A stretch of 64,000 nucleotides of DNA from NCBI RefSeq assembly GCF_004339675.1, contig NZ_SLVM01000005.1:1-64000 (forward strand), given 5' to 3'. Shown piece after piece: positions 1-64,000 of the stretch. The notes beneath the pieces were generated by a model that saw only the letters and a program-made list of their open reading frames with translations, did not search any database and had not been told where the DNA came from. The number at the start of each line of letters is the position of its first letter. The first letter of the stretch is position 1. The translations under genes and the position numbers were made by a program. Origin of the DNA: Rhodovulum steppense (GTDB lineage Bacteria; Pseudomonadota; Alphaproteobacteria; Rhodobacterales; Rhodobacteraceae).

Positions 1-838
1 CGCCCTTCTCGCGCACGATCTGGCGGGCGGCGTGCAGAAGCTCGTCATGCGTCCGGTCGGCGCTGTAGCCGTCAGGAATGGTCTGGTCCTGACGGTGCCG
101 CCCGCCGTCGAAGGGCACCTGCCCCAGATCCAGCGCGCCGAAGGACACGACCTTGGGTTGCCGTTTCAGGTAGGACAGGAACCAGTCCTTCCGGGTCGCG
201 GTGGCGCCCTCGGAAAAGCTGACGGTCTCGGTATCGTCCAGGCTGGCCGCGAAGGCCACCAGCTCGTCCTTGAACACGGGCAGCACCCGGCCTTCGGCGA
301 TCAGCTCTTCCACCTCGCGTTCGCGCACCTGGCGCCGCAGCCGGGCCAGCTCGGTATCGGCCGCAGATGCCGGGGCGGCGAAGGCGTCCTGGTAGAAGGG
401 CAGGCTGTCCCCGCCCGTGTCCGCGAACTTCACCGGCATGAGCCCCGGCACGGCGGGCGCCGCCGCACCGAGGAAGCCCACATGCTTGAGGTAGAACGAT
501 CCGGGCTTGGGATTCGCGGCCGCGTTGGGCACGAAGAGCGAGATCGAGACCTTCTTGAACCGTCCCGCCTGCACGGCGTCAGCGAACTCGGCCGCGGTCT
601 GTTCCAGCGTGGCCTTCAGCACCCCGCGTTCCACATAGAGCGCTTCCACCCACCCGAAGGCCGGGGTATCGGTCTGCGGATGCCCGATCACGACCGGCGC
701 CGGTGCCGTGTCGCGGTCATAGCCCGAGGCGATTTCCCGAAGGGTCGCCTCGGAGATCGTATGGCGCCCCCCGGTCATGTCGGTGAAGCTGCCCGCCCGG
801 AACACCTCGACCGGGCCGAACTTGCCCGCGCCGCTCAT
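1..838 (-). CDS. Phage I-like protease/scaffold protein (3' end outside window)
   Basis: Reading leftward from ATG at 838, about 279 codons stay open to the window edge. The protein begins with an FRAGSFTDMTGG stretch, followed by VVIGHP, FGWVEAL, GRFKKVSISLF and YLKHVGFLGAAAPAVPGL. These are the hallmarks of the family around the Mu I protein, which processes and scaffolds the prohead. A charged, probably helical region follows. Its start codon shares one base with the stop of the capsid gene (TGATG), so the two are probably translationally coupled. In Mu the protease gene precedes the major head gene; here it follows. Family assignment rests on these motifs only. Confidence 0.72.
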   Translation of the reverse strand, partial: MSGAGKFGPVEVFRAGSFTDMTGGRHTISEATLREIASGYDRDTAPAPVVIGHPQTDTPAFGWVEALYVERGVLKATLEQTAAEFADAVQAGRFKKVSISLFVPNAAANPKPGSFYLKHVGFLGAAAPAVPGLMPVKFADTGGDSLPFYQDAFAAPASAADTELARLRRQVREREVEELIAEGRVLPVFKDELVAFAASLDDTETVSFSEGATATRKDWFLSYLKRQPKVVSFGALDLGQVPFDGGRHRQDQTIPDGYSADRTHDELLHAARQIVREKG

Positions 839-1446
839 CACGCAGGCTCCACGATGTTCTGGAACAGGAAGCCCGAGGCGATGCCCGTGAGCACCGGCTT
901 GCGCTCGTAGGTCACGCCATAGACCCACGACCGGCGCCCGCCTTCCCAGCGCGGCGGCTCCACGAAGGGGTGGCCCTTGAGGGTGTAGGTGTAGCCGAAC
1001 GAGGGCTGTTCCTGGGCGGCGTCCTGCGTCGGCACATAGGCCAGCACGGCGGCGTTGCCCCACGCCTCCTTGAACGGCGCGTCAGGCGCATCGCTGTCCA
1101 CATAGGTGGCCTTGCCCACGGCCAGCTCGTCCAGCTCGAACAGGCCCGCCAGCATCTTGGTGGTGATGCTTTCGGACGTGGTGTACTTGAACCGTTCGAT
1201 GATACGGGGGTGGTTCTTCAGCGCCCGGAATCCCGCGCTGCTGACCACCATGCGGTTCGGGTCGACGCCGCAGGTGGTGTGCACCCGCTCTTTCGCCTCT
1301 TCGATGTCCATGATCGGGTCGGTCGTCGCGCTGTTCCAGCAGCTCGACCCCGCCAGGGTGAGCTGGTTCTCGACCGGATAGTTTGCCGGATCGAGCGCAA
1401 GCTCGGCCTGTTCGATTTCCAGCGTCAGCGTCAGCGCATCCATCAC
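838..1446 (-). pseudogene. Phage major capsid protein, N-terminally truncated
   Basis: The 202 residues starting at GTG 1446 resemble the C-terminal two thirds of Mu-like major head proteins. Visible landmarks are a long helix with LEIEQAELALD, PNRMVVSSAGFRALKNHP, a LAGLFELDELAVGKATYVDS segment, WGNAAVLAYVP and a final GFLFQNIVEPA. Full-length relatives have roughly 300-340 residues, so about 100 N-terminal residues are missing. Capsid-like reading continues in frame upstream of the GTG through KRAVNLV to about 1464, then changes character. The gene is therefore probably cut by a junction near 1464-1490 and not simply short. It cannot be expected to build a capsid. Confidence 0.65.
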
Positions 1447-1450
1447 GAGG

Positions 1451-2068
1451 TTGACGGCCCGCTTGCCCCCCGCGCCCGGCCCGTGCCAGATACTGGTCGA
1501 TGAGACCGCATTCGTGCCGACGATGAATGCCCATGGCGGGGTGGTCTATTGCGGCGCCACGATGGCCTTTACCGCGGCCTACTGGGCGCTCTGGACCTGT
1601 CGGCCGCGGGTGATCGCGATGCTTGGTTGCGACATGGTCTACCCGCAGAGCGGCCCCACCCATTTCTACGGCACCGGCCGGGCCGATCCCTTGCGCGACG
1701 ACATCACCCTGCAATCGCTGGAGGCGAAATCCGCGCGGCTGATGGTGCTGGCCGCAGCGGCGGGCTGTGCCATGGTCAACCTCTCGACCGGCAAGAGCCG
1801 ACTGGTCTTTCCACATGCGACCCCGGCCAGCCTGCCCCGCGCGCCCGGCCGGTTCGACGCCCGCGCCGCGTTGGACCGCGAGGCGGCGCTTGGCTACCGG
1901 GCGCCGGAGGGGCTCGGCTGGAACGATCCCGCGCGCTTCGATCCGGCCGAGCTTCGCGCGCTTGACGCGCTGTGGCTGGCCGCGGCCGGGCAGGACGCCG
2001 ATTGCATGGACATTCCCCCCGCAGCCGCCGATAGTCCGGCCGGGACCGGACGGCGGGCGGAGGGCTGA
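1451..2068 (+). CDS. Conserved hypothetical protein, probably missing its 5' end
   Basis: A 205-residue frame using TTG 1451 as the earliest start. The first dozen residues are proline-rich and are the reverse complement of capsid sequence, so the genuine host part probably begins around residue 13 (position about 1487). The core contains VVYCGATMAFTAAYWAL, RVIAMLGCDMVY, HFYGTG and CAMVNLSTGKSRLVFPH. This pattern resembles the C-terminal half of DUF115/MptE-like or sialyltransferase-like proteins, but no function is claimed. Its stop overlaps the start of the exonuclease III gene (TGATG), suggesting coupled translation. The lack of a normal start with a ribosome site, and the neighbouring phage remnant, suggest 5' truncation. 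Confidence 0.55.
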   Translation: MTARLPPAPGPCQILVDETAFVPTMNAHGGVVYCGATMAFTAAYWALWTCRPRVIAMLGCDMVYPQSGPTHFYGTGRADPLRDDITLQSLEAKSARLMVLAAAAGCAMVNLSTGKSRLVFPHATPASLPRAPGRFDARAALDREAALGYRAPEGLGWNDPARFDPAELRALDALWLAAAGQDADCMDIPPAAADSPAGTGRRAEG

Positions 2069-2847
2069 TGCGGATTGCGACCTACAACATCAACGGGGTC
2101 AAGGCGCGGATCGAGACGGTGCTGGCCTGGCTCGACGACTCCGCGCCCGATGTGGCGCTGTTGCAGGAGATCAAGTCGGTTGACGAGGCGTTTCCGCGCG
2201 CGCCCTTCGAGGAGCGCGGCTATAACGTGGAAACCCATGGCCAGAAGGGGTTCAATGGCGTCGCGATCCTGTCGAAACGGCCGCTGGAGGACGTGACACG
2301 CGGCCTGCCGGGCGATGCGGGGGATGAACAGGCACGCTGGATCGAGGCCACCGTGATGGGGGCGCGGGCAGTCCGGATCTGCGGCCTCTACCTGCCCAAT
2401 GGCAACCCGGCGCCGGGGCCGAAATACGATTACAAGCTGGCCTGGATGACACGGCTGGAGGCCCGCGCGAAGACTCTGCTGGCGAGCGAGGAGCCGGTGG
2501 TTCTGGCGGGCGATTACAACGTGATCCCGCAGGACGAGGACGCGGCGCGGCCCGAGGCCTGGGCAAGCGATGCGCTGGCCCTGCCGCAGACACGGGCGGC
2601 GTTCCGGCGGATCGTCAACCTGGGCTATACCGAGGCGTTCCGGGCGCGGGTGCAGGGGCCCGGGCATTATTCCTTCTGGGATTACCAGGCGGGCGCGTGG
2701 AGCCGCAATGACGGCATCCGCATCGATCACCTGCTGCTGAGCCCGCAGGCGGCCGATCTTATGACGGAATGCCGGATCGAGGCGGAGCAGCGCGGCCGCG
2801 AGAAGCCGTCGGACCATGTGCCGGTCTGGGTGACGCTGGACGCCTGA
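2068..2847 (+). CDS. xthA: Exodeoxyribonuclease III (AP endonuclease)
   Basis: This 259-residue enzyme of the exonuclease III/APE family cuts DNA 5' to abasic sites and has 3'-5' exonuclease and 3'-phosphatase activity in base-excision repair. The fold's landmarks are all present: YNINGVKAR at the N terminus, the metal-binding glutamate in LLQEIK, IRICGLYLPNGNP-like strand, the GDYNV motif and the C-terminal SDHVPVWV with the catalytic Asp-His. Length matches E. coli Xth. ATG 2068 overlaps the stop of the preceding hypothetical gene. A hairpin-rich repeat element follows and may end the transcript. Confidence 0.95.
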   Translation: MRIATYNINGVKARIETVLAWLDDSAPDVALLQEIKSVDEAFPRAPFEERGYNVETHGQKGFNGVAILSKRPLEDVTRGLPGDAGDEQARWIEATVMGARAVRICGLYLPNGNPAPGPKYDYKLAWMTRLEARAKTLLASEEPVVLAGDYNVIPQDEDAARPEAWASDALALPQTRAAFRRIVNLGYTEAFRARVQGPGHYSFWDYQAGAWSRNDGIRIDHLLLSPQAADLMTECRIEAEQRGREKPSDHVPVWVTLDA

Positions 2848-2882
2848 GCCGAAGCGGCGGGGTGCTCCCGCCCCCGGCCCGC

Positions 2883-2972
2883 GCGGGGCTTTCGCCCCGC
2901 TTGTCCGGGGTTGGGCGTGGCGCGGCCTTATGGCCGCGTGCCTCCGGCGGGGGTATTTCGGCCAAGAAGAAG
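2883..2972 (+). repeat. Dispersed element copy 1: two hairpins plus GGGTATTT/AAGAAG core
   Basis: Located between convergent xthA and the monooxygenase gene. Hairpin one has a 7-bp stem (2883-2889 with 2894-2900), hairpin two a 7-bp stem around a TTAT loop (2921-2927 with 2932-2938). The 22-nt core follows at 2951-2972: GGGTATTT, four variable bases, then CCAAGAAGAAG. The same core recurs at 14134, 29029 and 62156. No U-tract follows the hairpins, so it is not a classical intrinsic terminator. Confidence 0.7.
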
Positions 2973-2988
2973 GTGCCGGGGCAGGTTC

Positions 2989-4185
2989 TCAGGGCATCGG
3001 GGCGGCTGTCAGGGGGTAGCGGGCGGCGACGTCATGGGCATAGACCCAGTCGAAGCGCTTGAGCGCGCCGCCCGGGGCAAGCGCACCGCCCAGCCGCAGC
3101 GCGGTATGGGCAAGCGCGCGCAGGGGTGGCGAGCTGAGATGGTAGTTGCGCGCGTTCTTCGACGCCATGTCGACGATCTTCATCGTGCGCGGACGGCGTT
3201 CGGCCTGGTAGGCGGCGAAGGCGGTTTCGGTGTCGGGATGGCGTTCGAGGCAGGCGGCCAGCACCCAGGCATCCTCGAGCGCCATGTTCGCGCCCTGGGC
3301 GAGGAAGGGCAGCGTGGGATGCGCTGCATCGCCGAGGATCGCCGCGGGGCCCATATGCCAGCGCGCCGCCACGGGATGGCGGAACAGTCCCCAGAGGTTC
3401 ACATGCGTGACCCGGGCGAGAAGCTCGGGCACCCCGGCGCCGAAATCGGCGAAGGCGCGGCGCAGGTTCACGGGAGCGTCATCATGGTTCCAGCCCTCGT
3501 CGGCCCAGGTTTCGCGTTCCTCGACGCCGACGATGTTGATCAACTCGCCACCGCGCAGCGGGTAATGCACAAGATGCCGCCCTGGCCCCATGAAGACCTG
3601 GGCCACCGGCGCGACCGGTCCGGTGGCGGGGACCAGCGCACGCCAGGCGACCTGCCCGGTGAAGTCGGGCGCGGCCATGCCGTTCAGGGCGCCGCGCACG
3701 ACCGAATGCAGCCCGTCCGCGCCGATCAGCAGGTCTGCGCTCACCTGGGCACCATGGGCAGTCGTCAACTGGGCACGGCCCCGCTCGATCGCGACACCCA
3801 TGACGTCGTGCAGCAGCCGGATCTGGACCCCGGCCGCCCGGGCCGCCCCGGCCAGCAATTCGACCAGGTCCGCCCGGTGGATGAAATGATAGGCGCCCGC
3901 GCCGGTCGAGAGATCGAGCCGGAGGACCTCGCGCCCCGCGCGGAAATCGCGCAGGTGGACCGCGCGCGCCCGCACGCCATGTTCGGCCAGCGCCGGGCCG
4001 AGGCCCAGCGCCTCGAGTACGGCCATGCCGTTGGGACTGATCTGCAGGCCCGCGCCGACTTCCCGGATCGCGTCGGCGCGTTCCAGAACCACGACCTCCG
4101 CCCCCCTTCGGGCCAGCGCTGCTGCCACCGCGAGGCCCGCAATCCCGGCCCCGAGGATCGTCACCTTCCGCCCAGTCAGGGGCAT
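2989..4185 (-). CDS. FAD-dependent monooxygenase (salicylate hydroxylase-like)
   Basis: A 398-residue group A flavoprotein hydroxylase. The Rossmann dinucleotide motif GAGIAGL lies at residues 12-18 and is followed by the ADP-ribose glutamate in VVVLERAD. The GADGLHSVVR (DG) motif sits near the middle, and ILGDAAHP (GD motif) with LAQGANMALEDAWVLA follows, together completing FAD and NAD(P)H binding. The family inserts one oxygen atom into aromatic substrates such as salicylate or 3-hydroxybenzoate; the specificity here is not readable. It is convergent with xthA and separated from dksA by only 21 bp, which need not imply a common function. An assignment to ubiquinone hydroxylases is less likely because the C-terminal Coq6/UbiH pattern is not evident. 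Confidence 0.87.
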   Translation of the reverse strand: MPLTGRKVTILGAGIAGLAVAAALARRGAEVVVLERADAIREVGAGLQISPNGMAVLEALGLGPALAEHGVRARAVHLRDFRAGREVLRLDLSTGAGAYHFIHRADLVELLAGAARAAGVQIRLLHDVMGVAIERGRAQLTTAHGAQVSADLLIGADGLHSVVRGALNGMAAPDFTGQVAWRALVPATGPVAPVAQVFMGPGRHLVHYPLRGGELINIVGVEERETWADEGWNHDDAPVNLRRAFADFGAGVPELLARVTHVNLWGLFRHPVAARWHMGPAAILGDAAHPTLPFLAQGANMALEDAWVLAACLERHPDTETAFAAYQAERRPRTMKIVDMASKNARNYHLSSPPLRALAHTALRLGGALAPGGALKRFDWVYAHDVAARYPLTAAPMP

Positions 4186-4206
4186 GCGCCCTCCCCCGTC
4201 GTCGTC

Positions 4207-4629
4207 TCAGTCGTCGCGATGCACCCGTTCGCGGCGTTCATGCCGTTCCTGCGCCTCCAGGCTCAGGGTGGCGATGGGGCGGGCATCCAGCCGTTTCAGC
4301 GAGATCGGCTCGCCCGTTTCCTCGCAATAGCCGTATTCGCCATTTTCGATCCGGCGCAGCGCCGCGTCGATCTTGGCGACCAGCTTGCGCTGGCGATCCC
4401 GCGTCCGCAGTTCCAGCGCGCGGTCGGTCTCCTCGCTGGCGCGGTCGGCGACATCGGGGATGTTGCGGCTGGAATCCTGAAGCCCTTCAAGGGTTTCGCG
4501 GCTTTCGTTGAGAAGATCGTTCTTCCAGGCAATCAATTTGCGGCGGAAATATTCGAGCTGGCGCTCGTTCATGAAGGGCTCGTCTTCCGCGGGACGGTAA
4601 TCGTCGGGCAAGAACACTTCGGCTTTCAT
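4207..4629 (-). CDS. dksA: DksA/TraR-type RNA polymerase-binding regulator
   Basis: This 140-residue DksA homologue acts in the RNA polymerase secondary channel with ppGpp in the stringent response. The coiled coil spans about residues 20-95, and its tip keeps the D59-x-x-D62-x-A64 triad needed for activity. The zinc finger is stripped: only Cys102 remains, and the other three positions are Thr, Ser and Ala. This type with few cysteines occurs in Rhodobacterales and can fold without zinc. ATG 4629 gives the usual MKAEVFLP start; an alternative ATG at 4668 has a better GGAGAG ribosome site and would add 13 residues. The divergent neighbour is a MoxR ATPase. Confidence 0.9.
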   Translation of the reverse strand: MKAEVFLPDDYRPAEDEPFMNERQLEYFRRKLIAWKNDLLNESRETLEGLQDSSRNIPDVADRASEETDRALELRTRDRQRKLVAKIDAALRRIENGEYGYCEETGEPISLKRLDARPIATLSLEAQERHERRERVHRDD

Positions 4630-4817
4630 CCCTGCTCCCTTGTCTGGACCGGGCGAAAACTCATTCATCGCAATCTCTCCCCGGCACGTCACGGGGCTGG
4701 CTATAGCCCGATCGCCGCACCGTGTCACTAGCGTTGTGGCCTCATACATGGTGCTTGCCTGTTTTGGAAGGGGCGCTAAGGTCCGCCGGAATCGGTCCGA
4801 TCTGGCGGGGGAGTGTC

Positions 4818-5654
4818 ATGGCGTTCAACTCGACGGAGAGCTACATCGCCTCGGAAGATCTGCGCGTCGCGGTCAATGCCGCGGTCGCGCTGGAACGGCC
4901 GCTGCTGGTAAAGGGCGAGCCCGGCACCGGAAAGACCGAGCTAGCCCGGCAGGTTGCCCAATCCCTGGGCATGACTCTGATCGAATGGCACATAAAATCG
5001 ACAACCCGCGCCCAGCAGGGGCTGTACGAATACGATGCGGTCAGTCGGCTGCGCGACAGCCAGCTTGGCGACGAAAGGGTGCATGACATCGCCAATTACA
5101 TAAGGCGCGGCAAGCTGTGGCAAGCCTTCGAGGCGCCCGAGAGGGTCGTGTTGCTGATCGACGAGGTCGACAAGGCCGATATCGAGTTTCCCAACGACCT
5201 GTTGCAGGAACTCGACCGGATGGAATTCCACGTCTACGAGACCGGCGAGACGGTGAGCGCGCGCCATCGCCCGGTGGTGATTATCACCTCGAACAACGAG
5301 AAGGAACTGCCCGACGCCTTTCTGCGGCGCTGTTTCTTCCATTACATCCGGTTCCCCGATGTCGAGACGATGAAGAGAATCGTCGAGGTGCATCACCCCG
5401 GCATCAGGCAGGACCTGCTGCATGCCGCGCTGACCCGGTTCTACGAGATCCGCGAGATGGACGGGCTGAAGAAACGGCCCTCGACCTCCGAAGTGCTGGA
5501 CTGGCTCAAGCTGCTGCTGGCCGAGGATCTGAAGCCCGAGGATCTGCGCCGCGACGGGCGCAGCGCCCTGCCCCGGCTGCATGGCGCGCTGCTGAAGAAC
5601 GAGCAGGACGTACAACTGTTCGAGCGGCTGGCCTTCATGGCGCGGCGGGGCTGA
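4818..5654 (+). CDS. MoxR-family AAA+ ATPase
   Basis: A 278-residue AAA+ ATPase of the MoxR/CoxD class. Walker A is GEPGTGKT, Walker B is VLLIDEVDKAD, sensor 1 is ITSNNEKELPDAFLRRCFF, and a small helical lid follows. Such ATPases work as chaperones with a VWA-domain partner to mature or insert metals into a target enzyme or membrane complex. The matching VWA protein lies 2 kb downstream on the same strand (7636-8820), so the pair probably forms one module with two unrelated genes inserted. ATG 4818 is preceded by GGGGGAG. The target complex cannot be named from this window, as no carbon monoxide dehydrogenase or similar genes are visible. Confidence 0.9.
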   Translation: MAFNSTESYIASEDLRVAVNAAVALERPLLVKGEPGTGKTELARQVAQSLGMTLIEWHIKSTTRAQQGLYEYDAVSRLRDSQLGDERVHDIANYIRRGKLWQAFEAPERVVLLIDEVDKADIEFPNDLLQELDRMEFHVYETGETVSARHRPVVIITSNNEKELPDAFLRRCFFHYIRFPDVETMKRIVEVHHPGIRQDLLHAALTRFYEIREMDGLKKRPSTSEVLDWLKLLLAEDLKPEDLRRDGRSALPRLHGALLKNEQDVQLFERLAFMARRG

Positions 5655-5776
5655 GGCGAACCGCCACGACGCGGACACGGAACACGTTTCGGTTGCGGGC
5701 GCCCTTGTGCCGGGCCGCGCGCTCGCCCAAGATGGGGCGCGGGCGGCAGCCCGCCCTGCTTGCGAAAGGCCTCCCC

Positions 5777-6229
5777 TTGTCCGACGTCACCATCCGCCCG
5801 CTGCGCCCCGAGGACATGCCCGAATGGCGGCGCCTGTGGTCCGGCTATCTCGACTTCTACGAGTCGGCGGTGGCGCCCGATGTCTACGAGACGACCTTTG
5901 CGCGGCTGTTGCACGGGGGCGATCCGGATATGGGCTGCCGTCTGGCGCTGATCGGCGGGCGGCCCGCGGGGCTCGCGCATTTCATCTTTCACCGCCATTG
6001 CTGGAAACCCGAGGGGGTCTGCTATCTGCAGGATCTGTTCGTCGAGCCGCAATTGCGCGGCCGGGGCATCGGGCAGGCGCTGATCCGGGCGGTCTATGCG
6101 GTGGCGGATGCGCGCGACGTGCCGACCGTCTACTGGACGACGGCGGCCGACAACGCGGCCGCGCGCGCGCTGTATGACCGGATTGGACGCCTGACCCCCT
6201 TCATCAAATACGAGCGGGGCCCGCGGTGA
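5777..6229 (+). CDS. GNAT-family N-acetyltransferase
   Basis: A 150-residue single-domain GNAT enzyme. It opens with TIRPLRPEDMPEWRRLW, has CYLQDLFVEP (beta-4) leading into the acetyl-CoA pyrophosphate loop LRGRGIGQALI, and ends with YWTTAADNAAARALYDR, the typical alpha-4/beta-6 part. The substrate is unknown. TTG 5777 preceded by GAAAGG gives the usual domain start; an ATG at 5732 would add 15 residues of low complexity. Its stop overlaps the GTG start of the next gene (GTGA), implying coupled translation within a moxR-to-VWA operon. Confidence 0.87.
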   Translation: MSDVTIRPLRPEDMPEWRRLWSGYLDFYESAVAPDVYETTFARLLHGGDPDMGCRLALIGGRPAGLAHFIFHRHCWKPEGVCYLQDLFVEPQLRGRGIGQALIRAVYAVADARDVPTVYWTTAADNAAARALYDRIGRLTPFIKYERGPR

Positions 6230-7593
6230 CGCGCCGCGCGGCGCTTCTGCTGGCCGCCTGCCTTGCGCTGGCGGCCTGTGCAACGCCGGTTGCGGAACTG
6301 CCCGACCGGGTGCCGCCGCTATCGGCCGCGCTGCCGCCAATGAAGAGCTTTCCGGTTCGACCGGCCGAGCCGCCGACGCGTTCGAACGCCCAGATCGCGC
6401 AGGATTTCCTGGACCTGTCCTTCCGCATGGAAAGCGGTCGGCCGCTGGCGGTGATGTCGCGTTTCGAGGGGCCGGTGCGGGTGCGGGTAACAGGGACGGC
6501 GCCGCCCAGCCTGGGCCCCGATCTTGCGGCGCTGATCGCACGACTGAGACGCGAGGCCGACATCGACATCACCCGCGTCGCCCCCGACCAGCCTGCCGAG
6601 ATCACCATCGAGGTGCTGCCGCGCGCCCGATTGCAGCGCGCTGTGCCGCAAGCGGCCTGTTTCGTCGCGCCAAGGGTGTCGAGTTGGGAGGAATACCGCC
6701 GCGCCCGCCGCAGCGCGACCGTGGACTGGACCACACTGGTCACGCGCGACCGGGTGGCGATCTTCCTGCCCGGCGATGTCAGCCCGCAGGAGGTGCGCGA
6801 CTGCCTGCACGAGGAACTGGCCCAGGCGCTGGGGCCGCTCAACGACATGTACCGGCTACCCGATTCGGTGTTCAACGACGACAATTTCCACACGGTCCTG
6901 ACCGGGTTCGACATGCTGATCCTGCGGCTTTACTATGCGCCGGAACTGCGCTCGGGCATGACGCGCGCCCAGGTTGCGCAGATCCTGCCCGGGCTTCTGG
7001 CGCGGATGAACCCGCGCGGCGAAGGACGGCCGGGCGCGCCGCTGGCTCAGACCTCGCGCGACTGGATCGAGGCGATCGAGACCGCGCTTGGGGCGGGCAC
7101 CTCGGCGCCGCGCCGACGCGCGGCCGCCGAGCGCGCCGTGGCCATCGCACGCGCCCGAGGCTGGCAGGACGGGCGGCTTGCGTTCAGCCTGTTCGCGCTG
7201 GGGCGGCTGTCGATCGGCGAGCGGCCCGAACTGGCGCTGGCGGCCTTTCTGCAGGCGGGCGAGATCTATGCCGCGCGCCCCGAGACGCGGATTCACCTGG
7301 CCCATGTCGGCATGCATCTGGCCGCCTTCGCGCTGTCGGCGGGCCAGCCGCGCGCCGCACTGGACATGGTCAACGCCAATCTCGCCGCGGCGACGCGCGG
7401 GCAGAACGCCGCCCTGCTGGCGACGATGCTGCTGATCAAGGCCGAGGCGCTGGAGGCGCTGGGCCGCACGGGCGAGGCGCGCACGGTGCGCCAGGACGCG
7501 CTGGGCTGGGGCCGCTACGGGTTCGGCAGCGACAACGAGGTGCGCAGCCGGATGGAGGAGATCGCGGCACTGAACCGCGCGCGGCGCAGCTGA
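6226..7593 (+). CDS. DUF2927-domain lipoprotein with TPR-like C terminus
   Basis: The 455-residue product begins with a lipoprotein signal peptide (MTRRAALLLAACLALAAC, lipobox LAAC, modified Cys at about residue 18), so it should be anchored in the envelope. Residues about 45-260 form a DUF2927 domain, recognisable by the strand-rich core, CFVAP, the LHEELAQALGPLNDMYRLPDSVFNDDN-type segment and GFDMLILRLYY. This core resembles metallopeptidase-like folds, but the HE pair is the only hint of a metal site. Residues about 290-455 are repeated helical hairpins like tetratricopeptides, suited to partner binding. GTG 6226 overlaps the acetyltransferase stop. Function unknown. Confidence 0.8.
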   Translation: MTRRAALLLAACLALAACATPVAELPDRVPPLSAALPPMKSFPVRPAEPPTRSNAQIAQDFLDLSFRMESGRPLAVMSRFEGPVRVRVTGTAPPSLGPDLAALIARLRREADIDITRVAPDQPAEITIEVLPRARLQRAVPQAACFVAPRVSSWEEYRRARRSATVDWTTLVTRDRVAIFLPGDVSPQEVRDCLHEELAQALGPLNDMYRLPDSVFNDDNFHTVLTGFDMLILRLYYAPELRSGMTRAQVAQILPGLLARMNPRGEGRPGAPLAQTSRDWIEAIETALGAGTSAPRRRAAAERAVAIARARGWQDGRLAFSLFALGRLSIGERPELALAAFLQAGEIYAARPETRIHLAHVGMHLAAFALSAGQPRAALDMVNANLAAATRGQNAALLATMLLIKAEALEALGRTGEARTVRQDALGWGRYGFGSDNEVRSRMEEIAALNRARRS

Positions 7594-7635
7594 GCCCCCT
7601 TCCCTGCGCGCCGCCGCCGCCCTATCCTGCATCCC

Positions 7636-8820
7636 ATGTTCCTGCCGTTCTTCCAGTCGCTGCGCACCGCTGGCATCCCCGTTTCGCTGAGGGAGTATCT
7701 GGGCTTTCTCGAAGGGATGAAGGCGGGACTGGTGACCTATGACGTCGAGGGGTTCTATTACCTCGCCCGCACCGTGATGGTGAAGGACGAACGCCTTCTG
7801 GACCGCTTCGACCGCGCCTTTGCCGAAAGTTTTTCAGGGCTCGAGGAAATCGGCCCGGACGATGTGCTGGAGGCACTGGACCTGCCCGAGGACTGGCTGC
7901 GCAAGCTCGCCGAAAGGCACCTGTCCGAGGAGGAGCGCGCCGAGATCGAGGCGCTGGGCGGGTTCGACAAGCTGATGGAGGCGCTCAAGGAGCGGCTGAA
8001 GGAACAGCAGGGCCGCCACCAGGGCGGCAACAAGTGGATCGGCACCGCAGGCACCTCGCCCTTCGGCGCCTGGGGCTACAATCCCGAGGGCGTGCGCATC
8101 GGACAGGACGTCTCGCACCACCGCAAGGCGGTCAAGGTCTGGGACCGGCGCGAGTTCCGCAATCTGGACGACTCGGTGGAACTGGGCACGCGCAACATCA
8201 AGGTCGCGCTGAAACGGCTGCGCCGCTGGGCGCGCGCCGGGGCACATCACGAACTGGACCTAGAGGAAACGATCCGCGCCACCGCCGATCACGGCTATCT
8301 CGACGTGCGCACCCGGCCCGAGCGGCACAATGCGGTCAAGGTGGTCCTGTTTCTCGATGTCGGCGGGTCGATGGACGACCATGTGGGCGTGGTTGCGGAA
8401 CTGTTCTCGGCCGCGCGCTCCGAGTTCAAGCACCTGGAGCATTACTATTTCCACAACTGCCTTTACGAAGGCGTCTGGCGCGACAACCGCCGCCGCTGGT
8501 CCGAGGTGATCCCCACCGCAGAGGTGCTGCGCACCTACGGGCCGGACTACAAGTGCATCTTCGTCGGCGACGCCAGCATGAGCCCCTACGAGATCGCCTT
8601 TGCCGGCGGCGCGAACGAGCACTGGAACGCAGAACCGGGCCGCGTCTGGCTGGAACGAGCCCGTGCGCAATGGCCGGACAACCTGTGGATCAACCCGGTG
8701 CCGGAACGCCACTGGCCCTATACCCAGTCGATCGAGATGATCCGCGGGATCTTCGAAGGGGCGATGGTGCCGATGACGCTGGACGGGATCGAACGCGGGA
8801 TGAAGGCGCTGGGACGCTAG
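7636..8820 (+). CDS. CoxE-like VWA-domain protein
   Basis: A 394-residue cytoplasmic protein with a helical N-terminal half and a von Willebrand A domain from about residue 230. The metal-ion-dependent adhesion site reads DVGGSMD starting at Asp241, a common CoxE-type version of DxSxS. The Asp of the last MIDAS motif lies in IFVGDASMSP. It is almost certainly the partner of the MoxR ATPase at 4818-5654; such pairs mature metalloenzymes or assemble membrane complexes. It sits at the end of the same operon, 42 bp after the DUF2927 gene. The converging muramidase gene ends 8 bp beyond it. Confidence 0.88.
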   Translation: MFLPFFQSLRTAGIPVSLREYLGFLEGMKAGLVTYDVEGFYYLARTVMVKDERLLDRFDRAFAESFSGLEEIGPDDVLEALDLPEDWLRKLAERHLSEEERAEIEALGGFDKLMEALKERLKEQQGRHQGGNKWIGTAGTSPFGAWGYNPEGVRIGQDVSHHRKAVKVWDRREFRNLDDSVELGTRNIKVALKRLRRWARAGAHHELDLEETIRATADHGYLDVRTRPERHNAVKVVLFLDVGGSMDDHVGVVAELFSAARSEFKHLEHYYFHNCLYEGVWRDNRRRWSEVIPTAEVLRTYGPDYKCIFVGDASMSPYEIAFAGGANEHWNAEPGRVWLERARAQWPDNLWINPVPERHWPYTQSIEMIRGIFEGAMVPMTLDGIERGMKALGR

Positions 8821-8828
8821 GCGCGTCC

Positions 8829-9662
8829 TCAGCCCGGGAAGATGCTGTCGATCTTGGCCGAGAACTGCGCCCAGGTCATGGTGGCCCGGTTGCCCGCATA
8901 GCCGTGGTAATGCGACTTGCCGCTGGAATTGGGAAAGCCCGCCCAGATCTTGGCGAGGTTGTTCATGAAGCTGCGCCGGTCGATGCTGCCCGCCAGGAAC
9001 GCGCCCATCCCCGCCTCTTCAAGCAGCAGATCGGCCAGGCGGTCCTGCACCTCGGGCGAAAAGCGCGTGCGTTCGTCGATGCCAAGTTCATTGACCAGTC
9101 GGCGCAGGGTCGAGGGGATGAACTGATAGCGGCCGATGGCGTGGGGCTGGCGCGGGGTGGCCTTGATCCAGGCATAGATCTCGGCGATGGACATCTCGGT
9201 CGGGCGCCGGGGTGGCGGGATGCGCGCGCCATGCTGGACGGCATCATAGCCCTTGGACCCGGCCTCGGCCCGGGCGATCAGGTCGCGCACGCTGGCGGCA
9301 AAGAAGGCGCTGGTCCCCGAAAGCCGCAGCCCGGCCGGTCCATGGCCAAGCCCGTTCCGCCCCTCGCGCATGCGCATCCGCTCGGCCCGCGGGGTGCCGG
9401 GGGCGAACAGGCTTGCACCCTCGCGCCCGGCGAACAGGCTGGGACCAGCCCCCTCGTCCGTATCGGGCGCGTCCTGCATCACGGGCGGGGCATGTCGCAC
9501 CGGCACGAGTGCGCTGCCCGCGCCGAAGATCCCCCCCTCGCCCAGAAGCGACACGGCCTGCGCGAGCGCCGCAGCGGGCAAGCCGGTGCAGACCGCCAGC
9601 AGGGCGAGTGCGAGTATCTGTCTGCGCAAGGGCGTGCGCCTCTCGTTCTGAGCGGGTGACAT
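8829..9662 (-). CDS. Secreted lambda-endolysin-like muramidase
   Basis: A 277-residue exported protein. A signal peptide (LRRQILALALLAVCTGLP, cleavage near AALAQA) is followed by about 100 residues rich in Gly, Pro and Arg, and a C-terminal lysozyme/transglycosylase domain from about residue 130. The domain has the probable catalytic glutamate in IARAEAGSKGYDAV, then HAIGRYQFIPSTL, the pattern of COG4678 (phage lambda lysozyme-like muramidases). It should cleave periplasmic peptidoglycan, for example during growth or assembly of an envelope structure. There is no phage gene around it, so it is a domesticated enzyme. The ATG at 9662 has only a weak ribosome site; the signal peptide decided the choice. 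Confidence 0.78.
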   Translation of the reverse strand: MSPAQNERRTPLRRQILALALLAVCTGLPAAALAQAVSLLGEGGIFGAGSALVPVRHAPPVMQDAPDTDEGAGPSLFAGREGASLFAPGTPRAERMRMREGRNGLGHGPAGLRLSGTSAFFAASVRDLIARAEAGSKGYDAVQHGARIPPPRRPTEMSIAEIYAWIKATPRQPHAIGRYQFIPSTLRRLVNELGIDERTRFSPEVQDRLADLLLEEAGMGAFLAGSIDRRSFMNNLAKIWAGFPNSSGKSHYHGYAGNRATMTWAQFSAKIDSIFPG

Positions 9663-9766
9663 CGCGGCAAGGATCGGGGCAAGAGGTTCACATTTCGTTG
9701 CCGGTCGCGCGAAAGTCGTTGGCACCCCGGATTGCCAGCGCCCCCCGACTGCCCCATATCTGGCCC

Positions 9767-10462
9767 ATGCTGAAGTTCACACCGATCCTTCTGGCGGTTC
9801 TCTACGCACTCGCGATGTATCATTTTTCGGTCTGGCGCACCGCGCGCGAACTGGATGCGCGGTCGTCCGAGCTGGCCGATGCGCGGCTCAAGCGGCTGAC
9901 CGACCGGATGGCCGAGGCGCTCGATCTGCCGCGGGTCCGGGTGCATATCTACGAGATCGCGCCGGTGAACGGGCTGGCCGCCCCCGACGGACGAATCTTT
10001 CTGACGCGGGGATTCTACGACCGCTACCGGGCAGGCGAGGTCAGTGCCGAGGAACTGGCCAGCGTCATCGCGCACGAACTGGGCCATGTGGCGCTGGGGC
10101 ATACGCGGCGGCGGATGATCGACTTCTCGGGGCAGAACGCGCTGCGCACGGCGCTGGCGATGGTGCTGGGCCGGTTCCTGCCCGGCATCGGGGTGATGAT
10201 CGCGAACGCGCTGGCCTCGCTGCTGGCGGCACGGCTAAGCCGCCAGGACGAATACGAGGCCGATGCCTATGCCGCGGCGCTGCTGACCAAGGCGGGGATC
10301 GGGACCGGGCCGCAGAAATCGCTGTTTCACAAGCTCGACGAACTGACCGCGGGACGCGGCGGGATCATGCCCGCCTGGCTGATGAGCCATCCGAAGACCG
10401 AGGAGCGCATCAAGGCCATCGAGGCCCTTGAGGCGCGCTGGACAGCCGTCACCGGCCAGTGA
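9767..10462 (+). CDS. M48-family zinc metalloprotease
   Basis: This 231-residue membrane-anchored peptidase has one N-terminal transmembrane helix (residues about 4-20) and the zinc motif H103-E-L-G-H107, followed by the third ligand region in SRQDEYEADAYAA. The C-terminal SHPKTEERIKAIEAL is also typical of the M48/Oma1-type core. Members degrade damaged membrane or envelope proteins. ATG 9767 gives the usual start with the membrane anchor. It stands alone between the muramidase (divergent) and the PIN gene (convergent). Confidence 0.88.
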   Translation: MLKFTPILLAVLYALAMYHFSVWRTARELDARSSELADARLKRLTDRMAEALDLPRVRVHIYEIAPVNGLAAPDGRIFLTRGFYDRYRAGEVSAEELASVIAHELGHVALGHTRRRMIDFSGQNALRTALAMVLGRFLPGIGVMIANALASLLAARLSRQDEYEADAYAAALLTKAGIGTGPQKSLFHKLDELTAGRGGIMPAWLMSHPKTEERIKAIEALEARWTAVTGQ

Positions 10463-10482
10463 CGCCCGGCGCCAGGCGCGCG

Positions 10483-11022
10483 CTAGGCCAGCGCCTTGCC
10501 CAGACGCGGCAGCCGCGCGCGTTTCATCAGGGCGCGCAGGGGCAGCACATCGCCCGACAGCCGTTCGGCCTCTGCATGCACCCGCGCCACGACCGCCTCG
10601 ACCGCGGCGGGCTGGGCCTGCCATAGCTCGCGCAGCATCTGGTCGGGGTCCACGCGCCGCAACCCTTCGTCGGCAAGGGTCTGGCGCGGGAAGTCCTGCG
10701 CGTTGAAGGTCACGATCAGGTCGGCCCCGCCGACGATGGCGGTGGCCAGAACGTGAATATCGTCCGGATCGGGCAGCCAGAGCCGTGCTTCGAGCCCCGG
10801 TTTCGGCGCGACCTCGGCCCCCGGCCAGGCGGCGCGCACCAGCGCGATCTCGGCGCGGGCCTGAATCTCGCCCGCCGGTCCCAGCTTGCGCGCGGCGCGT
10901 GCCCATTCCTCCAGGATGCGCGCCGACCAGAGCGGGGTGAACAGCCCCTCGGCCGCGACGCCCAGCAGGATTTCCCGCAGCACCGTGGGATAAAGCACGC
11001 AGGCGTCCAGCAGCGCCTTCAT
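10483..11022 (-). CDS. PIN-domain protein (putative ribonuclease)
   Basis: A 179-residue PIN-like protein. The first acidic residue is in [12 protein letters not shown], a second acidic group in PDPDDIHVLATAI and a further one in DLIVTFNAQDFP, which together form the usual metal-binding carboxylate set of PIN nucleases. The C-terminal third is helical. The ATG overlaps the stop of the rRNA methyltransferase gene (ATGA), so it is translated from the same transcript. No small antitoxin gene is adjacent, which argues against a classical VapBC toxin and for a housekeeping or orphan nuclease. Enzymatic activity is inferred from family only. Confidence 0.78.
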   Translation of the reverse strand: MKALLDACVLYPTVLREILLGVAAEGLFTPLWSARILEEWARAARKLGPAGEIQARAEIALVRAAWPGAEVAPKPGLEARLWLPDPDDIHVLATAIVGGADLIVTFNAQDFPRQTLADEGLRRVDPDQMLRELWQAQPAAVEAVVARVHAEAERLSGDVLPLRALMKRARLPRLGKALA

Positions 11023-12215
11023 GGGGCCAGCCGGAACACCAGCGCCTTGAGATAACCCGACTCGGCCAGTTGCGGCAGCACAGGGTGATCCGGCCCGGCA
11101 AAGCCCGTGAAGACGATCTGCGAGCGCCGCCCCGCCTTGCCGATGCCGCGGGCAGACGCCGTGCGGAACCGCGTCAGGTCCGCCGCATGGGAACAGGAAC
11201 ACAGGCAAAGGAAACCGCCCGGCGCCACCAGCACCGCCGCCAGACGCGCCACCCGTTCATAGGCGCGCAACCCGGCCTCGAGCGCCTGTTTCGATGGCGC
11301 GAATGCGGGCGGGTCGCAGATCACCATATCGAACCGGGCACCTTCGGCCGCCAGCGCGGCCATCACGTCAAAGGCATCGCCCCGGCGGGTCTGGAACCGC
11401 TCGGCCGCACCCATCGCCGCCGCGCCCTGTTCGGCCAGGGCCAGCGCCGGGGCAGAACCATCCACCGCCAGCGCATGCACCGCCCCACCGGCCAGCGCCG
11501 CCAGCGCGAAGCCGCCGACATGGGAAAACACGTCCAGCACCCGCGCGCCCCGCGCCAGCCCCTGCACGAAGGCATGGTTGGGCCGCTGGTCATAGAACAG
11601 CCCCGTCTTCTGCCCGCCCATCAGATCGGCCATGTAGACCGCCCCGTTCATCGGCACCGGAACCGGACCCTCCAGCGTGCCGCGCAGCACTACGGTTTCC
11701 TCGGCCAGCCCTTCCAGACCACGGGCGCGGCCGGTGCCGTTCTTGACCACGGTCGCGACACCCGTGACCGAAACCAGCGCCTCGGCCAGCGCGTCCAGAT
11801 GGGTTTCGGCCCAGGCGGCGTTGGGCTGGATCACCGCCGTCTCGCCGAAGCGGTCGATCACGACGCCGGGCAGCCCATCGGCCTCGGCATGGACCAGCCG
11901 GTAGAAGGGCGCGTCATACAGCCGCTCGCGCAGCGCCAGCGCGCACGACAGCCGCGCCGCCAGCCAGTCCGGCCCGATCACGGCCCCGGGATCGGGATCC
12001 ATCACCCGCGCGATGATCTTCGAGGCCGGGTTGACGGTGACAAGTGCCAGCGGCTGACGCTCGGCATCCTCGATCCGGGCGAAACTGCCCGGCGCCAGCG
12101 CACGGGTGCGCCGGTCGGTCACCAGTTCGTCGGCATAGATCCAGGGAAAGCCGTGGCGAATGGCGCGGGCCTCGGCATTGGGGCGCAGGCGGACAGTGGG
12201 AAGCGTGTCGGTCAT
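11019..12215 (-). CDS. Class I SAM rRNA methyltransferase (RlmI-like)
   Basis: A 398-residue protein with an N-terminal PUA-like domain ([24 protein letters not shown]) and a C-terminal Rossmann methyltransferase. Motif I is [17 protein letters not shown], motif IV is [14 protein letters not shown], and a catalytic-type cysteine lies in FLCLCSCSH, the pattern of the RlmI/RlmK family that makes 5-methylcytosine in 23S rRNA. RlmI itself modifies C1962; the exact target here is inferred. ATG 12215 follows a strong GGGAGGG ribosome site. The gene is divergent from edd and coupled at its 3' end to the PIN gene. Confidence 0.86.
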
Positions 12216-12270
12216 GCCCTCCCATACGCGCTTCGCCCGCGCGGGGAAAGAGGCGGCGCGGCCTTTCCAT

Positions 12271-12282
12271 GTTAGCGCTAAC
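12271..12282. promoter_or_regulatory. LacI-type palindromic operator upstream of edd
   Basis: GTTAGCGCTAAC is a perfect 12-bp palindrome with the central CG step typical of LacI-family operators that control sugar pathways. It lies 45 bp before the edd start, and weak promoter-like hexamers flank it (TTTCCA at 12264, TATATC at 12287, 17-bp spacing), so a bound repressor would block polymerase. It could also act on the divergent methyltransferase gene. The regulator is not in this window. Confidence 0.7.
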
Positions 12283-12327
12283 CGGCTATATCCCCGGAAC
12301 AGAGCGTTTCCCCAAGGAGTCAGGCCC

Positions 12328-14133
12328 ATGGCGCTGAACCCCGTGCTGGCCGCGGTGACCGAGGCGATCGCCGCCCGCTCGCGCCCGACCCGCGCCGCCT
12401 ATCTGGACCGGATCGCGCGCGCCGCCGAGCAGGGCCCGGCGCGCGCGCATCTGACCTGCGGCAACCAGGCCCATGCCTATGCCGCGATGGGCGCGGCCAA
12501 GGACCGGCTGGCCGAGGGGCGCGCGCCCAATCTGGGCATCGTGACGGCCTATAACGACATGCTGTCGGCGCATCAGCCGCTGGAAAGCTTCCCCGACCTG
12601 ATCCGCGCCGCCGCAGCCGAGGCAGGCGCCACGGCGCAGGTCGCAGGCGGCGTGCCCGCCATGTGCGACGGCGTCACGCAGGGCCAGCCGGGGATGGAGC
12701 TGTCGCTGTTCTCGCGCGACGTGATCGCGCTGTCGGCGGCAGTGGCGCTGTCGCATGACTGCTTTGACGCGGCGGTGTTCCTGGGCGTCTGCGACAAGAT
12801 CGTGCCGGGGCTGGTGATCGCGGCCGCCAGTTTCGGCCATATCCCGGCGGTGTTCCTGCCCGCGGGGCCGATGACCTCCGGCCTGCCGAATGACGAGAAG
12901 GCGAAGGTCCGCCAGCGCTTCGCCACCGGAGAGATCGGGCGCGAGGAATTGATGGCGGCCGAGATGGCGTCCTATCACGGGCCGGGCACCTGCACCTTCT
13001 ACGGCACCGCGAATTCGAACCAGATGCTGATGGAGGTGATGGGCCTGCACCTGCCCGGCGCCAGTTTCGTCAACCCCAACACGCCCTTGCGCGATGCACT
13101 GACGGTGGCGGGGGCGAAACGTGCGCTGGAGATCACCGCGCTGGGCAACGCCTATACGCCTGCGGGCCATGTGCTGGATGAACGCGCCTTTGCCAACGGG
13201 ATCGTGGGGCTGATGGCGACGGGCGGCTCGACCAACCTGGTGCTGCACCTGCCCGCGATGGCGCGGGCGGCAGGGATCGTGCTGGATCTTGACGATTTCG
13301 CCCGGCTGTCCGAGGTGACGCCGCTGATGGCGCGGGTCTATCCCAACGGGCTGGCGGATGTGAACCATTTCCACGCGGCCGGCGGGCTTGGCTACCTGAT
13401 CGGCGAGTTGCTGGAGGCCGGGCTTCTGCACCCTGACACCCTGACCGTCGCGGGACCGGGCCTTGACCGCTATACGCAGGAACCGCGGCTGATCGACGGC
13501 GCGCTTCATTGGGTTGCGGGCGCGGGCATCAGCCTGAACAACGCGATCCTGCGCCCCGCCGCCGATCCCTTCCAACCCAGCGGCGGGCTCAAGGCGCTGT
13601 CGGGCAACCTTGGCCGCGGCATCGTCAAGACCTCGGCCGTCGCGCCCGAGCGCCACATCGTCGAGGCCCCCGCGCGGATCTTCGAAAGCCAGGAGGACGT
13701 CAAGGCCGCCTTCAAGCGCGGCGAGTTCACCCAGGATACCGTGGTCGTCGTCCGCTTCCAGGGGCCGCGCGCCAATGGCATGCCGGAACTCCATTCCCTG
13801 ACCCCGACGCTCGCCGTCCTTCAGGATCGCGGGCTCAAGGTGGCGCTGGTCACCGATGGGCGGATGTCGGGGGCCAGCGGCAAGGTGCCCGCCGCCATCC
13901 ACCTCACGCCCGAGGCGGCCGGGGGCGGCCCGCTTGCGCGGCTAAGGGATGGCGACGTGATCCGGCTGGATGCCGTGGCGGGCACGCTTGATGTCACGAC
14001 ACAAGGCGCGCTTGATCGCCCGCCCGCAACCCCCGACCTTTCGGCCAATGCGACAGGGATGGGGCGCGAGCTCTTCGCCGCCTTCCGCGCCCATGCCGGC
14101 CCCGCGACCGAGGGGGCAAGCCCGATCCTGTGA
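12328..14133 (+). CDS. edd: Phosphogluconate dehydratase
   Basis: The 601-residue enzyme dehydrates 6-phosphogluconate to 2-keto-3-deoxy-6-phosphogluconate, the first committed Entner-Doudoroff step. It belongs to the IlvD/Edd family, whose cysteines hold an iron-sulfur cluster: conserved features include the [20 protein letters not shown] segment, [26 protein letters not shown] and the C-terminal [26 protein letters not shown] 12328 has an AAGGAG site nine bases upstream. Eda follows 57 bp later, so the two genes form the complete pathway. A LacI-type palindrome precedes the gene. Confidence 0.95.
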
Positions 14134-14155
14134 CTTCTTCTTGGCACAAATACCC
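14134..14155 (-). repeat. Dispersed element copy 2: core only, minus orientation
   Basis: The 22-nt core (GGGTATTT, four variable bases, CCAAGAAGAAG when read on the minus strand) begins on the base after the edd stop codon and lies in the 57-bp edd-eda gap, opposite to transcription. The paired hairpins seen at other copies are not apparent on either side. Core identity to copies 1 and 4 is complete outside the variable bases. Confidence 0.65.
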
Positions 14156-14190
14156 ATGACCCGCCCCGCCATCCCACGAAAAGGCCCGCC

Positions 14191-14832
14191 ATGACGCCCC
14201 ACGCCGCCAGCGAGATCCTTGAAACCCTGTGCCGCCAGGCCCCGGTGATCCCGGTTCTCGTGATCGAGGATGCCGCCCAGGCCCGCCCGCTGGCCGAGGC
14301 GCTGGTCGCGGGCGGGCTGCCGGTTCTGGAGGTCACCCTGCGCACGCCCGCCGCGCTGGAGGCGATCCGCGCGATGACCCGCGTAGCGGGCGCGATCGTC
14401 GGCGCGGGCACGCTGATCACGCCCGAAGATGTCGAGGCCGCGCAAGGCGCCGGCGCGCGGTTCGGCGTGTCGCCCGGGGCGACGCCTATGCTGCTGGACG
14501 CGGCGCGGGCGGGCGCGCTGCCGCTGTTGCCGGGGGCGGCCACGGCGACCGAGGCGATGGCGCTGCTGGAACGCGGCTTCAGCGTGCAGAAATTCTTTCC
14601 CGCCGAGGCCGCGGGCGGCGTCGCGGCGCTGAGGGCGCTGGGCGGTCCCCTGCCCCGCATCCGGTTCTGCCCCACGGGGGGCATCGGTCCGGCAAATGCG
14701 GCCGACTACCTCGCCTTGCCGAACACGCTTTGCGTGGGCGGATCCTGGGTGGCGCCCGGGGCATTGGTGGCGGCGGGCGACTGGGCGGGGATCACGGCGC
14801 TGGCCCGCGCGGCCGCCGGGCTGGGGCGCTAG
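14191..14832 (+). CDS. eda: KDPG aldolase (2-dehydro-3-deoxyphosphogluconate aldolase)
   Basis: This 213-residue class I aldolase splits KDPG into pyruvate and glyceraldehyde 3-phosphate. The TIM-barrel landmarks are PVLVIEDAAQARPLAEAL, the general-base glutamate in LEVTLRTPAA, VGAGTLITPEDV, SPGATPMLLDAA, and the Schiff-base lysine in VQKFFPAEAAGG, with FCPTGGI closing the phosphate site. Length matches the family. ATG 14191 follows GAAAAGG. It is expressed with edd; its product feeds lower glycolysis, and Rhodobacterales commonly use this route for glucose. Confidence 0.95.
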   Translation: MTPHAASEILETLCRQAPVIPVLVIEDAAQARPLAEALVAGGLPVLEVTLRTPAALEAIRAMTRVAGAIVGAGTLITPEDVEAAQGAGARFGVSPGATPMLLDAARAGALPLLPGAATATEAMALLERGFSVQKFFPAEAAGGVAALRALGGPLPRIRFCPTGGIGPANAADYLALPNTLCVGGSWVAPGALVAAGDWAGITALARAAAGLGR

Positions 14833-14853
14833 CCGCTGCGGTCGGGCTTTCGA

Positions 14854-15120
14854 TCAGCTGCGCCGACCCCGGGCCCCGCCCCGCCGCCGCGCAATCGGAC
14901 CGTCGTCGAGCCCGGCACGCAGCACAGCCGTCATCGGATGATCGGGCGCAGCCGCGCCATATTCCGCGATGAGCCGCTTCAATGCCTGCCCTGCGACGAC
15001 CTCCGCGGGCAACGACAGCGCCCAGTCGAGAAAGATCGAGCGGCATTCCTCGGGCCCGATTCCCTCGATCCGGTAGGCCTCGCGGATCAGCCCCTTGGGG
15101 TCGGCCGCTTCAATCCGCAT
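14854..15120 (-). CDS. Small hypothetical protein coupled to glnE
   Basis: An 88-residue protein with an acidic, helical N-terminal half (KGLIREAYRIEGI, ECRSIFLDWALSLP) and an arginine-rich tail (ARRRGGARGRRS). Its ATG lies inside the last codons of glnE with an 11-base overlap in another frame, so it is probably co-translated with it. The GPEECRSIFLDWALSLP region looks like a conserved alphaproteobacterial family of small uncharacterised proteins, but no function is recognised. The overlap with glnE and good third-position GC bias support a real gene. Confidence 0.65.
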   Translation of the reverse strand: MRIEAADPKGLIREAYRIEGIGPEECRSIFLDWALSLPAEVVAGQALKRLIAEYGAAAPDHPMTAVLRAGLDDGPIARRRGGARGRRS

Positions 15121-17926
15121 CGCGCGCTTCCACCGGGCCGCGTGCGATCACCGCCTCGATCACCTCTGCCGCCTTGGCGCGCCCCCGGTCAAGCAGCGCC
15201 TCGAGCGCTGCCGCATCCTCTGCCCCGGTGCCGCGCAAAAGGAAGGTCAGCCCGCCTTCGCCGAGCCGGGCCGGATCGAGCGGCGCCTCGGACATGAGCC
15301 GGGCCGCGCCCTGCACCTTTCGCGACAGCGTATAGGTGTCGCAAAGCGCCTGCGCCTCGTCCGCGCCCAGCCATCCGGACGCGACGCCGGCCTCCAGTTG
15401 CTCGGCCACCGAGGTCGCCGGGCTGGCCGCGATCAACGCCGCGGCCGAGGCGATCAGTTCGATATCCTGCCCCCGCCCCGGCCCCTGCTTGCCGTCCCAG
15501 GCGGATGTTGCGGGTCTGGCCTCGGCCAGCCTGCGGCGCATGTCGACCACACCGGCGAGCACCCGGCCCGGATCCGCCTTGTCGGCCAGAAGCTCGCGCC
15601 GGAACGCCTCGACCTCGTCGGCCAATGCAGGTTCGCCTGCCACGGGCCGCGCCCGCGTCAGCGCCAGATGTTCCCATGTCCAGGCCTCCTCGCGCTGGTA
15701 GTTGCGGAAGCTCTGGAGCGAGGTCGCCACCGGCCCCTGATTGCCCGAGGGGCGCAGGCGCATGTCCACCTCGTAAAGCTTGCCCTCGGCCATCGGCGCG
15801 GTCAGCGCGGTCACCAGCGCCTGGGTCAGCCGGGCGTAATAGGCCCGCGCGGCCAGCGGGCGACGGCCCTCGGACGCCTCGACCCCGTCGGCATCGTAGA
15901 TCACGATCAGGTCCAGATCGGATTTCGCCGTCAGCGACCCCGCCCCCAGCGAGCCCATGCCCAGCACGACAGCCCCCTTGCCCGGCGGCGCCCCGTGCTT
16001 GGCCGCGAACCCCGCCACCACATGCGGCCAGAGGGCTGCCAGAACCGCCTGGGCCAGATCGGCATATTCGCGTCCCGCCTCGGCCGCGTCGATCAGCCCG
16101 CGCAGAAAATGCACGCCCACGCGGAAATGCCATTCCTTGGTCCAGGCGCGGGCGGCATCAAGCTGGCGTTCGTAATCCTTCAGCGCCGCCAGACGCGCGG
16201 ACAGCGCCCCCTGCAATGCCGCGCGCCCCGGCCAGGGCTGGAAGAAATCGCCACCAATCACCGCGTCCAGCACGCCCGCATTGCGCGAAAGATACTGGGC
16301 AAGCTCGGGCGAGACGCTGGTGATGTCGATGATCAGGTCGATAAGCTGCGGATTGGCCTGGAACAGCGAGAAAAGCTGCACCCCAGCAGGCAGTCCCGAC
16401 AGGAAACCGTCGAAGGCGGCGAACGCCTCGATGGGCCGGGGGGCGGCGGTCAGCCGGGTCAGAAGGTCGGGTTTCAGCCGGTTGAAGATCTCGCGCGCGC
16501 GGGCCGAGCGCAGACAGGGGTAATGCGGCCAGCGCTCGACAAACTCGCCTGCATTGTCGGGCAACTCGGGCAGGGACTGGTCCGTGCCGGGACGGCCGGG
16601 CTGAAAGAACCCCTCGGTCAGGCCCGAGACGCGGCCCAACCGGGCGGTCAGGTCGGCACGCCAGGCGGCAGGATCGCCCCAACCGCAGAAATGCGCGATC
16701 CGGTCCAGCCCCTCGGCCGTGGCGGGCAGTTTGTGGGTCTGGGCGTCGTTGACCATCTGCAAGCGGTGCTCGACCTCGCGATGGGCGCGGTAATCCGCGC
16801 TCAGCGTTTCGGCCACGCTCGGCGGCACCCAGCCCTTGGCCGACAGCCGCGCCAGCCCCTCGACCGTGCCGCGCACACGCAGGTCGGCATCGCGCCCGCC
16901 CGCGATCAACTGGCGGGTCTGGGTGAAGAATTCGATCTCGCGGATGCCGCCCTGGCCCAGCTTCATGTCATGGCCTTCCAGCGCAAGCGCGCCATGCAGC
17001 CCCTTGTGGTTGCGGATCTTCAGCCGCATGTCATGGGCGTCCTGGATCGCGGCGAAATCCAGATGCTTGCGCCAGACGAAGGGGCGCAACCGGTCGAGAT
17101 AGGCCCAGCCCGCCGCGATATCGCCCGCGCAGGGCCGCGCCTTGATATGGGCCGCCCGCTCCCATGTCCGGCCAAGGCTTTCATAATAGCGTTCGGCGGC
17201 CTCCATCGACATGCAGACCGGCGTCACGCTGGCATCGGGGCGCAGCCGCAGATCGGTGCGAAAGACGTAACCCTCGCCGGTCATTTCGGACAGAAGGGCG
17301 GTCAGCCGCCGCGTGATCTTAACGAAACCGGCGCGAACCTCGTGGAAATCGGCCTCGTCGAAACGGTCCTGATCGAACAGCATGATCAGGTCGATATCCG
17401 AGGAATAGTTCAACTCATGCGCGCCCTGCTTGCCCATGGCCAGCGCAACCATGCCGCCCGCGGTTTCGGCATCGGCATCGGCCTCGGTCAGGCCGGGCAG
17501 CTTGCCGCGCGCGATCTCGGCCGCGACCAGGCGTTTCAGCGCGGTATCGACGCAGAGATCCGCCAGATCGGTCAGCGCGCCGGTGACACGTTCCAGCGGC
17601 CAGGCACCGCCCGCATCGGCCAGCGCGATCAGCAGCGCGGCGCGGCGCTTGGCCTGCCTGAGCCCCGATTTCAGCCCGTCGAGCGGCAGCGCGAGGATCT
17701 CGTCCAGCAGCGCGGTGAACATGGCATCCGGGTCGGCGGCCAGCGCCTCCTCCAGCCAGGCGGTTTCCTGCACCATCAGCCCCCACAGATAGGGGCTGCA
17801 CCCGGCGGTTCCGGCCAGCAGCGCGCGGATCTCGGAGGGCTGCGCCGCAAAACGCTCGGCCGCCTCGGCGGCGCGGTCGGGCTCGTGCGGGAGGGGCGAA
17901 CGGGTCAGGCGGGCGGCTAGGGTCAT
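15110..17926 (-). CDS. glnE: Bifunctional glutamine synthetase adenylyltransferase/adenylyl-removing enzyme
   Basis: The 938-residue GlnE switches glutamine synthetase off by adenylylation and on by phosphorolytic removal of AMP, under PII control. Both nucleotidyltransferase domains carry their aspartate motifs: the N-terminal adenylyl-removing domain has MGKQGAHELNYSSDIDL, and the C-terminal adenylylating domain has LGMGSLGAGSLTAKSDLDL. Helical bundles separate and follow them. ATG 17926 gives the family's usual beginning; an open frame continues upstream but its residues are not GlnE-like. Downstream, an 88-residue gene overlaps its stop. Confidence 0.95.
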   Translation of the reverse strand: MTLAARLTRSPLPHEPDRAAEAAERFAAQPSEIRALLAGTAGCSPYLWGLMVQETAWLEEALAADPDAMFTALLDEILALPLDGLKSGLRQAKRRAALLIALADAGGAWPLERVTGALTDLADLCVDTALKRLVAAEIARGKLPGLTEADADAETAGGMVALAMGKQGAHELNYSSDIDLIMLFDQDRFDEADFHEVRAGFVKITRRLTALLSEMTGEGYVFRTDLRLRPDASVTPVCMSMEAAERYYESLGRTWERAAHIKARPCAGDIAAGWAYLDRLRPFVWRKHLDFAAIQDAHDMRLKIRNHKGLHGALALEGHDMKLGQGGIREIEFFTQTRQLIAGGRDADLRVRGTVEGLARLSAKGWVPPSVAETLSADYRAHREVEHRLQMVNDAQTHKLPATAEGLDRIAHFCGWGDPAAWRADLTARLGRVSGLTEGFFQPGRPGTDQSLPELPDNAGEFVERWPHYPCLRSARAREIFNRLKPDLLTRLTAAPRPIEAFAAFDGFLSGLPAGVQLFSLFQANPQLIDLIIDITSVSPELAQYLSRNAGVLDAVIGGDFFQPWPGRAALQGALSARLAALKDYERQLDAARAWTKEWHFRVGVHFLRGLIDAAEAGREYADLAQAVLAALWPHVVAGFAAKHGAPPGKGAVVLGMGSLGAGSLTAKSDLDLIVIYDADGVEASEGRRPLAARAYYARLTQALVTALTAPMAEGKLYEVDMRLRPSGNQGPVATSLQSFRNYQREEAWTWEHLALTRARPVAGEPALADEVEAFRRELLADKADPGRVLAGVVDMRRRLAEARPATSAWDGKQGPGRGQDIELIASAAALIAASPATSVAEQLEAGVASGWLGADEAQALCDTYTLSRKVQGAARLMSEAPLDPARLGEGGLTFLLRGTGAEDAAALEALLDRGRAKAAEVIEAVIARGPVEARDAD

Positions 17927-18019
17927 GGCGTCTTGATGCCGGGCGCAGGCGCGGGGGTCAACGGGGTTGCGCCCTGCCCTGCACGCGGCTAGTCCGGCCG
18001 CGAGAACGGAGGGCAGCGG

Positions 18020-18487
18020 ATGAGCAAGAGCCTGAAACGGGTGCGCGCGGCGCTGGAGGCGGCGGGGCTGTCCGCCGATATCCGCGAGTTGGGCCAGACC
18101 CGCACCGCGCAGGAGGCCGCCGATGCAGTGGGCTGCGCGCTGGACCAGATCGCCAAGTCGATCATCTTTCGCGGCGAGCGCTCGGGCGAGGCGATCCTGT
18201 TCCTGACCGCGGGCGGCAACCGGGTGTGCGATGCCAAGGCGTCCGCGCTGGCGGGCGAACCGCTGGGCAAGGCCGATGCGGAACTCATCCGCGCCCAGAC
18301 CGGCTTTGCCATCGGCGGCGTGGCGCCGGTGGGCCATCTGACCCCGATCCGCGCCTTCCTGGACCCAAGGCTGCTGGAGTTCGGCACGGTCTGGGCGGCG
18401 GCGGGCACGCCGCGCCATGTCTTTGCGCTGGACCCGCATGTTCTGCCCGCCCTGACCGGGGCAAGGCTGGCCGATTTCACGCTCTGA
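18020..18487 (+). CDS. YbaK/EbsC-family aminoacyl-tRNA deacylase
   Basis: A 155-residue YbaK-like protein. Members hydrolyse mischarged aminoacyl-tRNAs such as Cys-tRNA(Pro) or Ala-tRNA(Pro). The conserved lysine lies in the DQIAKSIIFR segment, and GGVAPVGH and the C-terminal pocket (WAAAGTPRHVF) are intact. ATG 18020 has a GGAGGG site. It is divergent from glnE and stands upstream of two palindromes that precede the DUF2852 gene. Confidence 0.88.
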   Translation: MSKSLKRVRAALEAAGLSADIRELGQTRTAQEAADAVGCALDQIAKSIIFRGERSGEAILFLTAGGNRVCDAKASALAGEPLGKADAELIRAQTGFAIGGVAPVGHLTPIRAFLDPRLLEFGTVWAAAGTPRHVFALDPHVLPALTGARLADFTL

Positions 18488-18495
18488 CAGCGCCT

Positions 18496-18514
18496 ATGTG
18501 AAAAAGGTTCACAT
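18496..18514. promoter_or_regulatory. Palindrome ATGTGAA-N5-TTCACAT (site 1)
   Basis: A perfect 7+7 inverted repeat with five central bases, 98 bp before the DUF2852 start and immediately after the YbaK gene. The second copy starts 59 bp downstream. The ATGT...ACAT ends resemble operators of PadR-type regulators, a family often linked to DUF2852 genes; this is inference. The CRP pattern is not met because the spacing is one base too long. Confidence 0.65.
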
Positions 18515-18554
18515 GCCCCCTTGAACGGGCCGGGCGGGATACCGATCTGCGATC

Positions 18555-18573
18555 ATGTGAAGGACATTCACAT
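18555..18573. promoter_or_regulatory. Palindrome ATGTGAA-N5-TTCACAT (site 2)
   Basis: Second copy with identical arms and different central bases, ending 20 bp before the start codon of the DUF2852 gene, close to its ribosome site. Two such sites spaced 59 bp apart suggest co-operative or looped repression of the DUF2852 promoter between or across them. Confidence 0.65.
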
Positions 18574-18593
18574 CGTGACCGAGGAGACCGCCC

Positions 18594-19004
18594 ATGACCA
18601 CATTCGCCACCTGGCCCGGACGGGCCGAAAGCTGGCTCGACGAGCGCGGCAAGGGGGCCTGGATCGCCGCCATGGTGATCGGGTTCATCCTGTTCTGGCC
18701 CGCGGGCCTTGCCCTTCTTGCCTACATGATCTGGAGCAAACGCATGTTCAACGGAAAGTGCCATTCCCGTCACCGCCAGTTCCGGCAAGCGCGCGATGCG
18801 TTCCGGTCCTCGGGCAATGCCGCGTTTGACGCCTACAAGGCCGATACGCTGCACCGCCTGGAAGAGGAACAGCGCGCCTTCGAGGAGTTCCTGCACCGGC
18901 TGCGCGAGGCCAAGGACAAGGCCGAGTTCGACCAGTTCATGGAAGACCGCGCCCGCCGCGCCCGCGAGACGCCCCCGGCGCCCGAAATGCCCGTGGGTGC
19001 CTGA
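18594..19004 (+). CDS. DUF2852 membrane protein
   Basis: A 136-residue protein with one transmembrane helix (about residues 24-45, AWIAAMVIGFILFWPAGLALL) followed by YMIWSKRMFNGK, the signature of DUF2852, and a long charged coiled-coil-like tail (residues about 58-125, rich in Glu, Arg and Lys). Function of the family is unknown; an envelope-stress role is often suggested by context. ATG 18594 follows GAGGAG. Two ATGTGAA palindromes in front of it indicate specific repression. The RDD gene lies 64 bp downstream. Confidence 0.82.
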   Translation: MTTFATWPGRAESWLDERGKGAWIAAMVIGFILFWPAGLALLAYMIWSKRMFNGKCHSRHRQFRQARDAFRSSGNAAFDAYKADTLHRLEEEQRAFEEFLHRLREAKDKAEFDQFMEDRARRARETPPAPEMPVGA

Positions 19005-19068
19005 TTGCACCACCCGCGCGCCCGGCCAAGGGCGCGCGCCCCTTGCCCCGCCGGAAAGGTCCGCCCAA

Positions 19069-19536
19069 ATGTTCGACATGACCGACCAGCCCGATCCCCT
19101 CTGGGGCCTGCCCGACCCCGTACTGCATGCCGAGTTCTACAGGAACGTGCCCGCCAAGCGCCTTGTCGCCTGGGTGGTGGACACGGTTCTGATCCTGCTG
19201 ATCGCGCTGCTCGCGCTGCCCTTCACCGCCTTTGCTGCGGTCTTCGTGCTGCCGCTGTTCGTGGCGGTGGTGGGTTTCGCCTATCGCACGGTGACGCTGG
19301 CGCGCGGCTCGGCGACCTGGGGGATGCGGCTTGTGGCGATCGAGATCCGCAATGGCCGGGGCGAGCGGCTGGACCTGCCCACCGCGGCGCTGCACACGCT
19401 GTTCTATTCGCTCTCCATGGCCTTCGTGCTGCCGCAGGTGGCCTCGGTCGTGCTGATGCTGACCGGCGCGCGGGCGCAGGGGCTGCATGACCTGCTGCTG
19501 GGAACGGCCGCCATTAACCGTCCTGCAAGGTTCTGA
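19069..19536 (+). CDS. RDD-family membrane protein
   Basis: A 155-residue integral membrane protein with the RDD pattern: an Arg in the first segment (KRLVAWVVDTVLILLIA), the conserved acidic residues, and the final Asp in GLHDLLLGTAAINR. Three hydrophobic segments are visible (about 29-50, 50-70 and 108-130). RDD proteins have been linked to transport, including Na+/H+ exchange in one case; no role is set here. ATG 19069 has GGAAAGG upstream; ATG 19078 is an alternative. Confidence 0.83.
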   Translation: MFDMTDQPDPLWGLPDPVLHAEFYRNVPAKRLVAWVVDTVLILLIALLALPFTAFAAVFVLPLFVAVVGFAYRTVTLARGSATWGMRLVAIEIRNGRGERLDLPTAALHTLFYSLSMAFVLPQVASVVLMLTGARAQGLHDLLLGTAAINRPARF

Positions 19537-19619
19537 GCCCGTTCCCCTTGGCAGCGCGCGCAATCGGGTGTTAGCTTTGTGACGAAACCACGACCGAATT
19601 TTGTCCGACCCCGAGCTTC

Positions 19620-20456
19620 ATGCGCCACACTCTTCCGCTTGCGCCGCAATTCTATGTGACGGCTCCGCAGCCCTGCCCCTATCTGGCACGCCGGATGGAG
19701 CGGAAGCTGTTCACCGCGTTGCAGGGCGACAGCGCCGAGACGCTGAACGACGCGCTGTCCAAACAGGGGTTCCGGCGGTCGCAGAACGTGCTCTACCGCC
19801 CGGCCTGTGCCGATTGCTCGGCCTGCCTGTCGGCCCGCATCCGGGTTGCCGATTTCCAGCCCAATCGCAGCCAGCGCAAGGCGATGGCGCGCAATTCCGA
19901 TCTGCGGCGGCAGTCAAGCGCGCCCTGGGCCACCGAAGATCAATACGCCCTATTCCGCCGCTATCTTGAAAGTCGGCATGCCAATGGTGGCATGGCCGAC
20001 ATGGACATCTTCGAATTCGCCGCGATGATCGAGGAGACCCCGATCCGCTCGCGCGTGGTGGAATACAGCGCGGCGCCCCTGCCCGGCAGCCGCCACCGTC
20101 CTCTTGCCGCGGTCAGCCTGACCGACATTCTCGATGACGGGCTGTCGATGGTCTATTCCTTCTACGAGCCCGACCGGATGCGCGCCTCGGTCGGCTCCTA
20201 TGTGATCCTCGACCATATCGAGATCGCCCGGGAGGCGGGGCTTCCATATGTCTATCTCGGCTACTGGGTGCCGGGCAGCCCCAAGATGGGCTACAAGGCG
20301 AATTTCGACGCGCTCGAGATCTTCAAGAACGGCCAATGGCAGGATATCGGCGACCCGGCCTCGCACACGGGCGAGACCCATCCCCTTTCGGTGGCGCCCA
20401 TCGCCGAACAGGTCGCGCGCATCACCCTGCCCGATACTCAGCCGATCGGGGGCTGA
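19620..20456 (+). CDS. bpt: Aspartate/glutamate leucyltransferase (Bpt)
   Basis: The 278-residue enzyme transfers leucine from Leu-tRNA to proteins with N-terminal Asp or Glu, marking them for ClpS/ClpAP (bacterial N-degron pathway). It is the bacterial ATE1-type fold. The N-terminal [14 protein letters not shown] and the [21 protein letters not shown] segment carry the clustered cysteines typical of Bpt/Ate1, and the C-terminal half has [30 protein letters not shown] and the family's usual tail. ATG 19620 matches the usual start. No clpS is in the window. Confidence 0.93.
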
Positions 20457-20567
20457 GCCCGGCCAACGGCGCCCCGGACGCGGTGCGACCTCCGGAATAC
20501 CCGACCTGCAAACCTGCCCAAGGTAAGGAAAGACGGACCCCCGCGCCGCGCAATTCCGTGCTACAAG

Positions 20568-20580
20568 TGGAATTGTTCCA
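20568..20580. promoter_or_regulatory. Inverted repeat TGGAA-N3-TTCCA before peroxidase gene
   Basis: A 5+5 inverted repeat, 60 bp upstream of the peroxidase start, in a locally AT-richer stretch. It may be an operator for the peroxidase promoter. The arms are short, so chance occurrence cannot be excluded. Confidence 0.35.
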
Positions 20581-20640
20581 AACGAGTTTCAGACCGGTTC
20601 GTTCGACCGCAAGCACCTGATTTCAGGGGAGGATATTGCT

Positions 20641-22143
20641 GTGACCGTAGCTGTTAACCTGAATCCGCACCACGGCCGGGCCGGCCGCCACCCGACCCGC
20701 GCCCAGCTTGACCACCTGTCGGGGCATGACGATCCGGGCAGTTTCGGGCGCATGTTCCCCGGCCTGCCCGGGCTGCATGTCGATGACGACAAGCTGATGG
20801 CGCTGGCCGAGGCGATGATGGATGATGGCGGCCAGACCGACGACAACAAGGCGATCCCGACCGGGTTCACCTATCTGGGCCAGTTCGTCGACCATGACAT
20901 CACGCTGGACCTGACCTCGCTGGGCGACAAGATGCGCGACCCGACCGCGGTGCGCAATTTCCGCAGCCCCGCGCTGGATCTCGACAGCGTCTACGGGCGG
21001 GGGCCGGACGGCAGCCCGCATCTTTATGCCCGCGACCCTGCCACCGGGCAGCCGACGCCGAAGCTGCTGATCGGGCACAACATCACCGTGGGCTTCGGCA
21101 ATGTCACGGGCGAGTTCCGCAACGACCTGCCGCGCAGCCCCGAGGGGCAGGCACTGATCGGCGATCACCGCAATGACGAGAACCTGATCGTCGCCCAGAC
21201 GCATCTGGCCTTCCTCAAGTTTCACAACAAGGTCGTGGACCTGCTGGCGGCGCAGGGCGTCGAGGGTCGCGCCCTGTTTCAGGAGGCCCGCCAGATCGTG
21301 ACCTGGCATTACCAGTGGATCGTGCTGCATGATTACCTGGACCGGCTGGCCGGACCCGGCGCGGCCGAGCGCATCCTGCATGACGGACGCAAGTTCTACC
21401 GGTTCAAGAAGATGCCCTACATGCCGGTCGAGTTCTCGGGCGCGGCCTATCGGCTGGGTCATTCGATGGTGCGGCAGGATTACGACTACAACCGCGTCTT
21501 CCCGAACGCGACATTCGACCTGCTGTTCGGCTTTACCGGGCTGTCGGGCCGGATCCTCGGCGAGCTGGCCCCCGAACCGCCGCCCGCCGCGCCGCTGCCG
21601 GTCTCGCATCTGCCGTCGAACTGGATCATCGACTGGCGCCGGTTCTACGAGATCGAGGCAGGCCGCAGCCCGCAGGCCTCGCGCAAGCTCGATCCGATGC
21701 TGGCCGAGGAATTGCACCGGTTGCCCGGCGGTGGCGGCAACCTGGCCTTCCGCAATCTTCGGCGCGGGGTGCAGATGGGGCTGCCTTCGGGGCAGATGGT
21801 GGCCGAGGCCATGGGGATCGTGAACCGGATCACCGCCGACGAGATCGCGACCGGTCCCGATGGCGCGGTGGCGGCCCAGCACGGGCTGCACACGCAGACG
21901 CCGCTTTGGTACTACATCCTCAAGGAGGCCCAGGTGAAGAGCGGCGGCGCACGGCTGGGTCCGGTGGGCGCCACGATCGTCGCCGAAGTGCTGGTGGGCC
22001 TCGTGCATGGCGACCACCAATCCTACCTGTGGCAGCGCGGACCGGGCTGGAAACCCACCCTGCCCTCGGCGCAACCGGGCGATTTCACCATGGCCGACCT
22101 TCTGCGGCTGGTGGACGACATCAACCCCATCGGGGACGGCTGA
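20641..22143 (+). CDS. Animal-type haem peroxidase family protein
   Basis: A 500-residue member of the peroxidase-cyclooxygenase superfamily (An_peroxidase). The distal site is visible in TYLGQFVDHDITLDLT, with the catalytic His next to the Asp that in animals binds haem covalently. The calcium-site-like SVYGRGPDGSPHLY, the ALIGDHRNDEN motif and FHNKVVDLL follow, and the proximal His candidate lies in YRLGHSMVR. There is no N-terminal signal peptide, and the start GTG 20641 has a very good AGGGGAGGA site eight bases upstream, so a cytoplasmic or non-classically secreted protein is expected. Substrate unknown; bacterial members oxidise halides or organics in some cases. Confidence 0.87.
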   Translation: MTVAVNLNPHHGRAGRHPTRAQLDHLSGHDDPGSFGRMFPGLPGLHVDDDKLMALAEAMMDDGGQTDDNKAIPTGFTYLGQFVDHDITLDLTSLGDKMRDPTAVRNFRSPALDLDSVYGRGPDGSPHLYARDPATGQPTPKLLIGHNITVGFGNVTGEFRNDLPRSPEGQALIGDHRNDENLIVAQTHLAFLKFHNKVVDLLAAQGVEGRALFQEARQIVTWHYQWIVLHDYLDRLAGPGAAERILHDGRKFYRFKKMPYMPVEFSGAAYRLGHSMVRQDYDYNRVFPNATFDLLFGFTGLSGRILGELAPEPPPAAPLPVSHLPSNWIIDWRRFYEIEAGRSPQASRKLDPMLAEELHRLPGGGGNLAFRNLRRGVQMGLPSGQMVAEAMGIVNRITADEIATGPDGAVAAQHGLHTQTPLWYYILKEAQVKSGGARLGPVGATIVAEVLVGLVHGDHQSYLWQRGPGWKPTLPSAQPGDFTMADLLRLVDDINPIGDG

Positions 22144-22246
22144 GCGGCCCGCGCCCGGATCGGCCCCGGGCGCAAGGGCATGCCGTTCCCGGTCGGAGGG
22201 CAGCGCCAGCCTTTGGGGGTGGGCGGGTGCTGCCCGACGGCGCGGA

Positions 22247-24604
22247 TCAGCCTGCGGGCAGCAGATTGGGCACGAGGGTCACGATCCCGGGGAAGGCCCA
22301 GAGGATCCCCAGCCCCACCACCTGGATGATGACGAAGGGAATGACGCCGCGATAGATATGCATCGTCGTGACCTCCCTGGGCGCCACGCCGCGCAGGTAG
22401 AACAGCGCAAAGCCGAAGGGCGGCGTCAGGAACGAGGTCTGAAGGTTAACCGCGATCATGATCGTGACCCAGGCCGGGTCGAAGCTGCCGCCATAGATCA
22501 CCGGGCCGACGATCGGCACCACGATGTAGATGATTTCCAGGAAATCCAGCACGAAGCCCAGCACGAACAACACCAGCATGACGATCAGGAACACCTTGAA
22601 CTCGTCATCGAAGCTGCGCAGGAATTGCTGGATGTAATGCTCACCCCCGAACGAGATCACCACCAGGTTCAGAAGCTGCGAGCCGATCAGGATGGCAAAG
22701 ACCATCGTGGTGACCTTGGCCGTCTCGCGCACCACCGGCGGCAGGACCCCCGCGCGCAAAAGCACCCAGCAGGCATAAAGAATGCCGAACATCGCGAAGT
22801 GATAGGCGCCCTGCGCGACGAAGAAGGCCACCCAATCCTCGAAGGGCACGGTTGCGCGCCCCATCCGCAGGTCGAAATTCACGCCCACAAGGATCATGAT
22901 GACGATGGCGAAGGACGCCCAGAGGATCAGGCGGCCCGAACGGTTCTCCTCGCGCAGCTTGCGATAGGCGGCCAGCATCAGCGCCCCGCCCGCCCCCAGC
23001 GCGGCGGCAGGCGTGGGGTTGGTGATGCCGCCCAGGATCGAGCCCAGCACCGCCACGATCAGCACCAGCGGCGGAAAGACCACGCGCAACAGATCCGACT
23101 GCGCCAACAGGCCGACCGCATGGCGCAGCCCGTAAAGCGCAATGCCGAGCGGGATCGCCAGCAGCAGGAACATCGCACCGGGCGAGGTGACGGGCGAGAT
23201 CAGCACCGCATCGACCGCCAGCGCCAGCAAGAGCCCCCCCGCCCCAATCAGCAGCGGTCGGGGATCGGCCCCGGGCACCACCCCGCGCGCCGTGCTCAGT
23301 AGCAAACCCAGAAGCACCACGACCACCATCAGCGATGCGGACAGCGGTGCCGCGGCTGCGATCCTGGCCTCGCGCGCAAGGGCGCGTTCCTCGGGGCTCA
23401 GTTGATGGGCCTGCACCTCGCCGCCTGCCGCCTCGATGGCGCGTTGCTGTTCGACCGCGCGATCCCATTTTTCCTGCCCATGCAGCGCGATCATCGACGC
23501 CTTGCACTGGTCCGAGACATTGGTGCGCAGCACCGCGCCCTCGGTCTGCTCGGAAAAGCCGCTGACCGTGACATCCTGGCTGCCCACGATGCCCACCGCC
23601 CCCAGCAGGAAGGCGCCCCCGATCAGCGCCAAGGGCGCGGCCAGGAACCACCGAAATTTATCGCCGCGCGACTTGGCCGGGCCCGAGGCCGCTGCGAAGG
23701 ACACCGGCGGCGCCTTGGAGGGGTAGAGCAGCGCGAAACCGAAGGCATAGGCGGCATACAGCACCGCCAGCAGGATGCCCGGCAGGATCGCCGCCTGGAA
23801 CAGCGTGCCGACCGAAACCACCGCCGCCTTGCCCAGATAGGTCAGCGCATCGGTGCAACCCGCCACCTGCGCCCGGCTTTCCTGCGAGGTCGCATAAAGA
23901 TCGCCCGCCAGCGTGCCCAGCAGCACGATCACGATCGAGGGCGGGATGATCTGGCCCAGCGTGCCGCTGGCCGCGATGACCCCGGTGGCCAGTTCCGGCG
24001 AATAGCGGTTGCGCAGCATCGTCGGCAGCGACAGCAGCCCCATCGTCACCACCGTCGCCCCCACGATGCCCGTAGAGGCGGCAAGGAAGGCACCCACCAC
24101 CACCACCGCGACCGCCAGCCCGCCCGGCAGCGGGCCGAAGACCCGCGCCATGGTGGTCAGCAGGTCATTGGCGATCTTCGAGCGTTCCAGCGTGATGCCC
24201 ATCATCACGAACATCAGCACCGCCAGCAGCGTCTCGATCGACTGGCCGGCCAGAACGCGCTCGTTGATGCGGTTGACGATGAAGCTGACATTGCGATCCA
24301 TCGCCACTTCCCAGCCTTGCGGGAACAGCGCCGTCTCGTAGCGCGGCAGGTCTGGAAACCGGAACACGGATATGTCGTTGGGATGGATCCCCTGCGCGGT
24401 CAGCGCCGCATAGGCCGCGCTGCCGGTATCCACCGCCTGGTGGATCAACAGCCCCGCACTGTCCAGCGCGGCAATGATCCCGAACGAGATGACCGCCGCG
24501 CCGCCGATGGCAAAGGCCACCGGAAAGCCCGACAGGATCCCCGCGAACAGGCAGAGAAAGACGATGATCAGGCCGATCTCGATACCGTCAAGTCCGAACA
24601 ACAT
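22247..24604 (-). CDS. dctM: TRAP transporter large permease (DctM-type, expanded)
   Basis: A 785-residue membrane protein, far longer than the usual 430 or so. It begins with IGLIIVFLCLFAGILSGFPVAFAIG, carries the DctM signature AASGTLGQIIPPSIVIVLLG in the first half and VNLQTSFLTPPFGFALFYLRG near the end. Between them lies an extra region of roughly 200-250 residues: a hydrophilic loop (about residues 340-410, including DQCKASMIALHGQEKWDRA) and several added helices. It forms the H+/Na+-coupled membrane domain with the small permease and receives substrate from the periplasmic binding protein. Large TRAP permeases of this kind occur with TakP-type binding proteins. Confidence 0.92.
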   Translation of the reverse strand: MLFGLDGIEIGLIIVFLCLFAGILSGFPVAFAIGGAAVISFGIIAALDSAGLLIHQAVDTGSAAYAALTAQGIHPNDISVFRFPDLPRYETALFPQGWEVAMDRNVSFIVNRINERVLAGQSIETLLAVLMFVMMGITLERSKIANDLLTTMARVFGPLPGGLAVAVVVVGAFLAASTGIVGATVVTMGLLSLPTMLRNRYSPELATGVIAASGTLGQIIPPSIVIVLLGTLAGDLYATSQESRAQVAGCTDALTYLGKAAVVSVGTLFQAAILPGILLAVLYAAYAFGFALLYPSKAPPVSFAAASGPAKSRGDKFRWFLAAPLALIGGAFLLGAVGIVGSQDVTVSGFSEQTEGAVLRTNVSDQCKASMIALHGQEKWDRAVEQQRAIEAAGGEVQAHQLSPEERALAREARIAAAAPLSASLMVVVVLLGLLLSTARGVVPGADPRPLLIGAGGLLLALAVDAVLISPVTSPGAMFLLLAIPLGIALYGLRHAVGLLAQSDLLRVVFPPLVLIVAVLGSILGGITNPTPAAALGAGGALMLAAYRKLREENRSGRLILWASFAIVIMILVGVNFDLRMGRATVPFEDWVAFFVAQGAYHFAMFGILYACWVLLRAGVLPPVVRETAKVTTMVFAILIGSQLLNLVVISFGGEHYIQQFLRSFDDEFKVFLIVMLVLFVLGFVLDFLEIIYIVVPIVGPVIYGGSFDPAWVTIMIAVNLQTSFLTPPFGFALFYLRGVAPREVTTMHIYRGVIPFVIIQVVGLGILWAFPGIVTLVPNLLPAG

Positions 24605-24621
24605 GCGCCCGCCCTGCCCCC

Positions 24622-25551
24622 TTAATGTGTGGCTTCACGGGCGTCTTCGCCCGGGCCCAGACTGTCCCTGTCAAGGTATTTGCCCGCGCCCTCCTCGCCT
24701 TCCAGATATTCGAGCAGGGCCCGGTAGAAGACCGCGATGGCCTGAAGGAACACGAGCCCCGCAAAGGCCACCAGCAGCACCTTGAACAGGAAATAGCCGT
24801 TGAAGCCGTTGGGCGAGAAGCCGATCGTCTCGACATTCCAGCGCAGCGCCTGCGCCTTCGTCAGAAGCCGGTCGAGCGATTCCGAGGCCGAGGGCTTGGG
24901 CGTGATGAGGTGGCGCCAGAGGAAATACCAGGAATACAGCCAGACCAGCACCGCCATCGGCATCATGAAGACCAGCGCACCCGCCATGTCGATCAGCCGC
25001 CTGGTGCGGTGGCTGACATGGGCATAGACCAGATCGACCCGGACATGGCCCGACTGCACGAAGGTATAGCTGATGCACAGGCAGACGATCATCGCGTTGT
25101 AAAGCTTCAGCTCCTCGGACCACCAGCTCAGATCCTTGGAAAACGCATAGCCCAGCGGGCCAAGGCTGATCTCGGAGACGCGAAAGATGCGTTGCAGGAA
25201 CACGATCATGATCTGTTGCAGCACCATCAGAAGCCCCGCCCAGGCAAAGAACCGCCCGATGGTGTTGGCAAAACCTTCCAGCACCCGCACCGATCCCCAC
25301 ATGATCGACCGCCGCCAAAGCCCCAGCCCGGTCAGCACCACAAAGGCGGCAAGCACGACGAAGAAGAACTCGGTCGAGGCGCCGTAATAGACCACGCGCA
25401 TGATCGCCTGCGGGTTCGACCAGTCGAGCCACAACCCCGGATGGGCGATTGCATAGCCGAAATTGTAGAAGGCCAGCGCAAGGTTCTTGAAGAACCACAA
25501 GACCCCGCCACCAAGCGCGCCCAGCACCCCGGCCGATCCGGACCCGTCCAT
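24622..25551 (-). CDS. dctQ: TRAP transporter small permease (DctQ-type)
   Basis: A 309-residue membrane protein that supports the large TRAP subunit. The core DctQ pattern is present: LLMVLQQIMIVFLQRIFRVS, LYNAMIVCLCISYTFVQSGHVRVDLVYAHVSHRTRRLIDM and a C-terminal helix (NGYFLFKVLLVAFAGLVFLQAIAVFY). It is longer than the usual 160-200 residues because of extra N-terminal helices and an elongated periplasmic loop. It is followed after 17 bp by the large permease gene. The N-terminal residues are GSAGVLGALGGGVLWF. Confidence 0.9.
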   Translation of the reverse strand: MDGSGSAGVLGALGGGVLWFFKNLALAFYNFGYAIAHPGLWLDWSNPQAIMRVVYYGASTEFFFVVLAAFVVLTGLGLWRRSIMWGSVRVLEGFANTIGRFFAWAGLLMVLQQIMIVFLQRIFRVSEISLGPLGYAFSKDLSWWSEELKLYNAMIVCLCISYTFVQSGHVRVDLVYAHVSHRTRRLIDMAGALVFMMPMAVLVWLYSWYFLWRHLITPKPSASESLDRLLTKAQALRWNVETIGFSPNGFNGYFLFKVLLVAFAGLVFLQAIAVFYRALLEYLEGEEGAGKYLDRDSLGPGEDAREATH

Positions 25552-25660
25552 CTGCGCCCCCTATTGCCCAGCCGTCGCGGATCGACCCCCGGTCGGGGCG
25601 GATGCGGAAGGGCTGGCGCGGCGCCCCCGCTGCGAACGGGGGCGCCAGCCGGATTTCGGA

Positions 25661-26743
25661 TCAGAGACCCATCACGCGGTTGCGCTGGGCGGTGAATTCC
25701 GCCTCGGCCCGGCCATTCCAGGCCGCCGAGCTTTTCAGCGACGCCATGTAGCTGTCATGGCATTTCTTGTAGAGCGGATCGCCCATCGGCTCGGCGATCA
25801 CCTCGAGCGAGGCGGCGCCAAAGGCATCCCACACGCTGTCGGGATATTCGAGAACCCGCACCCCGCCCGCCTGAAGCCGGGTCAGCGCGGCGGCGTTGTT
25901 GGCCAGGAATTGCGACATCGACCAGATGTTGCAGGCCCCCGCCGCCTGTTCGATGGCCGCCCGGTGCGCCGGGGCCAGATCCTCGAACACGTCCAGATTG
26001 ACCGTCAGGTTCAGGTTCGGCCCGGGTTCGTGGAAACCGGCGGTGTAGTAGATCTTGGTGATCTCCTGGAACCCGGCCTTCTCGTCCGCCCAGGGGCCGA
26101 TCCACTCGGTCCCGTCGATGGCACCCGAGGCAAGGGCCTGATACACTTCGGATCCCGGCAGGTTCTGCACGCTCGCGCCCAGCTTGCCCAGCACCTGGCC
26201 GCCCTGGCCGGGCATGCGGAACTTCAGGCCCTGGAAATCCTCGGGGCTGTTGATCTCCTTGCGGAACCAGCCACCGGCCTGCGCCCCGGTATTGCCCGCC
26301 GAGAACGCCTTGAGCCCGAAGATGCTGTAAAGCTCGTCCGCCAGTTCGCGCCCGCCGGCATGGTGGATCCAGTTGTTGTATTCCTGAAACGTCATGCCGA
26401 ACGGCACCTGGCTGAAGAAGGACAGCGCCGGGTGCTGGCCGAGGAAGTAGTAATCGACCCCGTGATACATGTCGGCCTGACCGGCCGAGACGGCGTCGAA
26501 CACCTCGAATGCGCCGACCAGTTCGCCCGCGGCCTTGAGGTCGATGGTCAACTGCCCGTCGGTGATCGCAGTGATCGCGTCGGCGCAGTACTGCGCCGCG
26601 TCATGCACCCCCGCAAGGCCGCGGCCCCAGGTCGTGACCAGCGTCAGCGTCCGCCTGCCCTGGGCATAGGCGGGCGCGGCAAGGGTTCCGGCGGCGGCCG
26701 CGCCGCCCAGCGCGGAACTCCTCAGAAAAGAACGGCGATCCAT
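25661..26743 (-). CDS. dctP: TRAP transporter substrate-binding protein (TakP-like)
   Basis: A 360-residue periplasmic DctP-family protein. The N-terminal MDRRSFLRSSALGG with AAPAYAQ is a twin-arginine-type export signal. The binding-site region AFSAGNTGAQAGGWFRKEIN carries the conserved arginine for the substrate carboxylate, and WIGPWADEKAGF resembles TakP of Rhodobacter sphaeroides, which binds 2-oxo acids such as pyruvate with a cation. The substrate is therefore probably a 2-oxo or hydroxy acid, inferred only. ATG 26743 follows GGGAGGA. The three genes form one operon. Confidence 0.9.
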   Translation of the reverse strand: MDRRSFLRSSALGGAAAAGTLAAPAYAQGRRTLTLVTTWGRGLAGVHDAAQYCADAITAITDGQLTIDLKAAGELVGAFEVFDAVSAGQADMYHGVDYYFLGQHPALSFFSQVPFGMTFQEYNNWIHHAGGRELADELYSIFGLKAFSAGNTGAQAGGWFRKEINSPEDFQGLKFRMPGQGGQVLGKLGASVQNLPGSEVYQALASGAIDGTEWIGPWADEKAGFQEITKIYYTAGFHEPGPNLNLTVNLDVFEDLAPAHRAAIEQAAGACNIWSMSQFLANNAAALTRLQAGGVRVLEYPDSVWDAFGAASLEVIAEPMGDPLYKKCHDSYMASLKSSAAWNGRAEAEFTAQRNRVMGL

Positions 26744-26757
26744 CAATATTCCTCCCG

Positions 26758-27023
26758 GTAAGGCGCCCGCACCTTGGCGGGCGGATCGTTTGAGTGGCCG
26801 AAATCTAGCGGCAGGTTTGCCCCAGATAAATAGCCGCGAGCGGCTGACCGGTCTTTTTCGCGATGTCGAATGGCCGCGCCCCGACCACGCTCGCCCCGCC
26901 AGCGCCTGCAAAAATGCGGCTGCGACCGCCACTGTTTTCCGATCCATGCGCAAACGCCCCACTGCAAGCAACAAACGGAAAGTATTTCTTGCCGCGGGGC
27001 ACGAAAATTCTGACCTTTGCGGG
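26758..27023. other. Intergenic region between TRAP operon and ilv promoter
   Basis: No convincing gene is seen here. Short open frames lack ribosome sites and family features. The stretch is richer in A and T around 26800-26830 and 26965-27020, which fits the TRAP operon promoter on the minus strand and upstream elements of the ilv promoter on the plus strand; no specific operator was recognised. Confidence 0.5.
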
Positions 27024-27052
27024 TTGACCCCCATCCGGCGCGCACCTAATGT
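27024..27052 (+). promoter_or_regulatory. Sigma-70-type promoter of ilvBN
   Basis: TTGACC (27024-27029) and TAATGT (27047-27052) are separated by exactly 17 bp. Transcription should begin near 27059, giving a leader of about 165 nt that contains the leader peptide and the attenuator. Confidence 0.75.
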
Positions 27053-27079
27053 CCCGCGCACGCAAGCAGGGGAACCCCG

Positions 27080-27127
27080 ATGGCGGTCGTAGATGTAGCG
27101 GTGAAGGACAGGCGCATGGGCCGGTAG
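27080..27127 (+). CDS. ilvL: ilvB leader peptide (valine-rich attenuator peptide)
   Basis: The 15-codon frame reads MAVVDVAVKDRRMGR and ends in TAG at 27125. Four of the first eight residues are valine, the end product of the pathway. An AGGGGA ribosome site lies just upstream. Slow translation at the Val codons (27086-27103) when Val-tRNA is scarce would leave 27111 onward free for the antiterminator. Completion to the stop codon covers 27111-27118 and lets the terminator form. This layout is the classical design for attenuation of branched-chain amino acid operons. Confidence 0.8.
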   Translation: MAVVDVAVKDRRMGR

Positions 27128-27155
27128 GGACCGACCCAGGGTAACCACATGCGCC
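27111..27155 (+). promoter_or_regulatory. Antiterminator arms of the ilv attenuator
   Basis: GGCGCATG at 27111-27118 is exactly complementary to CATGCGCC at 27148-27155. The second arm overlaps the first two C residues of the terminator stem (27154-27155), so the two structures exclude one another. The first arm lies within the final codons of the leader peptide, so a ribosome at the stop codon masks it. Confidence 0.7.
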
Positions 27156-27179
27156 CCCGCCTTGACCGGGGGTTTTTTT
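27154..27179 (+). terminator. Rho-independent terminator (attenuator) before ilvB
   Basis: Six-base stem CCCCCG (27154-27159) with CGGGGG (27167-27172), seven-base loop, then seven T residues. It ends 46 bp before the ilvB start. Confidence 0.85.
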
Positions 27180-27225
27180 ATGCGCTGCGGATGCACGGAC
27201 GGACGCGGAAGGTACGGAGAGACAG

Positions 27226-28971
27226 ATGACACAGATGACCGGCGCGAAGATGGTGGTTCAGGCGCTCAAGGATCAGGGCGTCGAGGTGATCTTCGGCTAT
27301 CCGGGCGGCGCCGTGCTTCCGATCTATGACGAGTTGTTCATGCAGAACGACATCCAGCACATCCTGGTCCGTCACGAACAGGGCGCAGTCCACATGGCCG
27401 AGGGCTATGCCCGCTCGACCGGCAAGCCCGGCGTCGTGCTGGTCACCTCGGGGCCGGGCGCGACCAACGCGGTCACCGGCATCACAGACGCGCTGATGGA
27501 TTCGATCCCGCTGGTCGTTCTGACCGGTCAGGTGCCCACCTTCATGGTCGGCAACGATGCCTTCCAGGAGGCCGACACGGTGGGCATCACGCGGCCCTGC
27601 ACCAAGCATAACTGGCTGGTGAAGGAGACCGACCGTCTGGCGCACACGATCCACCAGGCGTTTCACGTCGCCACCAGCGGCCGGCCCGGCCCGGTTCTGG
27701 TCGACATCCCCAAGGACGTGCAATTCGCCACCGGCAGTTATGTCCCCCCGCGCGAGGCGGGCAACGCCCATTACCAGCCCCAGGTCAAGGGCGACCGCGA
27801 GATGATCACGCGCCTTGTCGAGGCGATGGAAACCGCCGAACGGCCGATCTTCTACACCGGCGGCGGCGTGATCAATTCGGGCGATGCAGCGACGCAATTG
27901 CTGCGCGAACTGGTCGAGGCCACGGGCTTTCCGATAACGTCCACGCTGATGGGTCTGGGCGCCTATCCCGCATCCGGCAAGAACTGGCTGGGCATGCTGG
28001 GGATGCACGGGCTTTACGAGGCCAATCTTGCGATGCATGATTGCGACCTGATGATCAATATCGGCGCGCGGTTCGATGACCGGATCACCGGGCGGGTGGC
28101 CGATTTCAGCCCCGGCTCGCGCAAGGCCCATATCGACATCGACCCCTCCTCGATCAACAAGACGATCCGTGTGGACATGCCGATCATCGGCGATGTCGCC
28201 CATGTGCTGGAGGACATGCTGCGGATCTGGAAATCGCGCGGACGCAAGATCAACAAGGAGGGCCTGGCGCGCTGGTGGGCGCAGATCGCCGAATGGCGGG
28301 CGGTCGAGTGCCTGCGCTACCGGAACTCGGACACGGTCATCAAGCCGCAATACGCCCTTCAGCGGCTGGAGGCGCTGACCAGGCACCGCGCCGACCGCTA
28401 CATTTGCACAGAGGTCGGCCAGCACCAGATGTGGGCCGCGCAATTCCTGGGCTTCGAGGCGCCGAACCGCTGGATGACCTCGGGGGGGCTGGGCACCATG
28501 GGCTACGGGCTGCCCGCCTCCATCGGCGTGCAGATCGCGCATCCCGAGGCGCTGGTCATCAACGTGGCGGGCGAAGGCTCGTGGCTGATGAACATGCAGG
28601 AGATGGGCACCGCGATCCAGTATCGCACGCCGGTCAAGCAGTTCATCCTGAACAACGAACGCCTTGGCATGGTGCGGCAATGGCAGTCGCTGCTGCATGG
28701 CAACCGCTATTCGCACAGCTGGTCCGAGGCGCTGCCCGATTTCGTCAAGCTGGCCGAGGCGTTCGGCTGCAAGGGCATCCGCTGTTCGGACCCGGCCGAT
28801 CTGGACGACGCCATCGCCGAGATGCTGGCCTATGACGGGCCGGTGATCTTCGATTGCCTGGTGGAAAAGCACGAGGACTGCTTCCCGATGATCCCCTCGG
28901 GCCGGGCGCATAACGACATGTTGCTCGCCGCCGATGCCGAAGCCTTCAAGCAGGGCGCAGCACTGGTCTGA
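27226..28971 (+). CDS. ilvB: Acetolactate synthase large (catalytic) subunit
   Basis: The 581-residue thiamine-diphosphate and FAD enzyme condenses two pyruvates to acetolactate, or pyruvate with 2-ketobutyrate, opening valine, leucine and isoleucine synthesis. The catalytic glutamate lies in HEQGAVHMAEGYARSTG. Three domains follow in the usual order. The thiamine-diphosphate motif has GEGSWLMN followed by the Asn pair in FILNNERLGMVRQW, thus GEG in place of the textbook GDG. ATG 27226 gives MTQMTGAKMVVQAL. Expression is controlled by the leader peptide and attenuator upstream; the regulatory subunit follows. Confidence 0.95.
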   Translation: MTQMTGAKMVVQALKDQGVEVIFGYPGGAVLPIYDELFMQNDIQHILVRHEQGAVHMAEGYARSTGKPGVVLVTSGPGATNAVTGITDALMDSIPLVVLTGQVPTFMVGNDAFQEADTVGITRPCTKHNWLVKETDRLAHTIHQAFHVATSGRPGPVLVDIPKDVQFATGSYVPPREAGNAHYQPQVKGDREMITRLVEAMETAERPIFYTGGGVINSGDAATQLLRELVEATGFPITSTLMGLGAYPASGKNWLGMLGMHGLYEANLAMHDCDLMINIGARFDDRITGRVADFSPGSRKAHIDIDPSSINKTIRVDMPIIGDVAHVLEDMLRIWKSRGRKINKEGLARWWAQIAEWRAVECLRYRNSDTVIKPQYALQRLEALTRHRADRYICTEVGQHQMWAAQFLGFEAPNRWMTSGGLGTMGYGLPASIGVQIAHPEALVINVAGEGSWLMNMQEMGTAIQYRTPVKQFILNNERLGMVRQWQSLLHGNRYSHSWSEALPDFVKLAEAFGCKGIRCSDPADLDDAIAEMLAYDGPVIFDCLVEKHEDCFPMIPSGRAHNDMLLAADAEAFKQGAALV

Positions 28972-28982
28972 TGCGTGCGCAA

Positions 28983-29050
28983 GGGGGGCTTTCCGCCCCC
29001 CGTCCCCGCCTTGCGGGGACTCCCCCCGAGGATATTTGGAGCCAGAAGAA
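28983..29050 (+). repeat. Dispersed element copy 3 in the ilvB-ilvN gap
   Basis: Two adjacent perfect hairpins (7-bp stem 28983-28989 with 28995-29001; 8-bp stem 29002-29009 with 29013-29020) are followed by the core at 29029-29050. The core begins GGATATTT and ends CAGAAGAAA, two or three changes from the other copies. The purine-rich end lies six bases before the ilvN start and is the only available ribosome-binding sequence for it. Confidence 0.72.
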
Positions 29051-29055
29051 AAGAC

Positions 29056-29619
29056 ATGGCAGCAGCACTCAACATCCAGAAGGGCACGTCGAAGCATTCC
29101 GCCTACGACCTGCGCGACCCCAATTCGGACGTGATCGAGCGGCACACGCTGGCGGTGATCGTGGACAACGAGCCGGGCGTGCTGGCGCGCGTGATCGGGC
29201 TGTTCTCGGGGCGGGGCTACAATATCGACAGCCTGACCGTGGCCGAGGTCGACCATACCGGCCACACCAGCCGCATCACCATCGTCACCGTCGGCACGCC
29301 CGCCGTGATCGAGCAGATCAAGGCGCAGCTTGGCCGGATCGTGCCGGTCCACGAGGTGCATGACCTGACCGTCGAGGGCCCCTCGGTCGAGCGTGAACTG
29401 GCGCTGTTCAAGGTGGCGGGCGCGGGCGAGAAGCGGGTCGAGTCGCTGCGGCTGGCGGACATCTTCCGGGCGAATGTGGTGGATTCGACGCTGGAAAGCT
29501 TTGTCTTCGAGATCACCGGCACGCCGCAGAAGGTGGACGCCTTCGCCGAACTGATGCGCCCGCTGGGGTTGGTCGAGATGGCGCGAACGGGAATCGCGGC
29601 GCTCTCGCGCGGGGCCTGA
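29056..29619 (+). CDS. ilvN: Acetolactate synthase small (regulatory) subunit
   Basis: The 187-residue regulatory subunit activates the catalytic subunit and confers valine feedback inhibition. The N-terminal ACT domain is evident (TLAVIVDNEPGVLARVIGLFSGRGYNIDSL), with the valine-binding region in TVAEVDHTGHTSRITIV. The C-terminal ALS-SS domain ends in the LMRPLGLVEMARTG segment. The ATG lies six bases after the AGAAGAAA end of the repeat element. The stop is followed by a C tract and a strong hairpin. Confidence 0.94.
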   Translation: MAAALNIQKGTSKHSAYDLRDPNSDVIERHTLAVIVDNEPGVLARVIGLFSGRGYNIDSLTVAEVDHTGHTSRITIVTVGTPAVIEQIKAQLGRIVPVHEVHDLTVEGPSVERELALFKVAGAGEKRVESLRLADIFRANVVDSTLESFVFEITGTPQKVDAFAELMRPLGLVEMARTGIAALSRGA

Positions 29620-29655
29620 CGCCGACGCCCCCCCCCCCCGTCCGATGCATGAAAA

Positions 29656-29680
29656 GGGGCCCCCTCGGGGGCCCCAGTTT
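29656..29680 (+). terminator. GC-rich hairpin after ilvN
   Basis: GGGGCCCCC (29656-29664) pairs with GGGGGCCCC (29667-29675) and is followed by AGTTT. A stem of eight to nine GC pairs with a weak T-stretch should stop or stabilise the ilvBN transcript. A run of 12 C residues lies at 29628-29639 just before it. Confidence 0.65.
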
Positions 29681-29792
29681 CGTGACCGGCACTCATCTTT
29701 TACCGCCCGTTTCTTGCCTGCGGCGCGGGCCACGTCTGGGGCGAGCGCACCCACCCCGGGATTTGTGCATTGAACTGATATCGCTAAGCCCC

Positions 29793-30347
29793 TCAGTTCT
29801 CCTGCAACTTTGAGAGCGCGATCCGTACAACCGGCTCAGTTACGCCGAAGTATTTAGCGAGTTTCTTGATATCCCCGCCAAGCAGCCCGTGTGCAGCAGC
29901 AAGCTGTCCTCCCCCGAAAAGGAGCGCCTCGGCGAAGGCATTGGCTTCCCGCTCTGCCTGGGTATCGACGTAGAAGGTTTGCCCGGTCGGATCAAAGTGC
30001 TCGTCCCAGCCCAGAGGATCCCTATGCTCTGTGTGCAGAAAATAGTGTGCGATTTCATGCAACACTGTGAACCGCTTGGCTTCAATGGAGAGGGAACTGT
30101 TCACTTCGATCACAAAGCCGTTTTCACTCCAGGGATCCCGCGCCAGTCGACCATTCATTCCACGCGGCAACCGGCGCTCCACAATGGCGAAACCCAAGTC
30201 CTCAGCAAAGGCTTTCACGGAACGCGCGCGCCCATCGACACGCGGGTTCAGGGTAAAGTTGCGGACCTTGTGCCGCAACTCCCCGTCTGCGGGAAGCGCT
30301 CGCATCGCTTCCCGCACGTCATACGGGAGGTATTCTCTCAGCTGCAT
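29793..30347 (-). CDS. ImmA/IrrE-family zinc metallo-endopeptidase
   Basis: A 184-residue protein with the gluzincin-type core V-L-H-E-I-A-H (about residues 92-98) followed by the third-ligand region [15 protein letters not shown]. Relatives include ImmA, which cleaves an ICE repressor, and IrrE/PprI, which activates the DNA-damage response of Deinococcus by cleaving DdrO. The C-terminal part ([20 protein letters not shown]) resembles the small helical tail of the family. Its ATG lies in the last codons of nrdJ with a 10-base overlap, so it should be translated from the nrdJ transcript. Base composition is clearly lower in GC than around, which suggests a later arrival. No repressor gene is adjacent. 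Confidence 0.82.
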
Positions 30348-33300
30348 CCGCTCGTCGCCCCGCAGGTGTTGCATTTCAGGCAGGTGCCGTTGCGGACCAG
30401 CGTGTAGTTGCCGCATTCGCCGCAGGGGTCGCCCTCGTAGCCCTGCATGCGGGCCTTGGCGCGGGGGTCGAGGGCGGCGACGGCGGTGGCGGTGCCGGTC
30501 TGGGGCGCGAAGCCCGCGACCGCGGCCAGCGGGTCGGAGGCATCCAGCGCGGTGGCGCCGACCCCGCCTTGCAGCACCACCAGTTCCTGCGGCAGCCGCT
30601 TGCGCAGATAGCCGGTCGAGCTGATCTGGCGCAGCACCTCGAGCGATTTCGAGGCCGCGCTTTCCGAAACCGGCTTCACGTTCGGCTTGCCCTCGGCATC
30701 GCCGCCGCCCAGATCGTCGAAGGCCGCGCCCAGCGGCTTGACATGGGCCAGATCAGTCCGGTCGAGATAGCTGACCGCCAGTTCGCGGAAGATGTAATCG
30801 AGGATCGAGGTCGCGTTCTTGATCGTCTCGTTGCCCTGCACGATGCCCGCGGGCTCGAACCGGGTGAAGGTGAAGGCCTCGACGAATTCCTCGAGCGGCA
30901 CGCCGTATTGCAGGCCCACGCTGACGGCGATGGCGAAATTGTTCATCATCGCGCGGAAGCCCGCGCCTTCCTTGTGCATGTCGATGAAGATCTCGCCCAA
31001 GGATCCATCGGCATATTCGCCGGTGCGCAGATAGACCTTGTGGCCGCCGACAATGGCCTTTTGCGTGTAGCCCTTGCGCCGCTCGGGCAGCTTTTCGCGG
31101 TTCGAGCGGACGATCTCCTTGACGATCACCTTTTCGACGATCTTCTCGGCGATGACCTGGGCCTTTTCGGCGGGGGTGCCGGTGGCCAGGATTTCCTCGG
31201 CCTCCTCGTCATCCTCGACCAGCGATGCGGCCAGCGGTTGCGACAGTTTCGAACCGTCGCGGTAGAGCGCGTTGGCCTTCACCCCCAGCGACCAGGACAG
31301 TTCATAGGCGTTCAGGCAATCCTCGATGCTGGCATCGTTGGGCATGTTGATCGTCTTGGAGATCGCGCCAGAGATGAAGCTTTGCGCCGCCGCCATCATG
31401 TGGATGTGGCTTTCAACGGACAGGAAGCGCTTGCCCTTCTTGCCGCAGGGATTGGCGCAGTCGAAGACATGGTAATGCGCGGGGTCGAGATGCGGGGCGC
31501 CCTCAAGCGTCATGGTTCCGCAGACATGGTCGTTCGCGGCCTCGATCTCGGCCTTCGAGAAACCCAGATGGCGCAGCATGTCGAAGCCGGGATCGTTCAG
31601 CTTCTCGGCCGGGATGCCCAGCACCTCCTTGCAGAAGCCCTCGCCCAGGGTCCACTGGTTGAAGACGAAGCGGATGTCGAAGGCCGAAGGCAGCGCCGCC
31701 TCGATCTTGTCCAGTTCCGCCCGGCCGAAGCCATGGCCGATCAGCGCGGTGTGGTTGATGCCGGGGCAGTTGCCGAGCGAGCCGTGGCCGACCGCATGGG
31801 CGACGATTTCCTCGATCTGCGCCGGAGCGTAGCCCAGCGTTTCCAGCGCGGCGGGCACCGAGCGGTTGATGATCTTGAAATAGCCCCCGCCGGCCAGCTT
31901 CTTGAACTTGACCAGCGCGAAATCGGGCTCGATCCCGGTGGTGTCGCAATCCATCACCAGCCCGATCGTGCCGGTGGGCGCGATCACGCTGACCTGCGCG
32001 TTGCGGTAGCCGTGCTTCTCGCCCAGCGCCAGCGCCTCGTCCCAGGCGCCGCGGGCCAGCTCGATTAGCCGGGCATCGGGGCAATTGGCGTGATCAAGGG
32101 CGACCGGGCTGACGGCCAGCCCTTCGTAGCCCTCGGTCTGGCCATGGGCGGCGCGGCGGTGGTTGCGGATGACGCGCAGCATGTGACCCGCATTGCGCGC
32201 ATGGCCTGGGAAGGAACCCAGTTCGCCGGCGATCTCTGCCGAGGTGGCATAGGCGATCCCGGTCAGGATCGCGGTCAACGCGCCGCACAGCGCCCGGCCC
32301 TCGGCCGAGTCATAGCCCAGCCCCATGTTCATCAGAAGCCCGCCAATATTGGCATAGCCAAGGCCCAACGTGCGGAAATCATAGGAAAGCTGGGCGATTT
32401 CCTTCGACGGGAACTGCGCCATCATCACGCTGATTTCCAGAGTCAGCGTCCACAGACGGGTGGCGTGGATGTAATCCTCGGCCCGGAACACGCCGTCGCC
32501 CTGGAAGGTCAGCAGGTTCATCGAGGCCAGGTTGCAGGCCGTGTCATCGAGGAACATGTATTCCGAACAGGGGTTCGAGGCGCGGATTGCACCATCCTCG
32601 GGGCAGGTGTGCCAGCCGTTGATCGTGTCGTGGAACTGGATGCCCGGATCGGCACAGGACCAGGCGGCATGGCCCACCTGCGCCCAGAGATCGCGCGCCT
32701 TGACGGTCTTGGCGACCTTGCCATCGGTGCGGCGGACCAGTTCCCAATCGGCATCCTCGCGCACGGCGCGCAGGAAGGCATCGGTCACGCGCACCGAGTT
32801 GTTCGAGTTCTGGCCCGACACGGTGGCATAGGCATCGCTGTCCCAGTCGGTGTCATAGGTCGGGAACTCGATCGAGGCATAGCCCTGACGTGCGTAATCC
32901 AGCACGCGCTTGACATAGGCTTCGGGGATCAGCGCCTTCTTGGCTGCGCGGATCGCGGCTTTCAGCCCCTCGTTCGCCGCGGGATCATAGGCGCTGGCCT
33001 CCTTGCCGTCCCAGGCCCGGATCGCGGCGAAGATCGCGTTCAGATGCTTTTCGTGCATCTTCGAACCGGCAACGAGGCTCGCGACCTTCTGTTCCTCGAT
33101 GACCTTCCAGTTGATGAACTGCTCGATATCGGGGTGATCCATGTCGCAGATCACCATCTTGGCCGCGCGCCGCGTGGTGCCGCCCGACTTGATCGCGCCC
33201 GCCGCCCGGTCGCCGATGCGCAGGAAGCCCATCAGGCCCGAAGACTTGCCGCCGCCCGAGAGTTTCTCGCCCTCGGCGCGCAGGCTGGAGAAGTTGGTGC

Positions 33301-33994
33301 CGGTGCCCGAGCCGTACTTGAACAGCCGCGCCTCGCGCACCCACAGGTCCATGATGCCGCCCTCGTTCACCAGGTCGTCCTTGATCGACTGGATGAAGCA
33401 GGCATGCGGCTGCGGGTGTTCATAGGCCGAGGCCGACCGGGTCAGCTTGCCGGTCTTCCAGTCGACATAGAAATGCCCCTGCCCCGGACCGTCGATACCA
33501 TAGGCCCAGTGCAGCCCCGTATTGAACCATTGCGGGCTGTTGGGCGCGGCCATCTGGGTGGCCAGCATGTAGCGCATTTCGTCGTAATAGGCGCGGGCGT
33601 CGGCCTCGGTGGTGAAATAGCCGCCCTTCCAGCCCCAATAGGCCCAAGCGCCCGCCATCCGGTCAAAGACCTGCTTGGCCGAGGTTTCGCCGCCGAAGCG
33701 GGCCTCCTCGGGCAGATCGGCCAGCGCCGCCTCGTCGGGGACCGAGCGCCAGAGGAACTCGGGCACATCCTTTTCGCGCACGCGCTTGAGCCGCGCAGGC
33801 ACGCCCGCCTTGCGGAAGTATTTCTGCGCGATCACGTCGCTGGCCACCTGGCTCCAGCCCGCGGGCACCTCGACGGCATCCAGACGAAAGACCACGGTGC
33901 CATCGGGATTGCGGATCTCCGAGGTGGTGGTGGTGAACTCGATCGCGCCATAGGCGGCGGTCGCTTCGGTGGTGAATTTGCGTTCGATCTTCAT
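30338..33994 (-). CDS. nrdJ: Adenosylcobalamin-dependent ribonucleotide reductase (class II)
   Basis: This 1218-residue enzyme reduces ribonucleotides to deoxyribonucleotides using a radical from AdoCbl, independent of oxygen. The landmarks are the central [27 protein letters not shown], and the loop [18 protein letters not shown] with [14 protein letters not shown], all typical for alphaproteobacterial NrdJ. The C terminus has [22 protein letters not shown], a zinc-ribbon-like cysteine tail that may relay reducing equivalents. ATG 33994 has a weak GGGGCAG site. A NrdR box lies 169 bp upstream. The ImmA/IrrE gene overlaps its stop. Confidence 0.95.
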
Positions 33995-34503
33995 CTGTCT
34001 GCCCCGTTCCTTCTGTCGCGAGCCGGAGGCAAGGGCGCCCCATCCGCGAATTCCGTGCCATCGGGAAAGGACATCCCGACCCCGGCCGTCCCTCGCCGCC
34101 GGGTCGCGCGCCCGCTGCCCGGGCTGCGCCATCTGTCTGCTGTCCTGTCCCGCTCTACGCTGACACTAGATATTGTGTTCCTGCGCTCAGCCAGCACAAA
34201 TTGGCGTAGATCGCCATAATTGGTCAACGGAAATTTCATACTCGTCCCCAAGTTTTTCAGCTTGACCGCGCAAGCGAGTCCGGGTTGGGCGATTCACCGC
34301 CAGCGGGCGGCGTCGCCCCGGGTCGGGGGCAGTTGGGGAAAACCGCACGGATAGAGGGGCTTACACGCCAAGGCTGTATATCGCACTCGGGACAGGCCAA
34401 TTGCCGGTAAGGAAAATTAACGCGGGCTCAAGGGGTTAACGCGGATGCCTTGGGCGGCATTTGCGCGGGAATCGGGCGTCCCGCGGACCCTGAAAGGGGC
34501 TGG
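33995..34503. other. Long intergenic region upstream of nrdJ
   Basis: No gene is supported in these 509 bp. It contains the NrdR box (34163-34178), a degenerate second box 31 bp further (34194-34209), and a direct repeat TTAACGCGG at 34417 and 34436. No clear cobalamin riboswitch is recognised. The nrdJ leader of about 150 nt is otherwise unremarkable. Confidence 0.5.
34163..34178. promoter_or_regulatory. NrdR box upstream of nrdJ
   Basis: ACACTAGATATTGTGT matches the NrdR consensus (ACACWATATATWGTGT) at all but one or two positions and has the correct palindromic ends. NrdR is a zinc/ATP-cone repressor of ribonucleotide reductase genes and usually binds two boxes about 31 bp apart; the second is at 34194-34209 and is only about half matched. 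Confidence 0.82.
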
Positions 34504-34577
34504 TCGGGGCGGCGGGATTCGAACCCACGGCCTTCGGTACCCAAAACCGACGCGCTACCAGGCTGCGCTACGCCCCG
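34504..34577 (-). tRNA. tRNA-Pro (anticodon UGG)
   Basis: Read on the minus strand, the 74-base gene has a 7-bp acceptor stem (CGGGGCG with CGCCCCG), D arm with AGCCTGGTA, anticodon stem TCGGT/ACCGA enclosing the loop TTTGGGT with anticodon TGG, and the T arm with TTCGAAT. Discriminator base is A and CCA is not encoded. The structure is complete. Confidence 0.95.
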
Positions 34578-34619
34578 TGCGCGCCTCAATAGCGTCCGCC
34601 GCGGCGCAAGGGAAGCGAA

Positions 34620-35102
34620 TTAGGGACAGGGCCAGGCCGCATCCGGGCCAAAGGCGGGGTGGCGCAACTCGCTGCCCGGGCCGATCCCCAGCCGATCCGC
34701 CAGCCCGCCATTGATTTCCAGCACCGCCAGAACCCCCTCGCCCCCGTCGATCGGCGTGCGGTCGAGCGGGCGGGCGTTCTGATGCACCCTCAGCACCAGC
34801 CCCTCGGGGCCGACGAAGATCATGTCGAGCGGAATTAGCGTGTTCTCCATCCAGAACGCCACGCGCTGCGGCTGATCATAGACGAACAGCATCCCCGCCG
34901 AGGCGGGCATCGTCTCGCGATGCATAAGCCCACGGGCACGAGACATCTCGTCATCGGCGATCTCGACGGAGAAGCGCGCGCTGCCCCAGTCACCGCGAAG
35001 ATCGACATGGTTCTCGGCACAATCCGCTGCCGCGGAGCCTGCCAGCGCAAGCGAAAGTCCAAGGATCAGCCCTGCGAATTGCCCGAGACTGCACTTTCCC
35101 AT
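34620..35102 (-). CDS. DUF192 periplasmic protein
   Basis: A 160-residue exported protein. Signal peptide residues 1-26 ([21 protein letters not shown]) precede the compact DUF192 beta fold: [54 protein letters not shown]. This domain family is known from structure only; no enzymatic role is established. ATG 35102 lies 37 bases inside the cold-shock gene, so the two overlap and are probably co-translated. The family often follows a csp gene in Rhodobacterales. Confidence 0.87.
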
Positions 35103-35608
35103 GGCCCCACCATCACCGCCAATTGTCCGCGCTGGCCTTCGGTCACACGGATCACGATCGCCTCGCCGGGCTGCAGATCGGCAAGACCTGATCGGCGCAG
35201 CACCTCTATATGGACAAAGACGTCCTGCTGACGGCCGAACACATTGGCAAAGCCGAAGCCCTTGGACTTGTCGAACCATTTGACCCGCGCAGGTTCCAAC
35301 GGCAGCGCCGCGAGTTCCTCGGGTTCGAGCCGCAGCGCGTCCTCGAAGACCGGGCTGTCGCCATGCACGGGCGGGTCGATGCGCAAGACCTCAGTCGCCT
35401 GAAGCCCCCGCGCCGTCTCCTGTACCATCAGTTCCACGCCAGCCCCGTCGGTCACCGAACTTTGTCCGAAGTTCCGCAGGACATTGGCGTGAAGCAGGAT
35501 GTCCGGCCCGCCGGTCTCGGCCACGACGAAGCCAAACCCCTTGGTCGGGTCGAACCATTTCACATGCCCCTCGACACGCCGGGGTGGCAGTTCGTTGTCC
35601 CTGGTCAT
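35066..35608 (-). CDS. Double cold-shock domain protein
   Basis: A 180-residue nucleic-acid-binding protein with two CSD folds. Domain one has VKWFDPTKGFGFVV with the second RNP motif modified to DILLHANVL; domain two has VKWFDKSKGFGFA and DVFVHIEVL. A hinge of about 40 acidic residues separates them. Most bacterial Csp proteins have one domain; the double form is common in Alphaproteobacteria. Likely an RNA chaperone. Overlaps the DUF192 start by 37 bases; pdxH lies 118 bp upstream on the same strand. Confidence 0.9.
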   Translation of the reverse strand: MTRDNELPPRRVEGHVKWFDPTKGFGFVVAETGGPDILLHANVLRNFGQSSVTDGAGVELMVQETARGLQATEVLRIDPPVHGDSPVFEDALRLEPEELAALPLEPARVKWFDKSKGFGFANVFGRQQDVFVHIEVLRRSGLADLQPGEAIVIRVTEGQRGQLAVMVGPWESAVSGNSQG

Positions 35609-35726
35609 GATCCCTTAACCGGATGCACCGATCCCCCCCGGGCACTCCCTTTTCACAGACCCGGACGACGATGCAAGTCGATTCCCGAGCCCCGCGCAGA
35701 AGCCTGCCATTCGCGAAGCGCGAATG

Positions 35727-36332
35727 TCAGGGGTAAAGCCGCGTAATCTGCCAAGCCGCATCGACCGTATCGCGTCGCCAACAAAATCGATCATGCAGAC
35801 GGAACGCCCCGTCGGCCCAGAACTCGATTTCCAGCGGCCTGAGCCGGATACCGCCCCAGAAGGGCGGCCGACTTGGCGCCATTCCCTTCCGTGCCGTCAC
35901 CCGCGCCACTTCGGCCATCAACGCACCCCGCGACTCCAGCGGCCGCGATTGCCGCGAAGCCCATGCGCCAAGACGACTTTGAAGCGCACGCGACGCAAAA
36001 TAGGCATCCGCTTTCTCACCGTCTTCCCGTTCGGTCACGCCCCTCACCCGCACCTGACGTCTGAGCGTTTTCCAGTGTAGCACGAATGCGGCCTTGCCGG
36101 ATGCGGAAATCTCGGAGCCCTTCGCGCTCTCGTAATTCGTGTAGAAGACGAAGGCATCCGCCTCGATCTCGCGGAGCAGGACCATGCGCACATTCGGCAG
36201 GCCATCGGCATCGACTGTCGCCAGCGCGATCGCGTCGGGGTCGTTCGGCTCGGTCTTCGCCGCCTCGGCCAGCCAGTCCCTTGCAATCCCGAAAGGGTCA
36301 TCGCCGGCGAAAATCCCCTGCCTGTCGGTCAT
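35727..36332 (-). CDS. pdxH: Pyridoxamine 5'-phosphate oxidase
   Basis: A 201-residue FMN enzyme that oxidises pyridoxine or pyridoxamine 5'-phosphate to pyridoxal 5'-phosphate. The FMN site is visible in [27 protein letters not shown] and [13 protein letters not shown], and the C-terminal substrate segment [15 protein letters not shown] with RLHDRF closes it. Length fits E. coli PdxH. It is divergent from fabI with a 99-bp gap. Confidence 0.94.
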
Positions 36333-36431
36333 TTCCTATGCGCTCCTGCCCCGGGTCTGGCGGTCTTGATAGGTCGGGGCAATTGCCCTACACCCGCGTC
36401 AACTTCTTGCAAGGTGATCGAGGGACGCCGG

Positions 36432-37250
36432 ATGTCAACGAAACTCTTGGAAGGCAAGCGTGGCCTTATCATGGGGCTTGCCAACGACAAGTCCATCGCC
36501 TGGGGCATCGCGCAGCATTGCGCCGCCCATGGGGCGGAACTGGCCTTTTCCTATCAGGGCGAGGCGCTGAAGAAGCGCGTTGGCCCGCTGGCCGAGAGCC
36601 TGGGCTCGGACATCGTGCTGGAATGCGACGTGTCGGAAGAAGCATCGCTGGACAACCTGTTCGACGGGCTCTCGGAACGCTGGGACCGGCTGGATTTCAT
36701 CGTCCACGCCATCGGCTTTTCCGACAAGGAACAGCTGCGTGGCCGCTATGTCGACACCACGCGCGACAATTTCGCGATGACGATGGACATCTCGGTGTTC
36801 TCCTTCACCGCCGTCGTGCAACGCGCCGCGCGGATGATGACCGAGGGCGGGTCGGCGCTGACGCTGACCTATTACGGTGCGGAACGGGTGATGCCGCATT
36901 ACAACGTGATGGGGGTGGCCAAGGCCGCACTGGAGGCCTCGGTGCGCTATCTGGCCGAGGATCTGGGCAAGGACGGCATCCGCGTGAACGCGATCAGCGC
37001 CGGGCCGATCAAGACGCTGGCGGCCAGCGGCATCGGGGATTTCCGCTACATCATGAAGTGGAACGAACTGAACTCGCCCTTGCGGCGCAATGTCAGCCAG
37101 GACGAGGTGGGCAAATCGGCGCTGTACTTGCTGTCCGATCTGGGCAGCGGCGTGACCGGCGAGGTGCACCATGTCGATGCGGGCTATCACGTCGTCGGCA
37201 TGAAGGCCGTGGACGCGCCCGATATCGACGCGGTCACCGGGCGCAAGTGA
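36432..37250 (+). CDS. fabI: Enoyl-ACP reductase (NADH)
   Basis: This 272-residue short-chain-dehydrogenase-like enzyme makes the last reduction of each fatty acid elongation cycle and is the target of triclosan. The nucleotide loop is [13 protein letters not shown], and the catalytic Tyr and Lys lie in YNVMGVAK (Y-x6-K), typical for FabI. Substrate loop RTLAASGI-like part reads [15 protein letters not shown] 36432 has a short ACGCCGG leader; the in-frame extension upstream is not FabI-like. gpt follows after 22 bp. Confidence 0.95.
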
Positions 37251-37272
37251 CGCGAGCCAGAGAGGAACGCCC

Positions 37273-37779
37273 ATGTCGCCGTCCGACCGCCTGCCCCACG
37301 AGAAGGGCTTTCACGTCAGCTGGGACCAAATCCATCGCGACTCGCGCGCGCTTGCCTGGCGGCTGGACGGGCACGGGCCCGATTCCGGTGCCTGGCGAGC
37401 GGTGGTGGCGATCACGCGCGGAGGCATGGCGCCCGCGATGATCGTGGCGCGAGAGCTGGATATCCGGATCGTCGACACGATCAGCGTGAAATCCTACAAT
37501 CACCAGACCCAGACCGCACCGCGCGTCATCAAGACCCCCGACATGGACGTAATTGGCGACGGTACAGGCGTTCTGATCGTCGACGATCTCGTCGATACCG
37601 GCCGCACGCTGGAGGTCGTGCGCCAGTTGATGCCCAAGGCACATGTGGCGACCGTCTATGCCAAGCCGATGGGCAAACCGATGGTCGACACATTCATCAC
37701 CGAGGTCAGCCAGGACACCTGGATCTTCTTCCCTTGGGACATGGCGCTGCAATATGTGGAACCCTACCGGGGCACCTGA
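37273..37779 (+). CDS. gpt: Xanthine(-guanine) phosphoribosyltransferase
   Basis: A 168-residue purine salvage enzyme. The PRPP-binding motif is [15 protein letters not shown] and the pyrophosphate loop [10 protein letters not shown] is intact; the C-terminal [13 protein letters not shown] matches Gpt, where the Trp contacts the purine. It converts xanthine and guanine to the monophosphates. ATG 37273 follows an AGAGAGGAA site. The aminotransferase gene begins three bases after its stop. Confidence 0.93.
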
Positions 37780-37782
37780 GCC

Positions 37783-38961
37783 ATGCCGCGCCCGATGAAC
37801 CCACGCATGGCAGCCACCTTTGCGCCCCCGGTGATGGAGGCGCGGCGCTGGTTGCAGGGGGTCGCCTTTCCCGCCCACCGACCGCTGATAAATGTCAGCC
37901 AGGCCGCCCCGATGGAGCCCCCACCCGAGCCGCTGCGCAAGGCCATTGCCGAGGCCGCACTGACCGATCCGGCGGCGCATCTTTACGGCCCGGTCCTTGG
38001 CCTGCCCGAACTGCGCGCGGAAGTCGCGGCGCAATGGTCGTCCGCCTATGGCGGCCGGATCGGTGCGGGACAGGTGGCGATCACCCAGGGCTGCAACCAG
38101 GCGTTCTGCGCGGCGATGGCGACGCTTGCGGGCGACGGGGACGAGGTCATCCTGCCAACTCCCTGGTATTTCAACCACAAGATGTGGCTGGACATGGCCG
38201 GGATCCGCACCGTGCCGCTGCCCACCGGCGACAGCCTGATCCCCGAGGTCCAACGCGCCGCGCAACTGATAACCGGGCGCACCCGCGCCATCGTGCTGGT
38301 GACGCCGAACAATCCCGCGGGTGTCGAATACCCGCGCGAACTGATCGCCGATTTCCTGGCGCTGTGCCGCCGCCACGGCATCGCGCTGATCCTTGACGAG
38401 ACCTATCGCGACTTCCATTCCGGCACCGGCGCGCCGCATGATCTGTTCGCCGATCCCGACTGGTCCGATACGCTGATCCAGCTTTATTCCTTCTCCAAGG
38501 CGTATCGGCTGACCGGCCACCGCGTCGGCGCAATGGTGGCGCATGAGGACAGGCTGGCCGAGGCCGAGAAATTCCTCGACACCGTGGCGATCTGTCCGAA
38601 CCAGTTGGGCCAGCGCGCGGCACTCTGGGGGATGCGCAATCTCGGGCAATGGCTGGCGGGGGAACGGGCCGAGATCCTTGAACGGCGCGCGGCGATCGAG
38701 GCAGGGTTTGCCGCGCTGGAGGGTTGGACCCTGATGGGGGCCGGTGCCTATTTCGCCTATGCCGCCCATCCCTGGCCGATTACGTCCGACGACCTTGCCC
38801 GTCGGCTGGTGGCCGAGGCGGGCGTTCTGCTGCTGCCCGGCACGATGTTCCTGCCCGAGGCTGATACGGGCGCACGCCAGCAGGTGCGGATCGCCTTCGC
38901 AAATATCGACCTGCAGGGCATCGGGCGGCTCTTCGAGCGGCTCTCGGCCTTCCGCCCCTGA
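37783..38961 (+). CDS. PLP-dependent class I/II aminotransferase
   Basis: A 392-residue fold-type I aminotransferase. The cofactor phosphate region is ITQGCNQAF, the Asn and Asp holding the ring are in TPNNPAGVEYP and ILDETYRDF, and the Schiff-base lysine is in LYSFSKAYRLTGHRVG. The C-terminal arginine for the substrate carboxylate is in QQVRIAFAN. Substrate is not determined from sequence; the family includes aspartate and aromatic transaminases. Starts three bases after gpt, so likely co-transcribed. Confidence 0.9.
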   Translation: MPRPMNPRMAATFAPPVMEARRWLQGVAFPAHRPLINVSQAAPMEPPPEPLRKAIAEAALTDPAAHLYGPVLGLPELRAEVAAQWSSAYGGRIGAGQVAITQGCNQAFCAAMATLAGDGDEVILPTPWYFNHKMWLDMAGIRTVPLPTGDSLIPEVQRAAQLITGRTRAIVLVTPNNPAGVEYPRELIADFLALCRRHGIALILDETYRDFHSGTGAPHDLFADPDWSDTLIQLYSFSKAYRLTGHRVGAMVAHEDRLAEAEKFLDTVAICPNQLGQRAALWGMRNLGQWLAGERAEILERRAAIEAGFAALEGWTLMGAGAYFAYAAHPWPITSDDLARRLVAEAGVLLLPGTMFLPEADTGARQQVRIAFANIDLQGIGRLFERLSAFRP

Positions 38962-39029
38962 CGCTTGCGGGGATGGCCGCAAACCCCTACACAGCGTCGG
39001 AAACGCGCCAGCGCAGGGAGGCGAGACCC

Positions 39030-40877
39030 ATGTCCAAATCCGTCGGAAAACAGGCATCCCGGGCCGCCGTCTGGGTCCTGATGGGGCTTCTGATCCTTGG
39101 GCTCGGCGGCTTCGGCATCTCGAATTTCGGCGGCTCGATCGACTCCATCGGCGAAGTCGGCGATGAGAAGATCGCCGTGGACTCCTATGCCCGCGCGCTT
39201 CGGCGCGAGTTGAACGCCCAGCAGGCGGAAACGGGGCGGGTCGTCACATTCGCCGAGGCCGAGGCGGGCGGGCTGCTCGAACAGGTGCGCGCGCGCCTGA
39301 TCGGCGATGCCGCGCTGGACAACGAGACGCGCCGGATCGGCATCTCGGTCGGCGACGCGCGGATCGCCCGGGAGATCCTGGAGGTGCCTGCCTTTCAGGG
39401 GACCGATGGACAATTCAACCGCGAGACCTATCGTTTCGTGTTGCAGCAGAACGGGCTGACCGTCGCCCAGTTCGAGGAGCAGATCCGCAAGGATACCGCG
39501 CGCTCGCTGTTGCAGGCGGGCGTGATGGCGGGGCTTGGCGAGCCCGAGACCTATGCCGACACGCTTTACAATTTCATCGCCGAACGGCGCAGCGCTAGCC
39601 TGATCCGGCTGGACGCCGCCGCGCTGGACGCGCCCGTTCCCGACCCGACCGAGGCCGAGATCGCCGCCTATTACCAGACGAACCCCGCCGCCTATACCGC
39701 GCCCAGCATCCGCCAGATCACCTATGCCTGGCTGACGCCCGAGATGATGCTGGACCGGATCGAACCCGACGAGGCGCTGCTGCGCGAGCTTTACGAGGAC
39801 CGGATCGACGAGTTCGTGCAGCCCGAGCGCCGTCTGGTGGAACGGCTGGTCTTCCCCACCGAGGAGGAGGCCGCTGCCGTCATGGCGGCGATCACGGCGG
39901 GGGAAAGCACGTTCGAGGCGGCGGTCGAGGCGCGCGGGCTGCGTCTGTCGGATGTCGATCTGGGCGATGCCACCGAGCTTGGCATCGGCGGCGCGGCGGG
40001 GGCGGCGGTCTTTGCGCTGGACGGCCCCGGCGTCACCGGCCCGCACCTGTCCGATATCGGCCCCGCGATCTTTCGCGTGAACGGCATCCTGGCCGCGCGC
40101 GAGACCAGCTTCGAGGATGCCCGCGAAGCGCTTGTCGACGAGTCGATCCGTGACCGCGCGGCCCGGATGATCGGCGATCTGGTCAACGATTACGACGACC
40201 GTCTGGCCGCCGGGGCGACGCTGGAGGATCTGGCCGCCGAGACAGAGATGGAGCTGGGCCGCATCGACTTTACCGGCGAACCCGCCGATGGCATCGCGGC
40301 CTATGAATCCTTCCGCGATGCGGCCGCCGATCTGGCCGCGGGCGATTTCCCCGAGCTTCTGGAACTTGAGGATGGCGGCATCTTTGCGCTGCGGCTCGAT
40401 GCCGATCTGCCGCCCGCCCTGCGCCCGCTGGAACAGGTCCGCACCGAGGTCGCTGCCGACTGGCGCGCGGCCGAGACGCGCGCGCGGCTTGGCCGGCAGG
40501 CCGCCGCACTTGCGGGCCGCGTTGCAACGGGCGAGGCGTTCGACGCGCTGGGCCATCCGGTGGAGACCGAGGCGGCGCTGTCGCGGGGCGGGCTGACGCC
40601 TGCGGCACTGGGCGAGGCGCTGTTCGACATGGCCGCGCCGGGGGAAACCCGCGTCGTCACCGCGGGCGAAGGGGCTTGGCTGATCCGGCTGGACGCGATC
40701 CTGCCGCCCGATCCCGACGACCTGGCCGCGGGATTCCTGCGCGACACCATCGCCGCGCAGGCCGGTCAGGGCATGGCACAGGATCTGTATGGCTATTTCG
40801 CGCAGGAACTGGTGAACGCCGTCGGCCTGACGCTTGACCAATCGGCGCTTAACGCCGTTCACGCCCAGTTCCGGTAG
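39030..40877 (+). CDS. PpiD/SurA-type periplasmic peptidyl-prolyl isomerase
   Basis: A 615-residue inner-membrane-anchored folding factor. One transmembrane helix (residues about 12-32, AVWVLMGLLILGLGGFGISNF) with the conserved SurA_N-like region follows, then a degenerate parvulin domain and long helical segments to the C terminus. PpiD stands near the Sec translocon and receives nascent periplasmic and outer membrane proteins. ATG 39030 has GGGAGG. trpE follows five bases after its stop, and both are probably in one transcript. Confidence 0.87.
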   Translation: MSKSVGKQASRAAVWVLMGLLILGLGGFGISNFGGSIDSIGEVGDEKIAVDSYARALRRELNAQQAETGRVVTFAEAEAGGLLEQVRARLIGDAALDNETRRIGISVGDARIAREILEVPAFQGTDGQFNRETYRFVLQQNGLTVAQFEEQIRKDTARSLLQAGVMAGLGEPETYADTLYNFIAERRSASLIRLDAAALDAPVPDPTEAEIAAYYQTNPAAYTAPSIRQITYAWLTPEMMLDRIEPDEALLRELYEDRIDEFVQPERRLVERLVFPTEEEAAAVMAAITAGESTFEAAVEARGLRLSDVDLGDATELGIGGAAGAAVFALDGPGVTGPHLSDIGPAIFRVNGILAARETSFEDAREALVDESIRDRAARMIGDLVNDYDDRLAAGATLEDLAAETEMELGRIDFTGEPADGIAAYESFRDAAADLAAGDFPELLELEDGGIFALRLDADLPPALRPLEQVRTEVAADWRAAETRARLGRQAAALAGRVATGEAFDALGHPVETEAALSRGGLTPAALGEALFDMAAPGETRVVTAGEGAWLIRLDAILPPDPDDLAAGFLRDTIAAQAGQGMAQDLYGYFAQELVNAVGLTLDQSALNAVHAQFR

Positions 40878-40881
40878 GCCC

Positions 40882-42396
40882 ATGGCGAAGATCGTTCCCG
40901 AATTCGCGGCATTCGAGGCCGCCTACGAGGCCGGCAAGGCGCAACTGGTCCATGCAAGGCTGGCCGCCGATCTGGACACGCCGGTATCGCTGATGCTGAA
41001 GCTTGCAGGCGCGCGGACCGACAGCTTCATGCTGGAATCGGTCACCGGCGGCGAGGTGCGCGGGCGCTATTCGGTCGTGGGCCTGAAACCCGACCTGATC
41101 TGGGAATGCCGGGGCGAAACCAGCCGCGTCAACCGCCACGCCCGGTTCGACGCGGCTGCGTGGGAACCGATGGCGGGCAGCCCGCTGGACACGCTGCGCG
41201 CGGTGCTGGCCGAAAGCGCGATCGAGATCCCCGACGATCTGCCGCCCATCGCGGCGGGGCTGTTCGGCTACCTGGGCTATGACATGATCCGGCTGGTCGA
41301 GCGGCTGCCCGATGTCAATCCCGACCCGCTGGGCCTGCCCGATGCGGTGATGCTGCGCCCTTCGGTCGTCGCGGTGCTGGACGGGGTCAAGGGCGAGGTG
41401 ACGGTGGTCTCGCCCGCCCGGCCCGAACCAAGGCTGTCGGCGCGCGCGGCCTATGCCCAGGCCGCCGAGCGGGTGATGGACGCGCTGCGCGATCTTGACC
41501 GCGCGGTGCCCGCCGAGACCCGCGATTTCGGCGAGGCGCGCGAGGTGGGCGAGCCGGTCTCGAACTTCACCAAGGACGGCTACATGGCCGCCGTGGAAAA
41601 GGCCAAGGAATATATCCGCGCGGGCGACATCTTTCAGGTCGTGCCCGCCCAGCGCTGGACGCAGGATTTCCCGCTGCCGCCCTTTGCGTTGTACCGAAGC
41701 CTACGGCGCACGAACCCCTCGCCCTTCATGTTCTTCTTCAATTTCGGCGGCTTCCAGGTGATCGGCGCCAGCCCCGAGATCCTTGTGCGGCTGCGCGACG
41801 GGCAGGTGACGATCCGGCCCATCGCCGGAACCCGTCCGCGCGGCGCCACGCCCGAGGAAGACAAGGCCCATGAGGCCGACCTGCTGGCCGATCAGAAGGA
41901 ACTGGCCGAACATCTTATGCTGCTGGATCTGGGTCGCAACGATGTGGGGCGCGTGGCCAGGATCGGCACCGTGCGGCCGACCGAGGAATTCGTGATCGAA
42001 CGCTATTCGCATGTCATGCATATCGTCTCGAACGTGGTGGGCGAAATCCGCGAAGGCGAGGATGCGCTGTCGGCGCTGCTGGCCGGGTTGCCCGCGGGCA
42101 CGGTGTCCGGCGCGCCCAAGGTCCGCGCGATGGAGATCATCGACGAGCTGGAGCCCGAAAAGCGCGGCGTCTATGGCGGCGGCGTGGGCTATTTCTCGGC
42201 CGGGGGCGAGATGGACATGTGCATCGCGCTGCGCACGGCTGTCGTCAAGGATGACAAGCTCTATATCCAGGCGGGCGGCGGCGTGGTCTATGACAGCGAC
42301 CCCGAGGCCGAGTGGCAGGAGACGGTGAACAAGGCCCGCGCGCTGCGCACCGCCGCCGCCGAAGCCGCCCGTTTCGTGCGCAGGGGCAATGGCTGA
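40882..42396 (+). CDS. trpE: Anthranilate synthase component I
   Basis: The 504-residue chorismate-utilising enzyme makes anthranilate with the TrpG amidotransferase, the first tryptophan-specific step. N-terminal FMLESVTGGEVRGRYSVVGL is the feedback (LLES-type) motif for tryptophan. The catalytic half has FQVVPAQRW, PIAGTRPRGATPEEDKAHEADLL, LLDLGRNDVGRVARIG, SHVMHIVSNVVG and PAGTVSGAPKVRAMEIIDELE, all canonical. ATG 40882 lies five bases after ppiD. No trpG is in the window. Confidence 0.95.
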   Translation: MAKIVPEFAAFEAAYEAGKAQLVHARLAADLDTPVSLMLKLAGARTDSFMLESVTGGEVRGRYSVVGLKPDLIWECRGETSRVNRHARFDAAAWEPMAGSPLDTLRAVLAESAIEIPDDLPPIAAGLFGYLGYDMIRLVERLPDVNPDPLGLPDAVMLRPSVVAVLDGVKGEVTVVSPARPEPRLSARAAYAQAAERVMDALRDLDRAVPAETRDFGEAREVGEPVSNFTKDGYMAAVEKAKEYIRAGDIFQVVPAQRWTQDFPLPPFALYRSLRRTNPSPFMFFFNFGGFQVIGASPEILVRLRDGQVTIRPIAGTRPRGATPEEDKAHEADLLADQKELAEHLMLLDLGRNDVGRVARIGTVRPTEEFVIERYSHVMHIVSNVVGEIREGEDALSALLAGLPAGTVSGAPKVRAMEIIDELEPEKRGVYGGGVGYFSAGGEMDMCIALRTAVVKDDKLYIQAGGGVVYDSDPEAEWQETVNKARALRTAAAEAARFVRRGNG

Positions 42397-42413
42397 GGCG
42401 CCGCGCTGTCAGG

Positions 42414-45400
42414 TCAGTAATCGCGTTCGTAGAAGATGCCGATGCCTGTATCGCCTTCGGCCCCCAGCCGTCCTCGCACCGTGACCTGGGGCGAAAGATC
42501 GAAATTCAGCTCGATCCGGGTCTGGCCCGCACCATCGACCGTCACCTCGGAGTAAAGATCGTCCGACAGATACTTGCCCACGCTGACCTCGGTTTCGCCA
42601 TCGGCGGTCTGGCGCAGGTCTAGATCATCCAGCCCGGTGCCCTCGCGGACCCGGCCCAGCAGTCCGCCGCCATTTCCGCCCGCCAGCCCCGCGACCGCGG
42701 TGGCGAGTTGCACTGCCTGGAACGCCGAAAGCTGCTCGATGCCGCGCCCGAACAGAAGCCGCGCCAGCACCTCGTCCTCGGGCAGGTCGGGATCCGACAG
42801 GAAGCGGATTTCCGGCGCACTGGCCCGGCCGTCAAGCTGGATCCGAGCGGTGATGTCGCCGGTCTGCGTCGCCGCCACGAAGCGCAGATAGGGGTCGAGC
42901 GCGCCCTGGAGCGAGACCTGTCCCTCGGTCAGGTCGAAACGCCGCGACAGGATGTCGAGCCGCCCGCGGATCAGGTCGAACCGGCCATCGGGGATCATAT
43001 CGGCCGTGGTGCCGCGCAGTCGCAGCGTGCCGCCCACCTCGGCATCAAGCCCGCGACCGCGCACGAAGACCTGCCCCGGCGCAAGGATCGTCAGGTCCAG
43101 CGGATAGGGCCGCCCGCCCCCTTCGCGCCCCGCCCCGCCCAGCAGCCCGGCACGCGCGCGGGTGGCGCGCGAGGCCGCGCTTTCGCCGATGTGGACGACG
43201 TCAGGAATCGGACCGCTCGCGGTGGCCCCGCCGGAGGGCACCGCGATCTCGGTGCGGCCAAGGTCGATCCGGCCCGCGATCCCCGCCCCGCCTGCAAGCG
43301 GCCCGCGCATGCTCAGCCGTGCATCAAGGCGGGTTTCGAAGAGCGTGTCATAGCTGATCCGGGCGCGGTCGAGCGCGATCGCCAGATCGCCGTCGAAGGG
43401 AGCGGCCAGTATCACCGGCCCCGCGACAGTCACGCGGCCCCGCCCGTCAAACGCCCCGCCAAGGTCGATCTGCGCTCTCCCGTCCGCAAGCGCGACCGAG
43501 CCGGCGATATCGGTCACGGCAAGGCCCAGCGTCGGCAGCGCCAGTCGCGCCCCCTCGGTCACCGCCCGGCCCGACAGCGAGGACAGCGCCAGCGGCCCGC
43601 GCAGCGCAAGATCATAGCGCGCCTGCCCGTCCAGGCTGCGCGGCGCGATGAAGCCGTTGGCCAGCGCAAGCGGCGCCGTGCCCGATGCGGTCAGATCGGC
43701 CCGCGCGCCGTCCAGCGCGAGCGACCCCGCCAGCCGCGCGGTTGTGCCGCCCGGCCCGGTCGCGTCAAGCGCAAGCCGCACATCGCCATTGCCGGGCTGC
43801 GCCCGGCCCGTGACCGTCAGCGGGCCGGGAAAGCCGGGGGCCAGCAGCGCAAGATCGGACAACCGCCCCGACAGGGTCAGCGCGCCGCCCCCGGCTTCGG
43901 TCGCGCTCACGCGCAGGACCGGCGTGGACAGATCCAGCGCCTCGATCATCGGCGCCCCGTCGCGGCGCGCGCCGCGGGCCGATATCCGGCTTTCGCCGCC
44001 GATCAGCCGGTCGATGGCGCCAAGCCCCAGCGCCAGCCCCTGCCCGCGCGCGTCAAGCTCGGCGCGCAGATCGCCGCGCAGCGCACCCGCCCCGGTCAGC
44101 GTGGCATCAAGCGACCCGCGCAACGGACGCCCGGCAAGCCCCGAGAAGGGTGCAAGATCGCGCGCGGCAAGCGTGACGCGCCCTTCGCCGGGCAGCGCCG
44201 GATCGTCGGGGCTGACCGCGCCCGTGGCCGTCAGCCGCGCGCCCGCGCCCGTCGCCTCCAGCCGGTCTATGCGGATGCGGCCGCCCTCCTCCCAGCCAAG
44301 GCCCGCCTCGATGCTGCCCGGCCCGGACAGCCGCCCATCGACCCGCGCCAGATCGCGGACCTCGCCCGACAGGCGCAGGCCCGCCGCGGCGGTGGACAAC
44401 TCACCCTCGGCCGTCAGGCGCAGCGCGGACATTTCGATGGCCAGCGCGCGCAGCGCGGTCCCCGCAGGCCCCCGCGCGGCCGCAAGCGACAACCTGCCCA
44501 CCCCGGCCAGCAGCGGATCGAGTCGCGGCGTCCCGGTCGTCAGATCGCGTGTGTCGGCCGCAAGGCGCAGGTCGAACACCCCGTCGAGCAGCCCATAGCG
44601 GCCCTGAACCCGCGCCTCGGCCGCGCCACCCAGCGCGGCGCCTGTCAGCGGCGCGATCCGGGCCAGATCGTCCAGCGCCAGTTCGGCCTGTCCATCCAGC
44701 GGCAGGCCCGCCCGCAGCGCGCCAAGCGTGCCGCTGGCCGTGGCGCGCAGCCCGCCTGCATCCAGCCGCAGCGCGTCGAGCCGCAGATCGGCCCCTTCGG
44801 CATGGACGATCCGCGCGGTGCCGCGCAGCGCATCGCCCAGCGCCCGGGCAAGGGCGGGATCATCATGGGCAAGGCCGGTCGCGACAAAGGTCAGATCGGC
44901 GGTCAGCGCGGTGGGGCTGACGGGCCGGATCGTGCCGCTGCCCGCAATCGCGGCCCGGCCAAGCGCCAGCCCCTCGCGCGCAAGCCCGTCCAGAACCGCC
45001 TCGGCCTGCCATTCCTCGCCCAGCGCGGCATCGAAACGGGCGGTCAGCTGCGCACCATCGACGCGGGTTTCAGGGCCCGCAAGCGGCAGCGCGACGGGGC
45101 CGGTCAGCGTGCCGTCCAGCGCCAGCCGCTCGGGCAGGCCCGACGGGGCCAGCGTCAGCGTGCCGCCCAGCGTCAGCGCGCCGGTTTCCAGATCGAGGCG
45201 CGAGAGTTCGGTGCCGCCATCGGCCCGCCTTGTGCCCGCAAGCTGCACGCGCGCGGCATCGCCAAAGAAGGGCCGGGCCTGTTCGGCCACCAGCGGCGCG
45301 ACATCGCCCGCGATGTCCAGCGCGAAACGCGCGGTGCCGGGGCTGTCCGCGGGCTCGTCCAGCGTGAAGCGGCCGGTCACGCGCTGAACCCCGTCGGTCG

Positions 45401-46118
45401 CCAGCGCAAGATCGGCGCCGAAATTCGTCAGCGGCCCAGCCCCCGCCAGCGTCAGCGCAACCGGCGGGCCGCCCGGCAGCCCCAGAAGGCCCGAGACCAG
45501 CCCCCCCGCCCCCTCGGTCAGCGCGATGTCGAGCGCAAGGTCGCGGCTTTCGTTGGCATAGGAAGCCACCACCGCAAAGCGCCCCTCGGCATCGCTGCGC
45601 GTCGCGCTCAGATCGACCGCACCCGCCCCGCCCGCCAGCCGCAGCGCGGCCGTGATCGCAAGTTCGGCCGACTGGCCCAGCACTGCCTCGCCCAGTGCCA
45701 GCCGGGGCGTCGCGACCTCGCCGATCTGGATCGCAACGGGCAGGTCCGGCAACTGGAAGGGCTGCGCCTCGGCATCCTCGACCCGGGCGCCCTGATCGCC
45801 CACGGGGAGCCGGGTCAACTCGATCTCCTCGGCGCGCAGGCGGTTCACCTCGACCCGGCCGCGCAAGAGCGCAGCGCGCGACCAGTCAAGCTCGGCCCCG
45901 CGGATCGTCAGCCAGACCCCTTCGGCATCGGCAATGGTCAGCGTATCGAGCCTAGCCTGCGACGAGAGCGCGCCGCGAAAGCCGGTGATGTCGATCTCGC
46001 GCCCGGCCGAGGACAGCCGGTCGGCCAGGAACCGCTCCAGCAGGCTGCGGTCATCGTCTTGCGCGGCCAGCGGCTGGGCGGCGGCGATCATCAGGACAAG
46101 GGCAAGCCGCAATCGCAT
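42414..46118 (-). CDS. tamB: Translocation and assembly module subunit TamB
   Basis: This 1234-residue protein is a long beta-taco (AsmA/DUF490-type) periplasmic bridge. A short signal or anchor (LRLALVLMIAAAQPLAAQ) precedes about 1150 residues of repetitive beta strands, and the C-terminal DUF490 ends in VTVRGRLGAEGDTGIGIFYERDY. It works with outer-membrane TamA in the export of autotransporters and, by newer work, phospholipid transport. The ATG shares its A with the TGA of tamA (TGATG). Composition is strongly biased to Ala, Gly, Arg and Leu. Confidence 0.93.
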   Translation of the reverse strand: MRLRLALVLMIAAAQPLAAQDDDRSLLERFLADRLSSAGREIDITGFRGALSSQARLDTLTIADAEGVWLTIRGAELDWSRAALLRGRVEVNRLRAEEIELTRLPVGDQGARVEDAEAQPFQLPDLPVAIQIGEVATPRLALGEAVLGQSAELAITAALRLAGGAGAVDLSATRSDAEGRFAVVASYANESRDLALDIALTEGAGGLVSGLLGLPGGPPVALTLAGAGPLTNFGADLALATDGVQRVTGRFTLDEPADSPGTARFALDIAGDVAPLVAEQARPFFGDAARVQLAGTRRADGGTELSRLDLETGALTLGGTLTLAPSGLPERLALDGTLTGPVALPLAGPETRVDGAQLTARFDAALGEEWQAEAVLDGLAREGLALGRAAIAGSGTIRPVSPTALTADLTFVATGLAHDDPALARALGDALRGTARIVHAEGADLRLDALRLDAGGLRATASGTLGALRAGLPLDGQAELALDDLARIAPLTGAALGGAAEARVQGRYGLLDGVFDLRLAADTRDLTTGTPRLDPLLAGVGRLSLAAARGPAGTALRALAIEMSALRLTAEGELSTAAAGLRLSGEVRDLARVDGRLSGPGSIEAGLGWEEGGRIRIDRLEATGAGARLTATGAVSPDDPALPGEGRVTLAARDLAPFSGLAGRPLRGSLDATLTGAGALRGDLRAELDARGQGLALGLGAIDRLIGGESRISARGARRDGAPMIEALDLSTPVLRVSATEAGGGALTLSGRLSDLALLAPGFPGPLTVTGRAQPGNGDVRLALDATGPGGTTARLAGSLALDGARADLTASGTAPLALANGFIAPRSLDGQARYDLALRGPLALSSLSGRAVTEGARLALPTLGLAVTDIAGSVALADGRAQIDLGGAFDGRGRVTVAGPVILAAPFDGDLAIALDRARISYDTLFETRLDARLSMRGPLAGGAGIAGRIDLGRTEIAVPSGGATASGPIPDVVHIGESAASRATRARAGLLGGAGREGGGRPYPLDLTILAPGQVFVRGRGLDAEVGGTLRLRGTTADMIPDGRFDLIRGRLDILSRRFDLTEGQVSLQGALDPYLRFVAATQTGDITARIQLDGRASAPEIRFLSDPDLPEDEVLARLLFGRGIEQLSAFQAVQLATAVAGLAGGNGGGLLGRVREGTGLDDLDLRQTADGETEVSVGKYLSDDLYSEVTVDGAGQTRIELNFDLSPQVTVRGRLGAEGDTGIGIFYERDY

Positions 46119-47935
46119 CAGAAGGCCTGCCCGATGCCGATATAGATCTGCACGCCATCCCCAGTGCCGCCGCCCACGGGTGCCGCGATATCCACCCGGA
46201 TCGGGCCGATGCCGGTATCGTAGCGCAGCCCCAGCCCCGCGCCCGAATGCCAGTCGCCCTCGCCAAGCCACGACTCCGCGCCGACGAATCCCGCATCGGC
46301 AAAGGCCACCAGACCGATACTGCCGCGCACCGCCACCCGCGCCTCGGCCGACAGCCCGACGAAGGACCGCCCGCCGATCCGCTCGCCGCCGGGCAGATCG
46401 ACCGCCAGCGACTGGTAGGGCTGGCCGCGCACCGTGCCGCCGCCGCCCGAGAAGAACAGCAGCGCGGGCGGCACGCCCTCGGCCCCCGCGCCGAGGATCG
46501 AGCCGAATTGCAGCCGCCCCGCCAGAACCACCCGTTCGCCCATGCCGCGATAGAGCCGTGCATCGGCCGTCAGCCGCGCGCCGCTTTCGGCCTCGCCCCC
46601 CAACGCGAGGAAGGGCATCACGCCAAGGCCCAGATAGCTCCCGCCCGTGGGGTTCAGCAGGTTGTCACGGTCGTCCCTTGTGGCCGAGACCGGCAGCATC
46701 GCATGGGTCATGCTGCGGCTGCCCAGACCGTCGCGCACGTCGGAATAGCTGAACAGCAGGGCCGCCTCGCCCGCCAGGCGTTTCGACAGCGTGCGCGTCA
46801 GCCCGATACCGAACCGGGCGGTATTCTCGCGGGAATCGGGCTCGTCCAGACGCTCGATGGCGGCCAGCGCAAAAAGTCCCGTATCGGGGCCGATGAAGGC
46901 CGGGCGGTCAAGGCGCAGGGCCAGCCGGTAATCCTCGCCGCCGCCTTCGGTGCCGCCGATCCCCGAGATCGCAGCGTCGAAGCGCAGCCGCTCGGCCCCG
47001 CCCATCAGGTTGCGATGCAGCCAGAAGGCCGACAGCGCGACACCTTCGAGCGAGGACAGCTCGGCGCCGAAACCCAGCCGACGCGGCTTGTCGTCGGTGA
47101 CGTTCAGCGTGATGTCCATGCGCCCGTCCGGGTCCAGCGTCTCGGCCTCGGCCAGGCTGATCGAGCGGAAGGCGCCTGTGCGGCGCAGCCGGTCGGCGCT
47201 GCGCTCCAGCGCCTCGGGATCGAAGCGTTTTCCAGTGGGTAGCCCGGCAATCGCCCGCAGCCGTTCCGGCCTTACCGCCGTGCGCCCGGCGATCACCAGA
47301 TCGCCGAACTGCACCACCGGCCCGGGCACCAGCCCCAGCCGCGCATCAAGCGTGGCACCGGGATGATGCGCGGTGATGCGCTGTTCGCCCACGCGTGCCT
47401 TGGCATGGCCTGTCGCGCGCCAGCCCGTGACGCCCGCCGTTGCGGCATCGCGAATCGCGGTGCTGCGCGCGCGCTTGCCTGGGGCGAAGCCCTCGGGCAA
47501 TTCGGTGCCCCGCGCCAGTGGGGCGATCTGCGCCGTGGAAAAGGCGAAGGGGCGGCCGGTTTCGATGTCGATCTCGACGCGCGAAATCCTGTCGGGCAGC
47601 GACAGCGGCGAGATCTCGGTCGCCTCTCGCCCGTCGAGCCGAATGCGGATGATCGGTGCGTAATAGCCGCGCGCATAAAGCGCCCCGATCAGCCGGGCGT
47701 AATCGGCCCGGGCGGCGGCAAGGATGTCCTGCGCGCTGGCATCCGCCCCTTCGGCAGCCTCAAGGCTGAGCGCAGAAGCCCTGAGCGCGTCGCGCAACCC
47801 GTCCGATGCGCCGGGCGCGGACAGCCGCACCTCGGCCGCCAGCGCGGGCGGCGCGGCGAGCGCCAGCGCAAACAATGCTGCAAGCGTTGGGGATTTGTTC
47901 GATTCGGCCAAGTCGCGCCCCCTGTCGCCGCCCAT
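46118..47935 (-). CDS. tamA: Translocation and assembly module subunit TamA (Omp85)
   Basis: A 605-residue outer membrane protein with a signal peptide (TLAALFALALAAPPALA), POTRA-like repeats (about residues 35-270) and a 16-strand Omp85 barrel. The barrel's L6 loop is in the GGGGTVRGQPYQ region, VRGY-like, and the protein ends in Phe, as required for insertion by BAM. ATG 47935 opens the frame; TTG 47908 (LAESNKSPTL) behind GGGGG is a good alternative. It is coupled to tamB. Confidence 0.93.
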   Translation of the reverse strand: MGGDRGRDLAESNKSPTLAALFALALAAPPALAAEVRLSAPGASDGLRDALRASALSLEAAEGADASAQDILAAARADYARLIGALYARGYYAPIIRIRLDGREATEISPLSLPDRISRVEIDIETGRPFAFSTAQIAPLARGTELPEGFAPGKRARSTAIRDAATAGVTGWRATGHAKARVGEQRITAHHPGATLDARLGLVPGPVVQFGDLVIAGRTAVRPERLRAIAGLPTGKRFDPEALERSADRLRRTGAFRSISLAEAETLDPDGRMDITLNVTDDKPRRLGFGAELSSLEGVALSAFWLHRNLMGGAERLRFDAAISGIGGTEGGGEDYRLALRLDRPAFIGPDTGLFALAAIERLDEPDSRENTARFGIGLTRTLSKRLAGEAALLFSYSDVRDGLGSRSMTHAMLPVSATRDDRDNLLNPTGGSYLGLGVMPFLALGGEAESGARLTADARLYRGMGERVVLAGRLQFGSILGAGAEGVPPALLFFSGGGGTVRGQPYQSLAVDLPGGERIGGRSFVGLSAEARVAVRGSIGLVAFADAGFVGAESWLGEGDWHSGAGLGLRYDTGIGPIRVDIAAPVGGGTGDGVQIYIGIGQAF

Positions 47936-47989
47936 ACTGGTCCAAGCGGCGCAGGGATTGAAGGCCGAAGCGCGGAAACGTGATGCCGC

Positions 47990-49402
47990 TCAGGTCGAGC
48001 GACGCTCGGCACCGAAAACCTTTTGCGCAACAAGCGGGTAGGCCACCACGACCGTCACGACAAGAAACAGCAATTCGGCCCCATAGACGAAGAAATAGGG
48101 CGTTGCCGGGCCGAACAGCCCCGAGAAGGGCGACAACAGGATCAGGTCACGCGCGATCCCGCCCAGCGCGATCGCCACGCCTGCCGACGTGGCCTGCACT
48201 GCGCCCCAGGCGCCCAGCGCAAGGCCGACCTGCTCCTTCGGGGCGGCGCGCATGGTGGCGGTCAGGGTGCCGTGACTGAACAGCCCCGCCCCGAACCCGG
48301 CCAGCCCCGTGCCGATGATGAAGATGGCCGGGCTTTGCAGCGTGGCCGAGAAGGTGATCAGCGCAAAGGCCGGCACCCCCACCAGCGCCCCCGCACCCGC
48401 CATCACCATCGGATCGGCGCCGCGGCTGAGCACGCGCGAGGCCAGCGCAAAGCCGATCAGCCCGCCCATCGCCAGCGTTGCGGTCAGCCGCGTGGTCGAG
48501 GCGACGGACATTCCCAGCACCTCGCCGCCATAGGGCTCCAGCAGCACCTCGGCCAGACCGAAGCCCATCGTGCCAAGCCCGATGATCCACAGCAGCCGAC
48601 GTGGATTGGCGCCGCGCATGAACAGCCCCCAGGCATCCGAGAAACTGGGGTCGGGCTCGGGATTGACGCGCTGGCGATAGGCCCGCTCGCGGTCGCGCGC
48701 CTCCATCTTCCAGATCGCAAGAACGTTGAAGACCAGCGTCATCACCGCCGCGCCCTGGATCACCTGGATCAGCTTGGGATGGCTGAAATCCTCCAGCAAC
48801 CTGCCGAAGATAAGAGCACTCACGATCATGCCGACCAGCATCATCACATACATCAGCCCGACCACATTGGGCTGATCCTCGCGGGGTGCCAGATCGGTGG
48901 CCAGCGCAAGCCCGACGGTCTGGACGATATGCACGCCCGCCCCCACAAGCAGGAAGGCGAGCGCCGCGCTGACAAGACCGACCCAGAGCGGCGCATCGGC
49001 CGCGAATTGCTGTTGCGACAGCACGATCAAGGCCAGCGGCATGATCGCGAAGCCGCCCCATGCCAGCAGCGTGCCCTTCCAGATATAGGGCACGCGGCGC
49101 CAGCCAAGGGCAGATTTGTGGGTGTCGGACTTGAACCCGATCAGCGCCCGGAACGGCGCGAACAGCAGCGGCAGCGCGATCATCACGCCGACGATGGTGG
49201 CAGGCACCTCGAGTTCGACGATCATCACGCGGTTCAGCGTGCCGACCAGCAGCACCATGGCCATGCCGACCGACACCTGGAACAGGGCAAGGCGCAACAG
49301 ACGCGACAGGGGCAGATCGTCGCTGGCCGCCTCGGCAAAGGGCATCACACGCATGCCTGCGTTAGCGATACCCTGGATCGCCATCCGGCTAAGTCGATTC
49401 AT
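47990..49402 (-). CDS. pucC: PucC: light-harvesting complex assembly MFS protein
   Basis: A 470-residue 12-helix major facilitator of the PucC/LhaA/BCH2 family. It is required for assembling bacteriochlorophyll into LH2. Signature segments are LLRLALFQVSVGMAMVLL, FRALIGFKSDTHKSALGWRRVPYIW, VGAGVHIVQTVGLALATDLA and AAPKEQVGLALGAWGAVQATSAG. The ATG at 49402 has GGAGAG upstream. It lies 157 bp downstream of pucA beyond a stable hairpin, the usual puc layout in which pucC message is less abundant. No pucDE follows; tamA comes next. Confidence 0.95.
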   Translation of the reverse strand: MNRLSRMAIQGIANAGMRVMPFAEAASDDLPLSRLLRLALFQVSVGMAMVLLVGTLNRVMIVELEVPATIVGVMIALPLLFAPFRALIGFKSDTHKSALGWRRVPYIWKGTLLAWGGFAIMPLALIVLSQQQFAADAPLWVGLVSAALAFLLVGAGVHIVQTVGLALATDLAPREDQPNVVGLMYVMMLVGMIVSALIFGRLLEDFSHPKLIQVIQGAAVMTLVFNVLAIWKMEARDRERAYRQRVNPEPDPSFSDAWGLFMRGANPRRLLWIIGLGTMGFGLAEVLLEPYGGEVLGMSVASTTRLTATLAMGGLIGFALASRVLSRGADPMVMAGAGALVGVPAFALITFSATLQSPAIFIIGTGLAGFGAGLFSHGTLTATMRAAPKEQVGLALGAWGAVQATSAGVAIALGGIARDLILLSPFSGLFGPATPYFFVYGAELLFLVVTVVVAYPLVAQKVFGAERRST

Positions 49403-49500
49403 GCGGTCGCTCTCCGCACGGCGCGACGCGTCGCGGCCGTATTCCGATTGCCCGCGGGCGCGCGTTTCCACGTGTCAGGCCCTGACGGGAGGGCCGAGAT

Positions 49501-49531
49501 GCGAAGGCCGAGGACTGATCCCCGGCCTTCG
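49501..49531 (-). terminator. Hairpin between pucA and pucC
   Basis: GCGAAGGCC (49501-49509) pairs perfectly with GGCCTTCGC (49523-49531), a nine-base stem. The pucBA segment in other Rhodobacter species ends in such a structure, which stabilises the short abundant pucBA message and limits read-through into pucC. Confidence 0.75.
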
Positions 49532-49559
49532 CCGTGTTCGTTACACGGATCGCAGACCC

Positions 49560-49742
49560 TTAGGCCGCGTCGGCTTCCGTGGTGGTGACCACGGCGGCGT
49601 CTTGCTTGTAGTAGTCGGCGAAGAAGCCGGACTGGGTCACGAGGCCCAGGTGGACCAGGAACGAGCTGATGGCAACGGCGCTCAGGAAGAGCGGGATGCC
49701 GACGGTCGGCTTAACGACGAGCCAGAGTTTCGCGTTGTTCAT
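49560..49742 (-). CDS. pucA: LH2 antenna alpha polypeptide
   Basis: The 60-residue alpha apoprotein of B800-850. One membrane helix with His31 as ligand to B850 bacteriochlorophyll (FLVHLGLVTQ), KLWLVVKPTVGIPLFL at the cytoplasmic end, and Tyr44-Tyr45 in ADYYKQ. The Tyr pair hydrogen-bonds the acetyl groups of B850, so an 850-nm (not 820-nm) absorbing complex is predicted. GAGGAG ribosome site. It lies 15 bp behind pucB. Confidence 0.96.
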   Translation of the reverse strand: MNNAKLWLVVKPTVGIPLFLSAVAISSFLVHLGLVTQSGFFADYYKQDAAVVTTTEADAA

Positions 49743-49757
49743 GAGTTGGTACTCCTC

Positions 49758-49913
49758 TTAGCCGAGCCACGGCGTGCCGACGGCAGCCAGGAAGTGCGCG
49801 ACGAGCGCGATGGCGCCGAACACGCGGGTGCCATCGATCACTTGCTTGTGGACTTCTTCGGCTTCGGCCAGCGTCAGGCCGGTCGGCCAGACTTTGTTGG
49901 GATCGTCAGTCAT
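49758..49913 (-). CDS. pucB: LH2 antenna beta polypeptide
   Basis: The 51-residue beta apoprotein. His22 (EEVHKQVID) and His40 (LVAHFLAAV) are the conserved histidines; His40 ligates B850. The segment [14 protein letters not shown] is close to PucB of Rhodobacter sphaeroides, and the protein ends in GTPWLG. A GGGGAG site precedes ATG 49913. First gene of the pucBAC operon. Confidence 0.96.
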
Positions 49914-50302
49914 ATTGTCGTCTCCCCAATATGGTTTCGACTGCGTTGGCGTGCAGAACCTGCACCTCTTCGACAACACCAGACCGGTCAACCGCTTCCA
50001 CTTTCATGTCCGCGACGCTGCCGGTCCAGCCTCGTCACTTAGAAACGATGTCACAAGCGATTGACGTTGGCAATGTCAACGTAGGCTTACAGAGGCCCCG
50101 GATCGTGCGGCATATTGAGCAGCCCTGACAGCCTGTCGCAGGAGTCGCAGCCCCACGGCCTGCGACCCTGCGGACCCTTGATCTTGGCGCCTGCGGATGG
50201 GGTAATCGGGGTGCCAAACTGCAACTGTCGTTCTTGTTGGACCGGAACCAAGCTTTCGCATCCGACGGCGACACAGACCCTGAAAAGAACTCTGGAGGAA
50301 CG
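49914..50302. promoter_or_regulatory. Divergent puc / repeat-protein control region
   Basis: The region separates pucB (minus) and the repeat-protein gene (plus). It holds one perfect PpsR box at 50073-50090 and a near match TGT-N12-ACG at 50048-50065 (25 bp apart). On the minus strand TTGACA (50078-50073) overlaps the box and would be a fair -35. On the plus strand a weak TTGATC / GGTAAT pair lies at 50178-50206. No gene is seen in it. Confidence 0.6.
50073..50090. promoter_or_regulatory. pucB promoter: PpsR/CrtJ binding site (TGT-N12-ACA)
   Basis: TGT at 50073 and ACA at 50088 are 12 bases apart, the exact consensus for the aerobic/light repressor PpsR (CrtJ). It overlaps the probable -35 hexamer of pucB. 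A second, imperfect site lies 25 bp closer to pucB, and PpsR normally binds pairs of sites. Confidence 0.75.
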
Positions 50303-50629
50303 ATGAACACCTATCCCTGGGACGCCTGGATGCCGAAACTCGCAGCCAACCAGCACATGACCGATGTCAAGATCGACCGCAGCAAGAGCACCACGATGTT
50401 CTCGGACGCGTTGGGCGTCGCGCTGCTGTCGGACAAGAAACCGAACATCGAGTTGAAGACGTCGAACCCGACGCCGCTGTCCAGCAAGATGGGCTGGGAT
50501 CTTCTGGGCGGTAAGGGCGAAGGCAATGTCGTGCTGACCACCGCCGAGCCCTACCCGCTGTCCGCGCGCATGGGCTGGAAGCTGCTCAGCGAGCGCAAGT
50601 ACTACGCCATCGCAGCGCACCAGCAATAA
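50303..50629 (+). CDS. Small repeat protein A (T-P-L-S repeat family, unknown function)
   Basis: A 108-residue protein not recognised as any known family. Residues 31-56, 57-83 and 84-99 are three copies of a 26-27-residue unit with the core T/Y-P-L-S (first copy TMFS), followed by M-G-W and L-L-S/G. The N terminus (MNTYPWDAWMPKLAANQ) is rich in aromatic residues. There is no signal peptide, membrane helix or cysteine. The ribosome site is excellent (GGAGGAA). The gene is divergent from pucB across a PpsR box. A second protein with the same unit is encoded at 57900-58169. PucE, the LH2 gamma subunit of R. capsulatus, was considered but cannot be confirmed. Confidence 0.8.
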   Translation: MNTYPWDAWMPKLAANQHMTDVKIDRSKSTTMFSDALGVALLSDKKPNIELKTSNPTPLSSKMGWDLLGGKGEGNVVLTTAEPYPLSARMGWKLLSERKYYAIAAHQQ

Positions 50630-50645
50630 GCCTGAACGACGCCCC

Positions 50646-50680
50646 GACGCCCGCGCCGACCCAAGGTCTGCGCGGGCGTC
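50646..50680 (+). terminator. Terminator-like hairpin after repeat protein A
   Basis: GACGCCCGCGC (50646-50656) pairs with GCGCGGGCGTC (50670-50680), an 11-base perfect stem 17 bp after the stop codon. Only two T residues follow directly. Confidence 0.65.
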
Positions 50681-50796
50681 TTGCATCTGGTCCCCCGGAC
50701 AAGCCGCAAGAACCGGGGATTGACCATGGGAACGGGCCGACCCAGGCGGACCGGCCCTTCGAATTTTCTGGCCTGTTTCCGAAGGCGGCCGCGCCC

Positions 50797-51219
50797 TCAG
50801 CCGACCAGTTCGAGGCCCGAGAAGAAATAGGCGATCTCGACCGCGGCGGTGTCCTCGCCATCCGAGCCATGCACCGAATTCTCGCCGATCGACAGCGCGA
50901 ATTCCTTGCGGATCGTGCCCTCGGCCGCCTCGGCGGGGTTGGTGGCGCCCATCACTTCGCGATTCTTCGCGACCGCATTCTCGCCTTCCAGCACCTGCAC
51001 GACGATCGGTTCGGAGGCCATGAACTCGCACAGTTCGTCATAGAAGGGGCGCTCCTTGTGGACGGCATAGAACACGCCGGCCTGCGCCTTGGTCAGGTGG
51101 ATGCGCTTCTGCGCGACGATGCGCAGGCCCGCTGCTTCGAGTTTCGCGTTGATCGCGCCGGTCAGGTTGCGGCGCGTCGCGTCGGGCTTGATGATCGAGA
51201 AGGTGCGCTGGATCGCCAT
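50797..51219 (-). CDS. ndk: Nucleoside diphosphate kinase
   Basis: A 140-residue enzyme that moves the gamma phosphate between nucleoside triphosphates and diphosphates. The active-site histidine lies in the NSVHGSDG segment, and the N-terminal [15 protein letters not shown] and the [19 protein letters not shown] region are fully conserved. ATG 51219 has AAGGAC; the longer open frame upstream is not Ndk-like. It is divergent from the ABC-F gene. Confidence 0.95.
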
Positions 51220-51349
51220 GTCGGATGTCCTTGTGTGCTGCGGCACCCCCGCGCGGGGGTGCGGGAAAAATCGCGGCCCTGCTAGCATGGGGCCTGTCCG
51301 GTGAAAAGCCGCGATTGACGGCACGCGGCGGGGCTGGCACTGACCGCGC

Positions 51350-53191
<1,842 letters not shown>

Positions 53192-53192
53192 C

Positions 53193-53813
53193 TTGGACCC
53201 GACCTTCTACATATCGGCCTTTGTCACGCTGTTCGTGGTGATCGACCCGATCGGGCTGGCGCCGCTCTTCGTGGCGCTGACCCAGGGCATCGACTCGCGC
53301 GCGCGCCGTGCCATCGCGTTCCGCGCCGCCGCCATCGCCATCGGCCTGCTGACGCTGTTCGGCATCTTCGGCGAACAGGTGCTGGGATTCGTTGGCATCT
53401 CGATGCCCGCCTTCCGCATCGCGGGCGGGATCCTTCTGTTCCTGACCGCGCTTGACATGCTGTTCGAACGGCGCACGAAACGGCGCGAGGATCAGGCGCA
53501 CGAGGATCGCCCCGATCCGTCGGTCTTTCCGCTGGCAACGCCGCTGATCGCGGGGCCCGGCGCAATGGCGACGATGATCCTGCTGATCGGCGCGGCCGGG
53601 CGCGAACCGGTCGCGATGGTGCTGATCCATCTGGTGATGCTGGCGGTGATCGGGGTCGTGCTGCTGATGTTCCTGGCGGCCGGGCTGATCGAACGCGCGC
53701 TGGGGCGGACCGGAATCAACGTGGTCACGCGGCTTCTGGGGATGCTGTTGGCGGCCTTGTCGGTGCAGTTCGTGCTGGACGGGTTGCGCGATTTCGGGCT
53801 TGCGCCGGTCTGA
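53193..53813 (+). CDS. MarC-family membrane protein
   Basis: A 206-residue protein with six predicted helices. LFVVIDPIGLAPLFVALTQG, RIAGGILLFLTALDML and VFPLATPLIAGPGAMATMIL are the two conserved halves of MarC/UPF0056. Not the antibiotic-resistance gene it was once thought to be; function unknown. TTG 53193 is two bases after the stop of the ABC-F gene, with GAGG nearby; starting here puts the first helix directly at the N terminus. Confidence 0.87.
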   Translation: MDPTFYISAFVTLFVVIDPIGLAPLFVALTQGIDSRARRAIAFRAAAIAIGLLTLFGIFGEQVLGFVGISMPAFRIAGGILLFLTALDMLFERRTKRREDQAHEDRPDPSVFPLATPLIAGPGAMATMILLIGAAGREPVAMVLIHLVMLAVIGVVLLMFLAAGLIERALGRTGINVVTRLLGMLLAALSVQFVLDGLRDFGLAPV

Positions 53814-53872
53814 CACCCTCGCGATTGCGGGGCCGGTCCCTATATCCGGAAAAGGAACCAGAAAGGAAGGCC

Positions 53873-54454
53873 ATGGACGGCGACAGCCTTGCAAGACTGC
53901 TTTACCTCGTGCTGCTCGGCTCGGCGATTGCCGGGTATTTCTTCGTCGCGAACCGCCACCGTCTGGGCCAGGTCGCGCAACAGGCGGCGATCTGGGGGCT
54001 GATCTTCGTGGGCGTGATCGCGGGTTTCGGGCTGTGGTCGGACATCCGCCGCGACGTGGCCCCGCGTCAGGAGGTGTTCGCCGATCAGGCCCGTGTCGAG
54101 GTGCCCCGCGCGCCGGACGGGCATTACTACCTGACGGTCCGGATCAACGGCGCGCCGGTACGATTCGTGGTCGATACCGGCGCGACGGACGTGGTCCTGA
54201 CCCGGCGCGATGCGCAGCGGGTGGGGCTTGACCCCGATGCGCTGGACTATATCGCCGAGGCGCGCACTGCGAACGGTGTGGTGCGCACCGCGCCGGTGCG
54301 GCTGGATCTGGTGGAACTGGGACCGATCGAGGATCGCGGCGTCCGCGCCTTCGTCAATTCGGGCGAGATGCGGGAATCGCTGCTGGGCATGGGCTATCTC
54401 AACCGCTTTGCACGGATCGAGCTTGTGCGCGACCGGATGATCCTGACCCGCTGA
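53873..54454 (+). CDS. Retropepsin-like membrane aspartic protease (TIGR02281)
   Basis: A 193-residue protein with two N-terminal membrane helices (about 7-25 and 39-55) and a single-lobe aspartic protease domain. The active-site motif is DTGA at Asp101 in FVVDTGATDVVLT; the SLLGMGYLNRF segment closes the flap side. It dimerises like retroviral protease. Found widely in Alphaproteobacteria with unknown substrate. An AAGGAAGG ribosome site precedes ATG 53873. Confidence 0.88.
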   Translation: MDGDSLARLLYLVLLGSAIAGYFFVANRHRLGQVAQQAAIWGLIFVGVIAGFGLWSDIRRDVAPRQEVFADQARVEVPRAPDGHYYLTVRINGAPVRFVVDTGATDVVLTRRDAQRVGLDPDALDYIAEARTANGVVRTAPVRLDLVELGPIEDRGVRAFVNSGEMRESLLGMGYLNRFARIELVRDRMILTR

Positions 54455-54460
54455 GGGTGC

Positions 54461-54919
54461 TTAGCCCCCGCTGTCGCGCCGAATCTCCCAGCGCCCCGAG
54501 TCCTCGGACCAGTATTGCGCGCGCAGCCCTGCCCCGGTCAGTGTCCGCCATTGGCCGCGCGCCGCCTCGACCGCGCCGGGATCGTTGCCGTCGAACAGGA
54601 TGCAGACCCGTTCCATCGCCGCGGCCTCTTGCGGTGTGACCTGCGCGCCATCGACCGCCATCAGGCAGACCGCCCCGTTCGGGATGTCGGCGCCCGTGGT
54701 CAGCAGAACCGGCTGATCGGCGTCGAACGCGCCCCCCGCCCGGCCGTGCGGCAAGAACCCGTCGCCCTGCCACAGCCGTTCGTCCAGCCAGTCAAGCCGC
54801 CCGGCATCGCCCCCCCGCACCACGACACGCCAGCCCTGCGCCAGCGACTTGTCCAGAAGCGCGGGCAGCGTCGCCTCGATCGGGCGGCGGGTGAGGTGAT
54901 AGAACATCGCGATGCCCAT
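54461..54919 (-). CDS. holC: DNA polymerase III subunit chi
   Basis: A 152-residue protein of the HolC family, linking the clamp loader to SSB. FYHLTRRPIEATLPALLDKSLAQGW is the conserved N terminus, with LDWLDERLW and the VCILFDGNDPGAVEAARGQWRTL segment after it. ATG 54919 (MGIAMFYHLT) fits relatives; ATG 54907 is possible. The stop lies six bases from the convergent aspartic protease stop. Confidence 0.87.
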   Translation of the reverse strand: MGIAMFYHLTRRPIEATLPALLDKSLAQGWRVVVRGGDAGRLDWLDERLWQGDGFLPHGRAGGAFDADQPVLLTTGADIPNGAVCLMAVDGAQVTPQEAAAMERVCILFDGNDPGAVEAARGQWRTLTGAGLRAQYWSEDSGRWEIRRDSGG

Positions 54920-55039
54920 GCCCCGATGAAAGACCGGCCCGGACAACCGATTGCAAGCGGGAATCGCACGGGGCGCATCCCGCACTGGCCAGACACATTC
55001 AAATCTGTCTATGCTTGCGTCAAAAGGGAGGAGACAACC

Positions 55040-55984
55040 ATGATCCGCAAGGCACTATTCTGCGCCCTGCTGGCCGCACCCGCCTTCGCCAGCGAGGACA
55101 TCCCCGACAAATACCCGCAGTCGGTGCTCTATTCGAAGCCCGTCGAAGTGATCCCCAATGTCTTCTCGGCCATCGGCGCCACCGCGCCGCCCACCTACGA
55201 AAACGCGGGCCACAACAACAACCTGTCCTTCCTCGTCACCGGCGACGGGGTGATCGTCGTCAACGGGGGCGCCAACGCGAAACTCGCAGAGGCGCTGCAT
55301 GCCGAGATCAGGGCCGTCACGGACCAGCCCGTGCGACTGGTCATCAACGAGAACGGCCAGGGCCATGCGATGCTGGGCAACAGCTACTGGGCGGCGCAAG
55401 GCGTCGACATCGTGGCTCATGTCGAGGCGAAGACCGTGTTCGAGGACAATTCCTTCCAGATCCTCGAAGGCATGAAGCGTTACGCCCTCGAAAACGCCGA
55501 AGGCACCGAAGCGGTGGGCCCCACCATCACCTTCGAAGACCGCTACGACATCGAGATGGGCGGCATGAAGATCGAGGTTCTCTATCTCGGCCCCGCCCAT
55601 TCCGAGGGCGACGTCTCGGTCTGGTTGCCCGACGAACGGCTGGTGATCGCGGGCGACATCGCGTTCCACGAGCGCATGCCGCCGATTTTTGCCGAGACCT
55701 GCACAAGCTGCTGGATCGAGACCTGGGATACCGCCTTCGAACCCCTGGGCGCGCTTTACGTCATCCCCGGGCACGGCCATCCCACCAACATGGCCCAAGT
55801 CCGCCGCTATACCCGCGATTATCTGGTCTATCTGCGCGAGCAGATCGCCGAACATATCGATTCTGGCGGAACACTCGACGACGCCTATTATGTCGACCAG
55901 AGCCCGTTTGCGCATCTCGACACGTTCGAGGAACTGGCGACAAAGAATGCAGGCATCGTCTACACGGAAATGGAGTTCGAATGA
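55040..55984 (+). CDS. Secreted metallo-beta-lactamase-fold protein with degenerate metal motif
   Basis: A 314-residue exported protein (signal peptide 1-17, ALFCALLAAPAFA). The MBL fold is clear from NNNLSFLVTGDGVIVVNGG, the AHSEGDVSVWLPDERLVIAGDIAF segment and VIPGHGHPT near the end. The H-x-H-x-D-H zinc motif is replaced by N-G-Q-G-H-A (residues 105-110). A single-metal or altered site, or a non-catalytic role, is likely. Related forms stand with redox or sulfur-oxidation genes. The next gene's start overlaps the stop. Excellent GGGAGGAG ribosome site. Confidence 0.85.
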   Translation: MIRKALFCALLAAPAFASEDIPDKYPQSVLYSKPVEVIPNVFSAIGATAPPTYENAGHNNNLSFLVTGDGVIVVNGGANAKLAEALHAEIRAVTDQPVRLVINENGQGHAMLGNSYWAAQGVDIVAHVEAKTVFEDNSFQILEGMKRYALENAEGTEAVGPTITFEDRYDIEMGGMKIEVLYLGPAHSEGDVSVWLPDERLVIAGDIAFHERMPPIFAETCTSCWIETWDTAFEPLGALYVIPGHGHPTNMAQVRRYTRDYLVYLREQIAEHIDSGGTLDDAYYVDQSPFAHLDTFEELATKNAGIVYTEMEFE

Positions 55985-56541
55985 TGGCCGTCTCGACCCC
56001 CATCTGCGATTTCGGCTGGAAAGCTCCCGCTTTCTCGCTGCCCGGCACCGACGGGCGGACCTGGACGCTGGAGGATGTGCGCGGACCCAAGGGCACGCTG
56101 ATAATGTTCATCTGCAATCACTGCCCCTATGTGATCGCGGTGCGCGACCGGATCATCCGCGATGCGCGCGATCTTCAGGCGCTGGGAATCGGGGTGGCCG
56201 CGATCAGTTCGAACGACGCCGCCACCTATCCTGCCGACAGCTTCGAGAACATGCAGCGGCTTGCGCAGGAACTGGCGCTTCCGTTTCCGTATCTCTATGA
56301 CGAGGATCAGTCGGTCGCAAAGGCGTATGACGCCGTCTGCACCCCGGATTTCTTTGGCTTCGATGCCGGGCTGGGGCTGCAATATCGCGGGCGGCTGGAT
56401 GCCTCGCGCAAGGAGGCGGGTCCGCCGGATCTGCGCCGCGACCTTTACGAGGCGATGAAACAGGTGGCCGAGACCGGCCAGGGACCGCAAGAGCAGATCC
56501 CGTCGATGGGCTGCTCGATCAAATGGAAGGACGCCGCGTGA
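55981..56541 (+). CDS. Thioredoxin-fold redoxin (AhpC/TSA type)
   Basis: A 186-residue cytosolic redoxin without signal peptide. The redox centre is C45-N-H-C48 in FICNHCPYV, and the PAFSLPGTDGRTWTLEDVRG opening is typical of the AhpC/TSA/redoxin group with a CxxC site. ATG 55981 overlaps the TGA of the MBL gene; ATG 55984 follows directly. The next gene starts inside its last codons. The string of overlaps suggests one transcript from 55040 to 57895. Confidence 0.87.
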   Translation: MMAVSTPICDFGWKAPAFSLPGTDGRTWTLEDVRGPKGTLIMFICNHCPYVIAVRDRIIRDARDLQALGIGVAAISSNDAATYPADSFENMQRLAQELALPFPYLYDEDQSVAKAYDAVCTPDFFGFDAGLGLQYRGRLDASRKEAGPPDLRRDLYEAMKQVAETGQGPQEQIPSMGCSIKWKDAA

Positions 56542-57200
56542 AGGCCATCATCTTCGACCTCGACGGAACGCTGATCGACAGCGCGCCCGACATCCATGCA
56601 GCCGTCAACCGCACGCTGGCCGAGACCGGCGATGGCGAACTGCCGCTGGACACCATCCGCGGCTTCATCGGCAATGGCGTGCCCGTGCTGATCGAGCGGG
56701 TGATAGCAGCGCGCGGGCTGGACCCGGCGCGGCAGGCGGCGATGGTGGAAACCTTCATGCGCCATTACGAGGCCGACCCGGCCACGCTGACCACGCTGTT
56801 TCCCGGCGTCAAGGATGCGGTCGAACAGTTCCGCGACGAAGGCTGGGCGATGGGGGTCTGCACCAACAAGCCCGAGGCCGTCTCGCGCGCGATTCTCGAC
56901 CGGCTGGGGATCGGCCCCTATTTCGGAACGGTGGTCGGCGGCGATACACTGGACGTGAAGAAACCCGATCCTGCCGTCGCGCTGGCTGTCAAGGAACGGT
57001 TGGGCGCGACGGTGGCGGTCTATGTCGGCGACAGCGAGATCGACGCGGAATGCGCATGGAAGGCGGGGATGCGCTTTGCCCTCTTCACCGAGGGCTATCA
57101 CCGCGCCGATGACGTGGACGACATCCCGCAGGATGCGCGCTTCTCGGATTTCGACGTTGCGGTGGCCATCGTCGCCCGGCTGGCCGACGAGCTGCGATGA
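56538..57200 (+). CDS. gph: Phosphoglycolate phosphatase
   Basis: A 220-residue HAD phosphatase with FDLDGTLIDSAPDI (nucleophile Asp and acid/base Asp), CTNKPEAVSR (motif II), KKPDPAVAL (motif III Lys) and YVGDSEIDAECAWKAG (motif IV). It removes phosphate from 2-phosphoglycolate, a by-product of Rubisco oxygenation and DNA repair. GTG 56538 overlaps the redoxin stop (GTGA) and has AAGGA upstream; ATG 56523 would add five residues. Confidence 0.9.
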   Translation: MKAIIFDLDGTLIDSAPDIHAAVNRTLAETGDGELPLDTIRGFIGNGVPVLIERVIAARGLDPARQAAMVETFMRHYEADPATLTTLFPGVKDAVEQFRDEGWAMGVCTNKPEAVSRAILDRLGIGPYFGTVVGGDTLDVKKPDPAVALAVKERLGATVAVYVGDSEIDAECAWKAGMRFALFTEGYHRADDVDDIPQDARFSDFDVAVAIVARLADELR

Positions 57201-57895
57201 GCCTGCGGGCGCTGGTCTTCGACGTCGACGGAACGCTTGCCGAAACCGAAGAGGCGCATCGGCGGGCGTTCAATGACAGTTTCGCGGCCTGGGGCCTTGA
57301 CTGGTCCTGGGACCGCGAGGCGTATCGCCGCCTGCTGCGCACCACCGGCGGCAAGGAACGGATGCTGGCCTTTCAGGCCGGCCTGCCCGACGGGGCGGCG
57401 CGGCTGAGCGACGATGAGATCGCGCAATTGCACCGCGAAAAGACCGCCCGCTATGGCGAGATACTGGCCGCGGGCGGTCTGGCGCTGCGCCCCGGCGTGG
57501 CCGAGTTGATCGCCACCGCGCGGGATGCGGGGCTGCGTCTGGCGGTTGCGACCACCACCAACCTGCCCAATGTCGAGGCGCTGGCGCGCTGCTGCTGGGG
57601 ATGCGCGGCGCGCGAGGTGTTCGACGTGATCGCCGCGGGCGACGAGGTGGCGGCCAAGAAACCCGCGCCCGATGTGTTCGACCTGGCCCTTGCGCGGCTG
57701 GCGCTGGACCCCGATGCCTGCCTTGCCTTCGAGGACAGCCGCAATGGCCTGCTCTCGGCCATGGGCGCGGGGCTGCCGGTGATCGTCACCCCCAGCGCCT
57801 ATACCGACCACGAGGATTTCACCGGCGCGGCGCATGTCCTGCCCACGCTCGAGCGCGCGCATTGGCCCGCCCCGCTGGCCGCCATCGCGGGCTGA
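57197..57895 (+). CDS. HAD-family hydrolase, CbbY/beta-phosphoglucomutase type
   Basis: A 232-residue HAD protein. FDVDGTLAETEEAHRRAFN carries the catalytic aspartates, ATTTNLPNVEAL is motif II, KKPAPDVFDLAL motif III and AFEDSRNGLLSAMGAGL motif IV. CbbY enzymes of Rhodobacter dephosphorylate xylulose-1,5-bisphosphate, an inhibitor of Rubisco; specificity here is inferred. ATG 57197 overlaps the gph stop (ATGA). Together with gph it could repair Calvin-cycle by-products. Confidence 0.86.
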   Translation: MSLRALVFDVDGTLAETEEAHRRAFNDSFAAWGLDWSWDREAYRRLLRTTGGKERMLAFQAGLPDGAARLSDDEIAQLHREKTARYGEILAAGGLALRPGVAELIATARDAGLRLAVATTTNLPNVEALARCCWGCAAREVFDVIAAGDEVAAKKPAPDVFDLALARLALDPDACLAFEDSRNGLLSAMGAGLPVIVTPSAYTDHEDFTGAAHVLPTLERAHWPAPLAAIAG

Positions 57896-57899
57896 GGGC

Positions 57900-58169
57900 T
57901 CAGCGCAGCGACAGGAACCGCTTGCCCGTCCTCAGCCGCATCCCCGATTTCCGGCGCGAGATCATCGGGAAATAGAAGAACGACGACAAGGGCGTGGGCC
58001 AGTCGGTGTTCAGCCGCGTTGTCGATGCCTTGCGCGACACCATCGGCAGCCCAAAGAAATCCGAGAACGGCGTGGCGCTGTTCCGGTCCAGGTGCCAAGT
58101 GTAATCGCTCATCACATAGTCGAAGGGGGCCACACTCTTGATGAAGGTGGAATCCTGCTTGCCTGCCAT
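57900..58169 (-). CDS. Small repeat protein B (T-P-L-S repeat family, unknown function)
   Basis: An 89-residue very basic protein. Residues 33-58 and 59-84 are two copies of a 26-residue unit: T-P-F/L-S, then F-F, a P-M-V/I-S triplet and R-K, a T/R-rich stretch, and W-P at the end. The preceding LDRNSA matches IDRSKS in front of the first unit of protein A. No signal peptide or membrane helix. The ribosome site AAAGGAAA is very good. Adjacent to the CbbY gene (convergent, 4 bp apart). No known family is recognised. Confidence 0.78.
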   Translation of the reverse strand: MAGKQDSTFIKSVAPFDYVMSDYTWHLDRNSATPFSDFFGLPMVSRKASTTRLNTDWPTPLSSFFYFPMISRRKSGMRLRTGKRFLSLR

Positions 58170-58263
58170 GGGGTTTCCTTTCGTCTGAACCCTGCCCGAG
58201 CGGGGATCAGACTACCTCAGCGTGCGCGTTCCCGAAAGATGCACGATCCGCACAGGCCCGGGT

Positions 58264-59430
58264 TCAGGCGGCAGGCAGCCGCGCCTCGACCATGCCTGCA
58301 AACCAGGACGATCCGAACGGGATCGCCGCGTCGGAAAACTCGTATTCGGGGTGATGCACCATCTGCGTGTCGCCATTGCCGACAAAGATATAGGCGCCGG
58401 GCCGTGCGTTCAGCATGTAGCTGAAATCCTCGCCCCCCATCATCGGCGCCACGTCGCGGCGCACCCGGCCCGAGACGGATTCGGCCACCTGCGCGGCAAA
58501 CTCGGTCTGGTCGGGGGCATTGTCGGTCACCGGATAGCCGCGCCGCCAGGCAATGTCGGCCCGCGCGCCAAAACCAGCCGCAATATGCTCGACGATCCGG
58601 CGGAACTGCGCCTCGGCCCGGTCGCGTACCGCTTCCTCAAGGCTGCGCACCGTCCCGCGCATCCGCACATTCTGGGCGATCACGTTGCTGGCCTTGCTGT
58701 CGGTCTCGACCGTGCAGACCGAGACGACGACCTGTTTCAGCGGGTCGATGCCGCGCGAGGCGATGGATTGCAGCGCCACGACGATCTGGCTGGCCACCAG
58801 CACCGTGTCGATACATTCATGCGGCTTGGCGGCATGCCCGCCCTTGCCGGTGACGGCGATCTCGAAATCATCGGTCGCGGCCATGATCGGCCCGGTGCGG
58901 ATCGCGAACTCGCCCACCGGCAGGCCGGGCATGTTGTGCATGCCGTAAACCTCGTGGATGCCGAACCGCTCCATCAGCCCGTCCTCGACCATCGCCTTGC
59001 CGCCCGCGCCGCCCTCCTCGGCGGGCTGGAAGATCACCACCGCATTCCCGTCGAAATTGCGCGTCTCGGCCAGATATTTCGCCGCCCCCAAGAGCATCGC
59101 GGTATGCCCGTCATGGCCGCAGGCATGCATCTTGCCCGGATGTTTCGAGGCATGCGGCAGCCCCGTCGCCTCGATGATGGGCAGCGCGTCCATGTCCGCG
59201 CGCAGCCCGATTGCCCGCCCCCGGCTGTCCGTGCGCCCCCGGATCACACCGACCACGCCCGAGCGGCCGATCCCCTCCACCACCTCGTCGCAGCCGAACG
59301 CGCGCAGCTTTGCCGCCACCAGTCCGGAGGTGCGCGGCAGGTCGTACATCAGTTCGGGATGGGCATGGATATCGCGCCGCCATTCGGCGATCTCGTCCTG
59401 CAATTCGGCGAGGCGGTTCTTGACGGGCAT
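58264..59430 (-). CDS. M20-family amidohydrolase (HipO-like)
   Basis: A 388-residue zinc amidohydrolase of the hippurate/N-acyl-amino-acid hydrolase group. The metal site is in MHACGHDGHTAMLLG, the catalytic glutamate pair in FQPAEEGGAGGKAM, and the dimerisation domain lies in the middle (about 180-300). The last His ligand is near MMGGEDFSYML and VHHPEYEF. It releases amino acids from acylated forms; substrate unset. ATG 59430 has GGAGAG. Confidence 0.92.
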   Translation of the reverse strand: MPVKNRLAELQDEIAEWRRDIHAHPELMYDLPRTSGLVAAKLRAFGCDEVVEGIGRSGVVGVIRGRTDSRGRAIGLRADMDALPIIEATGLPHASKHPGKMHACGHDGHTAMLLGAAKYLAETRNFDGNAVVIFQPAEEGGAGGKAMVEDGLMERFGIHEVYGMHNMPGLPVGEFAIRTGPIMAATDDFEIAVTGKGGHAAKPHECIDTVLVASQIVVALQSIASRGIDPLKQVVVSVCTVETDSKASNVIAQNVRMRGTVRSLEEAVRDRAEAQFRRIVEHIAAGFGARADIAWRRGYPVTDNAPDQTEFAAQVAESVSGRVRRDVAPMMGGEDFSYMLNARPGAYIFVGNGDTQMVHHPEYEFSDAAIPFGSSWFAGMVEARLPAA

Positions 59431-59728
59431 CTGTCTCTCCTGAGGGCGCGGCGTTTGCCGCATCACGGTCGACAAGGTGAGCCGCCCCCCGCCCAAGGTC
59501 AAGCCGGGCCGGTTTCGGGGCTGCGGGTGAAATAAGAACGCCCGTCCCGCCCCCGTCCCCCGTGCCGCACCCTGGTTCGCGCGCGGCACCGGCCCGCGAC
59601 CGCCAGTTCCCGCCGGACCCGCAGGCGCGAACAGCGTTCCGGTCCCGCGCGGCCCGGGGCAGCGCCCGAGGCTTGATCGGCGCGAGCGCGCGGGGCATCT
59701 GCGGTCCCACACATCCGGAGTATCCGCC

Positions 59729-60808
59729 ATGTTCGAGACCTTCGGCTTCGAGACCCTTACCGCCCCGCAGGCAGCCCCGTTCCTTGGCCTTGGGCTGGGG
59801 CTTATCTTCGGCGTTCTGGCCGAGGTGACGGGCTTCTGCTTTCGCCGCGCCGTCGCCGGCCCGGCCGAGACGCGCCGCCCGGCGCTGGGCATCTGGATGG
59901 CCGCGCTTGCCGTCGCGATCCTAGGCACGCAGGGGGCGGTCGCGGCCGGGCTGATCTCGTTTCAGGGCCATCGCTTCCTGTCGCCTGACCTGCCGGTGCT
60001 GGCGATCCTTGCGGGCGGGCTGATGTTCGGGGCGGGCATGGTGCTGACGCGGGGCTGCATCGGGCGACTGACGGTGCTGAGCGGCAGCGGCAACCTGCGC
60101 GCGGCGCTGGTGCTGGTGATCGTCGCGATTGCCGCGCATGCCACGATGAAGGGCGTTCTGGCGCCGCTGCGGGTTGCGGCGTCCGAGTTCACGCTGCCCG
60201 TGGGCGAGTGGGGCCTTGCCGCGTTGCCGGGCGGCGCGCTGCTCTGGGCGGCGATCCTTGCCGCCGGTGCCGGGGCGCTGGCCTGCTGCTCGGGCGCGCC
60301 GCGGGGCAAGCTGGCGCTGGCGGTGCTGCTGGGCCTTCTGGTTCCGGCGGGCTGGGTGGGCACGGGCTTCGTGCTGTTCGACGAATTCGACCCGATCCCG
60401 CTGGAAAGCCTGTCCTTTACCGCACCCGCGGCCGATGCGCTGTTCTGGTCGGTCGCGTCCACCGCCGTTGCGCCGGGCCTTGGCGTCGGGCTGATCGGCG
60501 GCGTTCTGGCCGGTGCGCTGGCATCCGCGCTGATCGCGGGCCGGTTCCGCTGGAAAAGCTTCGAGGGTCCGGCCCAGACCGGCCGCTATCTTGCGGGCGC
60601 GGCGCTGATGGGCGTGGGCGGCGTGCTGGCGGGCGGCTGCACGATCGGCGCGGGGCTTGCGGGCGTGCCCACGCTTGGCATGTCGGCCTTCATCGCGCTG
60701 GGCGCCATCGCGCTGGGGGCGCGCGCGGCCGAGGCCGCGCTCAGCGCTCCATCCCGCGACGGATCGAACGCACCATCGCCCACACGCCCACAACGACAAG
60801 GGGCGTGA
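59729..60808 (+). CDS. YeeE/YedE-family transporter (thiosulfate/sulfur)
   Basis: A 359-residue membrane protein with about nine helices, of the YeeE/YedE (TsuA-type) family. Conserved Cys residues lie in TRGCIGRLTVLSGSGNLR and AGGCTIGAGLAGVPTLGMSA, used in E. coli relatives to pass thiosulfate. A third Cys site is FCFRRAV near the N terminus. The last 20 residues are hydrophilic and their codons overlap the DUF3422 gene by 68 bp on the opposite strand. The 298 bp before the gene contain no other gene. Confidence 0.87.
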   Translation: MFETFGFETLTAPQAAPFLGLGLGLIFGVLAEVTGFCFRRAVAGPAETRRPALGIWMAALAVAILGTQGAVAAGLISFQGHRFLSPDLPVLAILAGGLMFGAGMVLTRGCIGRLTVLSGSGNLRAALVLVIVAIAAHATMKGVLAPLRVAASEFTLPVGEWGLAALPGGALLWAAILAAGAGALACCSGAPRGKLALAVLLGLLVPAGWVGTGFVLFDEFDPIPLESLSFTAPAADALFWSVASTAVAPGLGVGLIGGVLAGALASALIAGRFRWKSFEGPAQTGRYLAGAALMGVGGVLAGGCTIGAGLAGVPTLGMSAFIALGAIALGARAAEAALSAPSRDGSNAPSPTRPQRQGA

Positions 60809-62027
60809 GCAGAGCGGTCAGAAGCCCGGTCGAGACCTCCAGCGCATCGGCCAGCGGATAGACCATGTAGGACACAAGGCTGACGGCGTAATAGCTGATC
60901 GCCACGACCGACAGCCCCTCGACCGTGCGTTGCAGGCGCAGTTGCAGATCGGCCCGCTTGTCCATGCTTTCCAGAAGCTTCTGGTTCTGCGCCGAACGTT
61001 CCACATCGACCTGCGTCCGCAGCAGGTTCGCCGCCCGCACCGCGCGCCGTGTCATGTTGTTCAGCTGCGCCTCGGTCGCCTTGACGGTGCGCATCGAAGG
61101 TTCGTAGCGGCGCATCATGAATTCGCGGAAGGTCTGGCGATAGCCGAACCGTTCTTCGCGCAACACCTCGATGCGCTGGTTGACAAGCGCCTCGTAGGCG
61201 GTGGTGGCCGAGAACCGGAACGCGGTCTGCGCCAGCAGGCTTTCCAGTTCCGCCGAGACCGCCAGAAGGTTGCGCAGCGTCTCCTCGGGCTGGCGATGAC
61301 CCTCACGCATCTCGCCCACCAACTCGGTCAGTTGCGGATCGAGTTCGGCCAGCCAAGCGGACAATTGCCGCGCGCGCGGCAGGCCAAGCATCGACATCGC
61401 CTTGTAGGTCTCGATCTCGGTCAGCCGCTGCACAATCCGGCCCACGCGCCGCTCGCCCGTGCCCGGCCGCGCGAAGACCGCGAAACGCATGTGCCCGCCC
61501 GGGTCGATGCGGAAATCGGTCGCCATGATCCCGGCATCGTCCAGGATCGACGAGGCACACAGGCTTTCGGCCACGAACCACTCCGACAGCCGCGCATCAA
61601 CATCATCGCGTCCCTCGCGCAACTGTTCCACCCGGATCAGCGCCGAGGTCAGCCGCGCACCCGGCGCCCTTTCCAGCCAGTCCTCGGGAAACACTTCCCA
61701 TGCGGCTGGGTCGAAGGGTCGCTCGGCCACGCCGGGGGCGAAGATCGTGTAGGTCACGAACTCCGCATGGCTTTCCCACTTGATCTTGTAGCGCCCCATC
61801 GCGCCGAAGAAATGCGTGTCGCCGGGCTTGGGATGCTGGGCGCCGAACCGGTCCAACAGGTCCAACAGGTGCGCACGGTCCGCATCCCGGTCACGGCTGA
61901 CCGCATCCCGCGGCGGCTTGATCGCCAGGAAGGCCGCATGACAGGGCGGCTGAAGCGACGGGAACGGCCGCGCGTGCAGCTCGTTGGTCAGCATGTAGCG
62001 CAGCGGGTGGTCTTCGATCGGGGCCAT
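60741..62027 (-). CDS. DUF3422 membrane protein
   Basis: A 428-residue protein with a conserved N-terminal HPLRYMLTNELHARPFPSL (DUF3422), a long cytosolic helical middle, and two C-terminal membrane helices (about 372-395 and 402-420). Function unknown. It overlaps the 3' end of the YeeE gene on the other strand by 68 bp. A repeat-element copy lies 129 bp upstream, behind pntB. Confidence 0.86.
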   Translation of the reverse strand: MAPIEDHPLRYMLTNELHARPFPSLQPPCHAAFLAIKPPRDAVSRDRDADRAHLLDLLDRFGAQHPKPGDTHFFGAMGRYKIKWESHAEFVTYTIFAPGVAERPFDPAAWEVFPEDWLERAPGARLTSALIRVEQLREGRDDVDARLSEWFVAESLCASSILDDAGIMATDFRIDPGGHMRFAVFARPGTGERRVGRIVQRLTEIETYKAMSMLGLPRARQLSAWLAELDPQLTELVGEMREGHRQPEETLRNLLAVSAELESLLAQTAFRFSATTAYEALVNQRIEVLREERFGYRQTFREFMMRRYEPSMRTVKATEAQLNNMTRRAVRAANLLRTQVDVERSAQNQKLLESMDKRADLQLRLQRTVEGLSVVAISYYAVSLVSYMVYPLADALEVSTGLLTALLTPLVVVGVWAMVRSIRRGMER

Positions 62028-62155
62028 GGCGGGCTCTCGGCTGACTCGGGGCTCACCCAAGCTCTAGCGCATGGATGGGGATTGTAAACGTGACAGGGAC
62101 GCGCCCCGAAGACATGTCAGGGTCTTACGCCGGGACAGGACTGCTCTGCCTGCCC

Positions 62156-62217
62156 CTTCTTCTTGGTTCAAATACCCATAACCGCACGAAGTGCCGGAAG
62201 GCTTGCGCCGAAGGCGC
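62156..62217 (-). repeat. Dispersed element copy 4 between pntB and DUF3422
   Basis: On the minus strand a GCGCC/GGCGC hairpin with a three-base loop (62205-62217) and a weaker GCAC/GTGC hairpin (62184-62194) are followed by the core at 62177-62156: GGGTATTT, four variable bases, CCAAGAAGAAG. Direction is with the pntB-to-DUF3422 transcription. Confidence 0.65.
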
Positions 62218-62293
62218 TCAATTGGAAACGTCAGCGAGAATGCAAAACGCCCCGCCAACCGGGCGGGGCGTCCGGACCGCACTGCGCTCCCGT

Positions 62294-63730
62294 TCAGCGC
62301 AACTGTGAGAGCAGCTTGTCGAGGCTGTCCTTGGCATCGCCGTAGAACATCCGCGTATTCTCCTTGTAGAACAGCGGGTTCTCGATGCCCGAATAGCCGG
62401 TGCCCTGGCCGCGCTTCGAGACGAAGACCTGTTTGGCCTTCCAGACTTCCAGAACCGGCATCCCCGCGATGGGAGAGTTCGGGTCGTCCTGCGCTGCGGG
62501 GTTCACGATGTCGTTCGAGCCGATGACGATGACCACGTCCGTCGAGGGGAAATCGTCGTTGATCTCGTCCATCTCCAGCACGATGTCATAGGGCACCTTG
62601 GCCTCGGCCAGCAGCACGTTCATGTGCCCGGGCAGACGGCCCGCCACCGGGTGGATGGCGAAGCGGACGGTCTTGCCCTGCTTGCGCAGATGCTCGGTCA
62701 GCACCGACACCGCGTTCTGCGCCTGCGCCACGGCCATGCCATAGCCCGGCACGATGATGATGCTGTCGGCATCGTCCAGCGCAGCGGCCACGCCCTCGGC
62801 GTCGATGGCGATCATCTCGCCCTCGACCGCCGCCGCCGGCCCCCCGGTGCCGCCGAAGCCGCCCAGGATCACGCTGACGAAATGCCGGTTCATCGCGCGG
62901 CACATGATGTAGGACAGGATCGCACCGGACGAGCCCACCAGCGCGCCGACCACGATCAAGAGGTCATTGCCGAGGCTGAAGCCGATCGCCGCCGCCGCCC
63001 AGCCCGAATAGGAGTTCAGCATCGAGACGACCACCGGCATGTCGGCGCCGCCGATGCCCATGATCAGGTGATAGCCGATGAACAGCGCCAGCAGCGTCAT
63101 CAGGAACAGCGCCAGGAAGCCGCCGCCCTGGAAGTACCAGACCGCCGTCACCACCGACAGGATCGCCGCGGTAGCGTTGAGCAGATGCCCGCCGGGCAGC
63201 TTCTTGGCCGCCGTGTTCACCTTGCCCGCCAGCTTGCCATAGGCAACGACCGACCCGGTGAAGGTCACCGCCCCGATCCAGATCCCCAGCACCAGTTCGA
63301 CGCGCAGGATGTTGATCTCGACGGGCGTCTTCTTGGCCACAATCGCGGCGAAGCCGTTGACCAGCGCAGCGCGGCCCTCGTCGGTCATCGCCAGAACACG
63401 GGTCGTTTCGAAATCCGCGTTGAAACCGACGAACACCGCCGCAAGGCCGACCAGAGAGTGCATGATCGCCACAAGCTCGGGCATCTGGGTCATCTGGACC
63501 CTGGTGGCCAACTGGTAGCCAATCGCCGCGCCGCCCGCGATAAGGATCAGCGACATGAGCCAAAGCCCCTGCCCCGGCCCGACCAGCGTCGAGACGACCG
63601 CGATGGCCATGCCGACGATGCCGTACCAGATCGCGCGCTTGGCGCTTTCCTGTCCGCTCAGCCCGCCCAGCGCGAGGATGAAGAGGACAGCCGCGACCAC
63701 ATAGGCCGCTGTCGTGAAGCCGAAATCCAT
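62294..63730 (-). CDS. pntB: NAD(P) transhydrogenase beta subunit
   Basis: A 478-residue protein. Its membrane part (about residues 1-270) carries eight or nine helices of the proton channel, and the C-terminal domain III binds NADP(H): [32 protein letters not shown] and [15 protein letters not shown] are conserved. Transhydrogenase uses proton motive force to make NADPH, important in phototrophic growth. ATG 63730 is preceded by GGGG; ATG 63739 is an alternative. pntA lies 15 bp upstream. Confidence 0.95.
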
Positions 63731-63745
63731 TGTCCCCATCCCTCT

Positions 63746-64000
63746 TTACGATTTCTGGAACATGGCGAGCATGCGCCGTGTCACGAGGAAGCCACCGAAG
63801 ATGTTGATCGACGCCATAAAGATCGCGAGGATCGACAGCAGGATCACCAGATAGGAACCCGATCCGATCTGCATCAGTGCGCCCAGGATGATGATCGACG
63901 AGATCGCGTTGGTGATCGCCATCAGCGGCGTGTGCAGTGAGTGCGAGACGTTCCAGATCACCTGGAAGCCGACGAAGACCGCCAGCACGAAAACGATGAA
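63746..64000 (-). CDS. pntA: NAD(P) transhydrogenase alpha subunit, C-terminal part
   Basis: The open frame enters from the right edge. The visible 84 residues contain four membrane helices of domain [56 protein letters not shown], ending [10 protein letters not shown]. PntA and PntB form the proton-translocating enzyme. The N-terminal NAD-binding part lies beyond the window. Whether pntA is one or two genes (pntAA/pntAB) cannot be told. Confidence 0.88.

What the first reader, a model, noticed from the sequence alone, without database searches (positions are those of the whole stretch)
50303..58169. Two dispersed genes encode one new repeat-protein family (T-P-L/F-S units)
Protein A (50303-50629, plus) and protein B (57900-58169, minus) share no recognised domain, yet both consist of tandem 26-27-residue units. 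The units align without gaps around T-P-L/F-S, a following aromatic or Met-Gly-Trp patch, an S-x-R/K-K turn, an L-x-T pair and a closing P. The lead-in I/LDR-x-S is also shared. A has three units, B has two. Both have very strong ribosome sites and no signal peptide or helix. They look like modules that bind a repeated ligand, for example pigment-protein rings, membranes or nucleic acid. This is the best candidate for an undescribed system in the window.
Basis: seen in the sequence. Interest (0 to 1): 0.82.

Follow-up and report, generated by a model that had tools for sequence, protein, structure and literature searches.

The report
Repeat-ribbon proteins of LH2 antenna operons
Two small repeat proteins in a marine purple bacterium belong to an unnamed family whose relatives in other alphaproteobacteria sit beside the genes of the LH2 light-harvesting antenna, so at least one of them probably wraps around or helps build that antenna; this would make an extra antenna subunit, known so far from one genus, widespread.

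Summary
Protein A (108 aa, three 25-27-residue units) and B (89 aa, two units) are real, homologous genes (0 of 20000 shuffles match; purifying selection). The genome is a Rhodovulum with four such loci; all 16 Rhodovulum genomes searched carry the family. A and B match no Pfam or NCBIfam model. A is transcribed away from pucBAC (LH2 antenna) in 15 of 16 genomes. A profile of the family, blind to gene neighbours, hit seven other alphaproteobacteria: in 7 of 7 the relative lies directly after pucBA, in 6 with pucC downstream in the DNA held. A second profile hit 28 other Rhodobacteraceae genomes; in 24 the relative lies directly after pucC, the other four look like chance matches. So the family is tied to LH2. 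The closest described protein is the gamma subunit of Rhodopseudomonas palustris LH2, an unfolded ribbon with one bacteriochlorophyll-binding serine per 16-residue unit, published as confined to that genus. Here too each unit has one invariant serine (158 of 158 covering it) and no fold is predicted; homology to gamma itself is marginal at best. Best reading: A is a gamma-like LH2 ribbon; B and the two other paralogues are relatives with unknown site of action.

The parts
50303..50629 (+). Protein A, 108 aa; N-terminal segment (1-28) and three units at residues 29-53, 55-80, 82-99
   Evidence: ORF; units; an A-like gene in 16 of 16 Rhodovulum genomes (for G009 and G010 assigned by me from the N-terminus); dN/dS 0.19-0.27 in the six closest pairs
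57900..58169 (-). Protein B, 89 aa; two units at residues 31-55 and 57-81
   Evidence: ORF; units; 14 of 16 Rhodovulum genomes; beside an M20 peptidase gene in 11 of 14
49758..49913 (-). pucB, LH2 beta subunit
   Evidence: Pfam PF00556 LHC E 4e-9
49560..49742 (-). pucA, LH2 alpha subunit
   Evidence: Pfam PF00556 LHC E 2e-7
47990..49471 (-). pucC, LH2 assembly factor
   Evidence: Pfam PF03209 PUCC E 7e-152
50074..50091 (+). TGT-N12-ACA site (PpsR/CrtJ type, name recalled) overlapping a TTGACA on the pucB side, within a block conserved across species
   Evidence: present upstream of A in 14 of 15 puc-linked genomes; block seen in the alignment of 10 of these 15. The motif alone is at chance level in the window: 4 found, 3.3 expected
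50178..50206 (+). putative promoter of A, TTGATC-N17-GGTAAT
   Evidence: TTGA and GGGGTA conserved in 10 of 10 aligned loci, GGTAAT complete in 9 (one row is cut there); position read; not tested

Best explanation
A is a gamma-like accessory subunit of the LH2 antenna. It has little structure of its own and lies as a ribbon along the cytoplasmic rim of the LH2 ring; each 25-27-residue unit docks on an alpha-beta pair, and its invariant serine (TP[LF]-S) may ligate a bacteriochlorophyll or hold the ribbon on the ring. With three units it would cover three alpha-beta pairs. B and the two other paralogues use the same unit, either on LH2 or on another light-harvesting or membrane target. Shown: the family, its units, the invariant serine, the puc linkage of A and of distant relatives, no predicted fold. 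Inferred: docking on LH2, position, stoichiometry. Conjecture: pigment binding by the serine.
For: A divergent from pucBAC in 15 of 16 Rhodovulum genomes. Profile A1, blind to neighbours, hit 7 non-Rhodovulum genomes of 385 in the class; 7 of 7 relatives lie directly downstream of pucBA on the same strand, 6 of 7 with pucC downstream in the DNA held. Profile A4 on the class: 11 non-Rhodovulum genomes, 10 of 11 beside pucBA. A4 on 394 Rhodobacteraceae genomes: 28 non-Rhodovulum genomes hit, 24 of 28 directly after pucC. Profile-profile: A1-A4 97.9%, E 5e-13; A3 (A orthologues only)-A4 97.8%, E 8e-13; A1-A5 96.1%, E 3e-9; A4-A5 99.3%, E 3e-20; 0 of 100 column permutations reach the score in any of five comparisons. 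One Ser invariant in 158 of the 158 units that cover it (160 aligned). AlphaFold2: pLDDT 46 for A, 45.6 for B, only short helices, as expected of a ribbon. Gamma as query in 17 genomes returned one protein, the X protein between pucBA and pucC of G760, E 0.0065 per genome, so about 0.1 expected by chance over 17. X proteins carry units of the Rhodovulum type (10 of 10) and of the gamma type (7 of 10) (patterns written after seeing the sequences).
Against: Direct homology to gamma is weak: hhalign A1-gamma 0.2%, A5-gamma 0.3%, A4-gamma 3.8%; A is no closer to gamma than to unit-permuted gamma (51 of 400 reach it). No gamma-type unit in 55 Rhodovulum or 16 Rhodobacteraceae X proteins. Units are 25-27, not 16, residues. 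A1 alone did not find the Rhodobacteraceae X proteins at E 0.001. In R. imhoffii A is not beside pucBAC. B, C and D are not directly beside puc. A and B lack the N-terminal domain of X. Low pLDDT also follows from shallow alignments (10 and 3 sequences). No expression or binding data.
Confidence: 0.55

Rival explanations
1. A and its puc-linked relatives are LH2 assembly helpers: they hold new alpha, beta or bacteriochlorophyll beside PucC and leave once the ring is built.
For: Genes beside pucBA or pucC; a disordered multivalent protein suits transient binding. Rba. sphaeroides LH2 is described as lacking a gamma subunit (PMC9618040, passage); whether that species has an X gene was not tested.
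Against: One invariant Ser per unit and tandem copies resemble a structural ribbon. Gamma of Rps. palustris is found in purified LH2 (PMC9618040).
Confidence: 0.25
2. The family organises photosynthetic membranes: several units of one chain bridge neighbouring LH2 rings, LH2 and RC-LH1, or the membrane surface.
For: Multivalent, unit number varies from 2 to 5; C and D paralogues end in a conserved tail with [TS]-G-E-[VP]-[QE]-K.
Against: No sequence evidence for a second partner; R. sulfidophilum shows nonrestricted intracytoplasmic membranes like Rba. sphaeroides (PMC6030561, passage).
Confidence: 0.12
3. A disordered stress-type protein that happens to sit near puc; the N-terminal domain of the relatives weakly resembles YflT.
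For: YflT matches below the curated cut-off in 3 of 7 X proteins and 3 of 16 Rhodobacteraceae X proteins, best E 0.0013.
Against: Puc linkage recurs in several layouts across families; the Rhodovulum proteins lack that N-terminal domain.
Confidence: 0.05

Closest known systems
LH2 gamma polypeptide of Rhodopseudomonas palustris (PucA-LH2-gamma, 7zcu chain S; RPA1495; PMC9618040, passages and outline seen)
   Same: Small (97 aa in the PDB), tandem units, one serine per unit, no regular fold, part of LH2; 7 of 10 X relatives carry its S-(x)-G-x-P-L-[LI] unit.
   Different: Six 16-residue units against three of 25-27; no gamma-type unit in Rhodovulum; direct profile comparison not significant. 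The paper reports gamma only in Rhodopseudomonas.
Puc-linked X proteins of other Alphaproteobacteria (this work; no name or model found)
   Same: Homologous units, puc-linked.
   Different: X has an extra N-terminal domain of roughly 100-120 aa, absent from A and B; most X genes lie on the puc strand, A is divergent from it (as X of G610 is).
PucE/PucD of Rhodobacter capsulatus (recalled: about 14 kDa, downstream of pucC, LH2-associated)
   Same: Would share position with the Rhodobacteraceae X genes.
   Different: Sequence not at hand; not compared. The 1989 paper (PMC210297) is not held.
LH1 gamma of Blastochloris (PMC10212510, listing and abstract start only)
   Same: Accessory antenna polypeptide.
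   Different: Recalled as a transmembrane helix; A has no strongly hydrophobic segment (best 19-residue hydropathy 0.46 against 2.03 for PucA).

Membership tests
LH2 gamma polypeptide | Part of purified LH2, ribbon around the ring | not testable with these tools
   needs protein or structure; only sequences held
LH2 gamma polypeptide | Repeated 16-residue S-G-x-P-L-I unit | tested here: not met
   0 gamma-type units in 55 Rhodovulum proteins; 6 in gamma
LH2 gamma polypeptide | Sequence homology to gamma | tested here: inconclusive
   hhalign A1-gamma 0.2%, A5-gamma 0.3%, A4-gamma 3.8%, E 0.011; gamma finds X of G760 at E 0.0065 per genome, 17 genomes searched; permuted controls reaching the score: 1 of 100 for A4, 9 for A5, 18 for A1
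LH2 gamma polypeptide | One conserved serine per unit | tested here: met
   158 of the 158 units that cover the position, of 160 aligned; that it ligates pigment is not shown
LH2 gamma polypeptide | Extended chain without regular fold | tested here: inconclusive
   pLDDT 46, pTM 0.13 for A; shallow alignment
Puc-linked X proteins | Homologous repeat region | tested here: met
   A3-A4 97.8%, E 8e-13; A3-A5 95.5%; 0 of 100 permutations each
Puc-linked X proteins | Directly beside pucBA or pucC (protein A) | tested here: met
   15 of 16 genomes; not in R. imhoffii
Puc-linked X proteins | Directly beside pucBA or pucC (protein B) | tested here: not met
   10 of 14 B loci have no puc gene within about 4 kb; in the other 4 (G000, G004, G007, G008) puc is about 7-8 kb away
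Puc-linked X proteins | N-terminal domain of roughly 100-120 aa | tested here: not met
   A4 matches A and B of the window only from profile position 90 on
PucE of Rba. capsulatus | Sequence homology | not tested
   no sequence at hand

The most novel reading that the evidence does not exclude
Bacteriochlorophyll-carrying ribbons around LH2 are not a Rhodopseudomonas oddity but a general, fast-evolving layer of the alphaproteobacterial antenna: pucBA-X-pucC, pucBAC-X and divergent forms encode chains whose unit number sets how many alpha-beta pairs and extra pigments are covered. In Rhodovulum the ribbon lost its N-terminal domain and split into up to four separately controlled genes with 2 to 5 units, a modular way to tune the antenna.
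Probability: 0.33. Interest if true: 0.87.

Novelty: new variant of a known kind. Interest (0 to 1): 0.74.

Why it matters
LH2 is a textbook antenna, usually described as alpha-beta pairs only. A third gene family in or beside the puc operon of many alphaproteobacteria would mean that the antenna has a common accessory layer that was overlooked because it is disordered, repetitive and fast-evolving. It gives a direct test: purify LH2 from a Rhodovulum and look for A. It could also explain why gamma seemed limited to one genus, since short repeats can escape BLAST.

Tried and rejected
Phage or plasmid origin: no tblastn match for C in phages, for D or for two Rhodobacteraceae X proteins in plasmids; no relative of A in viral contigs; only weak PHROG matches of C and D. 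Known domains: C matches Pfam TPP_enzyme_M_2 at E 5e-4, but 20.3 bits against a cut-off of 30.1, and GLOD4_N at E 0.027, also below cut-off; both taken as chance. Known folds by sequence: no PDB match for A or A4; chance-level ones for B, A1, A5 and one X protein; the Pizza6 hit of another X protein (E 0.007) lies in its N-terminal domain and was taken as chance. The C27 hit of B (E 0.14) lies in no likely gene by my reading. Four Rhodobacteraceae genomes hit by A4 (G027, G354, G177, G153; E 0.0035-0.006) have no puc gene in the DNA fetched and, by eye, no repeats; two hits lie in a sulfhydrylase-like ORF (name by eye). G838 matches only the N-terminal domain, without repeats or puc in the locus held. 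G063 had a second hit on another contig (E 0.0038) that was not fetched. TGT-N12-ACA as evidence for common control: at chance level by itself, absent from the 330 bases upstream of B, C and D, so only its conservation beside puc counts. RNA data: the Rhodovulum RNA-seq paper PMC9230146, seen as passages, said nothing on these genes in them; supplements could not be opened.
Full report
1. What is in the window. Protein A (50303-50629, plus, 108 aa) and protein B (57900-58169, minus, 89 aa) are open reading frames as stated. They are homologous: BLASTP E 5e-8, alignment score 75 with 0 of 20000 shuffles reaching it. Both are tandem repeats: best lag 27 in A and 26 in B, 0 of 1000 shuffles each. 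A unit profile finds 3 units in A and 2 in B; its consensus is dPTPlSsxmgwpLLSxrxsxveLxT, 25 positions. dN/dS in the six closest pairs is 0.19-0.27 for A and 0-0.35 for B; medians over all pairs are higher (0.50 and 0.46), where substitutions are many: real, fast-evolving proteins. Neither matches Pfam or NCBIfam up to E 10; of the paralogues, C has two Pfam matches below the curated cut-off.

2. The family in Rhodovulum. The genome holds two more loci, on contigs C1 (called C here) and C26 (D). Of 9 related loci in genome contigs, 8 are titled Rhodovulum and 1 is a Rhodobacteraceae MAG; the nearest, R. tesquicola, is 95% identical in A. All 16 genomes of the genus that are held carry the family: A in 16, B in 14, C in 16, D in 8. 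Some assignments are mine: A in G009 and G010, and C rather than D for the five-unit protein of G010, which also has a second A-like gene away from puc. C and D end in a conserved tail with [TS]-G-E-[VP]-[QE]-K. At E <= 0.001 profile A1 (25 Rhodovulum proteins) matched 2 of 394 genomes of the family, both Rhodovulum (393 genera), and 1 of 196 of the order, the window's own. All 16 Rhodovulum genomes have reaction-centre genes, so presence cannot be correlated with phototrophy inside the genus.

3. A is tied to pucBAC. In 15 of 16 genomes A lies next to pucB-pucA-pucC and is transcribed away from it; the exception is R. imhoffii (G009), where A is on another contig and the 0.78 kb held upstream of pucB holds no A. 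The gap has a strongly conserved block that contains TGT-N12-ACA (14 of 15 puc-linked loci, not G010) over a TTGACA on the pucB side, and about 100 bases nearer to A a conserved TTGA ... GGGGTA(AT) (10 of 15 loci were aligned, all 10 show it, one cut short). The TGT-N12-ACA motif by itself is at chance level in the window, and whether it acts on A is not known. B is beside an M20-peptidase gene in 11 of 14 genomes and within 7-8 kb of puc in 4 of 14. C lies in the window's genome near a Tad-like gene, a TetR gene and a homoserine dehydrogenase-like gene (by eye); D has no neighbours conserved beyond close relatives.

4. Distant relatives lie beside puc genes. In 385 genomes of the class, A1 found 7 non-Rhodovulum genomes at E <= 0.001. 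Their neighbours were examined afterwards: in 7 of 7 the relative ('X', 220-246 aa) is directly downstream of pucBA on the same strand; in 6 of 7 pucC follows in the DNA held, once after a second pucBA pair; in the seventh pucC lies about 2.3 kb further on. A profile of these 7 (A4) was run again on the class: 11 non-Rhodovulum genomes, 10 of them beside pucBA (8 on the same strand, G610 divergent as in Rhodovulum, G613 convergent), while G838 matches the N-terminal domain only. In Rhodobacteraceae (394 genomes) A4 hit 30 genomes at E <= 0.01: 2 Rhodovulum and 28 others. All 28 were looked at, one locus each: 24 have X directly after pucC on the same strand, once in two copies (G274); 4 have no puc in the DNA fetched and look like chance hits. 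A4 also returned A, B, C and D of the window's genome (E 1.9e-5 to 0.0023). A5 aligns 16 of these 25 Rhodobacteraceae X proteins. Profile comparisons: A1-A4 97.9%, A3-A4 97.8%, A5-A4 99.3%, A5-A1 96.1%; 0 of 100 column permutations reach the observed score in each of five comparisons. E-values of genome searches are per genome. X has an N-terminal domain with at most weak YflT likeness, which A and B lack. No NCBIfam model matched: for the 7 X proteins only a chance-level hit, for the 16 of A5 none.

5. How it may work. The described protein of this style is gamma of Rps. palustris LH2 (PMC9618040; passages and outline seen): a ribbon without regular fold near the cytoplasmic side, around six of nine alpha-beta pairs, each of six repeats ligating one bacteriochlorophyll through a serine. 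It is in the PDB as 7zcu chain S, 97 aa. The paper states from BLASTp that gamma is found only in Rhodopseudomonas. Here each unit has one invariant serine (158 of the 158 units covering it, 160 aligned, from 55 proteins), the chains have no predicted fold (pLDDT 46 and 45.6; shallow alignments), A and B have no strongly hydrophobic segment, and A and X belong to puc loci. The 10 X proteins outside Rhodobacteraceae hold units of a loose Rhodovulum kind, S-x3-G (39 matches in 10 of 10; shuffled mean 4.1), and of the gamma kind, S-x(0,1)-G-x-P-L-[LIK] (9 in 7 of 10; shuffled mean 0.1); the strict Rhodovulum form S-x3-[GN]-W-P occurs in only 1 of 10, and the gamma kind in 0 of 55 Rhodovulum and 0 of 16 Rhodobacteraceae X proteins (patterns written after inspection). 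The mean alignment score of gamma with X is reached by 2 of 400 unit-permuted gammas; for Rhodovulum groups B, D, C and A by 1, 7, 32 and 51 of 400. Gamma as a query returned a single protein in 17 genomes, an X protein between pucBA and pucC, E 0.0065 per genome, that is about 0.1 expected by chance over the 17. Profile comparison with gamma is not significant for A1 and A5 and weak for A4 (1 of 100 permutations). So 'works like gamma' is a fair inference for A; 'is a gamma' is not shown.

6. Verdict. Observation confirmed; the pigment-ring guess is supported for A through gene neighbourhood and homology, not by experiment. 

Noticed in passing
L014 upstream of 7963 and orthologous C loci: C genes have a strongly conserved 5' leader (GACGCGGCGAAAAATCACCTTG ... 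TTGGTGGACAGGATCAA ... AGGTGGA) in 10 of 11 aligned loci, with small variations; possible regulatory element.
   Followed up: no
L073, L074, L075 (C proteins of G013, G006, G004): These C proteins carry a second, unrelated tandem repeat, about T-[FMY]-T-N-P-Q-V-E-T-K, before the family units.
   Followed up: no
L147:8566-9678: In G274 a second X gene after pucC has about eight units of the form M-A-[ND]-[WF]-P-I-P-L-[LI]-S-[DR]-R-K-P, by eye the form nearest to the Rhodovulum unit.
   Followed up: partly
L111, L126: Two loci have the order pucBA-X-pucBA-pucC, with two antenna gene pairs around X.
   Followed up: no
window 46118-47989: An open frame for an Omp85/POTRA outer-membrane protein follows pucC directly on the same strand.
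   Followed up: no
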